From contig CP070758.1 in assembly GCA_020348925.1 (NCBI GenBank), positions 3,443,880 to 3,507,879 on the forward strand: DNA of 64,000 nucleotides, given 5' to 3'. Each line of letters starts with the position of its first letter. The first letter of the stretch is position 1. This DNA is from Gemmatimonadota bacterium (GTDB lineage: Bacteria; JBHIER01; G020348925). A program made the position numbers and the translations under genes. The notes under the pieces are model-generated. The model did not search any database. It worked only from the letters and a program-made list of their open reading frames with translations, and had not been told where the DNA came from. This document shows positions 1 to 64,000 of this stretch, piece after piece.

Positions 1-127
1 ATCGTATTATAGCTGCTGCGGACGATTGATCCCCCTCTTTCATCGTGTCATCCGATACTACAAAACCACCTGTAAACCAACGACATATCGATGACATCCA
101 CATCTGAACTCTCTCCTCTCCTTTCAT
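1..127 (-). CDS. 5' end of an unknown gene, cut by window edge
   Basis: A minus-strand reading frame begins with ATG at 127 and stays open for 42 codons to the left edge. The start is preceded by AAAGGAG about 7 bases upstream, and a perfect sigma-54 -24/-12 promoter lies at 177-192, giving a leader of roughly 40 bases. That arrangement is the main reason to believe the gene. The visible residues (MKGEERVQMWMS, then ICRWFTGG) match no family I recognise, and there is no clear signal peptide. Function unknown. Confidence 0.5.
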   Translation of the reverse strand, partial: MKGEERVQMWMSSICRWFTGGFVVSDDTMKEGDQSSAAAIIR

Positions 128-176
128 GGTCCATCTCCTTTCTTCAGCAAACATTGTCCATTTTTTCCAAATAAAT

Positions 177-192
177 TGCAAACCCCGTGCCA
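177..192 (-). promoter_or_regulatory. sigma-54 (-24/-12) promoter
   Basis: Read on the minus strand the sequence is TGGCAC-GGGGT-TTGCA, which matches the sigma-54 consensus TGGCAC-N5-TTGCA at every fixed position. The predicted transcription start near 165 is about 38 bases from the ATG at 127. A sigma-54 activator gene lies 1.6 kb away (1807-4353), but no evidence ties the two directly. Confidence 0.75.
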
Positions 193-340
193 GTTCATTT
201 TTCAAAAGGACAATATTTAACAGGAATAACTGAATTCTCTGTATTTCAATGGATTAAGGGAGATGTGCCTCTATGGATTGAAATGATGTGCACTGTCTGG
301 GTGATGAAAGGGGTGCCCTTTCGGACCCATAAACACAAAA

Positions 341-362
341 AGTGAGTCGATTCGGACTCACT
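341..362. repeat. 8-bp stem hairpin
   Basis: AGTGAGTC and GACTCACT form a perfect 8-bp stem around a 6-base loop. No T-run follows on either strand, so a terminator is not supported. It lies in the gene-free stretch 128-755, which otherwise holds the sigma-54 promoter and the palindromes at 546-694. A 107-codon plus-strand frame at 377-700 shows no ribosome site or domain and is not called. Confidence 0.4.
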
Positions 363-545
363 ATCAGGCTGAGATTATGGAAATTCTGCGAACTGGTTCA
401 CACAAGCAAAATATCCTGACCGCACAGGCTTTGAATCTCAAAATTGACCGCAGGCGATCATGTCAATTTCCAGACTTCCAGATGGCCAGATTTACAGATG
501 ACCAGAGGGGACGCACACAACACGGAAGCCGAGGTCGATCGCTCA

Positions 546-694
546 GGATATGTATCCCCCCATCGATCGCACAGGATATGTATCCTGTGCGGAAGACCTG
601 TAGGGACATTCATAGCGATCAAACTGTCAAAGCGTCCTATTCTCATACTGTATGGTTTGTAAAGTTATTGAACGATTTACGGGGATATACATCC
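546..694. promoter_or_regulatory. cluster of three GGATAT-type palindromes
   Basis: Three near-palindromic 12-mers occur: GGATATGTATCC at 546-557 and at 574-585, and GGATATACATCC at 683-694. The first two sit in a direct repeat with a 28-bp period. The second is the centre of a perfect inverted repeat with 11-bp arms (568-578 and 581-591) around TG. The arrangement resembles a multi-site operator for a dimeric regulator or a structured RNA. No gene with a clear start reads away from it, so its target is unknown. Confidence 0.4.
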
Positions 695-755
695 CGATGA
701 AACTTCTTCGCCCAGCATACAAATACTGGGCGATCATGAAAGCGCACCTGGTGAT

Positions 756-1448
756 CTAAAGTTTATACCGCCTGGCAATCTTTTTTGCCAGTTCATATTT
801 TTCCTTTTGCACGGCTATGTCACAGTATCTGCTTATCAATTCCATAAATTTCTCATGAGGGATTTTGTTCTTTTTCTTGATCTTGTCGATCTGTTTGAAC
901 AGTTCGTTCGACTGGAGACGTCCCAGAGCAATACGCCGTAAAAGCAATTCAATCTCACCCATCGAAACTACAATCAATCTGTCCGAGCCAAGATTATAGT
1001 TTTCAATCAATTTCCTCGCTATAGCAAAATTCTTCTGGTCCATGGCATTATTATAATATCTTTCCACCAATCCCATAAAGTGTTCATCAGGAACTTTGTC
1101 TTTTTTTCTTATCTTTTTAATGAGGATGAATGGCTCGTCGATTTGAGGATTAAAGGCAATTTGCTTGAGAAGCACCTCAATTTCACTGAGCGAAACCATA
1201 ATCAATTTGTCCGAGCCAAGATTATAGCTCTTGATCAATTTTCTTGCTACTCTGTATTTCCTCCGTTTTACGGCAATATCATGATATCGGTTCACCAATT
1301 CCATAAATTGTTCATCAGGAATTTTGTCTTTTTTCCGCATTCTATCTATTTTCGATACTATTTTATCCCTTTTCTTCTCATGAAGAATCAAATCATCGAA
1401 GAGTTTTTTTATCTCTATAAGCAATATTTCAATGAGCTTCGTACTCAT
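756..1448 (-). CDS. three-repeat lysine-rich protein, unknown function
   Basis: 230 residues, no signal peptide or membrane segment. The chain is built of three copies of a unit with a ~77-residue period. Each begins KKDK(I/V)PDE or KKNKIPHE (near residues 39, 115 and 192), continues FM.L..RY, then an A.KL-type helix. The first two copies also carry YNLGSD(K/R)LI.VS..EIE.LL; the third stops at the protein end. The composition (many Lys, Ile, Glu) and regular helical pattern suggest an alpha-solenoid or helical-bundle protein. The gene is AT-richer than its neighbours. The start has GGGGG just upstream. I recognise no family. Confidence 0.7.
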   Translation of the reverse strand: MSTKLIEILLIEIKKLFDDLILHEKKRDKIVSKIDRMRKKDKIPDEQFMELVNRYHDIAVKRRKYRVARKLIKSYNLGSDKLIMVSLSEIEVLLKQIAFNPQIDEPFILIKKIRKKDKVPDEHFMGLVERYYNNAMDQKNFAIARKLIENYNLGSDRLIVVSMGEIELLLRRIALGRLQSNELFKQIDKIKKKNKIPHEKFMELISRYCDIAVQKEKYELAKKIARRYKL

Positions 1449-1806
1449 GTTCCCCCTGTTCGAATGAAACCCGATTGATCATGAATCTTCTCCCTCAACC
1501 ATTTACAATGTCCATGCTATTCCGCACCTCTTTGGGGTGTTCTCCTGCGATGCCGCGCTCAGAGTCGAATTTAATACCTTTTTCCAGTACACTTCACACA
1601 TACTGAGGAATACTTTCGTCGCATCCGTCAGGGGCACATCCGCCGGTGCCAATTACAAATCTTTTAATACTTCTCCCGGATGAGCAGGTTTATGCCTTTC
1701 CTTGATTGACCTTTCACCTCGTGACAATCAAAGGAATCCAGGGCACACACATCTTCATACTTTAAAGTGAAAAGAACCCGCTTGTTCCCACTTCGTTTGA
1801 TTGAGA
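1449..1806. other. gap with no confident gene
   Basis: 358 bases between the repeat protein and the end of the sigma-54 activator. On the minus strand there are short open frames, including one at 1495-1668 that contains FVIGTGG but is interrupted by TGA at 594-596 of the second kilobase (1594-1596) and ends in TGA at 1495. None has a good start or a domain I can name, so these may be decayed coding sequence or chance. Confidence 0.3.
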
Positions 1807-4353
1807 TTACAGTCGCTCCGATTCATTAATGCCATACTTCTTTATCTTTTTATGAAGATTGCGGCGGCCGAGCTGGAGGGCTTCAGCCGTTTTTGACTTA
1901 TTCCAATTGTGTCTCTTCAGTGCTTCAATAATGAATTCTCTCTCAAACCGCTCCATTGCTCCGGTTAATGTGATTTCTTCAGAGACCTTCTCAGAGACTG
2001 AGACGGTCTCCTTAATATTCGGCGGCAAATCCTCGGCCTGAATCATTAAACTTTCCCGCAGCAGAAGAGCTCTCTCAATACACTGCTCCAGCTCCCTCAC
2101 ATTTCCCGGCCACGTGTAGCTCATGAGAAGCCCCATAGCTTCGTCACTGATACGAAGGGGCTCCTCACCCGCCCTCCGATGGAGAGCATGTTTCACCAGA
2201 ACAGGAATATCCTCTTTTCGCTCCCTGAGTGGTGGCATGTGAATCGGGATGAGATTGAGCCGGTGGAAAAGATCCTCCCGAAACCGGCCGGCCTCCATTT
2301 CGGCCTGAAGATCCTTGTTCGTGGCGGTAACGATCCTGACGTCGACGCGAATGGTCTCGGCCCCCCCCACCCGCATGAACTCCTTGCTCTCGATGACGCG
2401 CAGGAGCTTGGCCTGAGTCCCCGGAGGCATGTCGCCGATCTCGTCCAAAAATATCGTCCCGCCATTGGCCAGCTCAAACTTGCCGACCTTCTTCGCCGTT
2501 GCCCCGGTGAAGGCCCCCCTTTCATGGCCGAACAGCTCGCTCTCGACCAGTTCCCTGGGAATGGCTGCGGCATTAATAATGACTAGCGGCCCGTCCTTCC
2601 TGCGGCTGTTATAATGAATGGCCCGGGCAACGAGCTCCTTGCCGGTGCCGCTTTCACCAGTGATGAGGACGCTGGCATCCGACTCGGCCACGCGATCCAC
2701 AACTTTGAGAATCTCTAGGACCTTCGACGAATCCCCCACAATGTGGGAATACTCGCCCCGAAGCTCTTCTCGCTGCGGACCTGTCCCCGCCTTCGCGAAT
2801 TGATACGCCTCGGCCCGCTTCAAGCGCCCGGTGACGTGCGACAATTTTCCCTTCAGGTCTCTCGTCTGCTCTTCAAGCTTCTCCCGTTCCTTCACCAGAA
2901 GTTCCCGTTCTTCCATGATTATTGCCACCCGGTCCGATATCTCCTCATCACCCATGGCCTCAAGATCCTTCTGCCGATTCTCGATCTCCCCCCTGATTTT
3001 ATTGAGATGCCGTTCTCGCGTCAGCAGGTCTTCACTCAACTCAAGAGCCCTTCGTTCAGCAGCGAGCCTCTCCTTCTCCTGACGCCGGAAGAGATAGATA
3101 TGAATGAAGAGGGTCGAAAACACGACGCCCCCCCACGTCTGGTTGACACGCATCCAGACATTCCCCATGGCAAGGGACAGGTACGCGTACACACCTGTGG
3201 CGATCAAGAGCAGGATTGAGATGATCGTTCCCCGAACCGTTCCCACGTTCGGAAAGAGAAAACCGATGACGAGCGCACACAGAAGAATACTGAACAGGAC
3301 AGATCCCACTCCTGCCTTTGTAACGAAATTCCCCTGCAGGATATTATCAAGAATGTTCGCTTGAATTTCAAGAAGCGGTTGATGATCGGCACAGGGCGTC
3401 GGCCGCACGTTGGCTGCCCCTGTAGCCGTCATCCCCACGAAAACGATCTTGTCTCTCAGTTTCTCGAGGGAAAGAAGCGGTTCCTCGCCTTCAAGTATTT
3501 GTCTGTAGCTCTGGAGGATCTGGATGAAGGAGTAGTTTGTGTAGCGACCCGGACCGCCGGCATAGTTGACGAACATCTCACCTTTCGACGTCACAGGGAT
3601 TCGGACAAAAATCCCATCGGAGCCCGTCATCATCATCCATTTTCCTTGAATGCGAACGTCACTTTTTTCAACGCCCAGAAGATCACCGGCCATGGACAGG
3701 GCCAGGGACGGGTAAAGTTCACCATTATATTCGATGACAAGGGGACTCTTCCTCACGACGCCGTCCTCATCGGCTAGGATATTTCCGTGGCCGGTTCCGG
3801 AAGCCGCAAGGATAAGGTCCTGAAAGGGGAAAATCCCGCCGAGCGCACGGTTGTATTTCGTCTCTTTCTCCGGAACCGGTTCACCGATTCTGGCCACATC
3901 CGAGGAGACCCAAAACTCCTCAGGGATAAATTGCTCCTCTTCGAGATAAAAGAAATAGGGGTACGAAACATTGCCGGAGGAACGGGTCAGGTTTACCAAC
4001 TGCTCATCGTACTCGGGATGCTCGGTGCTCCGCTCCGAAAAGAGGAGGTCGAACCCGACAGCCCGGACATCGTATTCGGACAAAATGTGCAGGAAAGTGG
4101 CGTAGAAATCCCGGCTGATGGGCCAGGCTCCGATCTTCTCGATAGTGTCGTCCCCGATGAAGACGAGGATTATGTCCGGATGGGGGTCGTACCCCCCACG
4201 AAGCCTCAGGAAGATATCGTAAGTCCTTTTCTCGAAACCGATAAAGAACGAAGTGTAGGACAGCCCGAAGAACAGGAGAAAGACGACGACGGCAAGAGTC
4301 GCACATATTATGCTTCCCCGCAGATCGATTCTATTGTGCCAACTCATATTCAT
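1807..4353 (-). CDS. membrane-bound CHASE2 / sigma-54 AAA+ / Fis regulator
   Basis: Single-chain sensor and transcription activator (848 residues from this ATG). Order: transmembrane helix (about 14-37), CHASE2 sensor domain outside the membrane (about 40-345), three further membrane helices (about 350-422), a long coiled coil (about 423-520), sigma-54 AAA+ domain with Walker A GESGTGKE (566-573), the sigma-54 contact loop GAFTGA (613-618) and Walker B FLDEIGD (about 635-641), then a C-terminal Fis-type helix-turn-helix. It should hydrolyse ATP to open sigma-54 holoenzyme complexes in response to an external signal. An in-frame TTG at 4458 would add 35 residues, but it lies inside a dispersed repeat, so the ATG at 4353 is preferred. 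The sigma-54 promoter at 177-192 is a nearby candidate target. Confidence 0.9.
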
Positions 4354-4443
4354 AATAGTTCTAAAAGTATAATAAAACTCATCGGGTCCCCGTTCTTCTT
4401 CTTCAAATATAGGGCTGGAAGACCGCGTTCCGCAAACAATTTC

Positions 4444-4646
4444 TGGTTCGAATTTCAAATTTTGAGTATCGGATTTCGGATTTACGATTCCAGAGGGCGA
4501 GGGTCCTCACGAACTGATACGAAGAGAACGTGTTCCTCAACAATTCCGTCATTCTGAGCACGGCGAAGAACCTCCATATTTGGTGAAAGAGATCCTTCGT
4601 CACGGAGTCTATCCCGTGCAACGACACGGGATTCCTCAGGATGACA
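4444..4646. repeat. ~200 bp dispersed repeat, copy A (REPIN-like core)
   Basis: Shares its whole length with copy B at 7880-8073: an AT-rich head of the GGATTTCGGATTT type, GTCCTC.CGA, then GTCATTCTGAGCA...GCGAAGAA, ATCCTTCGTCACGGAG, the hairpin ATCCCGTG-CAACGA-CACGGGAT and CCTCAGGATGACAG. The ends (GTCATTCTGAG and CTCAGGATGAC) are inverted copies of each other, as in REPINs. It lies between the sigma-54 activator and the metalloprotease gene. Confidence 0.75.
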
Positions 4647-4721
4647 GACACGCGGGAAAAAGAGTGCCCTCACGAATCGGTGCGACTTCAGTTTGGATAC
4701 CAGGAACCATTTTCCCACTCA

Positions 4722-7604
4722 CTAAGGTGTCAAGCAGGTCCCGAGGCCCAGGGTGACATTGACGATCCCCAGCACATCGACGATATCCACCAGGTCATCG
4801 TCATTGCAGTCAGCAGCCCAGTATTCGAGATCACTCGGTTCCTCAGTGCCCAACACAATGTTCACCCCAAGCAGGGCATCGATAATATCGATCATCCCGT
4901 CATCATTCACATCGCCCTTCAATCCCTCGTGGATAGTGATGGAGAGATCCTGAATATGGCTGAGCATCTCCGAATCCCTCACCTCAACGCTGACGGCCAT
5001 TATGCCCGCGGTTGAGGGCGTCCCTGAAATCACACCCTCAGTGGGCTCAAGGGTCAGCCCCTCCGGCAGTGAACCGGCCACGATACTCCAACTGAACGGC
5101 GGGGTTCCTCCCACGACGAAGAGAGTCTCGTTGTATGCGAAACCGACATATCCATCCTGCATTGCGTTCGTTACAATAGTCAGGGAGGGGTCATAGAAAA
5201 TGTCGTCCTGAAAAGGCTCGGACCAGTTCCCGGCCACATCTCGAAATTGAACGGAGACGGTTTTTACGCCATCGAAAAGGTCGCCGCCAAACTCTGCGGC
5301 CGTCAGGTCCCACCCGCTCTTGACACCGGCGTAAGCTTCAGGCTCGGACCACAAGGTCCCGTCGTTGCTGAACCGCATGCGGGCCCCAGCGCCCATGCCG
5401 CTCAGGGCATCCGCAGCCCTGAGATCATCCAGACCAACGATGGCCACGGTGGTTGTGTCATCACCACCATGCACCGAGATTGTGCCGTCCGTCGGTGCCG
5501 AAAGATCAATCCAGAACGGCCCCACATGGAAAGTATTTCCCCAGTTGCCGGCGACATCCCCACACCGGATGTGGAAGTAATGGTCGTCACCACCACTTAG
5601 GGGCGGAGAGGTGGCTCGCTCCTCACCCTTTCCAACATCCACCGTTTGATCGGGCACAACACTTGGAAATCTGTTCCACACAACCGAATATCCGTCGAGG
5701 CCGCTTCCAGGGGCAGGATCAGCGGCATCGGTCCAGATGATCTCCAGGGTGGGGTTGTCGGACCAGAGGCTCACATCATGGCTCGGACTGGCGACATCGG
5801 TCGGCCCCTCCGGCGGGACAGTATCCTTGGAGAACCACCAGCTCCAGCTGCACCCACCCCCGACGTTGTCGGCGCTGTCATCGACCTTGAAGTATATGGT
5901 GTGACTGCCTTGAGACAGATCGTCGAAGCCGGGGACGGACCAGCCATCGTCGTCCCAGGAGACACCGCCCCAGTTAGTAAAGAGCTCCAGCCAAGCGCCG
6001 GAGCAGGAGTTGAGTTGATACCAGCCGTCATCCAACCCGAACCCGTCGTCAAACCCGAAGTTGGAAAAAGCGGGCGAGGTGCTGTACCATGCACCCTGTG
6101 GCTCGGCGATGGGCTCCATGGTCGGCGGTGTCGCGTCGGCACCCTGCTGTGCGGTATAGGTGTAAGCGAGACGAGTCCCCCACGAGGACAGGACCACCGG
6201 GATGAGGATGATCCGGCTCGAGCTTCCCCAGTCCGCGGACATGGAACCGGCGTCACCTCCACCGAGATTCATCTCCTCGAAGCCCACCCCGGGATAGTAG
6301 GCCACCATGGCCGCCCAGTCGCGTCCGTCCTGCCCGTCAAAGGTGATATGCAACCCTTCCTCCACCCCCAGTGCCGGTCTATTCAGCTGTATAAAGTTCG
6401 TGCCGTAGTAGTCGGGCGGCTTGTTATCCTGATTCCCCTCCGCCGGATAGCTGGTGTGGATGTGGGAAGATCCCACGTAGGAATCAATCCAGCTGCCTCC
6501 CTCCGAGAAATGCTGCCCGTCATCCCTCGACCCGGTAAAGTACCGCCACACCGAGTACTCCTTGAGAGCCTCCTCGAAACTGCTGCCGTAATGCGTGGAG
6601 AGGACATGGTCAATATCATCGAGCGTATGGTTTCCCTGATTCGCGCCGTTGCGGTCCCAAACTCTTCTCGGCATGTCGTTGTCGGTGTGCCTTTCGGTCA
6701 AATAAAAGACCCACACACTGGCCCCGTATTCGTACTCGCCGTTGGCCCTGGTGATGGGCAGCTCCGGCCAGTAGAGGGGGTTCTCCCACCCGCTGGAGAT
6801 ATAGTTGGAGTAATCGTTCACCCGGTCGTAGACCATATCCTCCATCCACGTGGCGCAGTTCTCGTACCAGAAATCCGACTCCCGGTCGCTGTAGCTGAAC
6901 TGGCAGGCGTGATTGAACTCATGGGCGACCGTTACCTGGGCCAGGTCCAGCCCAAGGCCGGCCGCAATCACAATATAACTCGTCACGTCCTCCTGGTTGG
7001 GATCAGGCCCGTCCTGTTCCGGCTGGCAGTAACCGACCCAACCCCCCATGCCACTATCCACGATGTAGAAATCGTATTCATCCCCATCGATTCCGTCCGG
7101 CGGCGGAGCGTCCCAGCCCATCTCCTCAACCTCTTTGCTCCAGCTCTCCTCCGCATAATCCGAAACATTTTCGGCATATCCCTGAGACACCGCATCCACA
7201 CCCGAGGTGGTGTAGTGAATCCTGAAATGGGCGGTCGTGATCACGGTTTCAGGTCCACTGAGTGTGGGGCGCTGCATGGAACTTGCGAGGATGTTTCGAG
7301 TGGTTTCGCTCACTCTGTGCACATCCCGCCAGGCATGCAACAGGGGCAACATCCCGCACCGCGTTTTTTTCTCCCCCCGGAATTTTTCGGGCAGCTTCCC
7401 GTAGTCCTTGACAGCGTAAACATTATAGGTACGCGCGGTCTCGTAGTCGATTTCGTTCGATTGATAAGCCTTCACTATTTTTCCGAAAGCGGTCGCATTC
7501 AATTTTTGAGGCCTCTTCTCCTCCGTTGCGTGGACTACAACTTTTCCGAAGAAAAGCGGACACAACACCAACAACAGCCCCAGTGTCAAACGGATATGTC
7601 TCAT
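4722..7604 (-). CDS. secreted MXAN_6640-type metalloprotease with dockerin
   Basis: About 960 residues. The start at 7604 gives a clear signal peptide (MRHIRLTLGLLLVLCPLFFG); longer frames start upstream of it without merit. The zinc-peptidase core has HEFNH at about 228-232 and a third-ligand Glu in WYENCATWMED at about 248, the pattern of the MXAN_6640 family of putative metalloproteases. Next come Ig-like segments (TPPTMEPIAEPQG, DTVPPEGPTDV, a putative-Ig tail with PPFSWSIVAGSLPEGL), then a C-terminal dockerin pair: GDVNDDGMIDIIDAL...VNIVLG and DCNDDDLVDIVDVL..VNVTLG. It should cut proteins outside the cell and be docked to a cohesin-bearing partner not seen here. Two direct repeat copies flank the gene. 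Confidence 0.88.
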   Translation of the reverse strand: MRHIRLTLGLLLVLCPLFFGKVVVHATEEKRPQKLNATAFGKIVKAYQSNEIDYETARTYNVYAVKDYGKLPEKFRGEKKTRCGMLPLLHAWRDVHRVSETTRNILASSMQRPTLSGPETVITTAHFRIHYTTSGVDAVSQGYAENVSDYAEESWSKEVEEMGWDAPPPDGIDGDEYDFYIVDSGMGGWVGYCQPEQDGPDPNQEDVTSYIVIAAGLGLDLAQVTVAHEFNHACQFSYSDRESDFWYENCATWMEDMVYDRVNDYSNYISSGWENPLYWPELPITRANGEYEYGASVWVFYLTERHTDNDMPRRVWDRNGANQGNHTLDDIDHVLSTHYGSSFEEALKEYSVWRYFTGSRDDGQHFSEGGSWIDSYVGSSHIHTSYPAEGNQDNKPPDYYGTNFIQLNRPALGVEEGLHITFDGQDGRDWAAMVAYYPGVGFEEMNLGGGDAGSMSADWGSSSRIILIPVVLSSWGTRLAYTYTAQQGADATPPTMEPIAEPQGAWYSTSPAFSNFGFDDGFGLDDGWYQLNSCSGAWLELFTNWGGVSWDDDGWSVPGFDDLSQGSHTIYFKVDDSADNVGGGCSWSWWFSKDTVPPEGPTDVASPSHDVSLWSDNPTLEIIWTDAADPAPGSGLDGYSVVWNRFPSVVPDQTVDVGKGEERATSPPLSGGDDHYFHIRCGDVAGNWGNTFHVGPFWIDLSAPTDGTISVHGGDDTTTVAIVGLDDLRAADALSGMGAGARMRFSNDGTLWSEPEAYAGVKSGWDLTAAEFGGDLFDGVKTVSVQFRDVAGNWSEPFQDDIFYDPSLTIVTNAMQDGYVGFAYNETLFVVGGTPPFSWSIVAGSLPEGLTLEPTEGVISGTPSTAGIMAVSVEVRDSEMLSHIQDLSITIHEGLKGDVNDDGMIDIIDALLGVNIVLGTEEPSDLEYWAADCNDDDLVDIVDVLGIVNVTLGLGTCLTP

Positions 7605-7879
7605 ACGAAAACTACCCTTTCTTGGAAAGAACACACAGCGAGATACGTTTCTTACTGATACGAAAAACACGTACATTGAACAGCAACCCGACCGAAATTC
7701 ATTCCTCCACATTCGACCTGAGGGGTGAATATAATGGAAAAAGGGAAAATCGACAAGGGTATCTTAGGGATCCTGAAGGTCCAGGTCTCTCTCGGTCTCC
7801 TCGTGCCCAAACAGAGTTTTGAATCATGGAGTGCTCATCCGCAACAAATCCGAAAATCAAATGACCACATACCCTTTTT

Positions 7880-8073
7880 TCCGATCAAATTTTTGATTTT
7901 GATTTTTGGATTTTGGATTTATAAATCCTGGTAGGGATAGTGTCCTCGCGAGCCACTACGAATAGATTATGTTTCGAACACTTCCGTCATTCTGAGCAAA
8001 GCGAAGAATCTCGACACAGATCCTTCGTCACGGAGTCTATCCCGTGCAACGACACGGGATTCCTCAGGATGAC
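7880..8073. repeat. ~200 bp dispersed repeat, copy B
   Basis: Direct-orientation partner of copy A at 4444-4646. The last ~75 bases (ATCCTTCGTCACGGAG through CAGGATGACAG) are virtually identical, while the AT-rich head is more diverged. It is part of a 686-base gene-free stretch (7605-8290) that also contains a CCGGA-CTTGA-TCCGG mini-hairpin near 8157 and the hairpin at 8245-8267. Confidence 0.75.
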
Positions 8074-8244
8074 AGAAGCACGGGAGAGCGTGTATCTGCT
8101 CTGCCGTCCTACTCAATTCATCATCCTGCCTTTCGACAGGCTCAGGACAGGCCTGACCGGACTTGATCCGGGTTTCGGGACAGGCTCCGTGAGAAATCTG
8201 TACTCTTCGTACCCAAATTCCTATTGAGAACCTGAGTCTCCTGG

Positions 8245-8267
8245 ATTGCCCGATCAAGTCGGGCAAT
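8245..8267. repeat. 9-bp stem palindrome
   Basis: ATTGCCCGA and TCGGGCAAT form a perfect 9-bp stem around TCAAG. It sits 24 bases downstream of the stop of the 8291-10672 gene in that gene's reading direction. No T-run follows, so it is more likely a small intergenic repeat than a classical terminator, though it could protect the 3' end. Confidence 0.5.
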
Positions 8268-8290
8268 GACACCGGAGAGGGCTCGTAACC

Positions 8291-10672
8291 TCAACGCCAG
8301 ATGAAATTCCCTCTTGTGGGTTTTCCCTGTCTCTCTTTTTTCTGATTGTCCGGTTTTGTTTCCAAAAATTCGAATCGCCCTTCATAGTCGGGATTGATTT
8401 TAACGGCCTCCTCATACTCACGCTGCGCCTGTTCCAGATCGCCCAACTCAAAATAGAGAAAGGCCAGATTCAAGTGGACATCGGCATCGTCCGGATTGAG
8501 GCTGAGAGCCCTTGTGAAAGCCTCCAAAGCCTCCTGAGAAAGACCTCTCTTGGAATACGCCACGCCCAGATTGTTGAAGACCTGTGACGAGCTGCCGTCA
8601 ATCCGGCACGCCTTCTGAAGCATATCGATGGCCTCGTCCAGCAACCCCGCCCGACCCAAGTGGACTCCAATCTCATTGTACGTCGAACATGCTGGCGCAT
8701 CAGCCTCAAGAAACGTCTCGTACCCTGTCAGAATGTTTTGGTACTTTCTGCTTCTGATCTCGTCAAGATCTCTTGAGAAAAGATGTGTCCCCGCAGCTTC
8801 GATTGAGACCGGCGGGGCTTCGACATCAATTTCATTAGAAGGATACGATTGCCAGGCCTCATCCACTTCAACCACCTGAAGCTCCTCGCGCCGTTGCTCG
8901 ACTGCACTCACTCCTTCCTGCCAGGCCTGGTGAAAGGGACTCCCAACCAGTGTCGCCTCAACCGGCATCCACATTTTACCATTGTGACTCAGGAAAGCGT
9001 TCTCCTCAAATCCCAAAGGAGCCCCATCGCCTTCACCAGATCCGACGTCCACGGCTAAAAGCAGATGGCCCGGGACGTCAAGTATGGCCGTCGGGATGCC
9101 GATGTTTTCCAGACAGGAGGCGTACAGAACGACGAAGTCATCGCAGTCGCCGCGCTTCTCGATCAGGGTTTCGAGGGGATACTGGACATGATCGATGATC
9201 TCATGCTGACGGCTCGCCGACGAATACGGCGTCTGCGGGTCCGGGGTATAGACCAAGCCGTACTCCCCCAAAAGATCGAAAAGAGCGATGGCGTGCAGAA
9301 GATTCAGCGGGAGAAAGGAGACATCCTCATCGAGGATATTCAGGGCACGGCTCGTCACAGTCCGCACGCTCTCGTCCTTGGGCTCGATAAAAGCGGCCAC
9401 CTTCCGAACATCGTCCCACCGTATGGCGTTCCGTCCGTAGACGTTCGCTTTCTGGGACGTCTCCATGTCCCGTTCACGGCTCTCCTCTTCAGAAAAAGAG
9501 AGAAGGGAGACACGACCCTGAACCGTACAATCGACCCTCACGCTTGAAACATTCCGGTTGAATATGACGAACAGGGGAATCTCTTTCGACTCCTCCGGCC
9601 CGAGAATGACCGCCTCGTCACTGTAAAACGGCCCGTCCGTGAGCGTGTTGAACTCGATGCCGGCCCTGACCGAAATGGTTTTGTCGCTGACATTGACAAC
9701 GCTGATCGATCCGATAGGATGCTCGACATACCTTTTATATTGCGCGGCGAAAAGATCGTTCAGGCGGACCCATTCGATCCGCACCCACGGTTCCTCCTGC
9801 TCGAACCGCAGGGCGAAGGAGACGCGGTGGGTGCTGGGCAGGGTCGGCACATCCACATAGGCGTAGTCGAGTTGAAATATTTTGAACCGGAACCCGGCCC
9901 CACAGGACCAGCTGAGGGGTTCGTTCGATTCGAGATCGTCCTGAAGACCGGCCCTCAGAGCAAAAGCATCGGAGAGCCAGTATTCACCGCCGTAATGAAG
10001 CCGATCGTCCAATCCGCCCGCTAAGAGCAGTCGGTCCGTCAACCGATATGCGATGCCAAAAGAGATCGATTGTTGCAGGACAGGCGCCGAGTTTCCCGTA
10101 TCGTATTCGACCTGTGTATCCCCCATATCCTTGAGCGTGAGCCCCACATTGAATCCCTCGAAATATCGAAATAATAATCCCACATCAAAACCCCACCCGT
10201 AAGCATCGCCGAAGCTTCGGTTTTCATATTCGGCATCGGTCCGCAGGAGTTTTGTATTGACGCCGAAGGAGACCTTATATGGCAACTGCAAAGCATAGGA
10301 GAACAGAAATTGGTTCTCCCCATAGGTGAGCTCGAAGTCATCAAACCCAATTCTGGACCAGGCCAATCCGAAACTGCCCCAGTTTCTGAAGGGAAAGGCC
10401 AGGCCGAGGAGGCTGTGTTGGATACCGGTAGCATAGAGGTTGGCATACATACTGTGTATTTCAATATTTTGGAGCAGACTCAAACCGGCAGGATTCCAAA
10501 AGGCAGCGTTCCCATCGTCTCCGATAGCCACAAAGGCCTCCCCCATGGCCGCGGGCCGGGCTCCCAGGGGCACATCCTGGGCGTCACTGATGGAAACACT
10601 CACAATCACCCACAACGGTATCACGAAGGCGATGAGAGCTACTCGATCTTTAAGGCTAATAACGTTGCACAT
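8291..10672 (-). CDS. PorV-like barrel / transglutaminase / TPR fusion protein
   Basis: 793 residues with three parts. After a signal peptide (about 10-30), residues 33-295 form a PorV/UPF0164-type outer-membrane barrel with the family signature LGARPAAMGEAFVAIGDDGNAAFWNPAGL in shortened form (LGARPAAMGEAFVA at 36-49, WNPAGL at 59-64). Residues about 320-395 look like an Ig-type segment. Residues about 430-580 are transglutaminase-like with Cys in GDCDDF (510), His in PGHLLLAVD (536) and an acidic residue in WMPVEAT (about 572). Residues about 655-770 hold three TPR units. The joining of barrel, cysteine enzyme or binding fold, and TPR is unusual. It lies 13 bases downstream of the FlgD-tailed gene, so both are probably one transcript. 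Confidence 0.85.
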   Translation of the reverse strand: MCNVISLKDRVALIAFVIPLWVIVSVSISDAQDVPLGARPAAMGEAFVAIGDDGNAAFWNPAGLSLLQNIEIHSMYANLYATGIQHSLLGLAFPFRNWGSFGLAWSRIGFDDFELTYGENQFLFSYALQLPYKVSFGVNTKLLRTDAEYENRSFGDAYGWGFDVGLLFRYFEGFNVGLTLKDMGDTQVEYDTGNSAPVLQQSISFGIAYRLTDRLLLAGGLDDRLHYGGEYWLSDAFALRAGLQDDLESNEPLSWSCGAGFRFKIFQLDYAYVDVPTLPSTHRVSFALRFEQEEPWVRIEWVRLNDLFAAQYKRYVEHPIGSISVVNVSDKTISVRAGIEFNTLTDGPFYSDEAVILGPEESKEIPLFVIFNRNVSSVRVDCTVQGRVSLLSFSEEESRERDMETSQKANVYGRNAIRWDDVRKVAAFIEPKDESVRTVTSRALNILDEDVSFLPLNLLHAIALFDLLGEYGLVYTPDPQTPYSSASRQHEIIDHVQYPLETLIEKRGDCDDFVVLYASCLENIGIPTAILDVPGHLLLAVDVGSGEGDGAPLGFEENAFLSHNGKMWMPVEATLVGSPFHQAWQEGVSAVEQRREELQVVEVDEAWQSYPSNEIDVEAPPVSIEAAGTHLFSRDLDEIRSRKYQNILTGYETFLEADAPACSTYNEIGVHLGRAGLLDEAIDMLQKACRIDGSSSQVFNNLGVAYSKRGLSQEALEAFTRALSLNPDDADVHLNLAFLYFELGDLEQAQREYEEAVKINPDYEGRFEFLETKPDNQKKERQGKPTRGNFIWR

Positions 10673-10685
10673 TTTACGAGCGATT

Positions 10686-11867
10686 CTACTGGTTGAGCAC
10701 CACCACAGTCTTGGTCCTCGTCTCGGTGCCGCTGCCGTTCGTTATGGTTACCGCGATGATGTACAGACGGTTCGGGACGAGGCGGCCCTCGTCGTCCCGA
10801 CCGTCCCACGTAATGAAGCGCTGATTATCATAGAGAGCAATGCGGACATTCTGGTTCAAAAGCCGAACAAGACGGCCTGCAAGATCGTACACCTTTACTG
10901 CGACATCCGATTCTTCAATGAAATCAAAGGTAATGATCACCTCATCATCGTAGCCATCCCCATTCGGAGAAAAAAGACGAGGCTGACAGTCCAATTCCAG
11001 CGAAGAGATGACGAAGGGGGCATCCGAATCATCGCTCCCCCATGCATTGTTCGTGTCCGTAGCGACGACCCGCATTCGAAATGCTCTGCCTCGAAGGTCG
11101 GAGGGAATATCCCAGAGATAGAGACCGTCGTTTTTCGACATCGACTCTCCAGACGCATCCGTCTCAGGCAGATCCTCCCAACTGCTCCCATTGTCGCGGC
11201 TGAGCTTGATGGCGATTGCCAGAGATAAAGAGTCATCGTCAAGGTCGGTCGCTGACCATCTGACGGTTTGCTGGCCCGACCAAACCTCTCCGCCATTTGG
11301 ATTGAGGACTGCGACCTGAGGAGCACTATTATAGGTATTGATCCAGAAGAAGAGGGTGTCGGACCACTCGGACGGGAGAGCTTCTGTTTTGATAATGGCC
11401 TGCACTCTGGCGAAATAGCTCTTGTCCTCTTCCAGAGGATCACATGTCTTCGTCGTGTCTCCCTCCTGAGTTTCAAGCACCTGGATCGGGTCGGTCCAGT
11501 TGAGATTATCATCAACCTGAATTCGATACAATGCCGCCTCGGCTGTATCGAGAGGATCGTTATCACCACCGAAACTCCAAACAAAGGTGGGCGCGATCGT
11601 TCTGACTTCACTACCAATCATCCCGATGATTGAAAAATTTATGGGTGGCTGTGGAGGCTCATCGTACACATCAACGTAAAAATCCTGGACCTCCGACCAC
11701 GGCGAGCCCAATTCGGTCGGATCCACGGTCTGAATTCGGTAGAACCAATGGGTGTTATCCGTCAGGGAATCCTGAACCCAGAGTGAGGTCACCCCGTCCT
11801 GTGTGCTGTACAGGAAATCCTCACCATTGGCAAATAATTCATCGTCAATCTGGACCACATAGTGCAT
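10686..11867 (-). CDS. C-terminal half of broken secreted protein, FlgD-like tail
   Basis: 393 residues from the first in-frame ATG, but the same frame is open back to a TAA at 12003-12005 and continues without a break into the 12003-13082 gene. Visible parts are fibronectin-like repeats with FYVDVYDEPPQPP and FFWINTYNSAPQV, a segment LNPNGGEVWSGQQTVRW, and a tail SPNGDGYDDEVIITFDF...VKVYDLAGRLVRLL...WDGRDDEGR typical of FlgD-like or CHU_C sorting domains. This is most simply the distal part of one 798-codon gene (10686-13082) hit by a nonsense change. It would have no signal peptide if made alone, so it is probably not functional separately. Confidence 0.75.
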   Translation of the reverse strand: MHYVVQIDDELFANGEDFLYSTQDGVTSLWVQDSLTDNTHWFYRIQTVDPTELGSPWSEVQDFYVDVYDEPPQPPINFSIIGMIGSEVRTIAPTFVWSFGGDNDPLDTAEAALYRIQVDDNLNWTDPIQVLETQEGDTTKTCDPLEEDKSYFARVQAIIKTEALPSEWSDTLFFWINTYNSAPQVAVLNPNGGEVWSGQQTVRWSATDLDDDSLSLAIAIKLSRDNGSSWEDLPETDASGESMSKNDGLYLWDIPSDLRGRAFRMRVVATDTNNAWGSDDSDAPFVISSLELDCQPRLFSPNGDGYDDEVIITFDFIEESDVAVKVYDLAGRLVRLLNQNVRIALYDNQRFITWDGRDDEGRLVPNRLYIIAVTITNGSGTETRTKTVVVLNQ

Positions 11868-12002
11868 GAGCTCATACGGTTCGTCGGCCCCATCCCACTG
11901 GACGCTGGGCTGCTGCTGGCGAATTTCGACGCCTGCCGCGGGTTCGAAACCGCTCCTCGGAGGCTCGGGAGGGACATTGGCATGTCTCAGGAAAATATCC
12001 CC

Positions 12003-13082
12003 TTAGTGTTCCCAGACCTGCCACAGATTGTCCATCCAGTCCGTGGCAAGAGCAGGAGCCCGATCATCCCCCACATACGCTGCGGTGGTATCCAAGGTGG
12101 ACCAGGAAGAACCATCGTAATATCTGCCTTGAATATTCTCATCGTCCTCCTCCTTTGTCCAGACCACCCAGAGATTTGACGAGGCGTCGCCGAAGATGCA
12201 CGGATTCTGATGCACGTAATATCCGACCGTCACCTGAAAGACGGCACTCAGTGCGACATCGTAGAACCGAGTGAAAATGTTAAAATTGGACATCCAGGCG
12301 AACCACACACGCCCTCTGCTGTCAACCGAAATCCGCGGTGAAAAATCACCGCTCGGCCCCGAGGCAATGTGAAGAGGTGTATCCAGCCAGGCCTCACCAT
12401 CGTAATACGTGGCATAGATGTCCTCATTCCCCGCACGATCGCTCTGCCACACGACCCAGACATGACCGGAGGAGTCCACCGCGACCTTCGGGAACCCGTC
12501 ATTGGCAGGATGCTGGGTGATGTTCAAGGGATCGGTCCACTCCACACCATCGTAATACTTAGCGTAAACATCGGCGCTGTCCAGGGCCATACTTCCCGGT
12601 GACTGCCACACCACCCACAATCTGTTGGACCGATCGACAGCGGCATCGGGGGAGAGAGAGCCGACCGTGTTCAGCGGCGATGCTTGGGGCTCGGTCATGG
12701 TCTCGCCGCCGAAGGCCCGCGTGTAAATCTTCCACAGCCCGCTGTGCTTGGACTCCCAGACAAACCAGATGAGGCCGGTACGGTCCCTGACCAATACCGG
12801 TGTCAGATCGCTGCTGTCCGATTCGGTCATTTGAATGGGAGCGGACCCCACCCCCTGTGTAAAAGAGCGGGCGTAAATGTCCCAGTTCCGGTTCCTGTCC
12901 GTCTCCCAGGCCACCCACGTCGTATCACCCGTCGTGGCGAGAACGGGATCTCGGCACAGATCGGACCCGACGGTCACCGACAGGGTATCGGACCAACGAG
13001 CATTGCTGGCATCCGATGGGAAGGGAAAGAGGACAAGAAGACTTGTAATTGCGATGAAAGTGAAGAATCTCACACTCGGCAA
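12003..13082 (-). CDS. N-terminal half of broken secreted protein, beta-propeller-like
   Basis: 359 residues with a signal peptide (VRFFTFIAITSLLVLFPFPSDA) and about six repeats of the form W(V/F)(A/V)W(E/Q)(S/T)D...(I/V)YA, for example VWVVWQSDRAGNEDIYATYYDG and WFVWESKHSGLWKIYTRAF. These are the sialidase/BNR-like blades found in secreted FCB proteins. The frame ends with TGG GAA CAC TAA, and the codons after TAA (GDIFLRHANVPPEPP) continue smoothly into the 10686-11867 protein, so the stop interrupts one larger protein. A promoter with TATACT is predicted at 13134-13161. Operon with the barrel-transglutaminase gene. Confidence 0.8.
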   Translation of the reverse strand: MPSVRFFTFIAITSLLVLFPFPSDASNARWSDTLSVTVGSDLCRDPVLATTGDTTWVAWETDRNRNWDIYARSFTQGVGSAPIQMTESDSSDLTPVLVRDRTGLIWFVWESKHSGLWKIYTRAFGGETMTEPQASPLNTVGSLSPDAAVDRSNRLWVVWQSPGSMALDSADVYAKYYDGVEWTDPLNITQHPANDGFPKVAVDSSGHVWVVWQSDRAGNEDIYATYYDGEAWLDTPLHIASGPSGDFSPRISVDSRGRVWFAWMSNFNIFTRFYDVALSAVFQVTVGYYVHQNPCIFGDASSNLWVVWTKEEDDENIQGRYYDGSSWSTLDTTAAYVGDDRAPALATDWMDNLWQVWEH

Positions 13083-13133
13083 GCTCCGTATACTCCAGTC
13101 ATTGTACCCACCTTTTCGTCCTGTTTTTTCAAA

Positions 13134-13161
13134 GTATAACCCAAATCGCTTGGAGGGGCAA
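13134..13161 (-). promoter_or_regulatory. sigma-70-like promoter for 13082 gene
   Basis: On the minus strand TTGCCC, 16 bases, TATACT. It lies about 52 bases upstream of the start at 13082, and is back-to-back with the plus-strand promoter at 13216-13244 in the 241-base divergent gap. Confidence 0.5.
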
Positions 13162-13215
13162 CTTCTTTTTCATTGTCCACAGATTTGAGGTCCTGAGCTT
13201 TATGTGAAAAAACGC

Positions 13216-13244
13216 TTGACAAGGCGGACACTTTTTGCTAATAT
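13216..13244 (+). promoter_or_regulatory. strong sigma-70-like promoter for M1 peptidase
   Basis: TTGACA, 17 bases, TAATAT, with an extended -10 TG (TGCTAATAT). The start of transcription near 13251 lies 73 bases before the ATG at 13324. It also rules out the longer reading frame beginning at 13204, which would start upstream of the promoter. Confidence 0.8.
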
Positions 13245-13323
13245 GATGCACGTGGTACTGGGAACGCTTCTTTGGGCATCTATCGGAAAAGGATTCATTC
13301 ATCATACACAAAGGAGGTCTGCC

Positions 13324-16206
13324 ATGAAAAGGCTGTGGATCTTCCTCTCTTTTCTGTCGCTGCTCCTTATCCCCCTCTCCGCAGAGAGCGAGCGGGGCAG
13401 AGAGCACCTCGTGCGGATCAGAGAAGAGCGGAGAAGGATGCAGGAGGCCGTTCAAGAGGCCATTCGGTCGGCCAAACAGCCGATTCTCTTGCAGGTTGAA
13501 GGCCAGGAGGATTTTGATGTCACGTATTACCGGCTCGATCTCGATGTCGATGTGGACAATGAAACTCTGGACGGGAGCGTGACCCTCAGGGCGACGAGTC
13601 TCATTTCGGATTTAACCGAGATTGTCCTGAACTTCTACGATGATATGCCAGTAACCTCAGTAACCGGGGATGCCTCGGGATTCACCCATACTGATAATTT
13701 AGTGACCGTCTCGCTTCAGACCTCTTACAGCGCGGGTCAAAGCTTCGAAGTGGTGCTCAACTATAACGGGCATCCCTGGGAGGGAAATTTGGGCCTGAGT
13801 TTTGTGACCGTTTCCAATAATCCCCTTGTCTATACCGAATGTTCGCCCTTCTTCGCCCGGGCGTGGTGGCCCTGCAAGGACACACCGGTGGACAAAGCGA
13901 ATTCCATGGATCTCCATATAACGCTCCCGGACAACCTCGTCTTAGCCTCAATCGGCGCGCTGCAAAGTGTCGTCGACAACGGTGACGGCACCCAGACCTG
14001 GCACTGGCATGAAGGTCATCCCATCGCCACCTATCTCGTCTCCATTACGGCCTATCCCTACCGAACATTCTCGGACATCTATGAAGGCGCTGGCGGGCAG
14101 GCGATGGATGTGGACTATTACGTCTATCCTGAGGACTACGCCCTCGCTTTGGAGGACTTTAACGAAATCGTGGACATGATCGAGTTTTTCGCCTCCAAAT
14201 ACACCGAGTACCCTTTCATCGATGAAAAATACGGTATGGCCGAATACACCGGCTACTATGCGGCCATGGAGCACCAGACATGCACCAGCTACGGTTCCAG
14301 TTACATCACCGGTGATCACTCTTGGGATTCCATTATTGCCCATGAACTGTCCCACCACTGGTGGGGGAATTCCGTCTCCGTCGGAAGCTGGCACGACGTC
14401 TGGCTCAAGGAAGGTTTTGCCTCCTATTCCGAAGCCCTGTGGATGGAAAACATCGACGGATCGTACGGTTTACAGGATTATATGGTCACGACCCAGCTCG
14501 CAGTGGATCTGCAAGAATCGGTCTACCGATATGACATCACCGACGCCGGGAACATTTTCGTCTCGGAAGTATACGACAAGGGAGCCTGGGTGTTGCACAT
14601 GCTGCGCCACGTGGTGGGTGATGAAAACTTTTTCCAGATCCTCCAAAGCGTCTATGAGACGTACGCCTTCGGCAACTTCGTGACCGAGGAGTTGAAGGAT
14701 GCCTGCGAGCAGATTTCCGGCCAGGATCTGGACTGGTTCTTTGAGGAATGGGTCTACGATGTGTGGCATCCGGAATACTACTGGGGCTGGAACAGCAACG
14801 ATCTCGGAGACAGCTTCGAGATCACGGGCTTCATCGATCAGATCCAGTCCAGAGGTCCGGTCTTCACCATGCCCGTCGAAATGGCCATTGCCACAGCCGC
14901 GGGTGACACCATCATCGTGGAAACCCTCTGGGTCGACGAAGGGTCCGAACGCTTTCAACTCGTGGTGAACGATGAGCCCACGGACGTCCTCCTCGATCCC
15001 TACAACTGGATTTTAAAGGAACAGAGCATCATCACCGACCCCCTCGTCTCGTACGTCATCAATCGGGTCGACGACGGAAATGGGAATGGAGACGGGCGGC
15101 CCGATCCCGGTGAAACGGTCGCTGTGATTGTTACCCTGGAGAACATCGGCACAGACGTCTTCGGGCTGGAAGCAAGTCTGGGTACAACGGACCCGGATAT
15201 TGAAATAACGTCAGCGGTCTCGTCGTACGGCGATGTCTCACACGGGACCATGGTGGGGAACGAGGACACACCTTTCACCATCGAGGTGCATCCCGCGGCA
15301 GAGACCCACGTCGTCATGTTCAAGCTCAATTTCACAGGACAGAACGGGTACACAGGCCTCGACAGCTTCTACCTGACCATCGGGACGCCGAGGGTCCTGC
15401 TGGTGGACGACGACGGCGGTGATGAAAACGAGAGACCCTATCTCAATCCGTTATCGATCAAAGCTATTCCCTTCCAGATGTGGGATGTCGCCGCCGAGGG
15501 TCCTCCGGGGGACACCTTAATGTTCTTTGACGTCATCGTCTGGCTGACCGGTGCCGAACGGGACAATACCCTTCGTGCCGCTGATCAGGCGAGTCTTGCC
15601 GCATACCTTGACGCGGGCGGAAGTCTCTTCCTCAGCGGACAGGACATCGGCCATGATCTCTTCGAGAGGGGCAATGGGATCGATTTCTTCAGCAATTATC
15701 TCCACGCCACCTTTGAGGCCGATGAAACGAGCGAGTATTTCCTGCAGGGGATAACCGGTGATCCCATTTCGGGTCAATTTGGGCTGCTGCAGCTCGATGC
15801 TGCCCAAGAGAGCCCCGACGTCATAGCCCCTGGGGAGGGGGCAAACAACACGCTCAACTACAGCCCCTCGGGAAATGCCGCCGGGATAAAATACGGGGGG
15901 GATTACAGAGTCGTTTACTTTTCCATCGGATTCGAGGGAATACGAACCTTGACCGGTGCCAGCGAACCGATGAGGGCGGATATGTTGGACAATATCATAT
16001 CGTGGCTGCAGATTGTGCCGGAAAAGGGAGATGTGAACGAAGACGGATCCATCAATATCCTCGATGTTCTGGCCACGGTCAACATCGTATTGGGCTTGCT
16101 CTCCCCCACACCGACCCAGCAATGGGCGGCCGACTTCAACGAAGACGGTGCCGTCGATATCATCGATGCCATTACGATCGTTAATTACATCCTGGGTCTC
16201 AGGTAG
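13324..16206 (+). CDS. secreted M1-family aminopeptidase with dockerin
   Basis: 960 residues; AAAGGAGG lies 7 bases before this ATG and a signal peptide follows (MKRLWIFLSFLSLLLIPLSA). The M1 zinc peptidase covers about 60-480: zinc site HELSH at 340-344 and Glu in WLKEGFASY at 363, with the substrate motif YAAMEHQT (about 311-319) in place of the usual GAMEN. The C-terminal M1 helical domain is absent. Then come an Ig-like domain (PDPGETVAVIVTLENIG), a Rossmann-like segment (VLLVDDDGG...LDAGGSLFLSGQDIG), and a terminal dockerin pair GDVNEDGSINILDVL and DFNEDGAVDIIDAI. Likely role: trimming peptides outside the cell, docked through its C-terminus. Confidence 0.92.
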   Translation: MKRLWIFLSFLSLLLIPLSAESERGREHLVRIREERRRMQEAVQEAIRSAKQPILLQVEGQEDFDVTYYRLDLDVDVDNETLDGSVTLRATSLISDLTEIVLNFYDDMPVTSVTGDASGFTHTDNLVTVSLQTSYSAGQSFEVVLNYNGHPWEGNLGLSFVTVSNNPLVYTECSPFFARAWWPCKDTPVDKANSMDLHITLPDNLVLASIGALQSVVDNGDGTQTWHWHEGHPIATYLVSITAYPYRTFSDIYEGAGGQAMDVDYYVYPEDYALALEDFNEIVDMIEFFASKYTEYPFIDEKYGMAEYTGYYAAMEHQTCTSYGSSYITGDHSWDSIIAHELSHHWWGNSVSVGSWHDVWLKEGFASYSEALWMENIDGSYGLQDYMVTTQLAVDLQESVYRYDITDAGNIFVSEVYDKGAWVLHMLRHVVGDENFFQILQSVYETYAFGNFVTEELKDACEQISGQDLDWFFEEWVYDVWHPEYYWGWNSNDLGDSFEITGFIDQIQSRGPVFTMPVEMAIATAAGDTIIVETLWVDEGSERFQLVVNDEPTDVLLDPYNWILKEQSIITDPLVSYVINRVDDGNGNGDGRPDPGETVAVIVTLENIGTDVFGLEASLGTTDPDIEITSAVSSYGDVSHGTMVGNEDTPFTIEVHPAAETHVVMFKLNFTGQNGYTGLDSFYLTIGTPRVLLVDDDGGDENERPYLNPLSIKAIPFQMWDVAAEGPPGDTLMFFDVIVWLTGAERDNTLRAADQASLAAYLDAGGSLFLSGQDIGHDLFERGNGIDFFSNYLHATFEADETSEYFLQGITGDPISGQFGLLQLDAAQESPDVIAPGEGANNTLNYSPSGNAAGIKYGGDYRVVYFSIGFEGIRTLTGASEPMRADMLDNIISWLQIVPEKGDVNEDGSINILDVLATVNIVLGLLSPTPTQQWAADFNEDGAVDIIDAITIVNYILGLR

Positions 16207-16224
16207 ACTCGACTGTTTTCAGGT

Positions 16225-16243
16225 GTCGCTTCAGAGAAGCGAC
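16225..16243 (+). terminator. hairpin after M1 peptidase gene (weak terminator)
   Basis: GTCGCTTC-AGA-GAAGCGAC makes a perfect 8-bp stem with a 3-base loop, starting 18 bases after the stop codon. The T-run expected of an intrinsic terminator is missing, so only a weak or Rho-assisted stop is supported. Confidence 0.4.
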
Positions 16244-16328
16244 GACTCTGTTCGTGAAATTGAGCTCAACAACAGAGCTTCAGACAAAGGGGGACTTCAA
16301 AGAAGTTGACGAAAATACAATATTCTCC

Positions 16329-16357
16329 TTGACCTACAGTCGGCATTGCCTTATATT
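16329..16357 (+). promoter_or_regulatory. sigma-70-like promoter for bifunctional nuclease
   Basis: TTGACC, 17 bases, TATATT. Transcription would start near 16364, only 17 bases before the GTG at 16381. Confidence 0.6.
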
Positions 16358-16380
16358 CCGAAATCAGGGAGGCTGCTGGT

Positions 16381-16956
16381 GTGACACATACCGTCTCTTT
16401 CGAATGCATTGCGATCATTTCACTCGCACGCGGCCAAGGTAAGATCTTTATGACGATGAACGCTGAAGGTACAATGAGAAAGGTAAACGTTTCAGGTCTG
16501 GCTATTGACTCCAATAGCAATTCGCCCGTCGTCCTGCTCAAGGAGTCCGGTGGCTCAGGCATTCTTCCCATATGGATTGGACCAGCAGAAGCCAGTGCGA
16601 TTGCCATGGAGCTGGCCGGCCTTAATATGAAGCGACCCCTCACTCATGATCTGCTGAGAACCGTCATCGATGGACTGGGAGCGAAAGTTCTCAAGGTGGT
16701 GGTCAACGATCTCGTGGGACAGACCTTCTACGCGGAGATCTACCTTCAGCATGAGAATTCACTGGTGAAGATCGATGCCCGACCGAGTGATTCGATTGCC
16801 CTGGCCCTGAAAGCGAAAGCGCCCATTTTTGTTTCGAAGAAGATTTTCGCCTTTGACGAGGAATCCTCCGACATATCCGAGGAACAACGGGCGGAGGAGC
16901 TGCGGGCGCGCCTGCAGCGCATCAATCCTGAAGATTTTGGGAATTACACCTTCTAA
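16381..16956 (+). CDS. bifunctional nuclease family protein (DUF151)
   Basis: Member of the BFN/DNase-RNase family (PF02577), small cytoplasmic proteins reported to have nuclease activity in some homologues. Family signatures are VNVSGLAIDSNSNSPVVLLKE, shortened here to SPVVLLKE, then LPIWIGPAEASAIAMEL, RPLTHDLL, and DARPSDSIALALK. The GTG at 16381 has AGGGAGG 8 bases upstream and lies just after the predicted transcription start. However, most family members begin at the equivalent of MRKVNVSG (ATG 16474, with GAAGG before it), so the first 31 residues may not be translated. It starts a plus-strand gene run. Confidence 0.88.
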   Translation: MTHTVSFECIAIISLARGQGKIFMTMNAEGTMRKVNVSGLAIDSNSNSPVVLLKESGGSGILPIWIGPAEASAIAMELAGLNMKRPLTHDLLRTVIDGLGAKVLKVVVNDLVGQTFYAEIYLQHENSLVKIDARPSDSIALALKAKAPIFVSKKIFAFDEESSDISEEQRAEELRARLQRINPEDFGNYTF

Positions 16957-17032
16957 GTTCGTTACATATTCCACCTGTAGCCACACCCAATGTGGTTATC
17001 TCTCTTGAAACCTCATTCTACTCAGAACGTAT

Positions 17033-18781
17033 ATGTTATCACATCTGTTCAGCCCTTTTCGGTTACACGATTCCAAGAGGCACTTTCCGAAACACGATCC
17101 GCAACACTCCGCTGGAACATTATGTATTCTCTTCATCGCCGTCATCAGCGGATTGGGCTCCCCCAATCTCTGCAACTCCTTGCAAGAGAATCCTGAAGCA
17201 GAACGTCTCTTCGTGCAGGCTATGGCCGATTATCAAAGGGGGAAATTTCGTTCGGCCCAGGAACGATTGGAACAAATCCTAACTCTTCCACATAATCAGA
17301 GATACTCAAGTGCTCTCCTGCTGTTGGGCAAAACCCATTACAAGCTTCATGCTTTCGATGTAGCCATCATGAGTGCAGAGAGACTTCTGCGAGAATTTCC
17401 GACGTCAACGTATATGGACGACGGTCACTATCTTCTGGGGAACTGCCATGAGGGCCAGGGTGACTACGCTCGAGCAGCCGAGGAATATTTGATCACCATC
17501 GAAGTCGGCAGCGATTCAAGGCTCGTGGAACAAGCCCGGTCGCGACTCATAACCCTCATCGCCGAAGAATTAACTTCCGGGGAGATTGAACGTCTCCATC
17601 GCAGATATCCGGACAGCACTCTTCTGGCTGAAGGGGCGACGCCCAAGCTCTCCCGACTCACAATCGGTGTTCTCGCTCCACTCACCGGCGATTTTTCGGA
17701 CGCGGGGCAGGAAATGGTTCAGGGAATCAGACTTGCCGTCCGGTACTCGAACCTGACGAACGTAGATCTCGTCATTGAAGATTCGGCCGGCGATCCCATT
17801 CAGGCCGTGATCGCGACGCAACAACTCACGAATCAGGAATCCGTCCAGGCCATAATCGGTCCTGTGCGGAGCGAAACGACTGTGGGTGCAGCGGCTGTGG
17901 CCAATTGTCAGGCCGTTCCCTTAATCACCCCGACGGCGGCAGAAACGGGAATTGCCGACATCGGTTCCTACATCTTTCAACTCCATGTCACGCCCTCCAT
18001 CCAGGGGGCAGCTGTGGCCGAGTATGCTATAGAACACCTTGGGCTGAGACGATTTGCCGTACTGGCGGTGTCAGACCCATATGGCAAGGACCTGGCTACA
18101 GGCTTTGTCCTGAAAACCGAACAACTGGGCGGAACCGTCCTCAGCCACGAATGGTACTACGAGGGGGCAACGGATTTCGGGCCTCAATTGAACCACATCC
18201 GGGACGCCGGGCTGGACCTTGAGCAGGCCGACTCTTCGGCCTGGGAGTGGAAACTCTTCCAACTGAAAACGAGCGGCCTCATCGACACCACCGCTGAAGA
18301 GCTCTTTCCTCCTGTGGACAGTATCGACGGATTTTTCCTGGCCGCCTACCCCGAGGACATTCCACTTCTCGCTTCACAGATCGCCTATCAAAAGATCCGC
18401 ACCCAGTTGCTGGGCGGAAGCAGCTGGAATTCGGATGAGGTGCTCCGTAACGGCGGACAGTACGTTGAAGGGGCAATCTTCGCCGCCGATTTCTTCGAGG
18501 GAAACCTCTCCGAGGATTATCTCACATTTGTGGACAGATATCGACAACGCTATGGGCAAACATCCACAAAGGTGGCTGCCCTGAGCTATGATGCTGCGAT
18601 GTTGCTCCTGGACAACTTCAGCCGAGGATCGAAATCTCGCAAGAAATTGCGTGACCTCTTGGCGGAAACCCGGAATGCCCGAGGGACCACCGGAATTATC
18701 ACCTTTCCCGCCGGGAAACGATCCAACACGCACGTCGTCTTTCTCACCATACGGAATGGTGAAATCGCCGAAATACAATAG
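17033..18781 (+). CDS. TPR plus periplasmic-binding fold protein (LpoA/LivK-like)
   Basis: 582 residues. A hydrophobic export segment (about 28-42, GTLCILFIAVISGL) precedes TPR units (about 55-170, with YQRGKFRSA, TSTYMDDGHYLLGNC and GDYARAAEEY). Residues about 208-580 form a type I periplasmic-binding domain beginning IGVLAPLTGDFSDAGQEMVQGIRLA, with IIGPVRSETT and FAVLAVSDPYGKDLA as in branched-chain amino-acid binding proteins. The TPR-PBP order recalls LpoA, the outer-membrane activator of penicillin-binding protein 1A. Solute sensing is the alternative, as no ABC transporter genes are adjacent. No ribosome site is obvious and the N-terminus is uncertain. Confidence 0.8.
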   Translation: MLSHLFSPFRLHDSKRHFPKHDPQHSAGTLCILFIAVISGLGSPNLCNSLQENPEAERLFVQAMADYQRGKFRSAQERLEQILTLPHNQRYSSALLLLGKTHYKLHAFDVAIMSAERLLREFPTSTYMDDGHYLLGNCHEGQGDYARAAEEYLITIEVGSDSRLVEQARSRLITLIAEELTSGEIERLHRRYPDSTLLAEGATPKLSRLTIGVLAPLTGDFSDAGQEMVQGIRLAVRYSNLTNVDLVIEDSAGDPIQAVIATQQLTNQESVQAIIGPVRSETTVGAAAVANCQAVPLITPTAAETGIADIGSYIFQLHVTPSIQGAAVAEYAIEHLGLRRFAVLAVSDPYGKDLATGFVLKTEQLGGTVLSHEWYYEGATDFGPQLNHIRDAGLDLEQADSSAWEWKLFQLKTSGLIDTTAEELFPPVDSIDGFFLAAYPEDIPLLASQIAYQKIRTQLLGGSSWNSDEVLRNGGQYVEGAIFAADFFEGNLSEDYLTFVDRYRQRYGQTSTKVAALSYDAAMLLLDNFSRGSKSRKKLRDLLAETRNARGTTGIITFPAGKRSNTHVVFLTIRNGEIAEIQ

Positions 18782-18831
18782 CCATATCATTAAATTCGCA
18801 CAGTAACAAGAAAGGACGCTCGGGAAAACTC

Positions 18832-19659
18832 ATGACCGTTGATGACAAAATTGAAACGTTGAGGGAGATTTTAAGAGACATGGATAGCCTCCTCGTCGCT
18901 TTTTCAGGAGGTGTGGACAGTACGTTTTTACTGAAAATGGCTCATGATTGTTTGGGCGATAAGGTCATTGCCGTAACCGCGGACTCGGAGACGTACTCTT
19001 CCGAAGAGCTCAAAGAAGCGAAGGCATTCGCAAAATCGTTGGGAGTGCGTCATTTGACCTTCGACTCTCATGAGTTGCATGTCGAGGGCTTCCGGGACAA
19101 TACGCCTCTGAGATGTTACTACTGTAAGGGAGAGCTCTTTTCCCAACTGCAAGAGATCGCGCGGCAGGAAAACAGAACATGGGTCGCCGACGGCACGAAC
19201 GTCGATGACACAGGTGACTATCGACCAGGCATGAAGGCCGCCCAGGAGTTAGGAATTCGGAGCCCCCTCAAGGAGGCAGAGTTGACCAAGGACGACATCC
19301 GACAGCTCTCCAAGAAAATGGGGTTGGCAACCTGGGACAAACCGGCCCTTGCCTGCTATGCATCTCGCTTCCCCTACGGAACTGAAATCACGCCTGAAGG
19401 TCTTCGACAGGTCGGGAGGGCGGAAACTTTTTTGAGACGCCAGGGCATGAGAACCGTCCGAGTGAGACATCACGGCCACATAGCCAGGATTGAAGTCGGC
19501 GGTGCGGAGATGAGCAGGTTTTTCGATCAGCATTTCCGGGCAAAGGTTATCGGGGAACTGAAACGACTCGGGTATGTGTACATCGCCCTTGATCTGGAGG
19601 GGTACCGCACCGGGAGCATGAACGAAGTGCTGAACATGGAGACCGACGATGGCCACTGA
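18832..19659 (+). CDS. larE: LarE-type ATP-dependent sulfur transferase
   Basis: 275 residues of the PP-loop superfamily: SGGVDS at 25-30 binds ATP, CYYCK at 95-99, and WDKPALACYASRFPYG contains Cys175, matching the sacrificial cysteine Cys176 of Lactiplantibacillus LarE. LarE activates the carboxylates of the nicotinate-derived nickel-pincer precursor as AMP esters and inserts sulfur. No larB or larC is visible here, so it may serve another locus or another sulfur-insertion reaction. It overlaps the next gene by 11 bases. Confidence 0.88.
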   Translation: MTVDDKIETLREILRDMDSLLVAFSGGVDSTFLLKMAHDCLGDKVIAVTADSETYSSEELKEAKAFAKSLGVRHLTFDSHELHVEGFRDNTPLRCYYCKGELFSQLQEIARQENRTWVADGTNVDDTGDYRPGMKAAQELGIRSPLKEAELTKDDIRQLSKKMGLATWDKPALACYASRFPYGTEITPEGLRQVGRAETFLRRQGMRTVRVRHHGHIARIEVGGAEMSRFFDQHFRAKVIGELKRLGYVYIALDLEGYRTGSMNEVLNMETDDGH

Positions 19660-19993
19660 GACACACGAACACCGAGAACGGCACAACAAACCCTCTGCTT
19701 CCGGGCGAGAGGATCTCCTGGATAGGCTGGCTCGAAAGATCGTCGATCGGGGCCTTTCAGCTCCGGCCGTCATCTTTCTCGAATCGACGAAACCCCTCAA
19801 TTTCGTGGGTTGCCAAGCTCTCAATTTTCTCGAACCTATGGTCCAAAGTGTGTTCAGTATCAAAAGCTACAACGAGTTTACACAACTTATGGAAAACAGA
19901 TCCAATATCGAGAACCTCATTCTCAAGATTGAGGAACTTGAAGAAGAACGAACGCAAGAGAGGAAAAGTAAAGTATCCTCCCCAGATGCCTGA
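19649..19993 (+). CDS. small conserved protein, unknown function
   Basis: 114 residues; its ATG overlaps the 3' end of larE, so the two are translationally coupled. The core LLDRLARKIVDRGLSAPAVIF, shortened to LARKIVDRGLSAPAVIFLES, then KPLNFVGCQALNFLEPMV resembles small conserved proteins of many uncultured bacteria in which a 'GL.APA..FLE...PL.F.G.QAL' motif recurs. The C-terminus is a charged helix (NIENLILKIEELEEERTQE). No enzyme motif or full membrane helix. The role is unknown. Confidence 0.72.
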   Translation: MATETHEHRERHNKPSASGREDLLDRLARKIVDRGLSAPAVIFLESTKPLNFVGCQALNFLEPMVQSVFSIKSYNEFTQLMENRSNIENLILKIEELEEERTQERKSKVSSPDA

Positions 19994-20035
19994 CATTTGA
20001 ACCGCCGGACTCTTGAAAAACAAAGGAATACCTCA

Positions 20036-21784
20036 ATGACGTGGAAACAAGCGGCACTGTTGATAGGTATTGTTGTTACGCATGTGCTCCCCGCGGCGGC
20101 TGGCGAAAGTCCCTGGCCGATGTTCCGGCATGACCGAAGCCACACCGGCCGGACCCCATACAGCGGCCCTGCGACGCCCACTCTCAAATGGATCTTCTCA
20201 GCACACGATGGCATAGCCTCCTCGCCGACAATCGGTCAAGACGGCACCATCTATATCGGGGCCGGCTGGAATTTCCGAGGGGTGACCGACTCAAGTCTCT
20301 ACGCCATTCATCCTGACGGAAGCTTGAAGTGGCGTTTCAAGGTAACGAACGGAATTTTTTCATCACCGGCCATCGGCCCGGACGGGACCCTCTACGTCGG
20401 TTCACTCGACAGACATCTCTACGCCATCGAAGACTCCGTCACGTACGGGAAATTGCGATGGAAAACGCACCTCAATCATTGGATCTATTCATCCCCGGCT
20501 CTCGGTCCTGATGGAACCATATACGTGGGGAGCATCGATTTTCACGTCTATGCTCTTCATCCTCATGGTGCCGTGAAGTGGAACTACTTGACCGATTGGT
20601 GCGTCTTTTCCTCGCCCGCCATCGGTCCGGATGGAGAGATCTATATCGGCTCCAAGGACCACCATCTGTATGCCTTTGAGGATTCCCTGACATACGCTAA
20701 CGTCAGGTGGCAGTATGCTACCGGTCAGTTCTACGACGGTCATCTTGTGGACTCCTCGCCGGCCATCGGCCCGGACGGAACCCTCTACGTCGGAACAGAC
20801 CCCTACGGGGCACACGGACAAACCCCGGTGCCGGTGCGCTCCGTGTTCTTTGCCGTCAATCCCAACGGTACTCTCAAATGGGTTTTCCCTATGGACGACG
20901 GTGCCGAGTCATCACCGGCCCTTGGACCGGACGGGACAATCTACATCGGCTCATATGACGGCCATCTCTATGCCATTCGCGATGAGGGCAACAGAGGAGC
21001 CTTACAATGGAAATTTTCGACCGGCGGCTGGATCGACGGCTGCCCGACCGTGGACGGCTGCGGTGTGATCTACGTTGGCTCGCGGGATTCGACAGTGTAC
21101 GCCATCAATCCTGACGGAACCCTCAGATGGAGTTTTTCGACGGGTGGCGAAATCGAATCCTCGCCCACCATCGACGACAGGGGGATCCTCTACATCGCCT
21201 CCTTCGACGGAAATCTCTACGCCCTCGGGACCGGCGGACCTGATGTGGGTGTTGCTTCCATTGATCTTCCCGAAAAAATAGAAATAAGCACGGCACTCAC
21301 CCCTGCGGCCACGGTCACGAATTATCGCTCTGATCCTCGAAGCTTCACCGTATCATGTCGTATTGACTCCAGCGGCCGCAGAATATATGCAGATACGGTG
21401 CGTGTCCGTGATCTGGCTGAAGGGGCATCGCAACTGGTAGCCTTCGCGCCACGGACAGTGGGGCCCGATCCGGAGACCTTCTATAATGTCACCGTCATCA
21501 CCTCCCTTTCCGGTGACGGGAATTGGTACAACGACACCCTTTCGACCCAGATTGAGACAACAGAGGTCATCAGAGGTGACGTGAATGGGGACAAACAGAT
21601 CGACGGTCTCGATGCGGTTCTGGCCGTGAACATACTCTTAAAGAGACACGCGCCGACCCTCTTGGAGTTTCGGGCTGCCGACTGCAACGGGCCGGCAGGA
21701 AGCTGTGCGGGCGATGGTGTCATCAATATCCTGGATACAGTCAAGATTGTGAGACTGCTTTTGGGAGTGGAGGAGTGCCCTTGA
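20036..21784 (+). CDS. secreted PQQ-like beta-propeller with dockerin
   Basis: 582 residues from this ATG, which has AAAGGAA before it (an in-frame TTG at 19997 is less likely). Signal peptide QAALLIGIVVTHVLPAAAG. Eight blades follow, each marked by SSP(A/T)(I/L)GPDGT(I/L)Y(V/I)G or a close variant, as in PQQ-type propellers; no catalytic dehydrogenase residues are evident, so a binding or structural role is likely. An Ig-like segment (AATVTNYRSDPRSFTVSC) leads to a C-terminal dockerin pair: GDVNGDKQIDGLDAVLAVNILL and, with an insertion CNGPAGSCAGDG, VINILDTVKIVRLLLG. The same insertion style occurs in the deiminase at 30609-32327. Its end overlaps the CDF gene by 10 bases. Confidence 0.88.
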   Translation: MTWKQAALLIGIVVTHVLPAAAGESPWPMFRHDRSHTGRTPYSGPATPTLKWIFSAHDGIASSPTIGQDGTIYIGAGWNFRGVTDSSLYAIHPDGSLKWRFKVTNGIFSSPAIGPDGTLYVGSLDRHLYAIEDSVTYGKLRWKTHLNHWIYSSPALGPDGTIYVGSIDFHVYALHPHGAVKWNYLTDWCVFSSPAIGPDGEIYIGSKDHHLYAFEDSLTYANVRWQYATGQFYDGHLVDSSPAIGPDGTLYVGTDPYGAHGQTPVPVRSVFFAVNPNGTLKWVFPMDDGAESSPALGPDGTIYIGSYDGHLYAIRDEGNRGALQWKFSTGGWIDGCPTVDGCGVIYVGSRDSTVYAINPDGTLRWSFSTGGEIESSPTIDDRGILYIASFDGNLYALGTGGPDVGVASIDLPEKIEISTALTPAATVTNYRSDPRSFTVSCRIDSSGRRIYADTVRVRDLAEGASQLVAFAPRTVGPDPETFYNVTVITSLSGDGNWYNDTLSTQIETTEVIRGDVNGDKQIDGLDAVLAVNILLKRHAPTLLEFRAADCNGPAGSCAGDGVINILDTVKIVRLLLGVEECP

Positions 21785-22692
21785 GTCCTTTCACCGAACA
21801 TCTCTTCGCATACCGGGCTGTCCAGAAGCGGAAGCTCATTCTGTCGCTTTCCATCACGTTGATGGTCATGATCGTCGAGCTCATCGGTGGTTTCTTGACC
21901 AACAGCATTGCCTTGATCAGCGATGCGGGACATATGTTCACCCACTCTTTCGCAATCGGAATAAGTCTCATTGCCATTCTCATCGCCCGAAAACCTCCCT
22001 GCCATCATCGAACGTTCGGACTGTACCGCGCAGAAATACTGGCCGCATTCATCAACGGTCTTTTTCTCATTCTTGTTGTGGGTGTCATACTCTATGAAGC
22101 GGTTCAGCGAATTATACATCCGGAGGAAATTCTTGCGCTCCACATGCTACTGATAGCTCTTATTGGGCTCGTAACGAATGGAGCAAGTATTTTCATCCTC
22201 CACGGCAGCCACAAAGATGATCTCAATGTCCGCAGTGTCTTCTATCACATGATTGCGGACGCAGCGTCATCCGTGGGGATCGTCATTGCCGCGATCGTCA
22301 TTTCGTACACCGGTTGGAATATACTCGATCCTCTCGTCAGTTTTGGGATATCAGGTGTCATCGCCTACTGGGCCTTCGGCATATTGAAAGAATCGGCGCG
22401 AATCCTCCTGGAGATGGCTCCTGCTGGCTTAAATACAGACACCATCAGTGAAGATTTAAAGGTCAGCTTCCCTGAGATCAAAGAACTTCACAGTGTTCAC
22501 CTCTGGACCATTACTCCGGACATTCTCGTTTTTTCAGCTCATATAGAATTCAAGAGTTCTCAAGAGACCGGTCTCTCCTCGAAAATACTCCTATCGAAAA
22601 TAAACAGACACCTGTTCGAAACATACGGGATAAAAGAATCAACGCTCCAGACAGTCACCGAAACTGAGCCTCAGCTCTGTATTTCCGATTGA
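21775..22692 (+). CDS. cation diffusion facilitator (CzcD/ZitB type)
   Basis: 305 residues, six predicted membrane helices and a cytoplasmic C-terminal domain. Family motifs: LISDAGHMFTH in TM2 and YHMIADAASSVGIV in TM5, the paired metal site of CDF proton/metal antiporters. The TM2 motif has H-x-x-x-H-like spacing (GHMFTH) where many members have Asp, which may tune selectivity. The C-terminal part HSVHLWTITPD matches the metal-sensing domain. It likely exports Zn2+ or a similar divalent ion. Start is GTG at 21775 or TTG at 21781, both overlapping or abutting the previous stop. Confidence 0.85.
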   Translation: MPLSPFTEHLFAYRAVQKRKLILSLSITLMVMIVELIGGFLTNSIALISDAGHMFTHSFAIGISLIAILIARKPPCHHRTFGLYRAEILAAFINGLFLILVVGVILYEAVQRIIHPEEILALHMLLIALIGLVTNGASIFILHGSHKDDLNVRSVFYHMIADAASSVGIVIAAIVISYTGWNILDPLVSFGISGVIAYWAFGILKESARILLEMAPAGLNTDTISEDLKVSFPEIKELHSVHLWTITPDILVFSAHIEFKSSQETGLSSKILLSKINRHLFETYGIKESTLQTVTETEPQLCISD

Positions 22693-22844
22693 CGTTGTGT
22701 GTCAAGTCCAATGCACTGTTGAAGTGCTCGGGATACATATGAGGGTCTTTTTATTGGCGTCATCCATTAAAGAATAACCGCACACCCTCAAGGTATCATC
22801 TCCACACCCAAGGGAATTCTCGAAAATGCAATTGTAAAAAAAGC

Positions 22845-22873
22845 TTGACAGCGAATCCTGATAGTACTATTCT
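22845..22873 (+). promoter_or_regulatory. sigma-70-like promoter in gene-free stretch
   Basis: TTGACA, 17 bases, TATTCT. The gap 22693-23146 (454 bases) holds no open frame I would call. This promoter would give a leader of about 265 bases before the remnant gene at 23147, or could drive an unrecognised small RNA. Confidence 0.55.
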
Positions 22874-23146
22874 TGAATAGAAGAAAACATCCCATAACTT
22901 CCCATATACCAGGAAGCTCTTTAACTGGAACTTTCGGAAATCCATTGCGCAAAGTCTGCGAACATATGGCGTAAATGTGAGACCTTTACAGTTAAAATCA
23001 TGGTATTCATAAAGAATGCTTCCGGTGAAACTAATTATTTTCTTTCAAAAATTGAATTTTGCCTGTTGAGGGAACAATGTTTCAACGTAAAATGTGAGAA
23101 GGGAGTGACGAACGTGAACGGTCACCACATTCTCTGGGAATGAAAG

Positions 23147-23552
23147 ATGTTGCTGATTTTATGCCTCTCTATTATTGCAGTCTTTTTGGTTGCAATGACC
23201 ACTTCTGAAGGTCTGGCTCAAACTGAGGCTGCACTTTCATACTCAGAATTTCTCCTTATGCCGGGCCAATGGAATGGGACAGGCCTTCGTGGCCTTGAGC
23301 GATCAAGAATCTCCTTATTACAATCCAGCGGGCTTGGGATTGTTTGCTCTCGACCATTACGGATCCTTGACATTCTTTCCTGTAAAGGTCAATTGGTTGC
23401 CCGCTTTTGCCAGTGATTTCAAGTTACATCACTGGGCGGTAAATGTTGGATACAATCTCAGACATACAAAGTTTCGTCTGTCTGTGAGCATAGGTTTAGG
23501 GTACTATCACATCACAATGGATTGTGGAGAACAAGTGGCTTATGATGGGTGA
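23147..23552 (+). pseudogene. decayed PorV/UPF0164-type barrel gene
   Basis: The first frame (from ATG 23147) encodes a signal peptide (LLILCLSIIAVFLVA) and YSEFLLMPGQW. The family signature then continues in another frame from about 23274: MGQAFVALSDQESPYYNPAGLGLFA, shortened to YYNPAGLGLFA, ending at 23552. So a 1- or 2-base indel near 23270-23274 breaks the gene, and the downstream part covers only about 90 residues of a barrel normally near 300. It is most likely a remnant. Confidence 0.72.
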
Positions 23553-23559
23553 GGGAGAG

Positions 23560-23700
23560 ATGAGGCGCAATGACAAACAACCCACAAAAGAGACTTTTTC
23601 TATGGTTCGAGATTCGAATTTGCCTTCAATGGAAAAGGATCGTCGATTGCTTGTAATAATAAAAGAGTTGGTGAATGATTATTTAAACTTGGAGGGTTAG
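23560..23700 (+). CDS. micro-ORF 1, paralogous to its neighbour
   Basis: 46 codons, ATG preceded by GAGGGAGAG, starting 8 bases after the stop of the PorV remnant (an internal ATG at 23602 is the alternative start). The C-terminal half, EKDRRLLVIIKELVNDYLNLEG, trimmed to RRLLVIIKELVNDYLN, aligns with KRFLELLEELIREYLN of the next ORF. An amphipathic helix is likely. No known family. Confidence 0.45.
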   Translation: MRRNDKQPTKETFSMVRDSNLPSMEKDRRLLVIIKELVNDYLNLEG

Positions 23701-23723
23701 GTGGATTTCAAAAAGGAGGGGAT

Positions 23724-23912
23724 ATGCCGTGTTCATTTTGGAACGACAAAAAGGGAGAAAAGGTTATTACTTGCCAATATTGCACTTACAGCCCTACAAA
23801 GGCACACGAAAAAAGATTTCTGGAATTGTTGGAGGAGTTAATCCGTGAATATTTGAACTCTAAAAAATCAGGAGGGGGGGCAGCACGACCACCCGAAGGA
23901 GGTGATGAGTAG
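23724..23912 (+). CDS. micro-ORF 2, Cys-containing small protein
   Basis: 62 residues, with a very strong ribosome site (AAAGGAGGGG) just before the ATG. The N-terminal part has CSF...CQYCTY, a possible small metal-binding knuckle, followed by the helix KRFLELLEELIREYLN shared with micro-ORF 1 and a Gly/Pro-rich tail. Function unknown; the strong ribosome site is the best evidence of expression. Confidence 0.55.
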   Translation: MPCSFWNDKKGEKVITCQYCTYSPTKAHEKRFLELLEELIREYLNSKKSGGGAARPPEGGDE

Positions 23913-23964
23913 TTAAAAAGTGGATTCCCCTGTAATTTATCACCCGTAACAAAGGAGTGATGAT

Positions 23965-24231
23965 ATGTCGCACGAGCTCACCCCGGAGGATCGTCGACGC
24001 ATTTATGAAGAGGAAAAAACGCGATCAGAAGCTCAGGACCTCGTCAAACAACAAAAAAAGAAATTTCCTTTTGTTCGGTACATCTTTTTTGGTATCATCT
24101 TCTCTATTGTTATTGCTGCTGTATCTAATAACCCGGCTCATTCCCCTTACATATTCGTCGCCTGGTTGATCCTTTTTCCTCTTGTATGGCGATATAACAA
24201 ACGACATCTCGCTAAAAAGGGCCTCAGCTGA
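23965..24231 (+). CDS. small membrane protein
   Basis: 88 residues; AAAGGAG lies 8 bases before ATG. An N-terminal charged helix (LTPEDRRRIYEEEKTRSEAQ) is followed by two hydrophobic segments (about 37-53 and 58-74) and a basic end (RYNKRHLAKKG). Small proteins with a 'RR.IYEEEK.R' start and membrane hairpin are common in bacterial genomes but uncharacterised. Followed by a good intrinsic terminator. Confidence 0.65.
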   Translation: MSHELTPEDRRRIYEEEKTRSEAQDLVKQQKKKFPFVRYIFFGIIFSIVIAAVSNNPAHSPYIFVAWLILFPLVWRYNKRHLAKKGLS

Positions 24232-24283
24232 GCATATAAATGCTCTTCGTTAGATCTACAATTATTTCTCCCGAGCTGAAGCA

Positions 24284-24330
24284 AAGAGGGGCGCTGTGCT
24301 ACATATTAGCGCCCCCTCTTCTTTTTATTC
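24284..24330 (+). terminator. intrinsic terminator
   Basis: AAGAGGGGCGCT and AGCGCCCCCTCTT pair over 12 bp with one bulged C around a 12-base loop, followed by CTTTTTATT. It ends the small-membrane-protein transcript. Confidence 0.8.
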
Positions 24331-24731
24331 TACCTCCCTGGTTCAATATATTAAATCATTTGAAATACTCTTTTAAAAGTCATTTTCACGCTTTTTAAAA
24401 ATCCCTAAAACCATTTACAATTCTCCTCTATTTTCCCGCATTTTCCTTAAAATACCATATATTCTCTATCGTTTTGTACTTTATTATCTTATGTTTATTC
24501 CTCTATTCCTTAAACCATCCACCCCCCCTTAAACAATTCTTCGCAATGATCGGATTAAGAATAACACTCGCTCTATCGCTGTCTGAAACGATGATGTCAA
24601 ATTTTAATATTAATTAATAAAATTTATGTGAAACATAAAATATTCATTGACATATTTAAAATAATTCTCTATATTATTTTCCACGACGAGTTCAGGAATA
24701 GAGGTCGCACTTCATAATTTTTGAGGTTCCT
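24331..24731. other. AT/pyrimidine-rich gap
   Basis: About 400 bases without a gene, clearly AT-richer than the surrounding sequence and strongly T/C biased on the plus strand up to about 24540. It contains the promoter at 24647-24675. No repeat or RNA structure is evident. Confidence 0.4.
24647..24675 (+). promoter_or_regulatory. sigma-70-like promoter for XRE gene
   Basis: Perfect -35 TTGACA, 17 bases, TATATT, within very AT-rich DNA. Transcription from about 24682 gives a leader of ~50 bases before the ATG at 24732. Confidence 0.75.
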
Positions 24732-24944
24732 ATGGCCATAGAAATTCGACTCGATATGATGCTGGCGAAGCGGAAGATGCCTCTGACGGAATTATCGAAC
24801 AGAATCGGCATTTCGATGACGAACCTTTCGTTGCTTAAAACCGGCAAAGTGAAGGGAATCCGATTCAGCACCCTCGAGGCAATCTGCCGGGAGCTGGACT
24901 GTCAGCCCGGTGACATACTCGAATACATTCCCGATTACGTCTAA
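24732..24944 (+). CDS. XRE-type small DNA-binding regulator (YozG-like)
   Basis: 70 residues, essentially one helix-turn-helix domain: LDMMLAKRKMPLTELSNRIGIS, trimmed to LTELSNRIGISMTNLSLL for the recognition region, then FSTLEAICRELDCQPGDILEY. This is the Cro/C1 (XRE) subtype seen in YozG-like regulators, which usually sit beside a membrane-protein gene and autoregulate. The next gene (54 bases on) encodes such a membrane protein, and the strong promoter lies immediately upstream. Confidence 0.85.
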   Translation: MAIEIRLDMMLAKRKMPLTELSNRIGISMTNLSLLKTGKVKGIRFSTLEAICRELDCQPGDILEYIPDYV

Positions 24945-24997
24945 CGACATGATTATTGCTTTAAGAATAATTCTTTGAGGCTGAGGAGATCAAAGAC

Positions 24998-25600
24998 ATG
25001 AGCGGCAGAAAATATTCAGTAGCAGGCTGGCTGGCCATAGCAGGCGCTTTTCTATTTCCCATGGCATTTTTCATCGGTATCATCCACGATATCATTGCCA
25101 AATCACAATTCCACTATCATGGGCCCAATTTTGGCCCCAGCGACATGCTCTTTATCCTCTTTACCGGGATTTCAGCGTACACGCTGAGCGTGTTCCGAGA
25201 CCTCCTCAATGAACGCTACAACACCCATGAGCTCGACATGGTCATCAATATTGCCATAGGGTGGATTATCGTTTTTCAGGTATTCAGTCTGTGCCTCAAA
25301 GGCATTTTCATGACACTCTGGCCGGTCTCGAAAGAGAGTATGACTATCACCTACCTCTGCTTCATGGCTGTGGCAATGGTGATCATAGGTATTGTGGACA
25401 TTCTGATCGCCGTCAAACTGCTTAAAGTTGGCACCGGTCACAACGAACTGTTGAAGGCGTATGCTTACATTAATCTTGTTGCAGGAGCTTTGGAGGTGTC
25501 CGTCTTTCTATCACCCTTGGCAATAATTCTGGTTCCGGTATCAAGTGTCACCCTCGGCATGATCCTCCTGCGGGAGAAAGAGGGCGTGGAATTTGTTTGA
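24998..25600 (+). CDS. multi-pass membrane protein paired with XRE regulator
   Basis: 200 residues with about five hydrophobic segments (about 10-30, 48-66, 82-105, 120-145, 155-190). YozG-type regulators are often paired with DUF2975 membrane proteins. This one has a similar size and topology, but I see no signature that proves membership. Function unknown. Confidence 0.65.
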   Translation: MSGRKYSVAGWLAIAGAFLFPMAFFIGIIHDIIAKSQFHYHGPNFGPSDMLFILFTGISAYTLSVFRDLLNERYNTHELDMVINIAIGWIIVFQVFSLCLKGIFMTLWPVSKESMTITYLCFMAVAMVIIGIVDILIAVKLLKVGTGHNELLKAYAYINLVAGALEVSVFLSPLAIILVPVSSVTLGMILLREKEGVEFV

Positions 25601-25796
25601 TATAGTCACCCTTAATAACAAACGAAATCATATTCATTCACCGTCAAGCAGTCTGTAGAATTACTGGCCTACATAGTATTACGAATGCATATGGTGCCCA
25701 CAGCCTTGTCTTGCGATGCCTCAGACACTCAACCTTGGAATTGAATCTTTTGTCACCGAAAAGGGACCAATACATAGTGGTCAGGACAACGTGAAA

Positions 25797-26879
25797 ATGC
25801 GACGTTACAATAATTGGGCGATTACTACGAAGTCAGTGAAATCGTTTATGTTCTGGATCTTGTTTTTGCTGCTCCTTTCATGTTCATTTCCAAAACATGT
25901 CCCTCATATGAGAGAAGAACTTGTCTTCCACTCGGGTCGATTTACATTGGCAGGGGAATTGAGAGCACCTGAGGTTGAGGGCAAGAGCCCAGTCATCATA
26001 TTCGTACACGGGGATGGACCCAACGACCGGACGAGCTACGGCACGTATCTGCCCATTATGAGCCGTTTCCTTCGAGCCGGTTATGCCTGTTTCTCCTGGG
26101 ACAAGCCCGGAACTGGCAAATCCACAGGAGAGATTGATAGGGACCGGTTGCGGTATGAGCGGGCTGAAATCCTGGTGGATGCCATCGAGATGTTGAAAAA
26201 ACATCCATCAATCGATTCCGCGAGAATCGGCCTCTGGGGGATCAGTCAGGCTGGTTACGTCATGCCTCAGGCATTCACCATGACCGATGCCATTTCATTT
26301 ATGATCGCCGTCAGCTGTCCCGGCATGAGTGGTATCAATCAAACGGCATACTTGATCCGGAAACAACTGCTGTGCGAGGGCAGTTCCGAAAATGAAGCCC
26401 GGCAGGCTGAAAAGCATTTTGCCGGACTGTTCACGGCACGGACCTATCAGGAATATCTGCAACACGCACAACCGCTCGTGGAAAATCCAATCGTACAGAA
26501 AATGAAATTCGTCACAGACATTCGGCCGGAAGAGGAGTGGAAACCCCACGATCTCGAAGGAGAAGGATTTTTCAACCCAATGGAAATTATTGAAATCACC
26601 ACCATTCCTGTTTTGGCCTTTTTCGGTGAAAAGGACACGCAGGTAGATCCACTGCAGGGAGTCGAGGCTTACAAGAAAGCACTCGAAAAAGCTGGAAATC
26701 AGAACTTTCGGATTGAGCTCATTCCCAACACAGATCATAACATCATCCAGTGCAAAACCGGTTGTTTGAGTGAAAGAGACAGAAGAAGCTCAGGAGGATG
26801 GAAGAACTACGCCCCTGAATACCTCGATATTATGGAGGAATGGTTGAGACAATTATCAAAGGCAGTGGAGGATGCATAG
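25797..26879 (+). CDS. alpha/beta-hydrolase lipoprotein
   Basis: 360 residues from ATG 25797. An N-terminal hydrophobic stretch ends in the lipobox-like LLLSC (Cys29), so a lipid anchor is likely. Hydrolase fold: oxyanion region VHGDGPNDR (about 70-78), nucleophile Ser150 in GISQAG, acid in FFGEKDTQVD, and His in PNTDHNI near the end. Similar to peptidase S9/dienelactone-like esterases of broad specificity; the substrate is unknown. An in-frame ATG at 25716 would add 27 residues with no export logic. Confidence 0.8.
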   Translation: MRRYNNWAITTKSVKSFMFWILFLLLLSCSFPKHVPHMREELVFHSGRFTLAGELRAPEVEGKSPVIIFVHGDGPNDRTSYGTYLPIMSRFLRAGYACFSWDKPGTGKSTGEIDRDRLRYERAEILVDAIEMLKKHPSIDSARIGLWGISQAGYVMPQAFTMTDAISFMIAVSCPGMSGINQTAYLIRKQLLCEGSSENEARQAEKHFAGLFTARTYQEYLQHAQPLVENPIVQKMKFVTDIRPEEEWKPHDLEGEGFFNPMEIIEITTIPVLAFFGEKDTQVDPLQGVEAYKKALEKAGNQNFRIELIPNTDHNIIQCKTGCLSERDRRSSGGWKNYAPEYLDIMEEWLRQLSKAVEDA

Positions 26880-26925
26880 TCAAAGAAAGCCGTACTCTGT
26901 TGATTTGTTGTACTATGCGTAAATA

Positions 26926-27021
26926 TCATTCTGAGGAACAGTGTGACGAAGAATCTCTGCTTGCATCATTACGAAAGCATGATCCCTGAGATCCTTCGCT
27001 TCCTTGCGTCGCTCAGAATGA
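26926..27021. repeat. REPIN-like inverted repeat element
   Basis: Outer arms TCATTCTGAG (26926-26935) and CTCAGAATGA (27012-27021) are perfect inverses; inner arms CGAAGAATCTC and GAGATCCTTCG match at 10 of 11. It is related in layout and sequence (GTCATTCTGAG...GCGAAGAATCTC) to the cores of the repeats at 4547-4646 and 7986-8073, so the same mobile family is present at three sites in the window. Confidence 0.7.
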
Positions 27022-27083
27022 CAGGAATCAAAGTTTTGCTGAACAGCTGCAAAATGATGAGAGAAAATAAGAAAGAATTGGTC

Positions 27084-27106
27084 CCCTCCTTTCGTAAAAA
27101 GGAGGG
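27084..27106. repeat. 9-bp stem CCCTCCTTT palindrome
   Basis: CCCTCCTTT-CGTAA-AAAGGAGGG, a perfect 9-bp stem in the 319-base gap between the hydrolase and the next membrane protein. It is a typical small intergenic repeat; no T-run. Confidence 0.5.
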
Positions 27107-27198
27107 TTAGGGAGGATTGATGAAATTGTAATATCTATCAAAAAGAGTCAAGACGTATGATATGAACACCGTATCCATACCGAAATGAAGGAGGAACA

Positions 27199-28134
27199 AT
27201 GAACATAGCGTATATAAACCCATTATCTCGCGCATGGGGCCGAATGACAAAGGCTCTTTTTAAGCCTTTCGATATACACAAGTGGCTCGTCGTAGGATTC
27301 ACCGCTTTTCTGGCCGGGCTGACGGATTGGACCGGAGAGGGTGGATCAGGGGGTGATGGCAGGGGAGATGCCGATGTTGAGGATGTCCTCAACTTCCCGC
27401 TTGTCGCTTGGGATTGGCTTCTGGATCATCCCGGATGGTTCACCCTCATCCTTTTCGGTTTCATATTTGTTATTGTTCTCGGGATCCTGTTAACGTGGCT
27501 CAGTTCGAGAGGGAAGTTTATGTTTCTCGACAACGTGGTTCATGATCGTGCACAGGTCGTCAAGCCGTGGTATGAATTCAGAGGATTAGGGAACTCACTG
27601 TTTGTCTGGCGCCTCTGTTTCGGCGTCATCTGCTTTATCGTTTTCATGGCGTTCCTGGTCTTCAGCTTCTTCGTTTTCCATCATCTCTACGAGAGCTATT
27701 TCCCTCTTTGGACGACTGCCCTGTCCACTCTTGGATTGGCCGTGCTGGCTCTCTCGCTGATCGTCACCGCTGCATACGTCGCACTCTTTCTGAACGACTT
27801 CGTGGTCCCTATCATGTATAAGAACAACGTGACCGTCATCCCCGCCTGGGGCCGATTCCTCCAGCTCTTCGGCCGTCATCTGCTGCACTTTCTACTCTAC
27901 GGAATCCTTGTCCTCTTTTTTTACGTGTCAGTCATCATCTGCGTTATCCTTGCCGGCCTCATGACCTGTTGTATCGGTTTCATATTTCTGATTATTCCCT
28001 ACATAAACTCCGTCATCACATTACCCATCTCCTATACGTTCAGGGCCTTCAGCTTGGAGTTCCTGGAGCAATTCGGGCCGGAATTTTCAATATTTCCCCA
28101 ACCCGATGAGACTGTGCCCAGGACACAAACATAA
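27199..28134 (+). CDS. multi-pass membrane protein, unknown function
   Basis: 311 residues with about five or six membrane segments (about 33-45, 75-95, 130-155, 165-195, 218-262). A Gly/Asp-rich loop (GEGGSGGDGRGDADVED) follows the first. The ribosome site AAGGAGG lies before the ATG. It resembles uncharacterised DUF7544/glycerophosphodiester-phosphodiesterase-type membrane domains in layout, but no motif confirms this. It stands alone between repeats and the esterase gene. Confidence 0.7.
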   Translation: MNIAYINPLSRAWGRMTKALFKPFDIHKWLVVGFTAFLAGLTDWTGEGGSGGDGRGDADVEDVLNFPLVAWDWLLDHPGWFTLILFGFIFVIVLGILLTWLSSRGKFMFLDNVVHDRAQVVKPWYEFRGLGNSLFVWRLCFGVICFIVFMAFLVFSFFVFHHLYESYFPLWTTALSTLGLAVLALSLIVTAAYVALFLNDFVVPIMYKNNVTVIPAWGRFLQLFGRHLLHFLLYGILVLFFYVSVIICVILAGLMTCCIGFIFLIIPYINSVITLPISYTFRAFSLEFLEQFGPEFSIFPQPDETVPRTQT

Positions 28135-28230
28135 TCCGACAATGCAGGGATGAAACATTAACAACAACAGCGCAGTCCTATAGTCTAAGAAAAAAGATCA
28201 GAACCGGCCGTACAATGAAAGGATGAAGCC

Positions 28231-30465
28231 TTGAAAAGGAAAGCCCATCACTGTTGTCTACTCTTTCTTCTCACCGCGCTCACCTGGGGTGCAGTTCAAG
28301 GGCAATACGGAACACTATATTACGATGGATTCGAAAGAACGTACATCCTGCATTGTCCTCCATCCTACGACGGCTCGTCGGCCGTCCCCCTCATCATCGG
28401 CCTGCACGGCGGTGGCAGTTCTGGTTCTTCTTTCGAGAGCATTACGGAATGGAGTCTCAAAACCGATCTCGAAGGATGCATCGCCGTCTATCCCTTTGGC
28501 GTCAACGGCGGGTGGAATTACGGGGGATTTTACGATTCGAATATCGACGATGTCGGATTCATCTCCACGCTCATTGATACTCTTTCGAGTGAATATGCCC
28601 TTGATCTGAGACGCATTTATGTCACAGGCTTCTCCGCGGGAGCACTCATGTCCTACCGCCTGGCTGCGGAACTGTCCGAAAAAATCGCCGCCATCGCACC
28701 TGTGGCCGGTCAGATGGTCTTGGAAGAGATCAATCCGAGTCGGCCGGTCCCGATCATCCATTTCCAGGATGTAGACGATCCGAGAGTACCTTTCGAAGGT
28801 GACGATGATTTTCCATCGGTCGCATCGGTCATCAACACCTGGATCGAAATAAACGGGTGCGACCCGGATCCTGATACCATTTATAATCAGAACGGCATAC
28901 TCGGAACGAAATGGTCCGCGATTTCCACGCGGGCGGACATCATATTATTTACCCTCACAAGAGGTGGACACTACTGGCCCAAAAGGGATATCTATGCAAA
29001 CGATTTCATGTGGGATTTTTTTATCGCGCATCCGATTATGACTGATGCTCCCTCCCCCTATTTTCAGGCCGAGCGAAGAACAGGACACGCGCCATTGGAC
29101 GTTCAATTTACGGATATGACGGTGACGCTGCATCCTCTCAGGGCCTGGACGTGGGACTTCGATCATGATAACATCACCGATTCCAACGAACAGTATCCTT
29201 TTTGGACTTACGAGGAACCGGGGACGTACACCGTGAGCCTGGAGGTCTCGAGCGATGCCCTCTCAGGGACCGTAACACGGCAGAGATATATTCAAGTTTT
29301 CAACGGTGAAAGTGCGGTCCTGTTCAACGGTGTGAACAGTTACGTTTCCTGTTCCTCCTCACAACATCTGAATCTTACCGATAATTTTTCATTGGAAGCG
29401 TGGATATATCCCACCGGCTGGGGTGAATTTCCGACCATCGGATTCGCCAGAGTGATCGAAAAGGGAACGATCTCCGTCTGTCTTGTTGATTCGTTTCCTC
29501 CCTGTCATAATCACAGCCTGCTCCTCATACTCATGCATGAGGATGGAGTGATGAGTTATTCCAATGCGCCTCAAGGTTCGATTGTACTAAACCAATGGCA
29601 GCATATCGCAGTAACATACAATGGGTACGACTGCGTCACAATATACAGAAACGGCCTTGAACAGGATGTCACATATCCTGTGCCCCCCACCGGTGCCATC
29701 AAAGAGAACACGGACGTTGATCTCTATATAGGCAATTCTCCCGATCTCGGGGGGTCTTTCGAAGGGCACATCGATGAAATTCGAATCTGGAATCATGAAC
29801 GAACTCAAGAGGACATTCAAAAAAACACGAACCACCGTCTGTGCGGCAGTGAAAGCGGGTTGGTGGGATACTGGAATATGGACGAGGGGAACGGAGAGAG
29901 GGTCTCTGATAATTCTCTCCATGGCAATGATGGGACAGCAGTCAATGTGACCTGGAGTGAAGGCATTCATCATGAATCGCCGAGAGACAGCGACGGAGAC
30001 GAAATCTTTGATTGCAGCGACAATTGCCCTCAGGATTTTAATACTGATCAAGGGGATGAGGATGAGGATGGTGCAGGCGATGTCTGCGACAATTGCCCTG
30101 AACTCATGAATCCCGATCAAACGGATAGAGATACTGACGGAACCGGCGATGCCTGCGATTCGTGTACCGACACCGACGGCGATGGATATGGTGATCCGGA
30201 CTATGCAGCCAATACGTGTGACGAGGATAATTGCCCACATGTCTCCAATCAGGATCAGGCACCGGTTGAAAGAGGGGATATCGATTGTATTGATGGCGTT
30301 GACGTACTCGACGTCCTATCGGTCGTCAACCACATATTAGGGAATACCCCCTTGATAGGAAGCCCCATCGACCGGGCCGACTGTACAGGCGACGGACAGG
30401 TCGATATCACGGATGTCGTGGGCATAGTTAACGTCATACTGGGAACGGGAACATGCGCACCGTGA
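28231..30465 (+). CDS. secreted PHB-depolymerase-like esterase, PKD, LamG, TSP3, dockerin
   Basis: 744 residues from a TTG start (GAAAGGATG upstream; the only in-frame start giving the signal peptide CCLLFLLTALTWGAVQG). Esterase domain (about 30-270) of the LpqC/feruloyl-esterase type: LHGGGSSG, nucleophile Ser135 in GFSAGA, acid in DVDDPRVPFEG and His in RGGHYWP. Then a PKD domain (about 277-355, WTWDFDHDN...YEEPGTYTVSLEV), a LamG/concanavalin-like domain (about 365-540), thrombospondin-type-3 calcium repeats (DSDGDEIFDCSDNCP, DEDEDGAGDVCDNCP), and a dockerin pair (GDIDCIDGVDVLDVL, DCTGDGQVDITDVV). Probably cuts ester links in polysaccharide- or lignin-type material outside the cell. Confidence 0.88.
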   Translation: MKRKAHHCCLLFLLTALTWGAVQGQYGTLYYDGFERTYILHCPPSYDGSSAVPLIIGLHGGGSSGSSFESITEWSLKTDLEGCIAVYPFGVNGGWNYGGFYDSNIDDVGFISTLIDTLSSEYALDLRRIYVTGFSAGALMSYRLAAELSEKIAAIAPVAGQMVLEEINPSRPVPIIHFQDVDDPRVPFEGDDDFPSVASVINTWIEINGCDPDPDTIYNQNGILGTKWSAISTRADIILFTLTRGGHYWPKRDIYANDFMWDFFIAHPIMTDAPSPYFQAERRTGHAPLDVQFTDMTVTLHPLRAWTWDFDHDNITDSNEQYPFWTYEEPGTYTVSLEVSSDALSGTVTRQRYIQVFNGESAVLFNGVNSYVSCSSSQHLNLTDNFSLEAWIYPTGWGEFPTIGFARVIEKGTISVCLVDSFPPCHNHSLLLILMHEDGVMSYSNAPQGSIVLNQWQHIAVTYNGYDCVTIYRNGLEQDVTYPVPPTGAIKENTDVDLYIGNSPDLGGSFEGHIDEIRIWNHERTQEDIQKNTNHRLCGSESGLVGYWNMDEGNGERVSDNSLHGNDGTAVNVTWSEGIHHESPRDSDGDEIFDCSDNCPQDFNTDQGDEDEDGAGDVCDNCPELMNPDQTDRDTDGTGDACDSCTDTDGDGYGDPDYAANTCDEDNCPHVSNQDQAPVERGDIDCIDGVDVLDVLSVVNHILGNTPLIGSPIDRADCTGDGQVDITDVVGIVNVILGTGTCAP

Positions 30466-30608
30466 TATACTGCACCTCTGAAACAGTGGGTTTCTTTCAA
30501 TAGAAAATACAGAAAAAGTGGCATCAAAAAAAAGATCCATACGAATTCAAGATATCACTCCGGCCCCGTGCCAAAATCTCCTTTTCGTTGCCGAGAGGAT
30601 TGTAAAAA

Positions 30609-32327
30609 ATGTTCGCCTGTCACCCGAATAGAGCTATCATGGGTTTGGTAGCCCTGTGTGTACTTTGTGGCAGCGGTGATATGCTCACAGGCTCTCCGGA
30701 TGGCTCGAAAGCACAGGATGCTCATTCTTGTGATTTTTCTCGTGCTCAAATTCCTCCCTGGTCGAAAAAAATGACAACAGAGGAACGCACCGCACCATCA
30801 GCAGACATAAGAATATACGAATCGAAACGTCTTCCGTCTTCACCTGTTCGGACGCCGGCCGAGTTTGAACCCTGTCGAGGAGTGATTATTTATTGGGATC
30901 TGGAGTACGAACAGGATTTGGAGGGTATGTTTCTGCCTTTGATCAGAAACATGGATCCCACCAATATTATCTATATCGGTTTGGAGCGTGAGACCGACCG
31001 GGTTTCTGTAAGGAGAAAAATCGCAAGAACAGGGTGTTCCATGGATAACATCAAGTTTCTTGTCTATCCCTGTTCTCCTTTCTGGATGCGGGATTTTGGG
31101 CCCTTCTTCGTGTACGATTCCAGCCATGATTTGGCGGTCATAAATACGGGCTATCGCCTGTACTTGCCTCAGGCTGACGATTTCCCTCGATTTTTTTCCC
31201 TCGAGTTTGGTTATGAATGTTACGATACTGGATACGAATTGGATGGCGGCCATTTCATAACGGATGGGAGGGGATTGGTTGCCGTGACCGATCACTTCTA
31301 TTGTTTGAATCCGTCATTATCGCGTGCGCAGGGAGATTCTCTGATGGCGGCGTATTTTGGGTGCGATCGATTGCTCGTTTTTGAGACGTGTCAAGAGAGC
31401 GGACATTTCCTTCACATTGATGTGTTCGCCAAGTTCCTGAACGCGACAACGGTTTTGGTGTCACAGTCTGAAGACACGACGATTGTGGAATACAACCTCT
31501 TGGAGAGTTTTGCCAGTGTTTTTGATACCCTCAAGGCCTGGACCGGCACTCCCTTCGATGTGGTGCGGGTCCCATGGAATTATTATTATACATATATAAA
31601 TTCGCTCATACTTGACAATCAGGTTTTTCTACCGGTGTATCAACAACCTGCAGATTCGCAAGCCATAGCAGCATATCAATCTGTGCTGCCGGACCACGAA
31701 ATTGTACCAATAAACTGCCAATACTTTTTCAATCAGTTCGGAGGTGCCATCCACTGCCTCACGCGGGAAGTGCCTGAGGCTATCCCCACTTCAGGGGTGA
31801 AAGTTACGAGTGGACCCGATACAGGCAGCGCAGCAGGAGAAGATGTACCGGTTACCTTTACAATTCACAACGAAGGTCTCGTATCGGATACATACGATAT
31901 CGAAATCCAAGATGATGAGGGCTGGAATTTGAATTTTCGTTCCTCTGAGCTCACTCTTGCATCAGGAACAGATACAACCCTTTCAGTTAGAGTAACAATT
32001 CCCGATACGGCCGTTGAGGGATCAATCAATGAAGTTATGCTCACTGCCACATCGCAGATCGATCCCTCGGTGCGAGGCACAAATTCAGTGTCAGTGACGG
32101 TCTGCGAAAAAAACAAGGGCGATGTGAATACCGATTGTGCCCTCAATGTCCTGGATGTTGTCTGGATCGTGAACAGTATTCTTGAATTGAGAGAACTCAG
32201 TCCGAATGAAATGTGGCGAGCCGATTGTAATGGCCCACTGGGCACCTGTGACGGCGATGGAGGTGTCGATGTCCTGGACGCACTCAAGATTGTGAATGTT
32301 ATTTTGGGATTGGATGCGTGTCTCTGA
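30609..32327 (+). CDS. secreted peptidylarginine deiminase-like enzyme with dockerin
   Basis: 572 residues; signal peptide MGLVALCVLCGSGDMLTG region. The PAD_porph/agmatine-deiminase domain covers about 80-395 with all catalytic positions of P. gingivalis PPAD visible: Asp162 in WMRDFGP, His269 and Asp271 in HFLHIDVF, Asn337 in LDNQVF, Cys383 in GGAIHCLT. It should convert arginine side chains or agmatine-like guanidines to citrulline-type products plus ammonia; export favours a protein or peptide substrate. An Ig-like segment (PVTFTIHNEGLVSDTYDIEI) precedes a C-terminal dockerin pair (GDVNTDCALNVLDVV; DCNGPLGTCDGDGGVDVLDAL). It follows the esterase gene by 143 bases. Confidence 0.88.
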   Translation: MFACHPNRAIMGLVALCVLCGSGDMLTGSPDGSKAQDAHSCDFSRAQIPPWSKKMTTEERTAPSADIRIYESKRLPSSPVRTPAEFEPCRGVIIYWDLEYEQDLEGMFLPLIRNMDPTNIIYIGLERETDRVSVRRKIARTGCSMDNIKFLVYPCSPFWMRDFGPFFVYDSSHDLAVINTGYRLYLPQADDFPRFFSLEFGYECYDTGYELDGGHFITDGRGLVAVTDHFYCLNPSLSRAQGDSLMAAYFGCDRLLVFETCQESGHFLHIDVFAKFLNATTVLVSQSEDTTIVEYNLLESFASVFDTLKAWTGTPFDVVRVPWNYYYTYINSLILDNQVFLPVYQQPADSQAIAAYQSVLPDHEIVPINCQYFFNQFGGAIHCLTREVPEAIPTSGVKVTSGPDTGSAAGEDVPVTFTIHNEGLVSDTYDIEIQDDEGWNLNFRSSELTLASGTDTTLSVRVTIPDTAVEGSINEVMLTATSQIDPSVRGTNSVSVTVCEKNKGDVNTDCALNVLDVVWIVNSILELRELSPNEMWRADCNGPLGTCDGDGGVDVLDALKIVNVILGLDACL

Positions 32328-32405
32328 GTGATTTCTGCCAATTGTGATCGAAAAACAAGGTTTTTTTAAATGCACACTGGGCTCGGACCACGTTCAACAT
32401 GTGTT

Positions 32406-32584
32406 GAAAAGAGGGGTAGGTTATTTTTTTCATTTCATGGATTTCTCACTTTTGATTTTGTGATAAAACTACTGGCCATGTTCAGATTTCAAATATCTTT
32501 AAATTATAATTTCGCAACGAGATCCAACAATTTCAGACAGTTTCATGAAATGAAATAGAAAAAAGTAGCCTGTCCCCTTTTCTC
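32406..32584. repeat. MITE-like element with GGGGACAGGCTAC-type ends
   Basis: Long imperfect inverted ends: left GAAAAGAGGGGTAGGTTATT and right, read in reverse complement, GAGAAAAGGGGACAGGCTAC. Each runs inward to a perfect 12-bp inverse, TTTCATTTCATG (32428-32439) and CATGAAATGAAA (32544-32555), enclosing ~100 AT-rich bases. It fills the gap between two convergent genes. Ends of this type are familiar from intergenic repeats linked to REP/IS200-type transposases, which is inference here; no transposase is in the window. Confidence 0.65.
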
Positions 32585-32593
32585 TTCAGGGAA

Positions 32594-33379
32594 TCATTTG
32601 AGTATTTTTTGTACCTCCTGTTCCGCCACTTTCATCGCAAATTCATCGAGAAACCTTTCAATTTTCTTCTTCGAGTATTCGACGTCATTATCCCGATCAA
32701 GATAATTTTTACTCATCACACATTGCATCTGTTTGCTACCCTCATCCCACTTCTCTCCGATAATACCTTCAATGTCCCCACTTGATCGTATATGCCTCAG
32801 GGGAAGGAGGAGTTCAATCCCAAACGACGCCATGAAATTTTCATACGCATCGAGAACCGTATCGATCTGGTTGATCTTCACTCTGTCGTCGTGCTTCTCC
32901 CTCTCACCACCGATGATGAGCTGACACCGAATCTTCTTGGCAAGAGGAATACGAATGGCATGCAAATACAGATGGCATCCGATACACGGTGTGTAGAATC
33001 CAAATTCTCTAAAGAGATGTGACGCATATCTCCCACAGAGCTTCCACCAGAAATCCGGGGAACCGAGAACGAGGGGAAGAAAAACCTTCACGCCACACTC
33101 CTGCATCTTCCCTTTGAGAAACTCCACCTTCTGAAAAGGGATTTCCCAGTCCCCATATTCCGTGGCCGTGTAAGCGATGGTGGGGAGTATGGCATCAAGG
33201 TTTCGTGTTTTTGCGGACTCAATCGCAGCCGCAATGCTGTCTCTTCCGGCAATTTCAACAATGGCGAGATCGTCAATTTTCCGCAATTCGTCAATTTCCG
33301 TATCGGAGAGCATCCAGGTCGGAAACTCAGAGACTAACTGAGGCTTGTTGCCCAATATGTCCAAGAATCGAACGTCCAT
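32594..33379 (-). CDS. PP-loop-like ATP-pyrophosphatase protein
   Basis: 261 residues. The sequence VEIAGRDSIAAAIE resembles the PP-loop (usual SGGxDS) with A-G-R in place of S-G-G, followed by TIAYTATEYGDWEIP. A Cys pair PCIGCHLYLHAIRIPLAKKI and then IIGGEREKHD mirror the CxxC and 'GGERE/TGE' regions of adenine-nucleotide alpha-hydrolase-fold enzymes such as ExsB or tRNA thiolases. Activation of an unknown substrate with ATP is the best guess. It lies 6 bases downstream of apgM and shares its transcript. Confidence 0.65.
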   Translation of the reverse strand: MDVRFLDILGNKPQLVSEFPTWMLSDTEIDELRKIDDLAIVEIAGRDSIAAAIESAKTRNLDAILPTIAYTATEYGDWEIPFQKVEFLKGKMQECGVKVFLPLVLGSPDFWWKLCGRYASHLFREFGFYTPCIGCHLYLHAIRIPLAKKIRCQLIIGGEREKHDDRVKINQIDTVLDAYENFMASFGIELLLPLRHIRSSGDIEGIIGEKWDEGSKQMQCVMSKNYLDRDNDVEYSKKKIERFLDEFAMKVAEQEVQKILK

Positions 33380-33385
33380 GAATGT

Positions 33386-34678
33386 CTATCTCACACGTAA
33401 AGGCTTCGCATCGGCCACAATGTACGGTCGATCGACAGGCGAATCCCTAAGTCCCACAAGCTGAGCCCGATCCAGGAAATTTAAAATAAGGTGCATGAGT
33501 TCTCTCCCTCTCACCAACCCAAGTGCTCCTTTCGCGCAGCTTATCTCATTGAATGCCGCGACGTCGTCCCTTCTCGTATATTTGCCCACCATCGTCAAGG
33601 GCACGGTCTCGCCGGAATGGATCATCGCCCCGGAACTGGGCGTCGAATGATCGGAAGTCACCACGAAGAGGATCTCTTCATCAGGGATGATCTCCTCAAG
33701 AGCGTAAGCAAGAGCAAGATCTATTCTCTCAATAACGTCCTTCTTATATTGTGCGCTCTTCGTATGAGAAGCTTCATCGACAGCTTTCGTGTGGACATGA
33801 ACGAAATCAAAATCCTTCGTCTCTTTTGCAATTCGTAACCGTTCGCGAAGATCCTTGTCCGGTGCATCGGTATCCCCCACCTTGAAACAATCCATTCCAA
33901 TCAGGGCACACAGACCATGATACACAGCTCCCGAAGCAATGGACATCGCCTTCAATCCCCATCTCTCCCTGAAAGGCGGTACATGCTTCATTCCCCCCGC
34001 TCTCTGTGTCCCCACACCGTTCAACGCGGGCAAGCCTCTCCTCGCCCGGTCCAAATTGACTGGATGCCGTGAAAGTCTTTGATAACACCAGACGAGATAA
34101 TTATTCAAGACGTCAGCTGTCCGTTTCCCCTTTTCAGTGTCACTCAGCGGCAGGATTTCCATCAAAGGACGGCCCTCATAAATGGGATTGGAATCCGTAA
34201 TCCTCGGTGAAACCTCACCCCTCAAAATGAGAATACCCTGGATCCCCTTTGTCGGTACAAATTCAACCTCTATACCATTCTCTTCGTATCGTCCGACCTC
34301 CTTGTGCAAAAGCCTGCACGTTTCGGCATCAACCTCAGGATTCTCCTGCCGCAATACAAGAAGACGACCCTTCTCCTCAACGCTATATATCCTTGCCAAA
34401 AGAGCAACGTCTCCATCGCCCATGGAAATGTTCTCCCCAATGGCTTCCAACGGTCCTCGTCCGGGAAAGTCACCAATATCATAGCCGAACAGACAGAAGT
34501 GGGCCGTCTCGCTCGGCATGGCCATGCCTTGCGTGGTACTGTGATACAGACCGTTCACACCCAAGGCCGCAATCCGGTCGAGATGTGGTGTATGCGCAGC
34601 CTGAAGGGGCGTCTCCCCTTCAAAAACATCGTATCCCCTGTCACCAAGACCGTCGAGTACGACCAGAATACTTCTCAT
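33386..34678 (-). CDS. apgM: cofactor-independent phosphoglycerate mutase (ApgM type)
   Basis: 430 residues of the alkaline-phosphatase superfamily, archaeal-type iPGM: VVLDGLGDRGYD at the N-terminus supplies the metal-binding Asp, TPLQAAHTPHLDRIA, the Ser of MAMPSETAHFCLFGYD acts as nucleophile, GRGPLEAIGENI, and C-terminal metal ligands HVHTKAVDEASH and VVTSDHSTP. It interconverts 3- and 2-phosphoglycerate in glycolysis. The length fits the ApgM subfamily rather than the ~510-residue GpmI. The gap to the divergent gene at 35022 is 343 bases, with a promoter only on the plus side identified. Confidence 0.92.
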   Translation of the reverse strand: MRSILVVLDGLGDRGYDVFEGETPLQAAHTPHLDRIAALGVNGLYHSTTQGMAMPSETAHFCLFGYDIGDFPGRGPLEAIGENISMGDGDVALLARIYSVEEKGRLLVLRQENPEVDAETCRLLHKEVGRYEENGIEVEFVPTKGIQGILILRGEVSPRITDSNPIYEGRPLMEILPLSDTEKGKRTADVLNNYLVWCYQRLSRHPVNLDRARRGLPALNGVGTQRAGGMKHVPPFRERWGLKAMSIASGAVYHGLCALIGMDCFKVGDTDAPDKDLRERLRIAKETKDFDFVHVHTKAVDEASHTKSAQYKKDVIERIDLALAYALEEIIPDEEILFVVTSDHSTPSSGAMIHSGETVPLTMVGKYTRRDDVAAFNEISCAKGALGLVRGRELMHLILNFLDRAQLVGLRDSPVDRPYIVADAKPLRVR

Positions 34679-34911
34679 ACGAACCTCTTAAATTCCAAAT
34701 ATAGTTTTCCTTAGTGTATATCACACTTGTTCTTGCTGAACTTTCATCAAAAGTAACACATTCAAAAGAAATTGGCAAGGATCTTTTTCGGCCTGTATGT
34801 GTCTTTGTTACTGAATGTTGGATCGATGACTGCTAAAAACGGTATGTCGCAGACTGAACGGGTCATTCCGGATACTCGGGGTTTATTCCTTGGAAATACT
34901 GGATTTTTGAG

Positions 34912-34939
34912 TTGACAACAGGAGAACTGGTGGTATATT
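34912..34939 (+). promoter_or_regulatory. sigma-70-like promoter for envelope operon
   Basis: TTGACA, 16 bases, TATATT. It would start transcripts near 34946, 76 bases before the ATG at 35022, and is the only good promoter seen before the run of plus-strand genes ending at 41063. Confidence 0.65.
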
Positions 34940-35021
34940 TAGGAAAATTTTTTGGGCGGGGATCGGATCGGGAGTGAGTAGGTTGGCACTCTATGCTCAA
35001 ATGAGTTAAAGAAAAGGAACG

Positions 35022-36242
35022 ATGAGACGGATTTTTTTATTCTTTTGTGTCGGAATTCTTCTGACCCTCTTTGGTTGCGACGAGCGCAAGAGCACCCCTG
35101 TGGGAAGTGACGTCATCGACCGAGATGACTGGGGCGAATTCCGGGAGGTCTGCTTTCAGCCAGCCGCGCAGGATACCTTTTACCATGAAGCTATCCCGGC
35201 CAATACAGGTCCCCTGCTCCTTGTGGGTGCATATCATGGCTTTCAGACGAAGAGTCTCCTCAAGTTCGAGCTACCCCAGAATATTCAGGTCATCCAGACC
35301 TCAGTCATACTGGCCACATACGATGTTATTTCCGAGGAGCAGCTCTCTGAAGCCGACAGTATGTGGATCATTATCTCCCTGACCGAAACGGACTGGAGCG
35401 ACAGCACCCTAACCTTCGACTCCCCTCTGAGCGAGACACCTGTGGAGACCGTAGCAGTAAAGAGTTCAAGTGACAATATATTCTCCTTTTCCCTCCCGCC
35501 GGAGGAGATCCAATCTTTGATCGACAGTCAGCACCTATTCATCAGCCTTCTCTTGAGCAGCGCCCAGGAGCTTAACACGACGCAAGGGACAGAATTCATC
35601 AAGAAATTCTATTCCTCCGAGTTTCTGACACCTCTGTTAAGCATTACCTGGACCGAGACCGACACCTCCGATACAACACTCGGTTCCATTGAGGATGTCT
35701 TTGTCGTCAACCGAGATATAGACTGGCCGGCCGACGTTTGGACGGACCGATTGGTGGTGGGCAACGGCTACAGAGACAGAACTTCTTTCTCATACCGGAG
35801 TTTTTTGAAATTCGAAATTCCGGATTCAATCTCCGAAGCATCTACGGTGATTTGGGGCAAGCTGACACTTTATCCGGATGACGTCAATTCTTTTTTCAAT
35901 AACGTAAATGTCGGTATTTACGCCGTCACGAGTCCCAACTGGGACGATCTCGAATTCGATTCAGATACTGAGTCAGAGCCGATTGATCAGAAAACGGTAA
36001 CTCTCGGCCAAGATGCCATTGTCTTTGATATTCGCAGCGTGATTCAGGATTGGATTAGCGGCAAGAGACAGAATTACGGGCTGAGGGTGAAATCCATCGA
36101 TGAGGATTGGGATATAACCTCTTCTGTCTTTCATTCATCGCAAAGCGATCCCGGGCTCGGCCCGAAACTTGAAGTGGCCTACGCCACACCGCCTGAGTTC
36201 GGCTCGAAGGGCACCGAGGAGGTCAGCGAGAGTGAGCCTTAG
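35022..36242 (+). CDS. lipoprotein with DNRLRE-type repeats
   Basis: 406 residues; signal peptide with lipobox LFGC (Cys19). Two DNRLRE-like modules: FQPAAQDTFYHEAIPANTG...LLKFELPQNI and VVNRDIDWPADVWTDRLVVGNGYRDRTSFSYRSFLKFEIP, the second ending WISGKRQNYGLRVKS. DNRLRE domains are beta-sandwich modules of cell-surface proteins with no known catalysis. It heads the envelope operon; the stop is 1 base from the next ATG. Confidence 0.78.
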   Translation: MRRIFLFFCVGILLTLFGCDERKSTPVGSDVIDRDDWGEFREVCFQPAAQDTFYHEAIPANTGPLLLVGAYHGFQTKSLLKFELPQNIQVIQTSVILATYDVISEEQLSEADSMWIIISLTETDWSDSTLTFDSPLSETPVETVAVKSSSDNIFSFSLPPEEIQSLIDSQHLFISLLLSSAQELNTTQGTEFIKKFYSSEFLTPLLSITWTETDTSDTTLGSIEDVFVVNRDIDWPADVWTDRLVVGNGYRDRTSFSYRSFLKFEIPDSISEASTVIWGKLTLYPDDVNSFFNNVNVGIYAVTSPNWDDLEFDSDTESEPIDQKTVTLGQDAIVFDIRSVIQDWISGKRQNYGLRVKSIDEDWDITSSVFHSSQSDPGLGPKLEVAYATPPEFGSKGTEEVSESEP

Positions 36243-36243
36243 A

Positions 36244-37464
36244 ATGAAGTCGGTCATAACCATCATTTTTGCCCTGGTTCTCACATCCGTGTACGCCACT
36301 GGTTGGGGCGATTCCATCTTCTCCATAAACGGACTTGGGGAAATATCGTATCCCGTGGATGGACAGGCGAGAGGAATGGGAGGAATCACCCTGGCTTTCC
36401 TCGAGGGACGCGGGGTCAGTTTCATCAATCCGGCCATCGTCGGTGCTGTGGATACGACGACCGTTACAGCCGTCTTCCTCTTTGAACAACGAAAAGTGAA
36501 AGACAGCACATCCAGGACGAACATTTACTCCTGGGGACCGAAATTTATGCGCCTCGTAGTCCCCATTTCACATGGTTTTGTCATCGGCGGTGGAATTGCT
36601 CCCTACAGTGATGTCAATTTTCACCTCAGGGACACTGGTCTCCATCTCGGTTCGGATACGGGGACCCCAAATGAGCCTTACACATTGCACGTCTCCGCCG
36701 ACGGGGGCACGCGTCTTGGTTCTGTCACATTGGCCAAGAATTTTGGGAACAGACTCTACTTCGGTCTCTGTGCGAATTTCCTCTTCGGATCGATTACTCA
36801 AGAGTGGAGGCGTGATTTTTCCAACTCGGAGTTTGAGGACTCAGATGATCTCTATGATACGCACTATTTCGGCCAAATCTACTGCGGCGGGATCGCCCTT
36901 CGACCCCATCGCCGGTGGACGTTCGGGTTTCTCTTCAGCCGATCCGGGACCATTGAGGCGACGACGGAAAGGAGCTCCGTCTCCGGCACAATGGATCAGG
37001 AGAAAAACGAACTCGATTTCCCCGATGCATACGGCATTGGGACAACCTGCCGGCTTTTCCCTCGAGTCACAATTGGGGCAGACATCTACACTCGAATGTG
37101 GAAAAAATTCAGATTGAATGGAACCGAAGTCCCAGAATATGAGAATACGACTCGGTACTCCTTTGGTTGCGAGGTAACACCGACCCCTGACAAACTGGCT
37201 TCCTTTTTTCAAAAGAGACCGTGGCGGATAGGGTTCTATCACAAACCATGGTACTACAGGGACGCACGCGGAAATCGTCCCTCCGAGACCTTCTTCACAA
37301 TGGGGACGAGTATCTTCTTCAAAGAACGGAGAGGAACGCTTGACATCGCTCTTGAGATCGGCAAGCGAGGGAGTATTGCGGAGAACGGTGCCCAAGAGTG
37401 GGTTTTCCGTCAATCGCTCTCCGTGGTCGGGTGGGAGCGCTGGTTTCAAAAGAGACAGTACTGA
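36244..37464 (+). CDS. outer-membrane beta-barrel protein
   Basis: 406 residues from ATG 36244 (MKSVITIIFALVLTSVYATG is the signal peptide). DGQARGMGGITLAFLEGRGVSFINPAIVG is the PorV/UPF0164-type plug signature in variant form (RGMGG...FINPA). The remainder alternates aromatic and small residues with Gly turns, as in a 12-16-strand barrel, and ends with W. It probably moves or anchors surface proteins in the outer membrane. Tightly coupled to the lipoprotein gene before it. Confidence 0.78.
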   Translation: MKSVITIIFALVLTSVYATGWGDSIFSINGLGEISYPVDGQARGMGGITLAFLEGRGVSFINPAIVGAVDTTTVTAVFLFEQRKVKDSTSRTNIYSWGPKFMRLVVPISHGFVIGGGIAPYSDVNFHLRDTGLHLGSDTGTPNEPYTLHVSADGGTRLGSVTLAKNFGNRLYFGLCANFLFGSITQEWRRDFSNSEFEDSDDLYDTHYFGQIYCGGIALRPHRRWTFGFLFSRSGTIEATTERSSVSGTMDQEKNELDFPDAYGIGTTCRLFPRVTIGADIYTRMWKKFRLNGTEVPEYENTTRYSFGCEVTPTPDKLASFFQKRPWRIGFYHKPWYYRDARGNRPSETFFTMGTSIFFKERRGTLDIALEIGKRGSIAENGAQEWVFRQSLSVVGWERWFQKRQY

Positions 37465-37469
37465 GATTT

Positions 37470-38267
37470 ATGTCTATGGATCAATTACAACGATTTCAAA
37501 GTACAATATTTCTAAAACTTGGATCACGATGGGTCTTCGCGAGTTTCACAATTTTGATGGCTCTTTTCATCGTGGGCTGCGGTTCCCACAGGGTTAAAGT
37601 AGAACTCGACGCTGAAGAGCGATATCACCTCGGCAAGCGTTTACTCGATAAAGGTGATTGTCTCGAAGCCGTTCAAGAATTTCAGAAAGTTATCTTCAAC
37701 TTTCCCGGAAGCGATTATGTTGATGATGCGGAGTACGGCCTGGGCATGGCCCACTACTGCGCCGAGGAATATGCTTTGGCCGCTTCGGAATTCCGCCGCG
37801 TTTTGAGGGATTACCCCCGAAGTACCTATGCCGACGACGCCCAATACATGCTCGGAGTGTGCTATTTTGATCAATCGATGCCCACGGGTCTCGACCAGGA
37901 GTTCACCCAGAAGGCGATCGAGGCGTTCCAGAAATTACTTGATGACTACCCGGAGAGCGAACTCGTTGATCAAGCTCGCGAGAAGTTAGGATTGTCCAGG
38001 GACAAACTGGCCAAGAAGGACTTTGACACTGGCCGCCTTTATTTGAAACTGGATTATTTTCAGGCGGCGATTCTCTCTTTTGAGGGAATACTCACTCAAT
38101 ACCCGGATTCCAAGTGGGCTGCCGAGGCCCAATACTCCCTCGGTGAAGTCTACAAGAATCAAAAGGAATACACCAAGGCGCTGTCGGCCTATGAGAAGGT
38201 GGTCACGAACTATCCAACTGAAAAAGTGGCCGAGAAGGCGATGAAAAGAATCCAGGAGATTCGATAG
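37470..38267 (+). CDS. bamD: BamD-like TPR outer-membrane lipoprotein
   Basis: 265 residues from ATG 37470. The hydrophobic stretch ends in lipobox FIVGC (Cys37). TPR units follow: YHLGKRLLDKGDCLEAVQEFQ, trimmed to LLDKGDCLEAVQEFQK, FPGSDYVDDAEYGLGMA, YPRSTYADDAQYMLGVC, YPDSKWAAEAQYSLGE and FPTEK-like YPTEKVAEKAMKRI. The first repeats match YfiO/BamD, the BAM-complex lipoprotein that helps insert barrels. It starts just after the barrel gene, which fits a role in outer-membrane assembly. A second, paralogous function cannot be excluded because BamA is not in the window. Confidence 0.8.
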   Translation: MSMDQLQRFQSTIFLKLGSRWVFASFTILMALFIVGCGSHRVKVELDAEERYHLGKRLLDKGDCLEAVQEFQKVIFNFPGSDYVDDAEYGLGMAHYCAEEYALAASEFRRVLRDYPRSTYADDAQYMLGVCYFDQSMPTGLDQEFTQKAIEAFQKLLDDYPESELVDQAREKLGLSRDKLAKKDFDTGRLYLKLDYFQAAILSFEGILTQYPDSKWAAEAQYSLGEVYKNQKEYTKALSAYEKVVTNYPTEKVAEKAMKRIQEIR

Positions 38268-38332
38268 AACAGGCGACGACACAGAGATCTCATACATTCG
38301 GCTCAGTCGAAAATATTGAATTGTAATATATC

Positions 38333-38962
38333 GTGCACGACACTACAAGATTGAAAACAAGTATCACCCGCATTGGAATTTTTGGAGGTACATTCAACCC
38401 TCCCCACCTCGGGCATCTCATCGTTGCTGAGGAGGTTCGTCAGCAATGCTCCCTGCATAAAATCGTTTTTATGCCTTCAGCCAGACCCCCTCATAAAGTG
38501 CACTCCCCCTTGATCGATTCCCAGCATCGATTTATCATGACCCAGCTGGCCGTCCGAGACAATCCCAATTTTGAAATATCTGACATGGAAATGAAGCGCC
38601 ATGGAAAATCATACACTATCGACACCTTGAAAGAGTTTCGAAACACGTATGGTTCGCATGCCGATATCTTCTTCATCATGGGTGGAGACAGTATCTTTGA
38701 AATCGATACATGGAAAAAACCGGAAGAACTCTTGGGGCTCTGTCATGTCATTGTGACGACGCGTCCTGGATTTGATCTGACAAGGGTCAATGATCGTTTT
38801 GGCGACAGGATCATTTTCGTGGACGTGTTAAACATCGATATCTCATCAACAGATATTCGACGGAGAGTCCGAGAGGGAAGAAGTATTCTCTATTTGGTAC
38901 CCAAAGGGGTTGAGGAATATATTCGGGATGAGAAGTTGTATCTCACTGAGAACGTCACGTAA
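38333..38962 (+). CDS. nadD: nicotinate-nucleotide adenylyltransferase
   Basis: 209 residues. Nucleotidyltransferase signature GIFGGTFNPPHLGH at about 15-28, mid-chain MGGDSIFEIDTWKKPEEL, and the ISSTDIRRRV motif near 176-185, all standard in NadD. It makes nicotinate adenine dinucleotide from NaMN and ATP in NAD synthesis. The start is GTG at 38333 with no strong ribosome site (TTG 38351 is possible). It is an enzyme set in the middle of an envelope-protein operon. Confidence 0.92.
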   Translation: MHDTTRLKTSITRIGIFGGTFNPPHLGHLIVAEEVRQQCSLHKIVFMPSARPPHKVHSPLIDSQHRFIMTQLAVRDNPNFEISDMEMKRHGKSYTIDTLKEFRNTYGSHADIFFIMGGDSIFEIDTWKKPEELLGLCHVIVTTRPGFDLTRVNDRFGDRIIFVDVLNIDISSTDIRRRVREGRSILYLVPKGVEEYIRDEKLYLTENVT

Positions 38963-39004
38963 CTTGAAAACTCGTGAAGGGCGTTTCACCTTAGAAAGAA
39001 AAAT

Positions 39005-39907
39005 ATGAAAACGGTTTTACCCTACATTTTTTTCATTGCCCTTGCCTTGCCCGGATGTAATATCCTGGGCTGGACGCACAGGAACGAACAATCTCATTTG
39101 GATCGAGGCATGGAGCTCATGCGGCAGGGGGATTATGCACAAGCCGAGCAAGAGTTCGCTCGGGCAAAAGAGGAGAATCCAGCCAGCGCCGATGCCAGAT
39201 ATTATCACGCCAAGGCTGTCCAGAGAGGTGCTCACTTTGACATTGTTGATCTGGTCAAGGAGGTCTCTCAGGCGAGAACAGATCGTTGCCAAGATGGGGC
39301 TTCACTACCCCTCTACAACAATGAGATCGACGTTCTTGACGAGATATACAGGGTCAATCTGATCATTGTGAACGACCTGCGTCCCATATATGACGGCGAA
39401 ACTCACGGGAGTATCAGTGCCCGTGACATCGATATTGACCTGGCCTTCGCCTCTCTCCTCACCGCCCTCCCCGGACTGAGAGACACAAACAGGGACAGCA
39501 CCATCAATGATGTGGATCTCCTCCTCGATATCAGATACTCATCGACTTTGGAGGAATATTATATTACGGGATTCCATGAATTTTTGGGAGGAGGAAGTCA
39601 GCCTCGTTCCCTCCCCATCAACGCCTCGGGAGTGAATCCGGAGGATATCAATCCTCTCATCAATTACGTTTTAGATCTCATCGAAGAGAGTGACGACCTC
39701 CTCATAGCGACCCTGCAAAGATGGACCACCGGGACGAGTGAGGAGAACATCAGAAATCTTCTCGAAGACATTCGCACAACCATCGTCAAATATTATTACG
39801 ACGATGATAGGGATAACGACGGCGATGCAATGAGTGACGAGGAGCAGCTCAATGGTTTTGACGACGACGATGACGGCCTGATCGACGAGGATACGGATCA
39901 TGTTTAG
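39005..39907 (+). CDS. TPR lipoprotein with acidic calcium-like tail
   Basis: 300 residues; signal peptide ending LALPGC (Cys18 lipidation). A TPR unit (GMELMRQGDYAQAEQEFARA) is followed by a helical domain and a very acidic tail DDDRDNDGDAMSDEEQLNG and DDDDDGLIDEDTD, which resembles EF-hand/thrombospondin-3 loops and may bind calcium. The stop overlaps the next ATG by 8 bases, implying coupled synthesis with the following barrel. Confidence 0.75.
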   Translation: MKTVLPYIFFIALALPGCNILGWTHRNEQSHLDRGMELMRQGDYAQAEQEFARAKEENPASADARYYHAKAVQRGAHFDIVDLVKEVSQARTDRCQDGASLPLYNNEIDVLDEIYRVNLIIVNDLRPIYDGETHGSISARDIDIDLAFASLLTALPGLRDTNRDSTINDVDLLLDIRYSSTLEEYYITGFHEFLGGGSQPRSLPINASGVNPEDINPLINYVLDLIEESDDLLIATLQRWTTGTSEENIRNLLEDIRTTIVKYYYDDDRDNDGDAMSDEEQLNGFDDDDDGLIDEDTDHV

Positions 39908-41063
39908 AAAGAGAGCGAAAAATTCTATCTTACGATTTTTAACGCCACGGGGATTTCCCTTTGTTCTCATTTTGGCAGTATTGTTCTCCTCTCGAAGTTC
40001 CACATGTGCCGGTTCCCATCCTCCCGTGTTCAGACCTGATATGAAAGCCTTGGGAATGGGCGGAGCCTATGTGGCTGCGGGCGATAATGCGAACGTCTTG
40101 GTTTACAATCCTGCACTCTTGAGCCGAGTGGGCTTCGACCTCGTCATCCCCAGTCTCCGACTGCGCCTTGACGATAATTTTTGGGACGTGGCAAATTTTA
40201 TCGTGGACCATCAAGAGGATTTCGCACATTTTGACAGCTTATACGCCGGTCAGGGAGACAGCGCATCCCTCGAGAACCTCGAGGAATTTCTCGAGGAAAT
40301 CACACCGTATGAGGACCGGTGGGGCAAGAGCAGGTTCGCTCCCATGTTCAGTCTTTCTTTTAAGCATTTTGGGATCGGGATTTTCAACACGACCGACATC
40401 TGGATCAAAGTGGATAAGGGGATATACAATCCAAAGGTTTACGGCCAGGCTGTTTCAGACCTTGTTTTCGTATCAGGCTATTCACAACCGGTAAGCGACA
40501 AAGTCACGCTCGGGGTAACCGGGAAATATGTCAGCCGCCGTACAAGCGGCTTAGTTCAAATTGGCGCTGCGAACCTTGGCGGAACAAACGAGGTGTTGAA
40601 GCCGGCGTACAATAATTTGCGCAAAGATGAGAGAGGAATTGGTCTCGATCTTGGTGTTCTCTACGCCCCAAAACCGCGACTTGACTTCGGCTTCGTCATG
40701 ACAGAGGTCCTCAGCCAAATAGGAGGTCGGAGTATATCGAGAAATCTCAAAGCAGGAGTTGCCTATCGGTGGGAGACATTGCCCTGGCTCTCTCTGAGGA
40801 ATGGGGTCGTGGCCGCCGACGTTGAAGATCTCCTTTTCACCTCTGGAGACAGTTTCTTCAAACAGCTTCATGTGGGTGCTGCGACGACGCTTTTCGTCTT
40901 TGACCTCAGAGCCGGCTGCAATCGAGGCTATCTCTCAGCTGGAATTGGTCTCAACCTCTATATATTTAATATCGATTATGTCTATTATGGAGAGGAATTG
41001 GGAACATACCCTGGCCACAAGGCCGAGTGGTACCATGCCCTCGAGTTGGCTGTGGGATGGTAG
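39900..41063 (+). CDS. TraF/PorV-like outer-membrane barrel protein
   Basis: 387 residues; signal peptide GFPFVLILAVLFSSRSSTCAG. Signature FRPDMKALGMGGAYVAAGDNANVLVYNPALL, shortened to ALGMGGAYVAAGDNA and YNPALL, marks the PorV/UPF0164/TraF-like group. The body has repeated barrel strands and ends in an aromatic (AVGW), as expected of BAM substrates. Last gene of the plus-strand operon; it faces lptG with 107 bases between stops. Confidence 0.8.
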   Translation: MFRKRAKNSILRFLTPRGFPFVLILAVLFSSRSSTCAGSHPPVFRPDMKALGMGGAYVAAGDNANVLVYNPALLSRVGFDLVIPSLRLRLDDNFWDVANFIVDHQEDFAHFDSLYAGQGDSASLENLEEFLEEITPYEDRWGKSRFAPMFSLSFKHFGIGIFNTTDIWIKVDKGIYNPKVYGQAVSDLVFVSGYSQPVSDKVTLGVTGKYVSRRTSGLVQIGAANLGGTNEVLKPAYNNLRKDERGIGLDLGVLYAPKPRLDFGFVMTEVLSQIGGRSISRNLKAGVAYRWETLPWLSLRNGVVAADVEDLLFTSGDSFFKQLHVGAATTLFVFDLRAGCNRGYLSAGIGLNLYIFNIDYVYYGEELGTYPGHKAEWYHALELAVGW

Positions 41064-41170
41064 AGATGATCAAAGCTGCGCATTCAAGAAACCGAAATAC
41101 CAGGGAACCAGGTGAAAGGAATACCCTGATTCAATAGCTTGAGCCTCGAATCCCCGAACCTTTAAGATTT

Positions 41171-42247
41171 TCATTTCCGTGCTTTCACCAGAAGCGTAAC
41201 TCCAATAAGACCGAAGATCACGTTTCCAATCCAGGCAGCGGCCAACGGGGGTAAATCACCTGTCCGGCCGAATGCCCGGCCGGCTTCCATCACCGTGTAA
41301 TAGACGAAGCAGATAAAAAGGCTGATTCCAAAGCCGACCGCGGCTCCGCTCTTTCGACGGACCGAGGCCAGGGCTGTACCGAAAAGAACAATGATCATGT
41401 TCGTGAAAGGGAAAGAGAGTTTGAGATGAAAGTCAGCTCTCCATCGTTGCGCATCACCCCCCATCCTCTGGACACGTCCAATATATTTTCTGAGCTCGAG
41501 AACATTCATTTCCTCGGGATCCTTCGGGCGTTGAGCAATATCGTCGGGAGTGAAATCAAAATCCGAACGCCGTAACAGAGAAAATGTTTCGAACTGTTCC
41601 TCGTCATCTTCGAAGGTTCTTCTCTCTCCCTGTTTTAAAACCCAAACGGAATTTTCCCAGATCATAGTACCCGCATCAATCCGTTCGACAAGTTTATCTC
41701 CATCGTAAACTTGGATGAGGACTTTCTTGGCAGTTCGTGTTCTGCTCGCGTACTCATTGATGTATATGAGTCTCCTTGGCGTGTCTTGGAGATAGATATC
41801 CCTTCTTCGCAGAATATCTTGAGAGGGACGCTTTTTGATTTGCACACGTTCGACATGCGCCCTCCGACGGTTCGCTTCGGGAACAACGAGCTCGCTGAAC
41901 AGAAGTGCGAAGAGACTGATCGCAATGCCAATTCTGAAAAGGGGCAGGAGAACTCTATAGAGGCTTACTCCTGAGGCTTTAAGGGCTACAGACTCATTGT
42001 GCCGCACCATCTGACCGATTGTGAACAGACACGACAGAAGAACGGCCACAGGTAACGTGAGATTGGCCATGAACGGCACGTACAGGAGGTAGTATTTGAC
42101 GACAAGAACAAGGGGAGTGTTGTTATCGATGAACGTGTCGAGGTTTTCAATCAGGTCAATAAGAACATATATCACGACGAATGCAATAAGGGCAGCGCCG
42201 AGTGTTGCTACGAATTGTCTCGTTACGTATCGGTCGATTATGCGCAT
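41171..42247 (-). CDS. lptG: LPS export permease LptG
   Basis: 358 residues of the YjgP/YjgQ family. It begins MRIIDRYVTRQFVATLGAAL, has membrane helices near 12-35, 50-75, 95-120 and three near the C-terminus, with a periplasmic jellyroll (about 125-250) in between. With LptF and LptB it forms the ABC exporter that pulls lipopolysaccharide from the inner membrane. It is preceded by the lptF-like gene with a 263-base gap that holds no convincing gene or promoter. Confidence 0.87.
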   Translation of the reverse strand: MRIIDRYVTRQFVATLGAALIAFVVIYVLIDLIENLDTFIDNNTPLVLVVKYYLLYVPFMANLTLPVAVLLSCLFTIGQMVRHNESVALKASGVSLYRVLLPLFRIGIAISLFALLFSELVVPEANRRRAHVERVQIKKRPSQDILRRRDIYLQDTPRRLIYINEYASRTRTAKKVLIQVYDGDKLVERIDAGTMIWENSVWVLKQGERRTFEDDEEQFETFSLLRRSDFDFTPDDIAQRPKDPEEMNVLELRKYIGRVQRMGGDAQRWRADFHLKLSFPFTNMIIVLFGTALASVRRKSGAAVGFGISLFICFVYYTVMEAGRAFGRTGDLPPLAAAWIGNVIFGLIGVTLLVKARK

Positions 42248-42510
42248 TCAAATATCCTTTTCAAACGTGTCGAGGAAACCACCACCATAAATACGACGGA
42301 AACTTTTCCTTCCTTCCAAAAGACCTTGAAAGCTTTGAAATCCGAAACTCGGAACAACCTCGCAATTCCGACGATCCAAACATATCCTTAATTCCTTTGA
42401 CTCGCTACGCTGACGGTTGTCCATTGAGTTTTTGTCATTTGAAATCCGATCTTTTTGCGAAAAGAATAGTTCTCAATTCTCCCCCCGCGCCGGGACGAGT
42501 CAAGTTTCCA

Positions 42511-43842
42511 TTATGGATCATGGTCGTGTGCTGTCTCACGCCTTCTCCTGAATCGAAAAAACCTCTCAGAGACGGCGCATCTCAGAAGATAGAGTCCGAT
42601 CCCACCAATGACTATATTTGGAGACCACATCGCCCATCCGGCCGGGACGATCCGCCGATCTGCCAACTGCTCACCTCCTATGAGGAACGCCCAATACAAG
42701 ACGAAGAAAAAAAAGCTGATCCCCAAAGCGATAGGCCATCCGCCTCGTCGAGTCATAACCGCAAGAGGAGCACCGACCAGAACGAAGACAAGGCATGCTG
42801 CTGGGATCGATATCTTTTTGTGAATTTCGACCTTGTAACGGCTGATCTGTTTCAGGGCATTTTGAATAATGCGCTCCTCCGTTTGCAGTTTCTGAAGAAC
42901 CCCTCTTCTCTCCCTGTAAAGCCGATCCATGACTTCCTGCGGAATATCCGACAAATCAGAAAAAGCGGCCAAGGACCGTTCAGGAAGGTAATCCTTGAGA
43001 TCCGTTTCAACGATGCGCCTCATTTTTTCTGCGTGTTCCTCCACAGTATCCTCATAATCTCCAATTTTGTCCTGCATCATCCGGATGCCCATTTCCCTAT
43101 CGCCCCTCCTCTTCGAATCCGTAAGTTTCAATTCAGTGCCCAATCCCGTCACGTGAAGCACATGTTTCTCGAAGGTGATCCGCCGGTACTGACTGTCCCG
43201 ATCGTGGATCTCACCGTGATACAACGTAATCGTGAATCTATCCATTTCAGGAGAAAAGTCCAGTATTCCCCGTTGGGCTCGAATAGTAACCGGTGCTTTC
43301 TTCTCTTGCTTTTCATAGATGGTGACCCCTTTCATCTCAGAGGTTTTATTATCAATCTTTTCGACGAGAATACTGTAACCGGGGAAATTATTAAACACAC
43401 CCTCTTTCAGAGTCAATGTCGGTCGCTTACGGTGAATGGCCGACATAAGGTTCTTGGCCCTGTGATTCGATTCAGGAAGAACGCGGTCGTTGAACCAAAC
43501 GAGCAAGAGGGCCAAGCCGAAAGCACATATGAGAACCGGGACAATAAGCGAAAGGAGATTCGTGCCGCTCGCCTTCACGGCTGTGATTTCGTTGTCTGCG
43601 GACAAGCGGCCGAAGGCCATGAGTGTCGACACCAACACGGCCATGGGAAGAGAAAGCGCCAACATCCAGGCCATATTCAGGACGAAAACCTCCAAAACGA
43701 TGAAAGGGCTCAAACTTTTTCCGAGAATGAAATCAAATATATCAATAATAAAATCGAGAATGAGCACGAACGTAATGATAGTCAATCCAAAAAAGAAAGG
43801 ACCGATATGAGCCTTTAAAACGTACCGTGTCAGAATTTTCAC
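42511..43842 (-). CDS. lptF: LPS export permease LptF
   Basis: 443 residues, start MKILTRYVLKAHIGPFFFGL typical of LptF. Helices near 18-38, 60-85, 100-120 and at about 345-425 flank a periplasmic domain longer than usual (about 130-340, with the acidic/basic helical insert REMGIRMMQDKIGDYEDTVEEH, cited in part: QDKIGDYEDTVEEH). E. coli LptF has 366 residues, so about 75 extra residues sit in this insert. Partner of the LptG gene downstream. An overlapping plus-strand frame at 42202-43818 is a shadow. Confidence 0.87.
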   Translation of the reverse strand: MKILTRYVLKAHIGPFFFGLTIITFVLILDFIIDIFDFILGKSLSPFIVLEVFVLNMAWMLALSLPMAVLVSTLMAFGRLSADNEITAVKASGTNLLSLIVPVLICAFGLALLLVWFNDRVLPESNHRAKNLMSAIHRKRPTLTLKEGVFNNFPGYSILVEKIDNKTSEMKGVTIYEKQEKKAPVTIRAQRGILDFSPEMDRFTITLYHGEIHDRDSQYRRITFEKHVLHVTGLGTELKLTDSKRRGDREMGIRMMQDKIGDYEDTVEEHAEKMRRIVETDLKDYLPERSLAAFSDLSDIPQEVMDRLYRERRGVLQKLQTEERIIQNALKQISRYKVEIHKKISIPAACLVFVLVGAPLAVMTRRGGWPIALGISFFFFVLYWAFLIGGEQLADRRIVPAGWAMWSPNIVIGGIGLYLLRCAVSERFFRFRRRRETAHDHDP

Positions 43843-44023
43843 CGATTCCTCCCAAACTCAGTATTCATTGGTGGCCGCATCTTCCCCTCGTTCTTTTCTT
43901 CACATTGGAACCCGCTGTCTCGGGTGAACCATCTCTCTGCACTTTGAAATCGATCTCCACGGCAATATCCTCTATGCTTTCATCTCCCTGTCACGCAGTA
44001 CGCTTCCAAACGTTCAACGTGCG

Positions 44024-46438
44024 CTATGATAATGCCGCTGTTGGAAATCGAATTATAAATTCTGTGCCCCTTTCATCCCGCCCATTTTCTGAATCAAAGA
44101 CATTGCACTCCAGGGTGCCCTTGAGTTGATCCACCAAGAGCATCACCATTTGCAATCCCAATGACTGAATGTTTCGGAGATCGATATCCCTTTCAAACCC
44201 AATACCATTATCTCGCACAGTCAAGGTAAGCTGATGCTCGCCTTGGGGATGAAAGCCGATGAAAATTTCTCCTGTGCGGTCCCCCGGGAAGGCATGTTTT
44301 AAGGAATTTGACACCAGTTCATTAAGAATTAAACCACATGGAATAGCCTCGTCGGTATCCAGTAAAATGTCAGTCACGTCAATTTTTGCCTCGATGGTAC
44401 CGGTTTTTACTCCATAGGACTGGAAGAGGTGATTCGTCAAACGTCGGATGTACTGAGATACGTTGATTTTTGATACGCTTCGAGATTGATATAATTGTTC
44501 GTGGATAATTGCCATTGATTTCACGCGGTTTTGACTTTTCTGAAGAAGTTCGAATATTCCTCCATCCGCAACCTCTCCTTTGTGAAGATCAAGCAAGCTG
44601 GATACAACCTGTAAATTGTTTTTTACTCGATGATGAATTTCCCTGAGAAGCACCTCTTTCTCTTTCAGCGCAGCTTTGATCTGTCCCTCGGATCGTTTGC
44701 GTTCGGTAATATCTATCCAGCAGCCGACAATCTCTAGCGGTTTCCCCGTTTCATCCCGCACGAGTTTCATCTCGTCGCGAATCCAGATATATGTGCCGTC
44801 TTTCCTTTGGAATCGGTATTCGCATGTGTGGAATTCCTTCTCAAAAATGGTGGGCAGATCTTCCACAACACGCTGAACATCATCAGGATGTATACGATCA
44901 ATCCAAAAACGAGGAGTTTCAAGAAATTCCTTCGGTTCGTATCCAACCATTCGAATGACGTTTTCGCTCAGAAAGGTGGCTTCGTAATTACCCGAAGTTT
45001 TTGCAGTGTAAATGACTGGCGACGTCATGGAAAGCAAATATTGGAGTCTTTCATTTGCCAGAAGAATCTGTTCCTCCGCTTGCTTGCGCTGGGTAATATC
45101 TTCGACAGTTCCTTCATAATAAAGCGGTTTGCCATACTCATTCCTGACAACTCTTGCACTTTCACGAATAAACACAGTATTTCCATCCTGTCGCACCCAG
45201 GCAGATTCGAGGCCAATAACCGCACCTTCATTTTCCATACGTTCTTTAAATGCCGCGCGCGGGTATTCCGGTTCGAACCCCGTTTCTTCTAAATTGCGGC
45301 GAGCAAGTTCTTCAAAGGAGGTATACCCCAGCATGCGCATCATCGCCGGATTCGCCATAAGTATCTGGCCGTCAGCTGTCGTCCGATAGAGACCGATCAT
45401 AGCATTTTCAAAAAGGGTTCGAAACCGTTCCTCCGCCTCAATAAGAGCTTGTTCCATTTTCTTTCGCTCTGTAATGTCATGAGAAATAATCTGAACAGCA
45501 TGTATTTCGCCATCGATATCTCTTAAAGGCTGAATGTTCGACCAAAACCATCGCTTCCCTGATGGGAGTTCCATGGCATCTTCGAAACCGCAACTCACAC
45601 CTGAATCCATGACTTGACGATTTCTCTCCAAGAGCTCAACGGCCTTGTCTGGAAAAAGTTCGTGCATCGACTTTCCAATAAAATGTTCTGGCGCTCCGCC
45701 AAGATTCTTCGCTCCTATGACATTTACCATCAAAACAATACCACTTCTGTCGAAAAGTGTTACCGGATTGCCCGAATGTTCGAACAGCAGTCGGTATTTC
45801 TCTTCGCTCTCCCGGAGTGCCTTTTCAGTTTGTTTGCGCTCCCTTAATTCCCGCTTAAATTGTTCGTTGATTCTATGGACTTGAGCTGTACGCTCTTCAA
45901 CCATCTCTTCGAGGTGCTCGTAGTATCGCTGTAATTCCAACTCCGCCTGTTTGCGCTCGCTCATATCAACACAGGCACACAGACCCATCATCACCCTGCC
46001 AAGGGCATCGCGGACAGGATAGGTATTCGCGAGGAGATAACATATCGATTTATCCGCCCGCTGGTCTTTCCATTCAAGGCTGTAAAAACTCTGTCCTTTA
46101 AAGACAGCAGCGAGGATTTTTTTCCTTCTCCGTCGCTCGCTTGAATCGGCCAATTTCTTCAAAAGTGACGTGTTGACAATCTCCCTTGGCCTGAGACCGT
46201 AAAGTTCCTCAAATGCTCTGTTCCAGATCTGGATGTTGCCTTCCCGGTCGAAACCGAAACAGGCGATGGGGAGGTTATTAAACAGCGTCCGAAACAATCC
46301 GTTTGATTCGTGGTGCATAGTCTCCAAGAGTTTCTCCTGAGACTCATTTGTTTCCGTTCCTTCACTCTGGTGACGCACCTCTTCCTGTTCCTCTGAACGA
46401 TGAACCTGAGTTTTTCTGCTATCTTTCATCGCGTGCAT
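44024..46438 (-). CDS. multi-PAS sensor histidine kinase (HisKA_2 type)
   Basis: 804 residues, no membrane segment. Four PAS/PAC units at about 45-160, 210-325, 335-455 and 465-582, the last with the PAC motif TGKPLEIVGCWIDITERK; a coiled coil (about 160-210) links the first two. The kinase core is of the HisKA_2 group, with phospho-acceptor His603 in HHRVKNNLQ, N box NELVSNSLKHA (706-716) and G box DNGIGF (743-748). Cytoplasmic sensor of redox, light or ligand. No response regulator lies next to it, so the partner is elsewhere. Confidence 0.9.
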   Translation of the reverse strand: MHAMKDSRKTQVHRSEEQEEVRHQSEGTETNESQEKLLETMHHESNGLFRTLFNNLPIACFGFDREGNIQIWNRAFEELYGLRPREIVNTSLLKKLADSSERRRRKKILAAVFKGQSFYSLEWKDQRADKSICYLLANTYPVRDALGRVMMGLCACVDMSERKQAELELQRYYEHLEEMVEERTAQVHRINEQFKRELRERKQTEKALRESEEKYRLLFEHSGNPVTLFDRSGIVLMVNVIGAKNLGGAPEHFIGKSMHELFPDKAVELLERNRQVMDSGVSCGFEDAMELPSGKRWFWSNIQPLRDIDGEIHAVQIISHDITERKKMEQALIEAEERFRTLFENAMIGLYRTTADGQILMANPAMMRMLGYTSFEELARRNLEETGFEPEYPRAAFKERMENEGAVIGLESAWVRQDGNTVFIRESARVVRNEYGKPLYYEGTVEDITQRKQAEEQILLANERLQYLLSMTSPVIYTAKTSGNYEATFLSENVIRMVGYEPKEFLETPRFWIDRIHPDDVQRVVEDLPTIFEKEFHTCEYRFQRKDGTYIWIRDEMKLVRDETGKPLEIVGCWIDITERKRSEGQIKAALKEKEVLLREIHHRVKNNLQVVSSLLDLHKGEVADGGIFELLQKSQNRVKSMAIIHEQLYQSRSVSKINVSQYIRRLTNHLFQSYGVKTGTIEAKIDVTDILLDTDEAIPCGLILNELVSNSLKHAFPGDRTGEIFIGFHPQGEHQLTLTVRDNGIGFERDIDLRNIQSLGLQMVMLLVDQLKGTLECNVFDSENGRDERGTEFIIRFPTAALS

Positions 46439-46574
46439 TCCGCAACGGCTCTTTCGTATTTTTGAGGCACCTCAATATGAGGACCCCACATCGCGATGCT
46501 TTGACCGAACGTGGCAGACTTCGCTTGTTGTGGTCTTTTTCTCATCGAAATATTCGGCGGTGAATGATTTCCAT

Positions 46575-47633
46575 CTAAGATTCTTTTCTCTCGACTACGG
46601 GCACAACGAGGGAATCGAGTTGCGCAGATTCGCTTTTCCCCAGGAGCCGAAGAAATCTTCTTATGATTTTTTCCTCGAATGACCACAGTTCCTTTTCATC
46701 AGCGGAGAAACAATCCATCCACCCACCAGCCATCATGCCATGGCCTCCGGCTCTCCCTTTCCTCCCCACGAGGCGTCGGATAATACGGCCGGCCTCGGCT
46801 CTGGGGTTTGATGTCCGGACTGAGATTATGAGTTTGTTCTCAAATCGTCCCAGACAAAGGGACCACGTCGCTTTCTCGTGCCTCAGGAGCAAATCGGCAA
46901 ATTCTGGTATGATATCCGGATTCTCAACCGATCCGATCCGAGAGCCAATGACATTCTTGTGGATGAACGCATTCTCCAAAGCATGATCGACGTACGTATA
47001 ATAGGACTGGGGGAGTGGTGGAAATTCTATCTTCGCCAAGGTCCGCATGTTTGCCGAAGAGAACAGCGTCATGTAGGCTTTCACATCCGCTTCGGTAGCT
47101 TGGCGACCGAGATTTCTTGTATCCGAGGCTATCCCGTAAAAGAGTGCTGTGGCCAAAGGAGACGGGATCTCAAGAGCGGCTTCCTGTAAATACTCGGTCA
47201 CAATGGTAGAAGTAGCACCGTACGTCTCTCTGACATCAACACACGGGGCGTTGAATCCTCTTCGCCGGGGATGATGATCGATAACCACGGTCGGTGCAGC
47301 CCACTGTGGTAAGGAATTGTTACCGGTGCCGGGTTGCGTGTCGACCAGGGCAAAATCCTTGAACGCTCTGAGATTCAGCTTTTCAACAGGTTCCAATCGA
47401 AGCTTCAGAAGACGCAGCATGGTTTTGTTCTCGGCACGACCAATTGTTCCTCCGTAGGCCGCTCGAACGCGAACTCCCCATTTGTTCTGAAACAAATATC
47501 TCAATCCCTCGGCGCTGGCCAATGCATCGGGATCAGGATTGTCGTGAGTGAGCACCACAAGCCTCTCGCCGGAGTGAGCCACCTGTTCGAGTTGAATGAG
47601 TTTTTCATGTGTCACTGCGTCTTCATTGCCCAT
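46575..47633 (-). CDS. DHH-family phosphoesterase (NrnA/RecJ-like)
   Basis: 352 residues. Motifs HDNPDPDALASAEGL (30-44), VDTQPG, the DHH motif in VVIDHHPRR (about 133-141), and DHH-associated GGHGMMAGG near the C-terminus. The family includes nanoRNases, pAp phosphatases and cyclic-dinucleotide phosphodiesterases. The DHHA1-type C-terminal GGGH motif (here AGGHGM) is present. Exact substrate unknown. It lies 18 bases after the site-2 protease gene. Confidence 0.88.
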   Translation of the reverse strand: MGNEDAVTHEKLIQLEQVAHSGERLVVLTHDNPDPDALASAEGLRYLFQNKWGVRVRAAYGGTIGRAENKTMLRLLKLRLEPVEKLNLRAFKDFALVDTQPGTGNNSLPQWAAPTVVIDHHPRRRGFNAPCVDVRETYGATSTIVTEYLQEAALEIPSPLATALFYGIASDTRNLGRQATEADVKAYMTLFSSANMRTLAKIEFPPLPQSYYTYVDHALENAFIHKNVIGSRIGSVENPDIIPEFADLLLRHEKATWSLCLGRFENKLIISVRTSNPRAEAGRIIRRLVGRKGRAGGHGMMAGGWMDCFSADEKELWSFEEKIIRRFLRLLGKSESAQLDSLVVPVVERKES

Positions 47634-47651
47634 GATGAATCCCGCTCTCTT

Positions 47652-48770
47652 CTATGTACCCAGATCGGTTTTGATTTGAAACAAATCCATAATATCTCTT
47701 CTGGTAATGACACCGACCAATGTATCTCCGGCGAAGACGGGGAGTCGTCCCTGTCCGGTCCGAAGCATGATACTGAGCGCCTCAACGGCCTCACCTTGTG
47801 GATGAAGCTTCTCGATAGCGGGCAGAGGCGCCATGATCTCTTTGATCCTCGTCGTGGCCCATTGAGATCTGGGAATCTCCTTGACGTCGTGCAGCGTGAC
47901 ACATCCAGTAATACGATCGCCGTCAAGAACGGGAAAACCGTGAAACCGATGTTTAAAGAAGAAATCCTCGACAAGGGTGTCGAGGTTCTGCGAACCGTCA
48001 ACGACCACGACATCTCGACTCATCAAATCGCCTACAGTAACGCCTGACAGATTCTCTTTATACGCCACTCGCATGTAACTCATTTGAGCGGCCTGATGGA
48101 GAAACGTTCCGATGAGCACATACCATATGCCTGATAAGTTTCCTCCAATTACGCTGAGAATCCCAACAATGAGCAGAAGGTAGGCGAACATCTTTCCCGC
48201 GCGGCTCGCGATATTCGTGGCCTTTTTAAAATTACCCGTCCTCCTCCACAGGACGGCCCGCAAGACGCGGCCTCCGTCAAGGGGAAAACCTGGAATGATG
48301 TTAAACAGAGCCAAAACAACGTTGAGATATGCGACGTATCGAATGAGAGTGCCCACCTGAGGTGTGACGATGGAATTCATCAGAAATGCTACGATCCAGC
48401 ACAGGAACCCCAGAGCGAGACTCGTAACGGGACCTGCCGCGGCCATGTTGAGCTCCGAGGAGGCATCCTTTGGCTCTTCGGCCATTTCCGCCATACCCCC
48501 AAATATGAACAGCGTGATGGTTCGTATCTCCATACCGTACCGTCTGGCCACGAGGGAATGGCTCAACTCGTGCAGGAGAACCGAAGCAAAGAGCATCACC
48601 GTGGCAATCGAACCCTGAACCCAGTAGATCAACGGAGACATGCCGGGGAGGACTCTCGGGAAATACCCCGTCGCCAATCCCCAGGTGGCCAGCCCAAAGA
48701 TAATGAACCACGTATAGTCAATGGCTATCTGAAACCCGGAAATACGGACGAGATTCAATCTTCCGGTCAT
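47652..48770 (-). CDS. site-2 metalloprotease with CBS pair
   Basis: 372 residues of the M50 family, SpoIVFB-like subgroup. Zinc motif HELSHSL at 67-73 in a membrane helix, plus the distal ligand in NIIPGFPLDGGR (Asp near 165). About four to six membrane segments to ~235, then two CBS domains (about 245-372) that probably sense adenosine nucleotides and regulate the protease. It would cut membrane-bound regulators within the lipid bilayer. Co-transcribed with the DHH gene. Confidence 0.9.
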   Translation of the reverse strand: MTGRLNLVRISGFQIAIDYTWFIIFGLATWGLATGYFPRVLPGMSPLIYWVQGSIATVMLFASVLLHELSHSLVARRYGMEIRTITLFIFGGMAEMAEEPKDASSELNMAAAGPVTSLALGFLCWIVAFLMNSIVTPQVGTLIRYVAYLNVVLALFNIIPGFPLDGGRVLRAVLWRRTGNFKKATNIASRAGKMFAYLLLIVGILSVIGGNLSGIWYVLIGTFLHQAAQMSYMRVAYKENLSGVTVGDLMSRDVVVVDGSQNLDTLVEDFFFKHRFHGFPVLDGDRITGCVTLHDVKEIPRSQWATTRIKEIMAPLPAIEKLHPQGEAVEALSIMLRTGQGRLPVFAGDTLVGVITRRDIMDLFQIKTDLGT

Positions 48771-49015
48771 TCATTCTCCTTTTCCCTCAACCTCTGCACT
48801 CAGGAATACCATGAGATCGGACATCCCAAAGCGTCTTGATGACGAACACCTCCTCGCAGACGAGTTGCGCTGAAAAGATGCTCCTTCATTCCGGCAACAT
48901 ACCAATATAGAGAAGTGTTCGGAACAAGTCAAGAGGGGTCCTTTCAGCGACCACCATGTTCACTCATGAATGTAGCACCTCTTCGTCAATTCCCTTAAAG
49001 CCCCAACTGGGCCAT

Positions 49016-50047
49016 TTATGAGACACAAGTGCCGACAAGAGGGATTTCATTGCCGCAGCAAGGACAACTATGATCCCGCAGCGTATAGGTGAGAATTGAA
49101 TATCGGTGTCTTTCGATGAGGAGTTTTCCGCACCGATCGCAATAGGTGTTCTCGGCCGGATGGCCGGGGATATTTCCCAGGTAGACGAACCGGAGACCCT
49201 GCTCATGTCCAATCTCTTTGGCTTTTTCCAAGGTTTTGGCGTGAGTTTTTTGTACATGGGACAGCTTGAAATGCGGGACAAAACGGGTCACATGCCAGGG
49301 TGTCTCTTCTCCAAGTCGCGTTACAATCCAGGCCGCAATATCTTTCAGCTCATCCACGTCGTCATTATACCCCGGGATAATGTTCGTAACAACCTCCACC
49401 CACATCCCCCACTTCCCCTTGGCCCGCTCTACGACCTTCAACAACTCTCCCACGTTTGTGACGTTGGCAATCTTTTTATATGTCTTTGGGCGAAAACCTT
49501 TGATGTCTACACGGAAAGCATCCAGGTAAGGGCCGATGAGATCCAAAGCCTCAGGTGACATGTATCCGTTCGTCACATAATTGGTATACAAACCCGCTTG
49601 TTTGGCCAGCTTCGCTCCATCGAGAGTGTATTCGAACCACAGGGTCGGTTCGTTATACGTCCAGGAAATACCCTGACAGCCGTGCTCTTTTGCCAAAAAC
49701 ACAGCCTCTTCCGGTGAAATATACTGGCCTTCTTCACCGTTCTCTCTAGGCTCTTGATGGGCGATGTCCCAATTCTGACAACCGGGACACTTGAAATTGC
49801 ATCCGTGGGAGCCCAAAGAAAAGGCTCGACTTCCGGGATAAAAATGGAAGAGGGGTTTGATCTCGATGGGTGCCACGTGTTGGACAACAACGCGACCGTA
49901 TGCAAGCGAGTAGAGCCGCCCCTCCCTGTTACGACGCGTGCCGCAATAACCACGCTGCCCCACAGATATGGTGCACCGCCTCAGGCACATGTGACACCGA
50001 ACGTCGCTGTTATTGAGGGGTTCGTATAGAAGACTTTCCCGAATCAC
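49016..50047 (-). CDS. amrS: AmmeMemoRadiSam radical SAM enzyme AmrS
   Basis: 343 residues, GTG start. Radical SAM cluster motif CNFKCPGC (Cys83, 87, 90), preceded by four N-terminal cysteines (18, 21, 25, 35) that form a likely zinc knuckle. KPLFHFYPGSRAFSLGSHGC, in part KPLFHFYPGSRAFSLGS, is the AmrS/PflA-like signature. Homologues occur with AmmeMemoRadiSam A and B domain proteins, which are not in this window. The reaction is not established. Confidence 0.88.
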   Translation of the reverse strand: MIRESLLYEPLNNSDVRCHMCLRRCTISVGQRGYCGTRRNREGRLYSLAYGRVVVQHVAPIEIKPLFHFYPGSRAFSLGSHGCNFKCPGCQNWDIAHQEPRENGEEGQYISPEEAVFLAKEHGCQGISWTYNEPTLWFEYTLDGAKLAKQAGLYTNYVTNGYMSPEALDLIGPYLDAFRVDIKGFRPKTYKKIANVTNVGELLKVVERAKGKWGMWVEVVTNIIPGYNDDVDELKDIAAWIVTRLGEETPWHVTRFVPHFKLSHVQKTHAKTLEKAKEIGHEQGLRFVYLGNIPGHPAENTYCDRCGKLLIERHRYSILTYTLRDHSCPCCGNEIPLVGTCVS

Positions 50048-50317
50048 TCAATCCCTTACACGCTTTAAGGGGGATGAAATATGGTTCTGCTATATCAAAC
50101 AGCACCCTTTTTTCATTTTTTTCAAGGATCGTGCTATTGCTTGTTTTTGACAATCTGCTATTTGTGGTCCATCACATGCGATGGCCGACAAGCTCATGTA
50201 TTCGTAAATGAGAACAGAGGACGCTGAAAATTCGAGACAAAATCGTGATCAAGTGCTTAAGGAATGACATCGCAGCCGTCCGGAAATAACTTCATAGCAA
50301 GCAATACAACGATCATG

Positions 50318-50665
50318 TTAACAGATACCAATCACATACTGGCGTTGATCGAGTAGGCACCGTCGCAGACGGATGGCCAAGGATCGGGCTACGGCCACGA
50401 AGGCTATATTGGCTTCGGTGCCCTGAGCTCGAATGCGATTATATTTCGCCCTCAAATGTGGGTCATGCCTAATAACAGTCCAGGCGCTGTCAATGAGCAC
50501 ATGTCTCAGATAAGCATTACCTTCCCGGATAAAATGCCCAAGACGGACATGTTTCCCGGAAGAGTGCTGCGAAGGTGTCAACCCCAGATAACTGGAGAAC
50601 CGAGTCGTTTTTCTGAATCTCTGAAATGTTGAACCCGGAGTTTTGGTTTTTCGTTCCGAGTTCAA
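50318..50665 (-). pseudogene. IS110-family transposase fragment (C-terminal part)
   Basis: 115 codons matching the Transposase_20 part of IS110/IS116/IS902 enzymes: FSSYLGLTPSQHSSGKHVRLG and GNAYLRHVLIDSAW. The N-terminal DEDD catalytic domain is missing, since the 5' end abuts the agmatinase-family stop at 50673. This is therefore a remnant, and the 270 bases to amrS (50048-50317) hold no other gene I can see. Confidence 0.8.
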
Positions 50666-50672
50666 TGCATAA

Positions 50673-51476
50673 TTATCCCACCATCCTCGCCACGATTTCC
50701 TTCAATATCTTAGCACAAGCCATGGCCGTGATGCCTGCTGGATCCCGGTCGGGATTGAATTCGACAATGTCCGCGCCGACAACAGCCGGCGCGTTGACAT
50801 TCTGAATGAGTCTGATCGCTTGCCGTGTCGTCAATCCTCCCGGTTCGTGATGTGAGACGCCCGGGGCAAAGGCCGGATCGAGGACATCCACGTCAAAAGA
50901 GATATATAATGGCTCGCTAAATTCGAAGCTGAGATCGTCATGCCAGTCCTTCATCTCATTCACTTCAACACCAAATTTTTGTGCCCGCTCGCGTTGATGA
51001 CCATTCACTGCTCTTATACCCACTTGAACCAGCCGCTCGACGAGTCCTTCCTCCATGATCCTGGCAAAGGGACAAGCATGGGAGTACCGATTCCCATCGA
51101 GTTCGTCATAAAGATCAGGGTGGGCATCAAATTGGAGAACATGCAACCTGGGATACTTCTCACTGAAAGCCTTGATGATGGGATACGTCACCGCGTGATC
51201 ACCGCCAAGTGAGATGGGAATGGACTTCTTATTGAGAAGGTCTGTAATGGTACTCTCGATCCTTTCCATTGGATTTTCAGAACTGTTGAAGGCGACATCA
51301 CCGGCATCAACAATGACGGAATCGCCACCGAGATCCAATCCGCTCTCGCTCCATGTGTTGGTCGAATCACAATGGAAGGCATCCCGTATCTGTTGCGGTG
51401 CCTGTGCCGGGCCTCTCAAAAAAGAGGATTGCTTGTCGTCGGGAAGGCCAATGATGGCTATTTTTCTCTGTTCCAT
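50673..51476 (-). CDS. speB: agmatinase/ureohydrolase family enzyme
   Basis: 267 residues. Dinuclear manganese site fully conserved: His94 in GGDHAVTY, Asp117-His119-Asp121 in DAHPDLYDE, and Asp195-Asp197 in SFDVDVLDP. Length and the motif GADIVEFNP match agmatinase-type ureohydrolases, which split agmatine to putrescine and urea. Formimidoylglutamase or guanidinobutyrase are alternatives. An IS110 remnant follows immediately. Confidence 0.87.
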   Translation of the reverse strand: MEQRKIAIIGLPDDKQSSFLRGPAQAPQQIRDAFHCDSTNTWSESGLDLGGDSVIVDAGDVAFNSSENPMERIESTITDLLNKKSIPISLGGDHAVTYPIIKAFSEKYPRLHVLQFDAHPDLYDELDGNRYSHACPFARIMEEGLVERLVQVGIRAVNGHQRERAQKFGVEVNEMKDWHDDLSFEFSEPLYISFDVDVLDPAFAPGVSHHEPGGLTTRQAIRLIQNVNAPAVVGADIVEFNPDRDPAGITAMACAKILKEIVARMVG

Positions 51477-51515
51477 AAGGCTTAGGGCACAAATGCTTCA
51501 AGCATGATGGCATCG

Positions 51516-51546
51516 GACTTTCGAAGTCTGCAAGACTTCGAAAGTC
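51516..51546. repeat. 14-bp perfect-stem palindrome
   Basis: GACTTTCGAAGTCT-GCA-AGACTTCGAAAGTC. It lies in the 182-base gap between the GMP-synthetase-like gene and the agmatinase-family gene. No T-run on the minus strand, so a terminator is not shown. It looks like a mobile palindromic repeat. Confidence 0.6.
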
Positions 51547-51658
51547 GTGCGATTTTCTTGAGGAGATCGAAGGCCAAAACTCGACATCATTCGAAAGATA
51601 TCTAACCTGGTATATTCATGTTCCGTTGAGTTTAAGGTGGTTTCATGAAGTATCCAGG

Positions 51659-52624
51659 CTAAATAGCCTCAATCGTCGAAGGCGGTTTCCCGGTTATGTT
51701 GTACGTGACGCTCACCACCCCGGGCACTTCCGTCGTTATTCGTGCCGCCAATGTATCCAGAGTTTCATAAGGCAGTCTCGTGGGCGATCCCTCCTTGGCA
51801 TCCGTGCTGTCCCAACATCTGACCTCTATTTGCAGTCCAAAGTCTCTCTTCCCCTCTCTCATTCCTGTAACCCTGTCTTCATGCAGCACCGCCAGATACT
51901 GAAAGGCACCAACACCACCCAACTCCTCTTCAACAATTTTCGTAGCTTTGCGGACGGTTTCGACTCTGGTTGGCGTGACTTCCCCTATGACTCGTGTCGC
52001 CAGCGCAGGTCCGGGAAAGGGCGGTCTGCTGTACATCTCTTCCGGTAATCCCAAAACTCTCCCAACCTCCCGTATTCCCGATTTTCGCAGTTGGATTAAC
52101 GGTTCCATGACTTTATATCCGAACGCCTCTTCGGTGTCGATGCCGAGCTGCTCCAAGATATTGTGCTGTCTCTTGATGCCGGCCACGGTCTCTTCAACGT
52201 CCGTGTAGTTTGTACCCTGCAAGAGATAGTGTGCTTCGCTCTCTCTGATCAAATCGCCGAAAATATCTTTGTAAAATGTCTGGGTAACGGCCTCTCTCTT
52301 TTCTTCGGGATCGGTTTTCCCTTTCAAGGCATCAAAAAACCGGTCCTTGGCGTCAATAACCTCTATCGGAACGCTCAAATCTTCGAACCATGTGGCAATC
52401 TGCTGCGGTTCCCCTTCCCGCATGAGACCGCTGTCTATGAAATATGTCTTGAGCCGATCGCCCAACGCTTTATGACCCAACAACGTCACCACCGAAGAAT
52501 CGACTCCCCCGGAAAGGGCATTGACAGCAAAGCCTGTGCCTACGGTAGAAGATATCTCCTCCACTTTCTGTTTTACAAACTCTTCTGGTTGGAGTTTTTC
52601 AGTCTTAATTTCCTGAATGTCCAT
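51659..52624 (-). CDS. stand-alone GMP-synthetase ATP-PPase
   Basis: 321 residues, start preceded by AGGAG. PP-loop SGGVDSSVV (38-46), GMP-synthetase signatures LLQGTNYTDVEE, SRPPFPGPALATRVIGE and the C-terminal dimerisation/XMP-binding end ITGKPPSTIEA. The glutamine amidotransferase domain of ordinary GuaA is absent, as in the archaeal two-subunit enzyme. It could be the ATPase subunit of GMP synthase with a separate glutaminase, or an ammonia-using or sulfur-transfer enzyme. Confidence 0.85.
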   Translation of the reverse strand: MDIQEIKTEKLQPEEFVKQKVEEISSTVGTGFAVNALSGGVDSSVVTLLGHKALGDRLKTYFIDSGLMREGEPQQIATWFEDLSVPIEVIDAKDRFFDALKGKTDPEEKREAVTQTFYKDIFGDLIRESEAHYLLQGTNYTDVEETVAGIKRQHNILEQLGIDTEEAFGYKVMEPLIQLRKSGIREVGRVLGLPEEMYSRPPFPGPALATRVIGEVTPTRVETVRKATKIVEEELGGVGAFQYLAVLHEDRVTGMREGKRDFGLQIEVRCWDSTDAKEGSPTRLPYETLDTLAARITTEVPGVVSVTYNITGKPPSTIEAI

Positions 52625-52664
52625 TTCGCTCTCCTGTTACTTCGTGCTGTTTTATCAGGTTCGG

Positions 52665-53438
52665 TCAATATGATTTGTCGCCACCCAGGAGCCCACCCAA
52701 GAGATCACCCCCGATACCGGCGACACCCTTCTGCTCGCCCTTCTGTTGAAAGCGGGACGCAGCAAAGATGCGGTCGGCGAGTCGCGAGAAAGGCAGACTT
52801 TGCAGATAGACAAGCCCCGGCCCGGTCAATCTGGCGAGAAAAATTCCCTCTCCGCCGAAGAGGGCGTTCTTGAATCCACCGACAAATTGGATGTCGTAAT
52901 CAACAGAAGGTGAAAAGGCCACCAAACATCCTGTGTCAACACGCAGCGTCTCATGAGCTTTAAGTTCTCTCGTGACTATTGTGCCACCCGCATGAACGAA
53001 AGCCATCCCAGAACCTTCGAGCCGCTGCAGGATAAATCCCTCACCGCCGAACAGGCCTGCTCCGATTTTTTTCGTAAAAGCTATTTCGATTTCGATACCT
53101 CTGGCGGCGCATAAAAAGGCATCTTTTTGACACAGAAATCGACCTCCGAGTTTATCCAGCTCGAGAGGAATGATTTTGCCCGGATACGGAGCACCGAAGG
53201 CAACATGCCCTTTCCCTTTTCCGTTATAGAGAAAGGTCGTGATAAAGAAACTCTCCCCGGTGACTATTCGTTTGAAGCCCTTGAACAGACCGCCGCCTGT
53301 GGACGTTTGCATTTCAATTCCCTCGCACATATACATCATCGCCCCGGCCTCCGCCCTGATTCCTTCACCGGGATCCAATTCGATTTCAACGAGCTGCATA
53401 TCGTCGCCGAAGATTTTGTAGTCAATAATATCCGCCAT
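52665..53438 (-). CDS. AIM24/TIGR00266 family protein
   Basis: 257 residues from MADIIDYKIFGDDMQLVEIEL (ATG 53438, GGGAG upstream), a double-stranded beta-helix protein. Family features: GEGIRAEAGAMMYM near 28, the repeated GG(L/E)F/GGEG turns, FVHAGGTIV, and the tail GIGGDLLGGLLGGD. Often encoded as single-gene units. The function is not established. Residues before MADII in the longer frame are unlikely to be translated. Confidence 0.85.
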   Translation of the reverse strand: MADIIDYKIFGDDMQLVEIELDPGEGIRAEAGAMMYMCEGIEMQTSTGGGLFKGFKRIVTGESFFITTFLYNGKGKGHVAFGAPYPGKIIPLELDKLGGRFLCQKDAFLCAARGIEIEIAFTKKIGAGLFGGEGFILQRLEGSGMAFVHAGGTIVTRELKAHETLRVDTGCLVAFSPSVDYDIQFVGGFKNALFGGEGIFLARLTGPGLVYLQSLPFSRLADRIFAASRFQQKGEQKGVAGIGGDLLGGLLGGDKSY

Positions 53439-53620
53439 ATTCAAAACTCCCTGCAGTTCCTCCTGCCTCAATTCCTAACTGTCATTCCTGCCGGAATACC
53501 GGAATCCCCAAGACAGTAAGAACATGATGCAAATTGAAGAGACGCCTGTCTTATTTTACAGATGTTATCTCCGGAAAAATCCGACCTGTATTTCCTTTCA
53601 AAAATTACTTTAACAAGGGC

Positions 53621-55738
53621 TTAATCTTTGATCATCTTCAGCGCCTCCTCCGCCGCCAGAATCATCGGCTCTGCTGAGATAGATTGACCCACGGCCTGCT
53701 GCATCCACTGATCCGGGGTGATGGATCCGAGTTTGCACATCCGCTCCATCTCTGTCGCCAGATTTTTGTCCTTCATGTACTCTTCAACCTGAAAAGCGAT
53801 AATGTGACCCAAAGGATAGTCGGGCAGATAGAGCCCCGCATCGATCATGTGAGAATAAATGGCCAAGAGATCGACGTCCTTCTCACCGAAAATGGGTGCG
53901 TAGTACCGGTTCCAGACATCCTTGGCGATCCCAATGACCGCCTCTTTCAGTTCCGCCGGCGTGGCCTCGGGGTGATCGTACATCCAATGCCAGACCTTCA
54001 TATCCACCAGGGCCACACTGGCGATCTCCGCCGTGGACCAGATGTTATCCAGGGCCTTCAGGTGTTCGGTCTCCGGATCGTCCTTGGTCAAACCCAGCAA
54101 CTCCAGATCCCGGGCCTGAAAGACAAAGGCAAAACCCTCGGTGAAGGCTGTATTGGGTACCCCCCGCAGCAGCGTATGATCGACCCGGCCCAGGGAAAAG
54201 ACCTGTTCCACGTTGTGGCCGAACTCGTGGATGGCGATATTGTATCCCTTGTAGTTCATGCCCGTTTCCGGAACTCGGGTGCGGAGATGGGCCTTGTCAC
54301 TGCGCCGGCCCGGCTCCATGGCGTGGCCGATGCCGCGGGAGGGATCGATATCGATTTTTGTTGCGAGATATCGGGCCGTCTCAGGAGTAAACCCGAGTTT
54401 CCGAAGCAAATTGGGCATATCGGCCTGGAATGCTTCCACCGTCGGATACCTCTCGGAGACCAGTTTGTCCAGCTCTTCCTCGTTATACGCTCCCCTGGCC
54501 TTGAACCCGTCGTACCAGATGTCAAAGGGACGAAGTTCTCGGCCCAGCCGCCGCTCGATGAGCTTGCCCGTGTTGGCCAGGGCTTCGGAAGAGAGCACCG
54601 CATCGAAAAGTGCTTCCACCTTATCCTCCGGGATTTCTCTGTTGCGCTGAAAGCGGCGATCCATTTTTGTCGGTGTGGTCGGATAGTACGGATCGGCTCC
54701 CTGTTCCGACTTGAACATCCCCAGGAGCCTGGCGTAACGAGTGTCCGGTTCGCGTGAGTTGTCAACGGCTGTGCCCGGCTCTCCCTGCTCAGTCCAGGTC
54801 TTCGGGATGTCCCCGTCAACGATGGATGAGACCGTCACCTCGTTGGTGGAAAGGGTCCAGTCCACAGCCGGATTGTTGATGACCGCATTCGGGATTTCCT
54901 GACGGATGATCTTTTGCATAATCTGATAGATCATCTCCTGCTTGGGCAGTCCTTTGGGACTGGCATATTGGGCTTTCAATTCGTCCCGGAGATTCCAGTG
55001 CGTGATGAGCCTGAGTCCACGAGGGAAAGGCCGCTCCCCCTCCGGCGTCAGGATATGGTGCATGAAGATGTTGTATTCACTGATATAGTTGTCCGCCACT
55101 GCACGTGCTTGGTCGATCTGCTGGGAGACTTCCGACGGAACCCGGGCGGAAAACATCTCCGCAAGACGGGCCTGGGCCCATTCTTCCCGGGCCCACCCCG
55201 GCCCCAGCTTCAAACGCTCCTCGAGGGTATACAGAGGGAAATTGAGGAGACAGACGAAGGCGATCTTCGTTCTGAACATGTCGTCGTTGACATGAGCCCC
55301 TGGAGAATACTCGAAAAAAAGATAGTCAACGGGCAGAAGAGTACCTGTCTCGACGTCGATGTTCCAGCGCAGGTCCCGCTCCATCTCGGTAAGATGTCCA
55401 CGTATGCTTTCGAACATGGCTTCGTACCGGTCGGCGGTCTTTTGAAGCACTTCGGGGTCGGTAATGAAGTACTTACCACAGAAGGCTGCAAACTCCTCGC
55501 CAGAACCATCCTCGTCTCTCCAGAACTGAGTAACCTGATGCACTCCCTTTTCAATTCTGTCGCGCTGGTCCTCACCATGGGTGGCCACGAGGTCACTGAT
55601 CACCGATTTTCTCTGGGCATCACTGATGTACAAATCCTGCGCCATGCTCACTCCCTCAAAACAGAACGAACAGAGTATTGCAAGGCTCACAAGACGCACA
55701 ACAATGGAAACGACCGCTACACACGAACAACGAGACAC
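53621..55738 (-). CDS. secreted HEFGH zinc peptidase
   Basis: 705 residues from the GTG at 55738, chosen because AAAAGGAGGT lies 5 bases upstream; longer frames contradict this. A signal peptide follows (VSIVVRLVSLAILCSFCFEGVSMA). Gluzincin motif HEFGH at 504-508 with Glu534 in FTEGFAFVFQAR, recalling M3-like and M2-like peptidases, although the family is not certain. There are no C-terminal sorting or dockerin segments. It should hydrolyse peptides in the periplasm or outside. Confidence 0.82.
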   Translation of the reverse strand: MSRCSCVAVVSIVVRLVSLAILCSFCFEGVSMAQDLYISDAQRKSVISDLVATHGEDQRDRIEKGVHQVTQFWRDEDGSGEEFAAFCGKYFITDPEVLQKTADRYEAMFESIRGHLTEMERDLRWNIDVETGTLLPVDYLFFEYSPGAHVNDDMFRTKIAFVCLLNFPLYTLEERLKLGPGWAREEWAQARLAEMFSARVPSEVSQQIDQARAVADNYISEYNIFMHHILTPEGERPFPRGLRLITHWNLRDELKAQYASPKGLPKQEMIYQIMQKIIRQEIPNAVINNPAVDWTLSTNEVTVSSIVDGDIPKTWTEQGEPGTAVDNSREPDTRYARLLGMFKSEQGADPYYPTTPTKMDRRFQRNREIPEDKVEALFDAVLSSEALANTGKLIERRLGRELRPFDIWYDGFKARGAYNEEELDKLVSERYPTVEAFQADMPNLLRKLGFTPETARYLATKIDIDPSRGIGHAMEPGRRSDKAHLRTRVPETGMNYKGYNIAIHEFGHNVEQVFSLGRVDHTLLRGVPNTAFTEGFAFVFQARDLELLGLTKDDPETEHLKALDNIWSTAEIASVALVDMKVWHWMYDHPEATPAELKEAVIGIAKDVWNRYYAPIFGEKDVDLLAIYSHMIDAGLYLPDYPLGHIIAFQVEEYMKDKNLATEMERMCKLGSITPDQWMQQAVGQSISAEPMILAAEEALKMIKD

Positions 55739-55801
55739 AGCACACCTCCTTTTGGAATAAGGGTTTATGAAGAGAACACACAAACTCAAACATTCGCATT
55801 C

Positions 55802-57868
55802 CTATCTGAGTAAAACCATCCGCTTCGAATCTGTAAATGGTCCTGCTGTTAACCGGAAGAAGTATATCCCGCTGGAAACTTCAAGCCCATTCTCATCACG
55901 GCCATTCCAGCTCACAGTAAAATAGCTTGGTTCCTGCGCCTTATTTACAAGTGTTCGAACCTCCTGCCCCAGGATGTTGTACACTTTCAGCGTGGTCTGG
56001 ACGGAGGATCTATCATCTGCTATCTGATATCTGATATCTGTAGATGGATTAAACGGATTCGGGTAGTTCTGCGACAAATTGCAGGACACAGGGAGTGGCT
56101 CGGATTCCCAGGATTCCGGTTCTATGTCGGTCATGTATTGCCCGGTCAGGGCGTCAACATAAAAATCCATCGGATCACTCGTTGTTGAAGTATACCTGAT
56201 CTTCCAGGCCGCATCATCCGGGATAAAGGGGTTGAAGTTCCGGGTGACTCCCCCCTCGACGGCCACACTGTCGTTCTCGGCCCGGTAGTCTGCGCCACCT
56301 GCAGCCTCCACAGTGGCCATAACGACATCACTATCCACCCATCCTTCCGGCAGGGAAACACGCGACGGCGGCTCCCAGATGTCTCCCTGGTGGAAAAGTA
56401 TACCATTCGACCCAATAAATGCCCGGACCGAATCCTTGGCAGGTGAGAAATAAATATAAAACCAGGTCATGGCTTTGCCCGTGGGCGTGATTGAGCTTTG
56501 ATGGGTGCCGACAAAAACCAGCTCGGCGTCGGAAGACCAGTCTGCGGCCGCGTCAGTGACGACATCCAGTGTGAAGCGGGCGGTGCTCGGCACGGGTTGC
56601 TGAATTTCAATAAATTCCCCGGTCAGCGCATCCAGGGGGATCATGAAATCTTCTTCGACCTCCTCGGATTGATACACATAGATCCACAGGACCGAAACCT
56701 CATTGGAATCGGAAACCGTATGATACCCCGTCATTCTCTTGTCACCGCCAAACAAGTCAGCATTCGCAAGCACGGCTACCGTTTGTGCATCCGGGTGATC
56801 GGCCCGGAATTGCGCACCACCGTGAGCCTCGGCGGTGTCGGCGGCCACATCACTGTCAATCCAGTCAGAGGGAAGAGCAACCGAATCCTGAGGCAGCCCA
56901 TCATCATCATCATCCAGTATTGCCCACTCCCAGACAATCTCGCTTGAGGCGGCGATTGAATAGTATTCCTCCTTTGATGGAGAGTAAAATTGAAAATTCC
57001 ATATATATCCCTCACCGGCAGGCGTCACCTCAGAGGCGGCAAGAACCAGGTACGCGTCGGGGGACCAGTTGACCGCCTCGATCAGCACGTCATCATACCG
57101 CTGCCTGGCGGTGATGGCCATCCAGGTCATCAGGACCATATCGACTCCCGTCGTTTCACCACTCTCGGAAGTGATGCGAGGATCGGGAAAACCATCATTG
57201 TCGGGATCATAGACTGCGAAAATATCGATGCCCTGATGGGCCAATATTTCACCGTCCTGGTCGATGTCCTTAGCAGCCGCCACAAAAAAGGTATCTCCGG
57301 GGACATAGTTCAAGGTGTAGATCCCATCAACTGACGAAACAACAACCAGGGCCTCGGGCTTTTCATCAAAGAGCTTGTCGAAGAGGACCACCAGCGCATC
57401 GGTCGGATTCCCCAGATCGGAGCTGAGGGTTCCGGAGACAGTTCCGGTGGGCAGGGCATCCCCGGTGGTGAAAGTGAAAGCGACCGGCTTATCTAATGGC
57501 TCTCCTGTTGTGCTGAAGGCGCCGATGAGTCCGAAGACATAACGTGTATCCGGTTTCAAGTGGGGATTATACAGTTCCACTGTTCTGAGATCCTGGCTGA
57601 CGACTATGGAATCCGGATCGCCCATAAGATCCTCGTTGAAAAACATGCTGAGAAAAAAATCTTCCGGAAACTCGAAACGTACCGTTGTATCCACAGGAGC
57701 ATCAAACTCGAATCGCATCGTAACCGATGTATCCACTCCAGTGGCCCCATCAGCGGGTTCGATTGAGACCACGTCCAGGCTCCAACTCGAAATGGGCAGG
57801 CTCAAGAGAAACAATCCAACGACAAGAAGGTACAAAAGTTCAACAGGTAAAGATTTTTGTGCTCTCAT
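55802..57868 (-). CDS. secreted Ig/PepSY-like protein with NPFNP sorting domain
   Basis: 688 residues. Signal peptide LLYLLVVGLFLLSLPISSWS. N-terminal Big_5 Ig-like domain (IEPADGATGVDTSVTMRF), a carboxypeptidase-regulatory-like segment (GTLSSDLGNPTDALVVLFD), two repeats of about 150 residues with PepSY-like endings (PLDALTGEFIEI; VDALTGQYM), and a C-terminal domain QNYPNPFNPSTDIRYQI...LKVYNILGQEVRTLV...WNGRDENG typical of FlgD-like/T9SS-type secretion signals. It shares this secretion style with FCB bacteria and differs from the dockerin proteins. Codons for TDIRYQIADDRS are a degenerate ATATCAG repeat. Confidence 0.85.
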   Translation of the reverse strand: MRAQKSLPVELLYLLVVGLFLLSLPISSWSLDVVSIEPADGATGVDTSVTMRFEFDAPVDTTVRFEFPEDFFLSMFFNEDLMGDPDSIVVSQDLRTVELYNPHLKPDTRYVFGLIGAFSTTGEPLDKPVAFTFTTGDALPTGTVSGTLSSDLGNPTDALVVLFDKLFDEKPEALVVVSSVDGIYTLNYVPGDTFFVAAAKDIDQDGEILAHQGIDIFAVYDPDNDGFPDPRITSESGETTGVDMVLMTWMAITARQRYDDVLIEAVNWSPDAYLVLAASEVTPAGEGYIWNFQFYSPSKEEYYSIAASSEIVWEWAILDDDDDGLPQDSVALPSDWIDSDVAADTAEAHGGAQFRADHPDAQTVAVLANADLFGGDKRMTGYHTVSDSNEVSVLWIYVYQSEEVEEDFMIPLDALTGEFIEIQQPVPSTARFTLDVVTDAAADWSSDAELVFVGTHQSSITPTGKAMTWFYIYFSPAKDSVRAFIGSNGILFHQGDIWEPPSRVSLPEGWVDSDVVMATVEAAGGADYRAENDSVAVEGGVTRNFNPFIPDDAAWKIRYTSTTSDPMDFYVDALTGQYMTDIEPESWESEPLPVSCNLSQNYPNPFNPSTDIRYQIADDRSSVQTTLKVYNILGQEVRTLVNKAQEPSYFTVSWNGRDENGLEVSSGIYFFRLTAGPFTDSKRMVLLR

Positions 57869-57993
57869 ACCTTCCCTCTTTTTCTGTGAAGGAGTTCATC
57901 TCTCCTCAAAGCGACTGGGAATTGCCTTTTCCCCACGACGAGAGACGTATGCGGCAAAAGATCCATACCAAAAGCTCACAGTAACAATGAGTA

Positions 57994-59322
57994 TCAGAGA
58001 TACTGTTCGACCTCCCAGGGCGTCACCTGCGTGGAGAAATCTCTCCACTCTCTCCGCTTCGCACCAACAAACTGTTCGGTCAGATGTTTGCCCAGGGCCT
58101 TTTTGAGGACAGCATCACCCTCCAGCTCATCAACGGCCTGGGCAATATTTCCGGGGAGCGTGGCTATCCCCATCTCCTCCAGCCGCTCGTCGCTGAAACC
58201 GTACACGTTCTCTTCGACGGGTTTCGGAGGCTTCCACTTTCGTTGCACGCCATCGAGCCCGGCAGCGAGCATACTGGCGAAGGCCAGATACGGGTTGCAG
58301 GATGTATCCGGACACCGCAGCTCCACCCGCGCTCCGACCCTGGCCTTACCCCGGGTCACCTGGGGAATTCGCAAAAGTGCCGAGCGGTTCACCCGACCCC
58401 AACAGACATAGATAGGAGCCTCATAACCGGGTACGAGACGCTTGTAGGAATTGACCGTAGGGTCGACGACTGCAGCCAGCGCTCTGGCGTGCCGTATTTG
58501 GCCGGCCAGAAAGTGATAGGCCAGCTCCGAGAGATTGTATTTATCCCCTGGGGAGTAAAACAGGTTTTTCCCTCTCAGGTCGGCCAGACTCTGATGCACA
58601 TGCATACCGCTCCCATTGATGCCGTAGATGGGCTTGGGCATGAAGGTCACTTTCAAGCCGCTGCCGATGGCATGGGTCTTGAGAGTCTGCTTCAGGGAAA
58701 CGACGGCATCGGCCACGCGTAAGGCATTGTCATAGGAGATGTCAATCTCATGTTGCCCCTGGCTCACCTCATGATGGTAGGTCTCGCACTGAATTCCCAT
58801 TTGGGCCATGCTTGTCATGGTATCCTGACAGATCCTCACCGCCCGGCTCTGGACGCCCAGGTCAAAATAGCCCTTACGGTCATGGGGAATGAGTTCCGGC
58901 AGTCGGTCCCGTTCCAGCAGGAAGAACTCGATTTCAGGACCAACATTGTAAACGAAGCCCAACTCCCTGGCCCGCTTCGCAACTCGCTTGAGGACTCCCC
59001 GGGGATCGCCCTCGAAGGGTTCTTCATCTGGAGTATAGACATCGCAGATGATCTGGGCGACCTTCCCCCCTTCGTTCGACCAGGGAAGGACTGAAAAGGT
59101 CTCGGGATCCAGTTTCAGAAGCATGTCCGACTCGTAGATTCGGGCAAATCCCTGAATGGAGGATCCGTCAAACCAGACCCCGTGTTTTAAAGCGGAGCCG
59201 GCTTGTGCGGCCTGTATGGTCACTTTCTTCGGAACACCGGTGATATCCGTGAAGAGTAGATAAAGGAATTGGATCTTTTCCTTTTTTATCCTGGTCAGGA
59301 GCTCATCATTTCGGGCGCCCAT
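57994..59322 (-). CDS. glnA: glutamine synthetase type I
   Basis: 442 residues. Signatures of GSI: FDGSSIQGF (about 51-59), active-site GPEIEFFLL (metal and glutamate binding), the ATP loop KPIYGINGSGMHVHQSL, and NSYKRLVPGYEAPIYVCWGRVNRS. Converts glutamate and ammonia to glutamine. The length is close to the GSI-alpha group. The promoter at 59546-59574 gives an unusually long leader of about 215 bases, so leader-based control is possible. The tail before the gene end reads PWEVEQYL. Confidence 0.92.
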   Translation of the reverse strand: MGARNDELLTRIKKEKIQFLYLLFTDITGVPKKVTIQAAQAGSALKHGVWFDGSSIQGFARIYESDMLLKLDPETFSVLPWSNEGGKVAQIICDVYTPDEEPFEGDPRGVLKRVAKRARELGFVYNVGPEIEFFLLERDRLPELIPHDRKGYFDLGVQSRAVRICQDTMTSMAQMGIQCETYHHEVSQGQHEIDISYDNALRVADAVVSLKQTLKTHAIGSGLKVTFMPKPIYGINGSGMHVHQSLADLRGKNLFYSPGDKYNLSELAYHFLAGQIRHARALAAVVDPTVNSYKRLVPGYEAPIYVCWGRVNRSALLRIPQVTRGKARVGARVELRCPDTSCNPYLAFASMLAAGLDGVQRKWKPPKPVEENVYGFSDERLEEMGIATLPGNIAQAVDELEGDAVLKKALGKHLTEQFVGAKRREWRDFSTQVTPWEVEQYL

Positions 59323-59545
59323 TATTCCCTCCTTTCATCTTCGCTCATTGACACCCAATTCCCTTCTCTTAAAAATTTCGAGGATGCGTCGGATTATTAT
59401 CCCATTCAAAAACGATTCTTTTGCTTCAAAGAACACTCAGAACGTGTCGAAGATTCTCAACACGATCGTATTTCAATTCAAAACACTTGTATGAGCGACC
59501 GAGATCTTCTTCGGGTTTGACCTGCCGTCCGGTAAGATCGGCCAA

Positions 59546-59574
59546 ATAATAGCCCCGTAATAAAGACGTGTCAA
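59546..59574 (-). promoter_or_regulatory. sigma-70-like promoter for glnA
   Basis: On the minus strand TTGACA, 17 bases, TATTAT. Transcription near 59539 leaves a leader of about 215 bases before the ATG at 59322. The gap to the plus-strand gene at 59790 otherwise holds nothing I can name. Confidence 0.65.
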
Positions 59575-59789
59575 GATGTTTTTTCAGAAATGCACCATCT
59601 CACGAAGAAATCCCATTTCTTCCTTGAATTCCGGGGCGAAATTGTTTTATTTTTGTGAAATTTTTGACCGGGATCTCTCATACGTGGTCACTGTACCATT
59701 CACCCATACACGACTGTGCATACACGTATTCATGCGCATCCAAACAAAACCATTTAAATTCTTGTCCGATTTCCACCAAAGGACACGAC

Positions 59790-61295
59790 ATGCACCTTGA
59801 ACGGGAACGGTGGGCCAGCCGGGGCGTATTCATTGTCGCGGCCGTGGGAGCGGCCATCGGTCTGGGCAACGTCTGGCGGTTCCCCTATAAAGTCTATCAA
59901 TCCGGAGGAGGTGCCTTCCTCATCCCCTACTTCGTGGCCCTGTTCGTGGCAGGCATTCCCCTGCTCATCATGGAGTTCGGACTGGGCCAATATTTTCAGG
60001 GCGCCGCACCGAAAGCCCTCAACCGAATCCGACCATCATTTGAAGGCATCGGCTGGTGGGCCATCGGAATAAGTGCCCTCATCGCCATCTATTATTGCGT
60101 TATCTTGGCCTATGCCTGGAACTACCTCTTTCTTTCCATCGGCAAAGCCTGGGGCACGGACCCGGCAAGTTTCTACTCCGATCTCTTTCTCAAAAAGACT
60201 GCCGGACCTCACATTCAAGGGCGACTGTGTCTGCCCATCGTCGGCGGACTGGCCCTGTCCTGGATCGCCGTTGCGCTCAGCATCTACAAGGGAATCGGAC
60301 GTGTGGGCAAGGTGGTCATGGTCACGGTCCCTCTGCCGGCTCTGTTGCTGGTCATCATGTTTTTCCGGGGCATCACCCTGCCCGGGGCGGGCGAGGGGAT
60401 CGCCCTCTATCTCAATCCCGACTTCTCGCGCCTGGCCGATCCGCACATCTGGCTCCTGGCCTTCAGCCAGGTCTTCTTCTCCGTCGGCCTGGGCTGGGGT
60501 ATCATGATCGCCTACGCCAGCTACCGGTCAAAGTCGGCGGAGATCAACAACAGTGCCTTCATCACCTGCCTGTCGGACGTCGGGATCTCGTTCTTCGGCG
60601 GATTTGCCGTCTTCAGCGCCCTCGGTTTCCTGACCCACGGTCTGACCGGGGTTGAGCTGGCCGGCAGAATGGACGCCATCGGCTCCGGAAGCTCCCTGGC
60701 TTTTATCGCCTACCCGCTTCTGATAAACGAACTGGGCTCCCTCGGCTCCCTTTTCGGCGTCATCTTCTTTATCATGTTACTGACCCTGGGCATCGACTCG
60801 GCCTTCGCCATGGTTGAGGCAGCCGTTGCCGGGCTCACCGACAAATGGCCTTTTCCCAAAGGAAAGGCCGTCATCATCTTCTGTTTTTTCGGCTTCCTCT
60901 TAGGGATCCCTCTCGCTCTGGGCTCTGGATCGCACTGGATCGACATCATCGATCACTGGATCGGCGATGTCGGGCTCGTTGCCGTGGCGCTCCTCCAATG
61001 TCTCGCTGTAGGTTGGTTTTACGATCTCAAGGAGCTCCGGGCCTTTGTCAACTCGGTGTCGGAGTTTCGAATCGGTCGCTGGTGGGAATGGTTCATCCGT
61101 TATCTCATACCGATGTGCCTCATATTGACGCTCTTTTTCTGGTTCAAGGGCGAACTGTCCGCACCCTTCGGCTCCTCAAACAATCCGCCATATCCTGAGT
61201 GGACGCTCTGGGTAGGTGGCTGGGGACTGACCATCGCACTCATCGTTGTGAGTTTTCTGTTGGGGCGCACCAGGTGGAAAAAGGAGAGAAAATGA
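59790..61295 (+). CDS. SNF-family sodium symporter 1 (MetP-like)
   Basis: 501 residues from ATG 59790 (AAAGGACAC upstream). Family motifs: FIVAAVGAAIGLGNVWRFPY at the first helix (sodium and substrate site), GGGAFLIPYF, and about twelve membrane helices. It takes up amino acids coupled to Na+. Its stop TGA overlaps the ATG of the small subunit gene, a layout known from Corynebacterium MetPS, which imports methionine. The longer frame to 59655 is not supported. Confidence 0.9.
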   Translation: MHLERERWASRGVFIVAAVGAAIGLGNVWRFPYKVYQSGGGAFLIPYFVALFVAGIPLLIMEFGLGQYFQGAAPKALNRIRPSFEGIGWWAIGISALIAIYYCVILAYAWNYLFLSIGKAWGTDPASFYSDLFLKKTAGPHIQGRLCLPIVGGLALSWIAVALSIYKGIGRVGKVVMVTVPLPALLLVIMFFRGITLPGAGEGIALYLNPDFSRLADPHIWLLAFSQVFFSVGLGWGIMIAYASYRSKSAEINNSAFITCLSDVGISFFGGFAVFSALGFLTHGLTGVELAGRMDAIGSGSSLAFIAYPLLINELGSLGSLFGVIFFIMLLTLGIDSAFAMVEAAVAGLTDKWPFPKGKAVIIFCFFGFLLGIPLALGSGSHWIDIIDHWIGDVGLVAVALLQCLAVGWFYDLKELRAFVNSVSEFRIGRWWEWFIRYLIPMCLILTLFFWFKGELSAPFGSSNNPPYPEWTLWVGGWGLTIALIVVSFLLGRTRWKKERK

Positions 61296-61447
61296 CCATA
61301 TCACTCGGTGGTTGGTTGACCCTGATCATAGGCGGTATTGTTCTCTACGGAGGACTCATCCTCTGTCTGAGCATTGCCTTAAAGAAGGGACGACATCTCC
61401 AATCGAATAAAGAATCGGATAAGCGAGTATACCCAAATAATGCTTAA
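61292..61447 (+). CDS. MetS-type small subunit of SNF symporter
   Basis: 51 residues with one membrane helix (WLTLIIGGIVLYGGLILCLSIAL region) and a basic tail. ATGA overlap with the symporter and size match MetS, the essential small partner of the MetP methionine symporter. The identification rests on context and topology because the family is too short for strong motifs. Confidence 0.72.
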   Translation: MTISLGGWLTLIIGGIVLYGGLILCLSIALKKGRHLQSNKESDKRVYPNNA

Positions 61448-61456
61448 ATTAAAACA

Positions 61457-61553
61457 AAAGCTGTCATTTCTGCGCATGCAGGAATCTCCTCGATTTGCGC
61501 AACATACTTTCAATTAATGAGATTCCGGGATAAACCCGGAATGACATAGCTTT
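61457..61553. repeat. MITE/REPIN-like element with TIRs
   Basis: Ends AAAGCTGTCATT (61457-61468) and, reverse complemented, AAAGCTATGTCATT (61540-61553). Inside are the hairpins CTGC-GCAT-GCAG and ATTCCGGG-ATAAA-CCCGGAAT. It occupies part of the 364-base gap 61448-61811, which holds no gene. Confidence 0.65.
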
Positions 61554-61811
61554 AAATCGTGGAAAGTGGTGCAGAACCATGTTCAAAACCAATATTCTTT
61601 TTAACTCTCTAAATATGTTTATCTTACGTCATATTTAAGTTGATTTAATGAATAATCCAGCTCGTGCGAACTACTGGAGACGAAATAAAAATCGGACGAA
61701 TATTCAAGGTGAAAATTCTTGGTTTTCGTCGAAGCTGATATTAATATTATCCCGACATGTTTGAAAATACACAACCGGCATTCACATTCAATTCATCCAG
61801 GGAGCTGATGC

Positions 61812-63185
61812 ATGAACGATCCTGAATCGATTCAGAGAGAGCAATGGGGTACGAAAATCGGATTTATCCTGGCGGCGGCCGGCTCGGCCATCGGCCTGGG
61901 CAACGTCTGGAAATTCCCCTATATCACCGGTGAAAACGGCGGGGCCGCCTTTGTCCTCGTCTATCTTTTCTGTATCGTCATCATCGGCTGGCCCATCATG
62001 CTGGCCGAGCTGACTATCGGCCGCAAAGCTCAGCGAAATCCCGTGGGAGCCTTCAAGATTCTGAAGCCCAACTCCCTCTGGTTCCTGGTGGGATCCCTCG
62101 GCATTCTGGCCGGTTTTTTCATCCTCTCCTACTACAGCGTCGTTGCCGGCTGGATGATGGCCTATGCCTATAAAGCCGTCACAGGGGTCTTTCAGAATTT
62201 TCCTGCCCCGGCAAGTGCCGGAGAACACTTCGGCCAGTTCTCCGCAAGTCCGTTATGGTCGATCGTCATCCACGCACTCTTCATGATCTTGTGCATATTG
62301 ATCGTCTCCAAGGGCATCAAAGGCGGCATCGAGCGATGGAGCAAGATTCTGATGCCTGTGCTCTTCATCATTCTGATCCTTCTCGTTATTCGGGGCGTCA
62401 CCCTGCCGGGTGGAAGCAGGGGCCTGTCCTTTCTGTTCAAGCCCGATTTCAGCAGCATCACCCCGACGGCGGTCCTCATCGCCCTGGGGCATGCCTTTTT
62501 CACCCTCAGCTTGGGCATGGGCGCCATGATTACCTACGGCAGCTACATGTCCGAATCCGAGAACCTGCCCTTCAACGGACTCATGGTCGTCTTTCTCGAC
62601 ACCTTCATCGCCCTCCTGGCCGGCGTGGCCATTTTCACGTCCGTCTTTGCCATGAATCTCGACCCGACCGCCGGCCCCGGACTCGTCTTTCACGTCCTAC
62701 CGGCCGTGTTTCAACAGATGCCAGGCGGGATCCTGTTCGGGACGCTCTTTTTTCTCCTCATGACCATCGCCGCCCTCACCTCAGGCATCTCCCTTCTTGA
62801 AGTGGTCTCGGCCTACTTCATCGACGAACAGGGATGGAAGCGGCAGCGAGCCGTTCTGAGCACCGGTGCGATCATATTTCTCATCGGTATTCCCTCGGCC
62901 CTCTCCTTCGGATTGATGAGGAACTGGACCTTTTTCTTCAAGATGAACGTCTTCGATTTCGTCGATTTCCTGGCGGTCAATTACATGCTGCCCATCGGCG
63001 GACTGATGATCGCTTTCTTCGCCGGCTGGATCTGGGGCAGCCACAGAGTCATCGAGGAGATGAGAGTGGGCAATCCCAATTTTCTCGCCGGCCCCTACTG
63101 GAGCTTCCTCGTCCGTTTCATCACACCCCTCGGCATCCTCGTCGTCATCGGCGCCGTCGTCTTCGGCGGCGTGCGGTTTAATTAA
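61812..63185 (+). CDS. SNF-family sodium symporter 2
   Basis: 457 residues; GGGAGCTG before ATG. The first helix carries FILAAAGSAIGLGNVWKFPY, then GGAAFVLVYLF and about eleven or twelve membrane helices. Sodium-coupled amino-acid uptake, paralogous to the first symporter but without an adjoining small subunit. Confidence 0.9.
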   Translation: MNDPESIQREQWGTKIGFILAAAGSAIGLGNVWKFPYITGENGGAAFVLVYLFCIVIIGWPIMLAELTIGRKAQRNPVGAFKILKPNSLWFLVGSLGILAGFFILSYYSVVAGWMMAYAYKAVTGVFQNFPAPASAGEHFGQFSASPLWSIVIHALFMILCILIVSKGIKGGIERWSKILMPVLFIILILLVIRGVTLPGGSRGLSFLFKPDFSSITPTAVLIALGHAFFTLSLGMGAMITYGSYMSESENLPFNGLMVVFLDTFIALLAGVAIFTSVFAMNLDPTAGPGLVFHVLPAVFQQMPGGILFGTLFFLLMTIAALTSGISLLEVVSAYFIDEQGWKRQRAVLSTGAIIFLIGIPSALSFGLMRNWTFFFKMNVFDFVDFLAVNYMLPIGGLMIAFFAGWIWGSHRVIEEMRVGNPNFLAGPYWSFLVRFITPLGILVVIGAVVFGGVRFN

Positions 63186-63239
63186 ATTCCTTTGAGTTCG
63201 TCCTAAAACTCCAGAGTGACTCCACAATCATTGTGAGCC

Positions 63240-63258
63240 ATGAACCACAGCGGTTCAT
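63240..63258. repeat. 7-bp stem hairpin between convergent genes
   Basis: ATGAACC-ACAGC-GGTTCAT in the 205-base convergent gap before vapC. No T-run follows, so it is a possible but unproven two-way transcription stop. Confidence 0.35.
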
Positions 63259-63390
63259 AGCGTGGCAACCCCACTCGGGAAGGTGTTAAACTCCCTCTCG
63301 CATCCACGCATCATACTTTTTGGGGCAACATCTATACTCTTACCCCAGTGCGGAGCCTATTATTCACTGATCAGTAAAAGATCGACGTTA

Positions 63391-63792
63391 CTATTCCACA
63401 ATGTGAGATTTGAGATTGGTGTGTTCTGAAATCAGTTCGAAGTGATGATCAGAGTGTAGGAGAAGACACTTGGAGTTCAATGCCACTGAGGCGATAAGAA
63501 CATCAGTTGATGGGATGGTCAGACCTTTCCGCCGAAGTTCGAAGGAGAGTCGGCTCGCAGAAAGCCAAACACGGTCTGTTACAGGCAAATAGTGGAGTGC
63601 CTGGAGCTCCTCCAAGAGCTCAACGTACTCTTTGGGCGTACGAGTCCCGCCAAGAAGCTCCACAAGAATCATCCCACACGTGGCGGCTGATCCTTCAGAA
63701 ATGATTCTCCCTACCTCCTTTTTTGGAGCTTCCGGTGCCCCCTCCTTGAAAACCAAGATCCATAATGACGTATCGATAAGAACAGGACTCAT
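63391..63792 (-). CDS. vapC: PIN-domain toxin VapC
   Basis: 133 residues. PIN-domain acidic residues: Asp in LIDTSLW (near 7), Glu in ELLGG, Asp in PSTDVLIASVAL, and Asp in LHSDHHFELI. VapC toxins cleave tRNA or rRNA as Mg2+-dependent RNases. The ATG overlaps the antitoxin's stop by 4 bases. Confidence 0.9.
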   Translation of the reverse strand: MSPVLIDTSLWILVFKEGAPEAPKKEVGRIISEGSAATCGMILVELLGGTRTPKEYVELLEELQALHYLPVTDRVWLSASRLSFELRRKGLTIPSTDVLIASVALNSKCLLLHSDHHFELISEHTNLKSHIVE

Positions 63793-63992
63793 TCATCCGC
63801 CCGCATTTTTTCCAACTCTTTATGGGTGAGGTTCAGATTGAAATTTCCCAATCTGTTCACCAGCCTTTTTCTCCGTTTCGCATGAATAATCTCTCGAAGT
63901 GACATATTGATAAGTTCCCTTTTTGTCTTGGCCTTCGTCAACTTCATTGCTTTCTGGAGCAGGTCATCATCTATGTCAATAGTCGATCTCAA
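63789..63992 (-). CDS. vapB: antitoxin VapB
   Basis: 67 residues beginning RSTIDIDDDLLQKAM, the VapB N-terminal strand and helix that form a ribbon-helix-helix-type DNA-binding dimer. The start is TTG at 63992 if the protein begins at the usual place; an upstream start beyond the window edge cannot be excluded. It neutralises VapC and autoregulates. Confidence 0.82.
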   Translation of the reverse strand: MRSTIDIDDDLLQKAMKLTKAKTKRELINMSLREIIHAKRRKRLVNRLGNFNLNLTHKELEKMRADE

Positions 63993-64000
63993 GTGACATC

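Follow-up and report, generated by a model that had tools for sequence, protein, structure and literature searches.

The window analysed here was a stretch of 64,000 nucleotides, corresponding to positions 3,443,880-3,507,879 of a 5.04-Mb single-contig genome of a Gemmatimonadota bacterium. It contained a gene for a predicted secreted deiminase with a C-terminal dockerin, preceded on the same strand, about 143 bp upstream, by an esterase-like gene whose dockerin scored slightly below threshold. Start codons were taken as the first in frame. The features in the window, followed by three loci located elsewhere in this genome, were:

30609-32327, + strand: open reading frame with ATG start, PAD_porph-family deiminase with C-terminal dockerin, predicted secreted, 572 aa
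30609-30680, + strand: predicted signal peptide (from the sequence), with the hydrophobic core AIMGLVALCVLC at residues 9-20
30849-31775, + strand: PAD_porph catalytic domain, residues 81-389 (Pfam)
31797-32057, + strand: Ig-like domain, residues 397-483 (Pfam Ig_VWA7; beta strands in the model)
32115-32318, + strand: predicted type I dockerin (Pfam; calcium-loop pattern)
28231-30465, + strand: PHB-depolymerase/esterase-like extracellular protein, the upstream neighbour (PKD, laminin-G, TSP3, sub-threshold dockerin)
G000:C1:2,611,867-2,612,811: PAD domain of the PAD-dockerin paralog, L001 (profile match)
G000:C1, about 2,581,700-2,613,200 (L198:1687-19999 plus L144:2-15166): dockerin-peptidase array
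G000:C1, 3195454-3196383 (L197:6434-7396): carbamate kinase gene, arcC

The preliminary description had read this frame as an extracellular arginine deiminase joined to a dockerin, and that architecture was confirmed, with the signal peptide, PAD_porph, Ig-like and dockerin regions all lying in the one 572-aa frame. The PAD_porph profile (PF04371) was matched over its full length (positions 1-321; E 3.9e-41; 141.8 bits against a cut-off of 25) and was followed by Ig_VWA7 (E 6.5e-8) and by Dockerin_1 at residues 503-542, the last of these being marginal (23.3 against 22.9 bits). The first dockerin loop, DVNTDCALNVLD, was complete (D505, N507, D509, N513 and D516); the second (D539...D557, extending to about residue 570) was broken by a Cys-bracketed insert. 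At the N-terminus an Arg-containing n-region preceded the hydrophobic core (mean hydropathy 2.9). Of the 95 secreted relatives, 89 had a hydrophobic N-terminal segment, whereas only 1 of 27 agmatine deiminases did, and the segment of the window protein was as strong as those of the relatives; the signal peptide therefore withstood a check for a false call, as far as sequence can tell, and the protein is very probably located outside the cell.

Exactly two PAD_porph genes were found in this genome, the window gene and one paralog, both predicted to be secreted. The paralog had the same architecture (signal peptide, PAD_porph, Ig-like and dockerin), was 46% identical overall and carried an N-terminal segment equivalent to the AIMGLVALCVLC core. 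The presence of a second, separately located copy with the same four parts excluded a chance fusion or frame artefact.

Alignment with the peptidylarginine deiminase of Porphyromonas gingivalis (PPAD) paired D130, H236, D238, N297 and C351 of that enzyme with D162, H269, D271, N331 and C383 of the window protein. Four of the catalytic positions named initially (Asp162, His269, Asp271 and Cys383) were thereby upheld, but Asn337 had been misassigned, since N297 aligns with N331, in the motif YINSLIL; N337 lies one motif further on and is a Lys in the paralog. All five catalytic residues were kept in the paralog. The window protein is likely to carry out deiminase chemistry.

The best sequence match in the PDB was PPAD (E 3.4e-33), the best agmatine-deiminase-type chain reaching 6.6e-24. 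A structure predicted by AlphaFold2 from an alignment of 45 sequences was confident for the catalytic domain, where the block pLDDT was mostly 82-96, but less so for the Ig-like and dockerin regions (about 50-65); the Ig-like part was modelled as beta strands with a pLDDT of about 50-63. When the model was used in Foldseek, seven PPAD chains ranked first (1.8e-34), followed by agmatine deiminases (1.8e-26). The PPAD alignment covered 439 columns and thus included the Ig-like region. Vertebrate PAD2 was a weak fold match only, and the vertebrate-type PADI domains PAD N, M and C gave no Pfam match in the window protein.

In a 68-row IQ-TREE phylogeny the agmatine deiminases filled one side of a 100/100 branch and the window pair lay outside. 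A constraint test that forced the pair together with a deep agmatine-deiminase subclade was rejected (p 1e-6); placement inside the main PPAD clade was not rejected (p 0.34). The phylogeny with PPAD and agmatine deiminases proposed in the preliminary description therefore did not nest the window protein deep inside the cytosolic agmatine deiminases. The tree, the hydrophobic segment and the constraint test together bore out the view of an exported protein of the PPAD/agmatine-deiminase fold that is not a cytosolic agmatine deiminase, and a cytosolic agmatine-deiminase origin was left unsupported. The pair formed a long branch and shared about 33% identity with its nearest relative; where exactly it belongs within the PPAD group was therefore unsure, and placement is claimed for the PPAD side only. 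No close relative outside this genome was found in a single-sequence scan of genome contigs, and nothing above 34% identity to the window protein was present among the matches listed from a profile scan of GTDB genomes. A search for plasmid carriage gave distant matches only, the annotated ones belonging to the agmatine deiminase family.

In PPAD, R152 and R154 grip the C-terminal carboxylate of the substrate and the preceding carbonyl (PMC4487231). Among 90 secreted relatives, Arg occupied the first position in 88 and the second in all 90, and neither arginine was found in any of 26 agmatine deiminases. These positions were L184 and L186 in the window protein, and E and L in the paralog. As the pair is near-universal among secreted relatives, its loss represents a real departure in this genome, and PPAD-type protein citrullination by the window protein is not to be assumed. 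The loss argues against PPAD-type exodeimination and would make room for internal arginine, though on its own it proves no substrate; endo-specificity, for internal peptidyl-arginine, is our prediction. Y233 of PPAD corresponded to H266, at a position that was variable or uncertainly aligned across the family.

Dockerins were very common in this genome: 150 of the 525 first-look candidates were scored, and at least 147 matches exceeded the cut-off. The cohesin matches, 81 in all, were modest, and over 70 of them passed the cut-off. A type IX secretion system (T9SS) was indicated by a SprA-type translocon and at least 150 T9SS-tail matches. Since 31 of the 81 cohesin stretches had a T9SS tail in the same frame no more than 1.3 kb downstream, the cohesins seem to be surface-displayed, and a T9SS-displayed cohesin-dockerin system is possible. 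In other frames of this genome a dockerin was observed directly ahead of a T9SS tail. Profile searches found no T9SS sorting tail in the window protein, the C-terminus of which held the Ig-like and dockerin regions only; we infer that docking on T9SS-tailed cohesins would be its simplest way to the surface. Among 90 C-terminal halves (88 relatives and the two proteins of this genome), 41 had a T9SS tail and 17 had Dockerin_1. By calcium-loop pattern, the dockerin-bearing PAD relatives were mainly from Zixibacteria and Neomarinimicrobia. The dockerin fusion, initially described as unfamiliar, thus proved not to be special, recurring in those relatives and serving as a C-terminal tag widely across this genome; its treatment as an unusual fusion was rejected.

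The paralog lay 189 bp from a convergent gene for a 1520-aa peptidase of the C25 (gingipain) family with a dockerin. The roughly 30 kb ahead of that C25 gene held a tandem series, all on one strand, of genes for one carboxypeptidase (M14), one aminopeptidase (M1) and at least six M28 peptidases, and a dockerin was visible in nearly all the peptidases of the array. The whole array of dockerin-tagged M28, M1, M14 and C25 peptidases measured approximately 32 kb and ended at the convergent paralog. Other genes in the window encoded an M1 aminopeptidase with a C-terminal dockerin (13204-16206), a beta-propeller protein with a dockerin (19997-21784), a DUF6055/Ig protein with a dockerin near threshold (4722-7712) and a single protein combining a CHASE2 sensor, a sigma-54 activator and an HTH domain (1807-4458).

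Carbamate kinase (389.9 bits against a cut-off of 358.25) and ornithine carbamoyltransferase (408.9 bits) were both encoded in this genome, and arginine deiminase gave a partial match only (28.8 bits). The arcC gene was not adjacent to the ornithine carbamoyltransferase gene and was followed by succinyl-CoA synthetase-like and 2-oxoacid:ferredoxin oxidoreductase-like genes, named by eye. This gene set fits a picture in which protein is broken down outside the cell and citrulline is used, the intracellular genes being unspecific evidence. Ornithine carbamoyltransferase is nearly universal, arcC may belong to a different pathway, and no citrulline transporter was identified.

An extracellular deiminase of a small guanidine, such as agmatine, free arginine or another metabolite, would also lack R152 and R154, as the agmatine deiminases do, and the Cys loop of the window protein, GGAIHC, was nearer to their GxxHC than to the DALHC of PPAD. 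However, the window protein resembled PPAD in having short versions of loops that are extended in agmatine deiminases: the span corresponding to D130-H236 was 108 residues (105-118 in secreted relatives, 117-128 in agmatine deiminases) and that corresponding to H236-N297 was 63 (61-74 and 72-91, respectively). Moreover, the pair was placed outside the agmatine deiminase clade, the score for the agmatine deiminase equivalog TIGR03380 fell far short of its cut-off (64.7 against 381.8 bits), no match in this genome reached the equivalog cut-off for aguB of the agmatine pathway, and the paralog stood among peptidases. A small substrate was therefore considered unlikely.

Relatives of the PAD_porph family were widespread. 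A profile scan of GTDB genomes returned at least 582 confirmed candidate stretches, the best 80 of which were spread over many candidate phyla of the FCB group and beyond (WOR-3, Zixibacteria, Cloacimonadota, Stahlbacteria, Latescibacterota, Eisenbacteria, Krumholzibacteria and Neomarinimicrobia), Bacteroidales and Thermoplasmata archaea; the earlier statement that such enzymes are known mainly from Porphyromonas does not hold. Among the best 80 and related loci, 18 had a C25 peptidase within the retrieved stretch, and in two (L049 and the archaeal L093) PAD and C25 were fused in one reading frame. Against a genome-wide baseline of 685 C25 matches in 158 Mb from 50 genomes, 14 of 50 loci had a linked C25 compared to 2.9 expected (Poisson P 3e-6), in a test devised after the pattern was seen, with rounded genome sizes and a non-random sample of loci, which had been fetched through a single conserved motif and ordered by how similar they were to the window protein. 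A C25 lay within 700 bp of PAD in 8 cases compared to 1.0 expected (P 1e-5), and linkage persisted when archaea were left out (9 compared to 2.2 expected, P 4e-4).

In the gingipain RgpB, Asp163 forms a salt bridge to the P1 arginine (PMC9559808). Of 16 PAD-linked C25s, 11 had this residue, compared to none of 49 same-genome unlinked controls, which were drawn from a score-ranked list and were not random (Fisher 5e-9). In one complete archaeal chromosome, 1 of 23 C25s had the Rgp motif, and it was the one 85 bp from the PAD gene. Rgp-type C25s with Asp163 adjoined or were fused to PPAD-like genes at L049 (G140), L093, L112, L114, L101, L072, L131, L117 and L048; the C25 of L114 matched gingipain R at 2e-101. 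This recurrent gingipain R-PPAD module spanned Bacteroidales, other bacteria and Thermoplasmata archaea.

Such linkage to Arg-type C25s could favour a PPAD-like exodeiminase acting on C-terminal arginine released by an Arg-specific peptidase, with other residues substituting for R152 and R154; PPAD was also the closest solved relative, and the paralog adjoined a gingipain-family gene. However, the two arginines so widely kept among secreted relatives were lost in both paralogs, and the C25 beside the paralog had no equivalent of Asp163, so that its identification as an Arg-gingipain was unsupported. The arginine-specificity Asp was absent from all 11 C25 peptidases of this genome that were examined. 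Loss of the PAD clamp in both paralogs thus coincided with absence, among the C25s examined, of the peptidase type that makes C-terminal arginine. We consider a PPAD-like exodeiminase quite unlikely. That the protein is degenerate, lacks catalysis or serves for binding alone, as a long branch with few close relatives might suggest, is highly improbable given that five catalytic residues were kept in both paralogs despite 46% overall identity.

We lean, with some reserve, towards the explanation that the window protein is a peptide-arginine deiminase of a cohesin-docked extracellular protein-degrading system and not a PPAD-type exodeiminase. It would be an exported cysteine-dependent guanidino deiminase from the PPAD side of the PAD_porph family. 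After Sec export, its dockerin may attach to a cohesin of a surface or scaffold protein, and the docked enzyme would act on peptides that neighbouring peptidases cut loose, converting their arginine to citrulline and ammonia and perhaps accepting internal peptidyl-arginine; with no carboxylate clamp, a PPAD-like preference for C-terminal arginine is not expected. Exopeptidases could then free citrulline for uptake and use by ornithine carbamoyltransferase and carbamate kinase, which makes protein catabolism, with a gain of nitrogen or energy, a likelier role than host modification. The missing arginine-gripping residues, together with a dockerin common to many digestive peptidases, indicate that the protein probably aids extracellular protein breakdown. 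Both halves of the PPAD-Rgp coupling, the clamp and the Rgp-type C25s among those examined, were absent together, which supports this explanation. Against it, the peptidase array adjoined the paralog whereas the neighbour of the window gene was an esterase, the window dockerin was marginal in score, with an interrupted second loop, and the cohesin matches were modest.

PPAD, an enzyme associated with gum disease that converts arginine to citrulline, has been studied as a virulence factor linked to rheumatoid arthritis. A 2022 review described it as present solely in P. gingivalis (PMC9559808), a 2025 review restricted its list of carriers to other Porphyromonas species (PMC12599369) and a 2021 study reported that pPAD genes were wider spread than thought (PMC8826395). 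Neither the PAD-C25 pairing nor the PAD-dockerin fusion was found in the open-access full texts searched. The present data place PPAD within a large family of exported enzymes from bacteria and archaea of the environment, which are time and again found linked with, or fused to, gingipain homologues of the Arg type. This spread and linkage suggest that the Rgp-PPAD pair may have originated as a protein-digestion module and not as a virulence tool. A broader scheme can be offered tentatively, and we doubt that all of its parts hold jointly: a surface 'peptidosome' would carry, on T9SS-displayed cohesins, dockerin-tagged peptidases of both endo- and exo-type along with two peptidylarginine deiminases that lack the clamp; these deiminases would have switched from the C-terminal-arginine specificity of PPAD to endo-type citrullination of environmental protein; and the parent family would be an ancient module, present across many bacterial phyla and in archaea, in which an Arg-specific gingipain is paired with a deiminase of C-terminal arginine. 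The window pair represents natural variants without the C-terminal-arginine clamp, by which the PPAD substrate rule becomes testable, and hints that a T9SS bacterium has a counterpart of the cellulosome for degrading protein.

When compared to known systems, the window protein shared with PPAD (PDB 4YT9, 4YTB and 5AK7) the fold, the catalytic D/H/D/N/C set, a signal peptide, a post-catalytic Ig-like domain and short active-site loops; it differed in having no R152, R154 or Y233, in carrying a dockerin in place of the T9SS sorting domain and in its identity of about 22% (structural alignment). Agmatine deiminase (AguA, TIGR03380/NF010070) belongs to the same superfamily, with the same catalytic residues and no R152 or R154, but is cytosolic, has longer loops and no extra domains and falls in a separate clade. 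The PPAD-like proteins of Zixibacteria and Neomarinimicrobia (for example L064, L107, L104 and L123) likewise combine a secreted PAD_porph domain with a C-terminal dockerin; unlike the window protein, they keep R152 and R154 and fall within the main PPAD clade. Finally, as in cellulosome-type systems, many dockerin-tagged enzymes and cohesin-bearing proteins were encoded in one genome, but here the array beside the paralog consisted of peptidases and many of the cohesins were on T9SS-tailed proteins.
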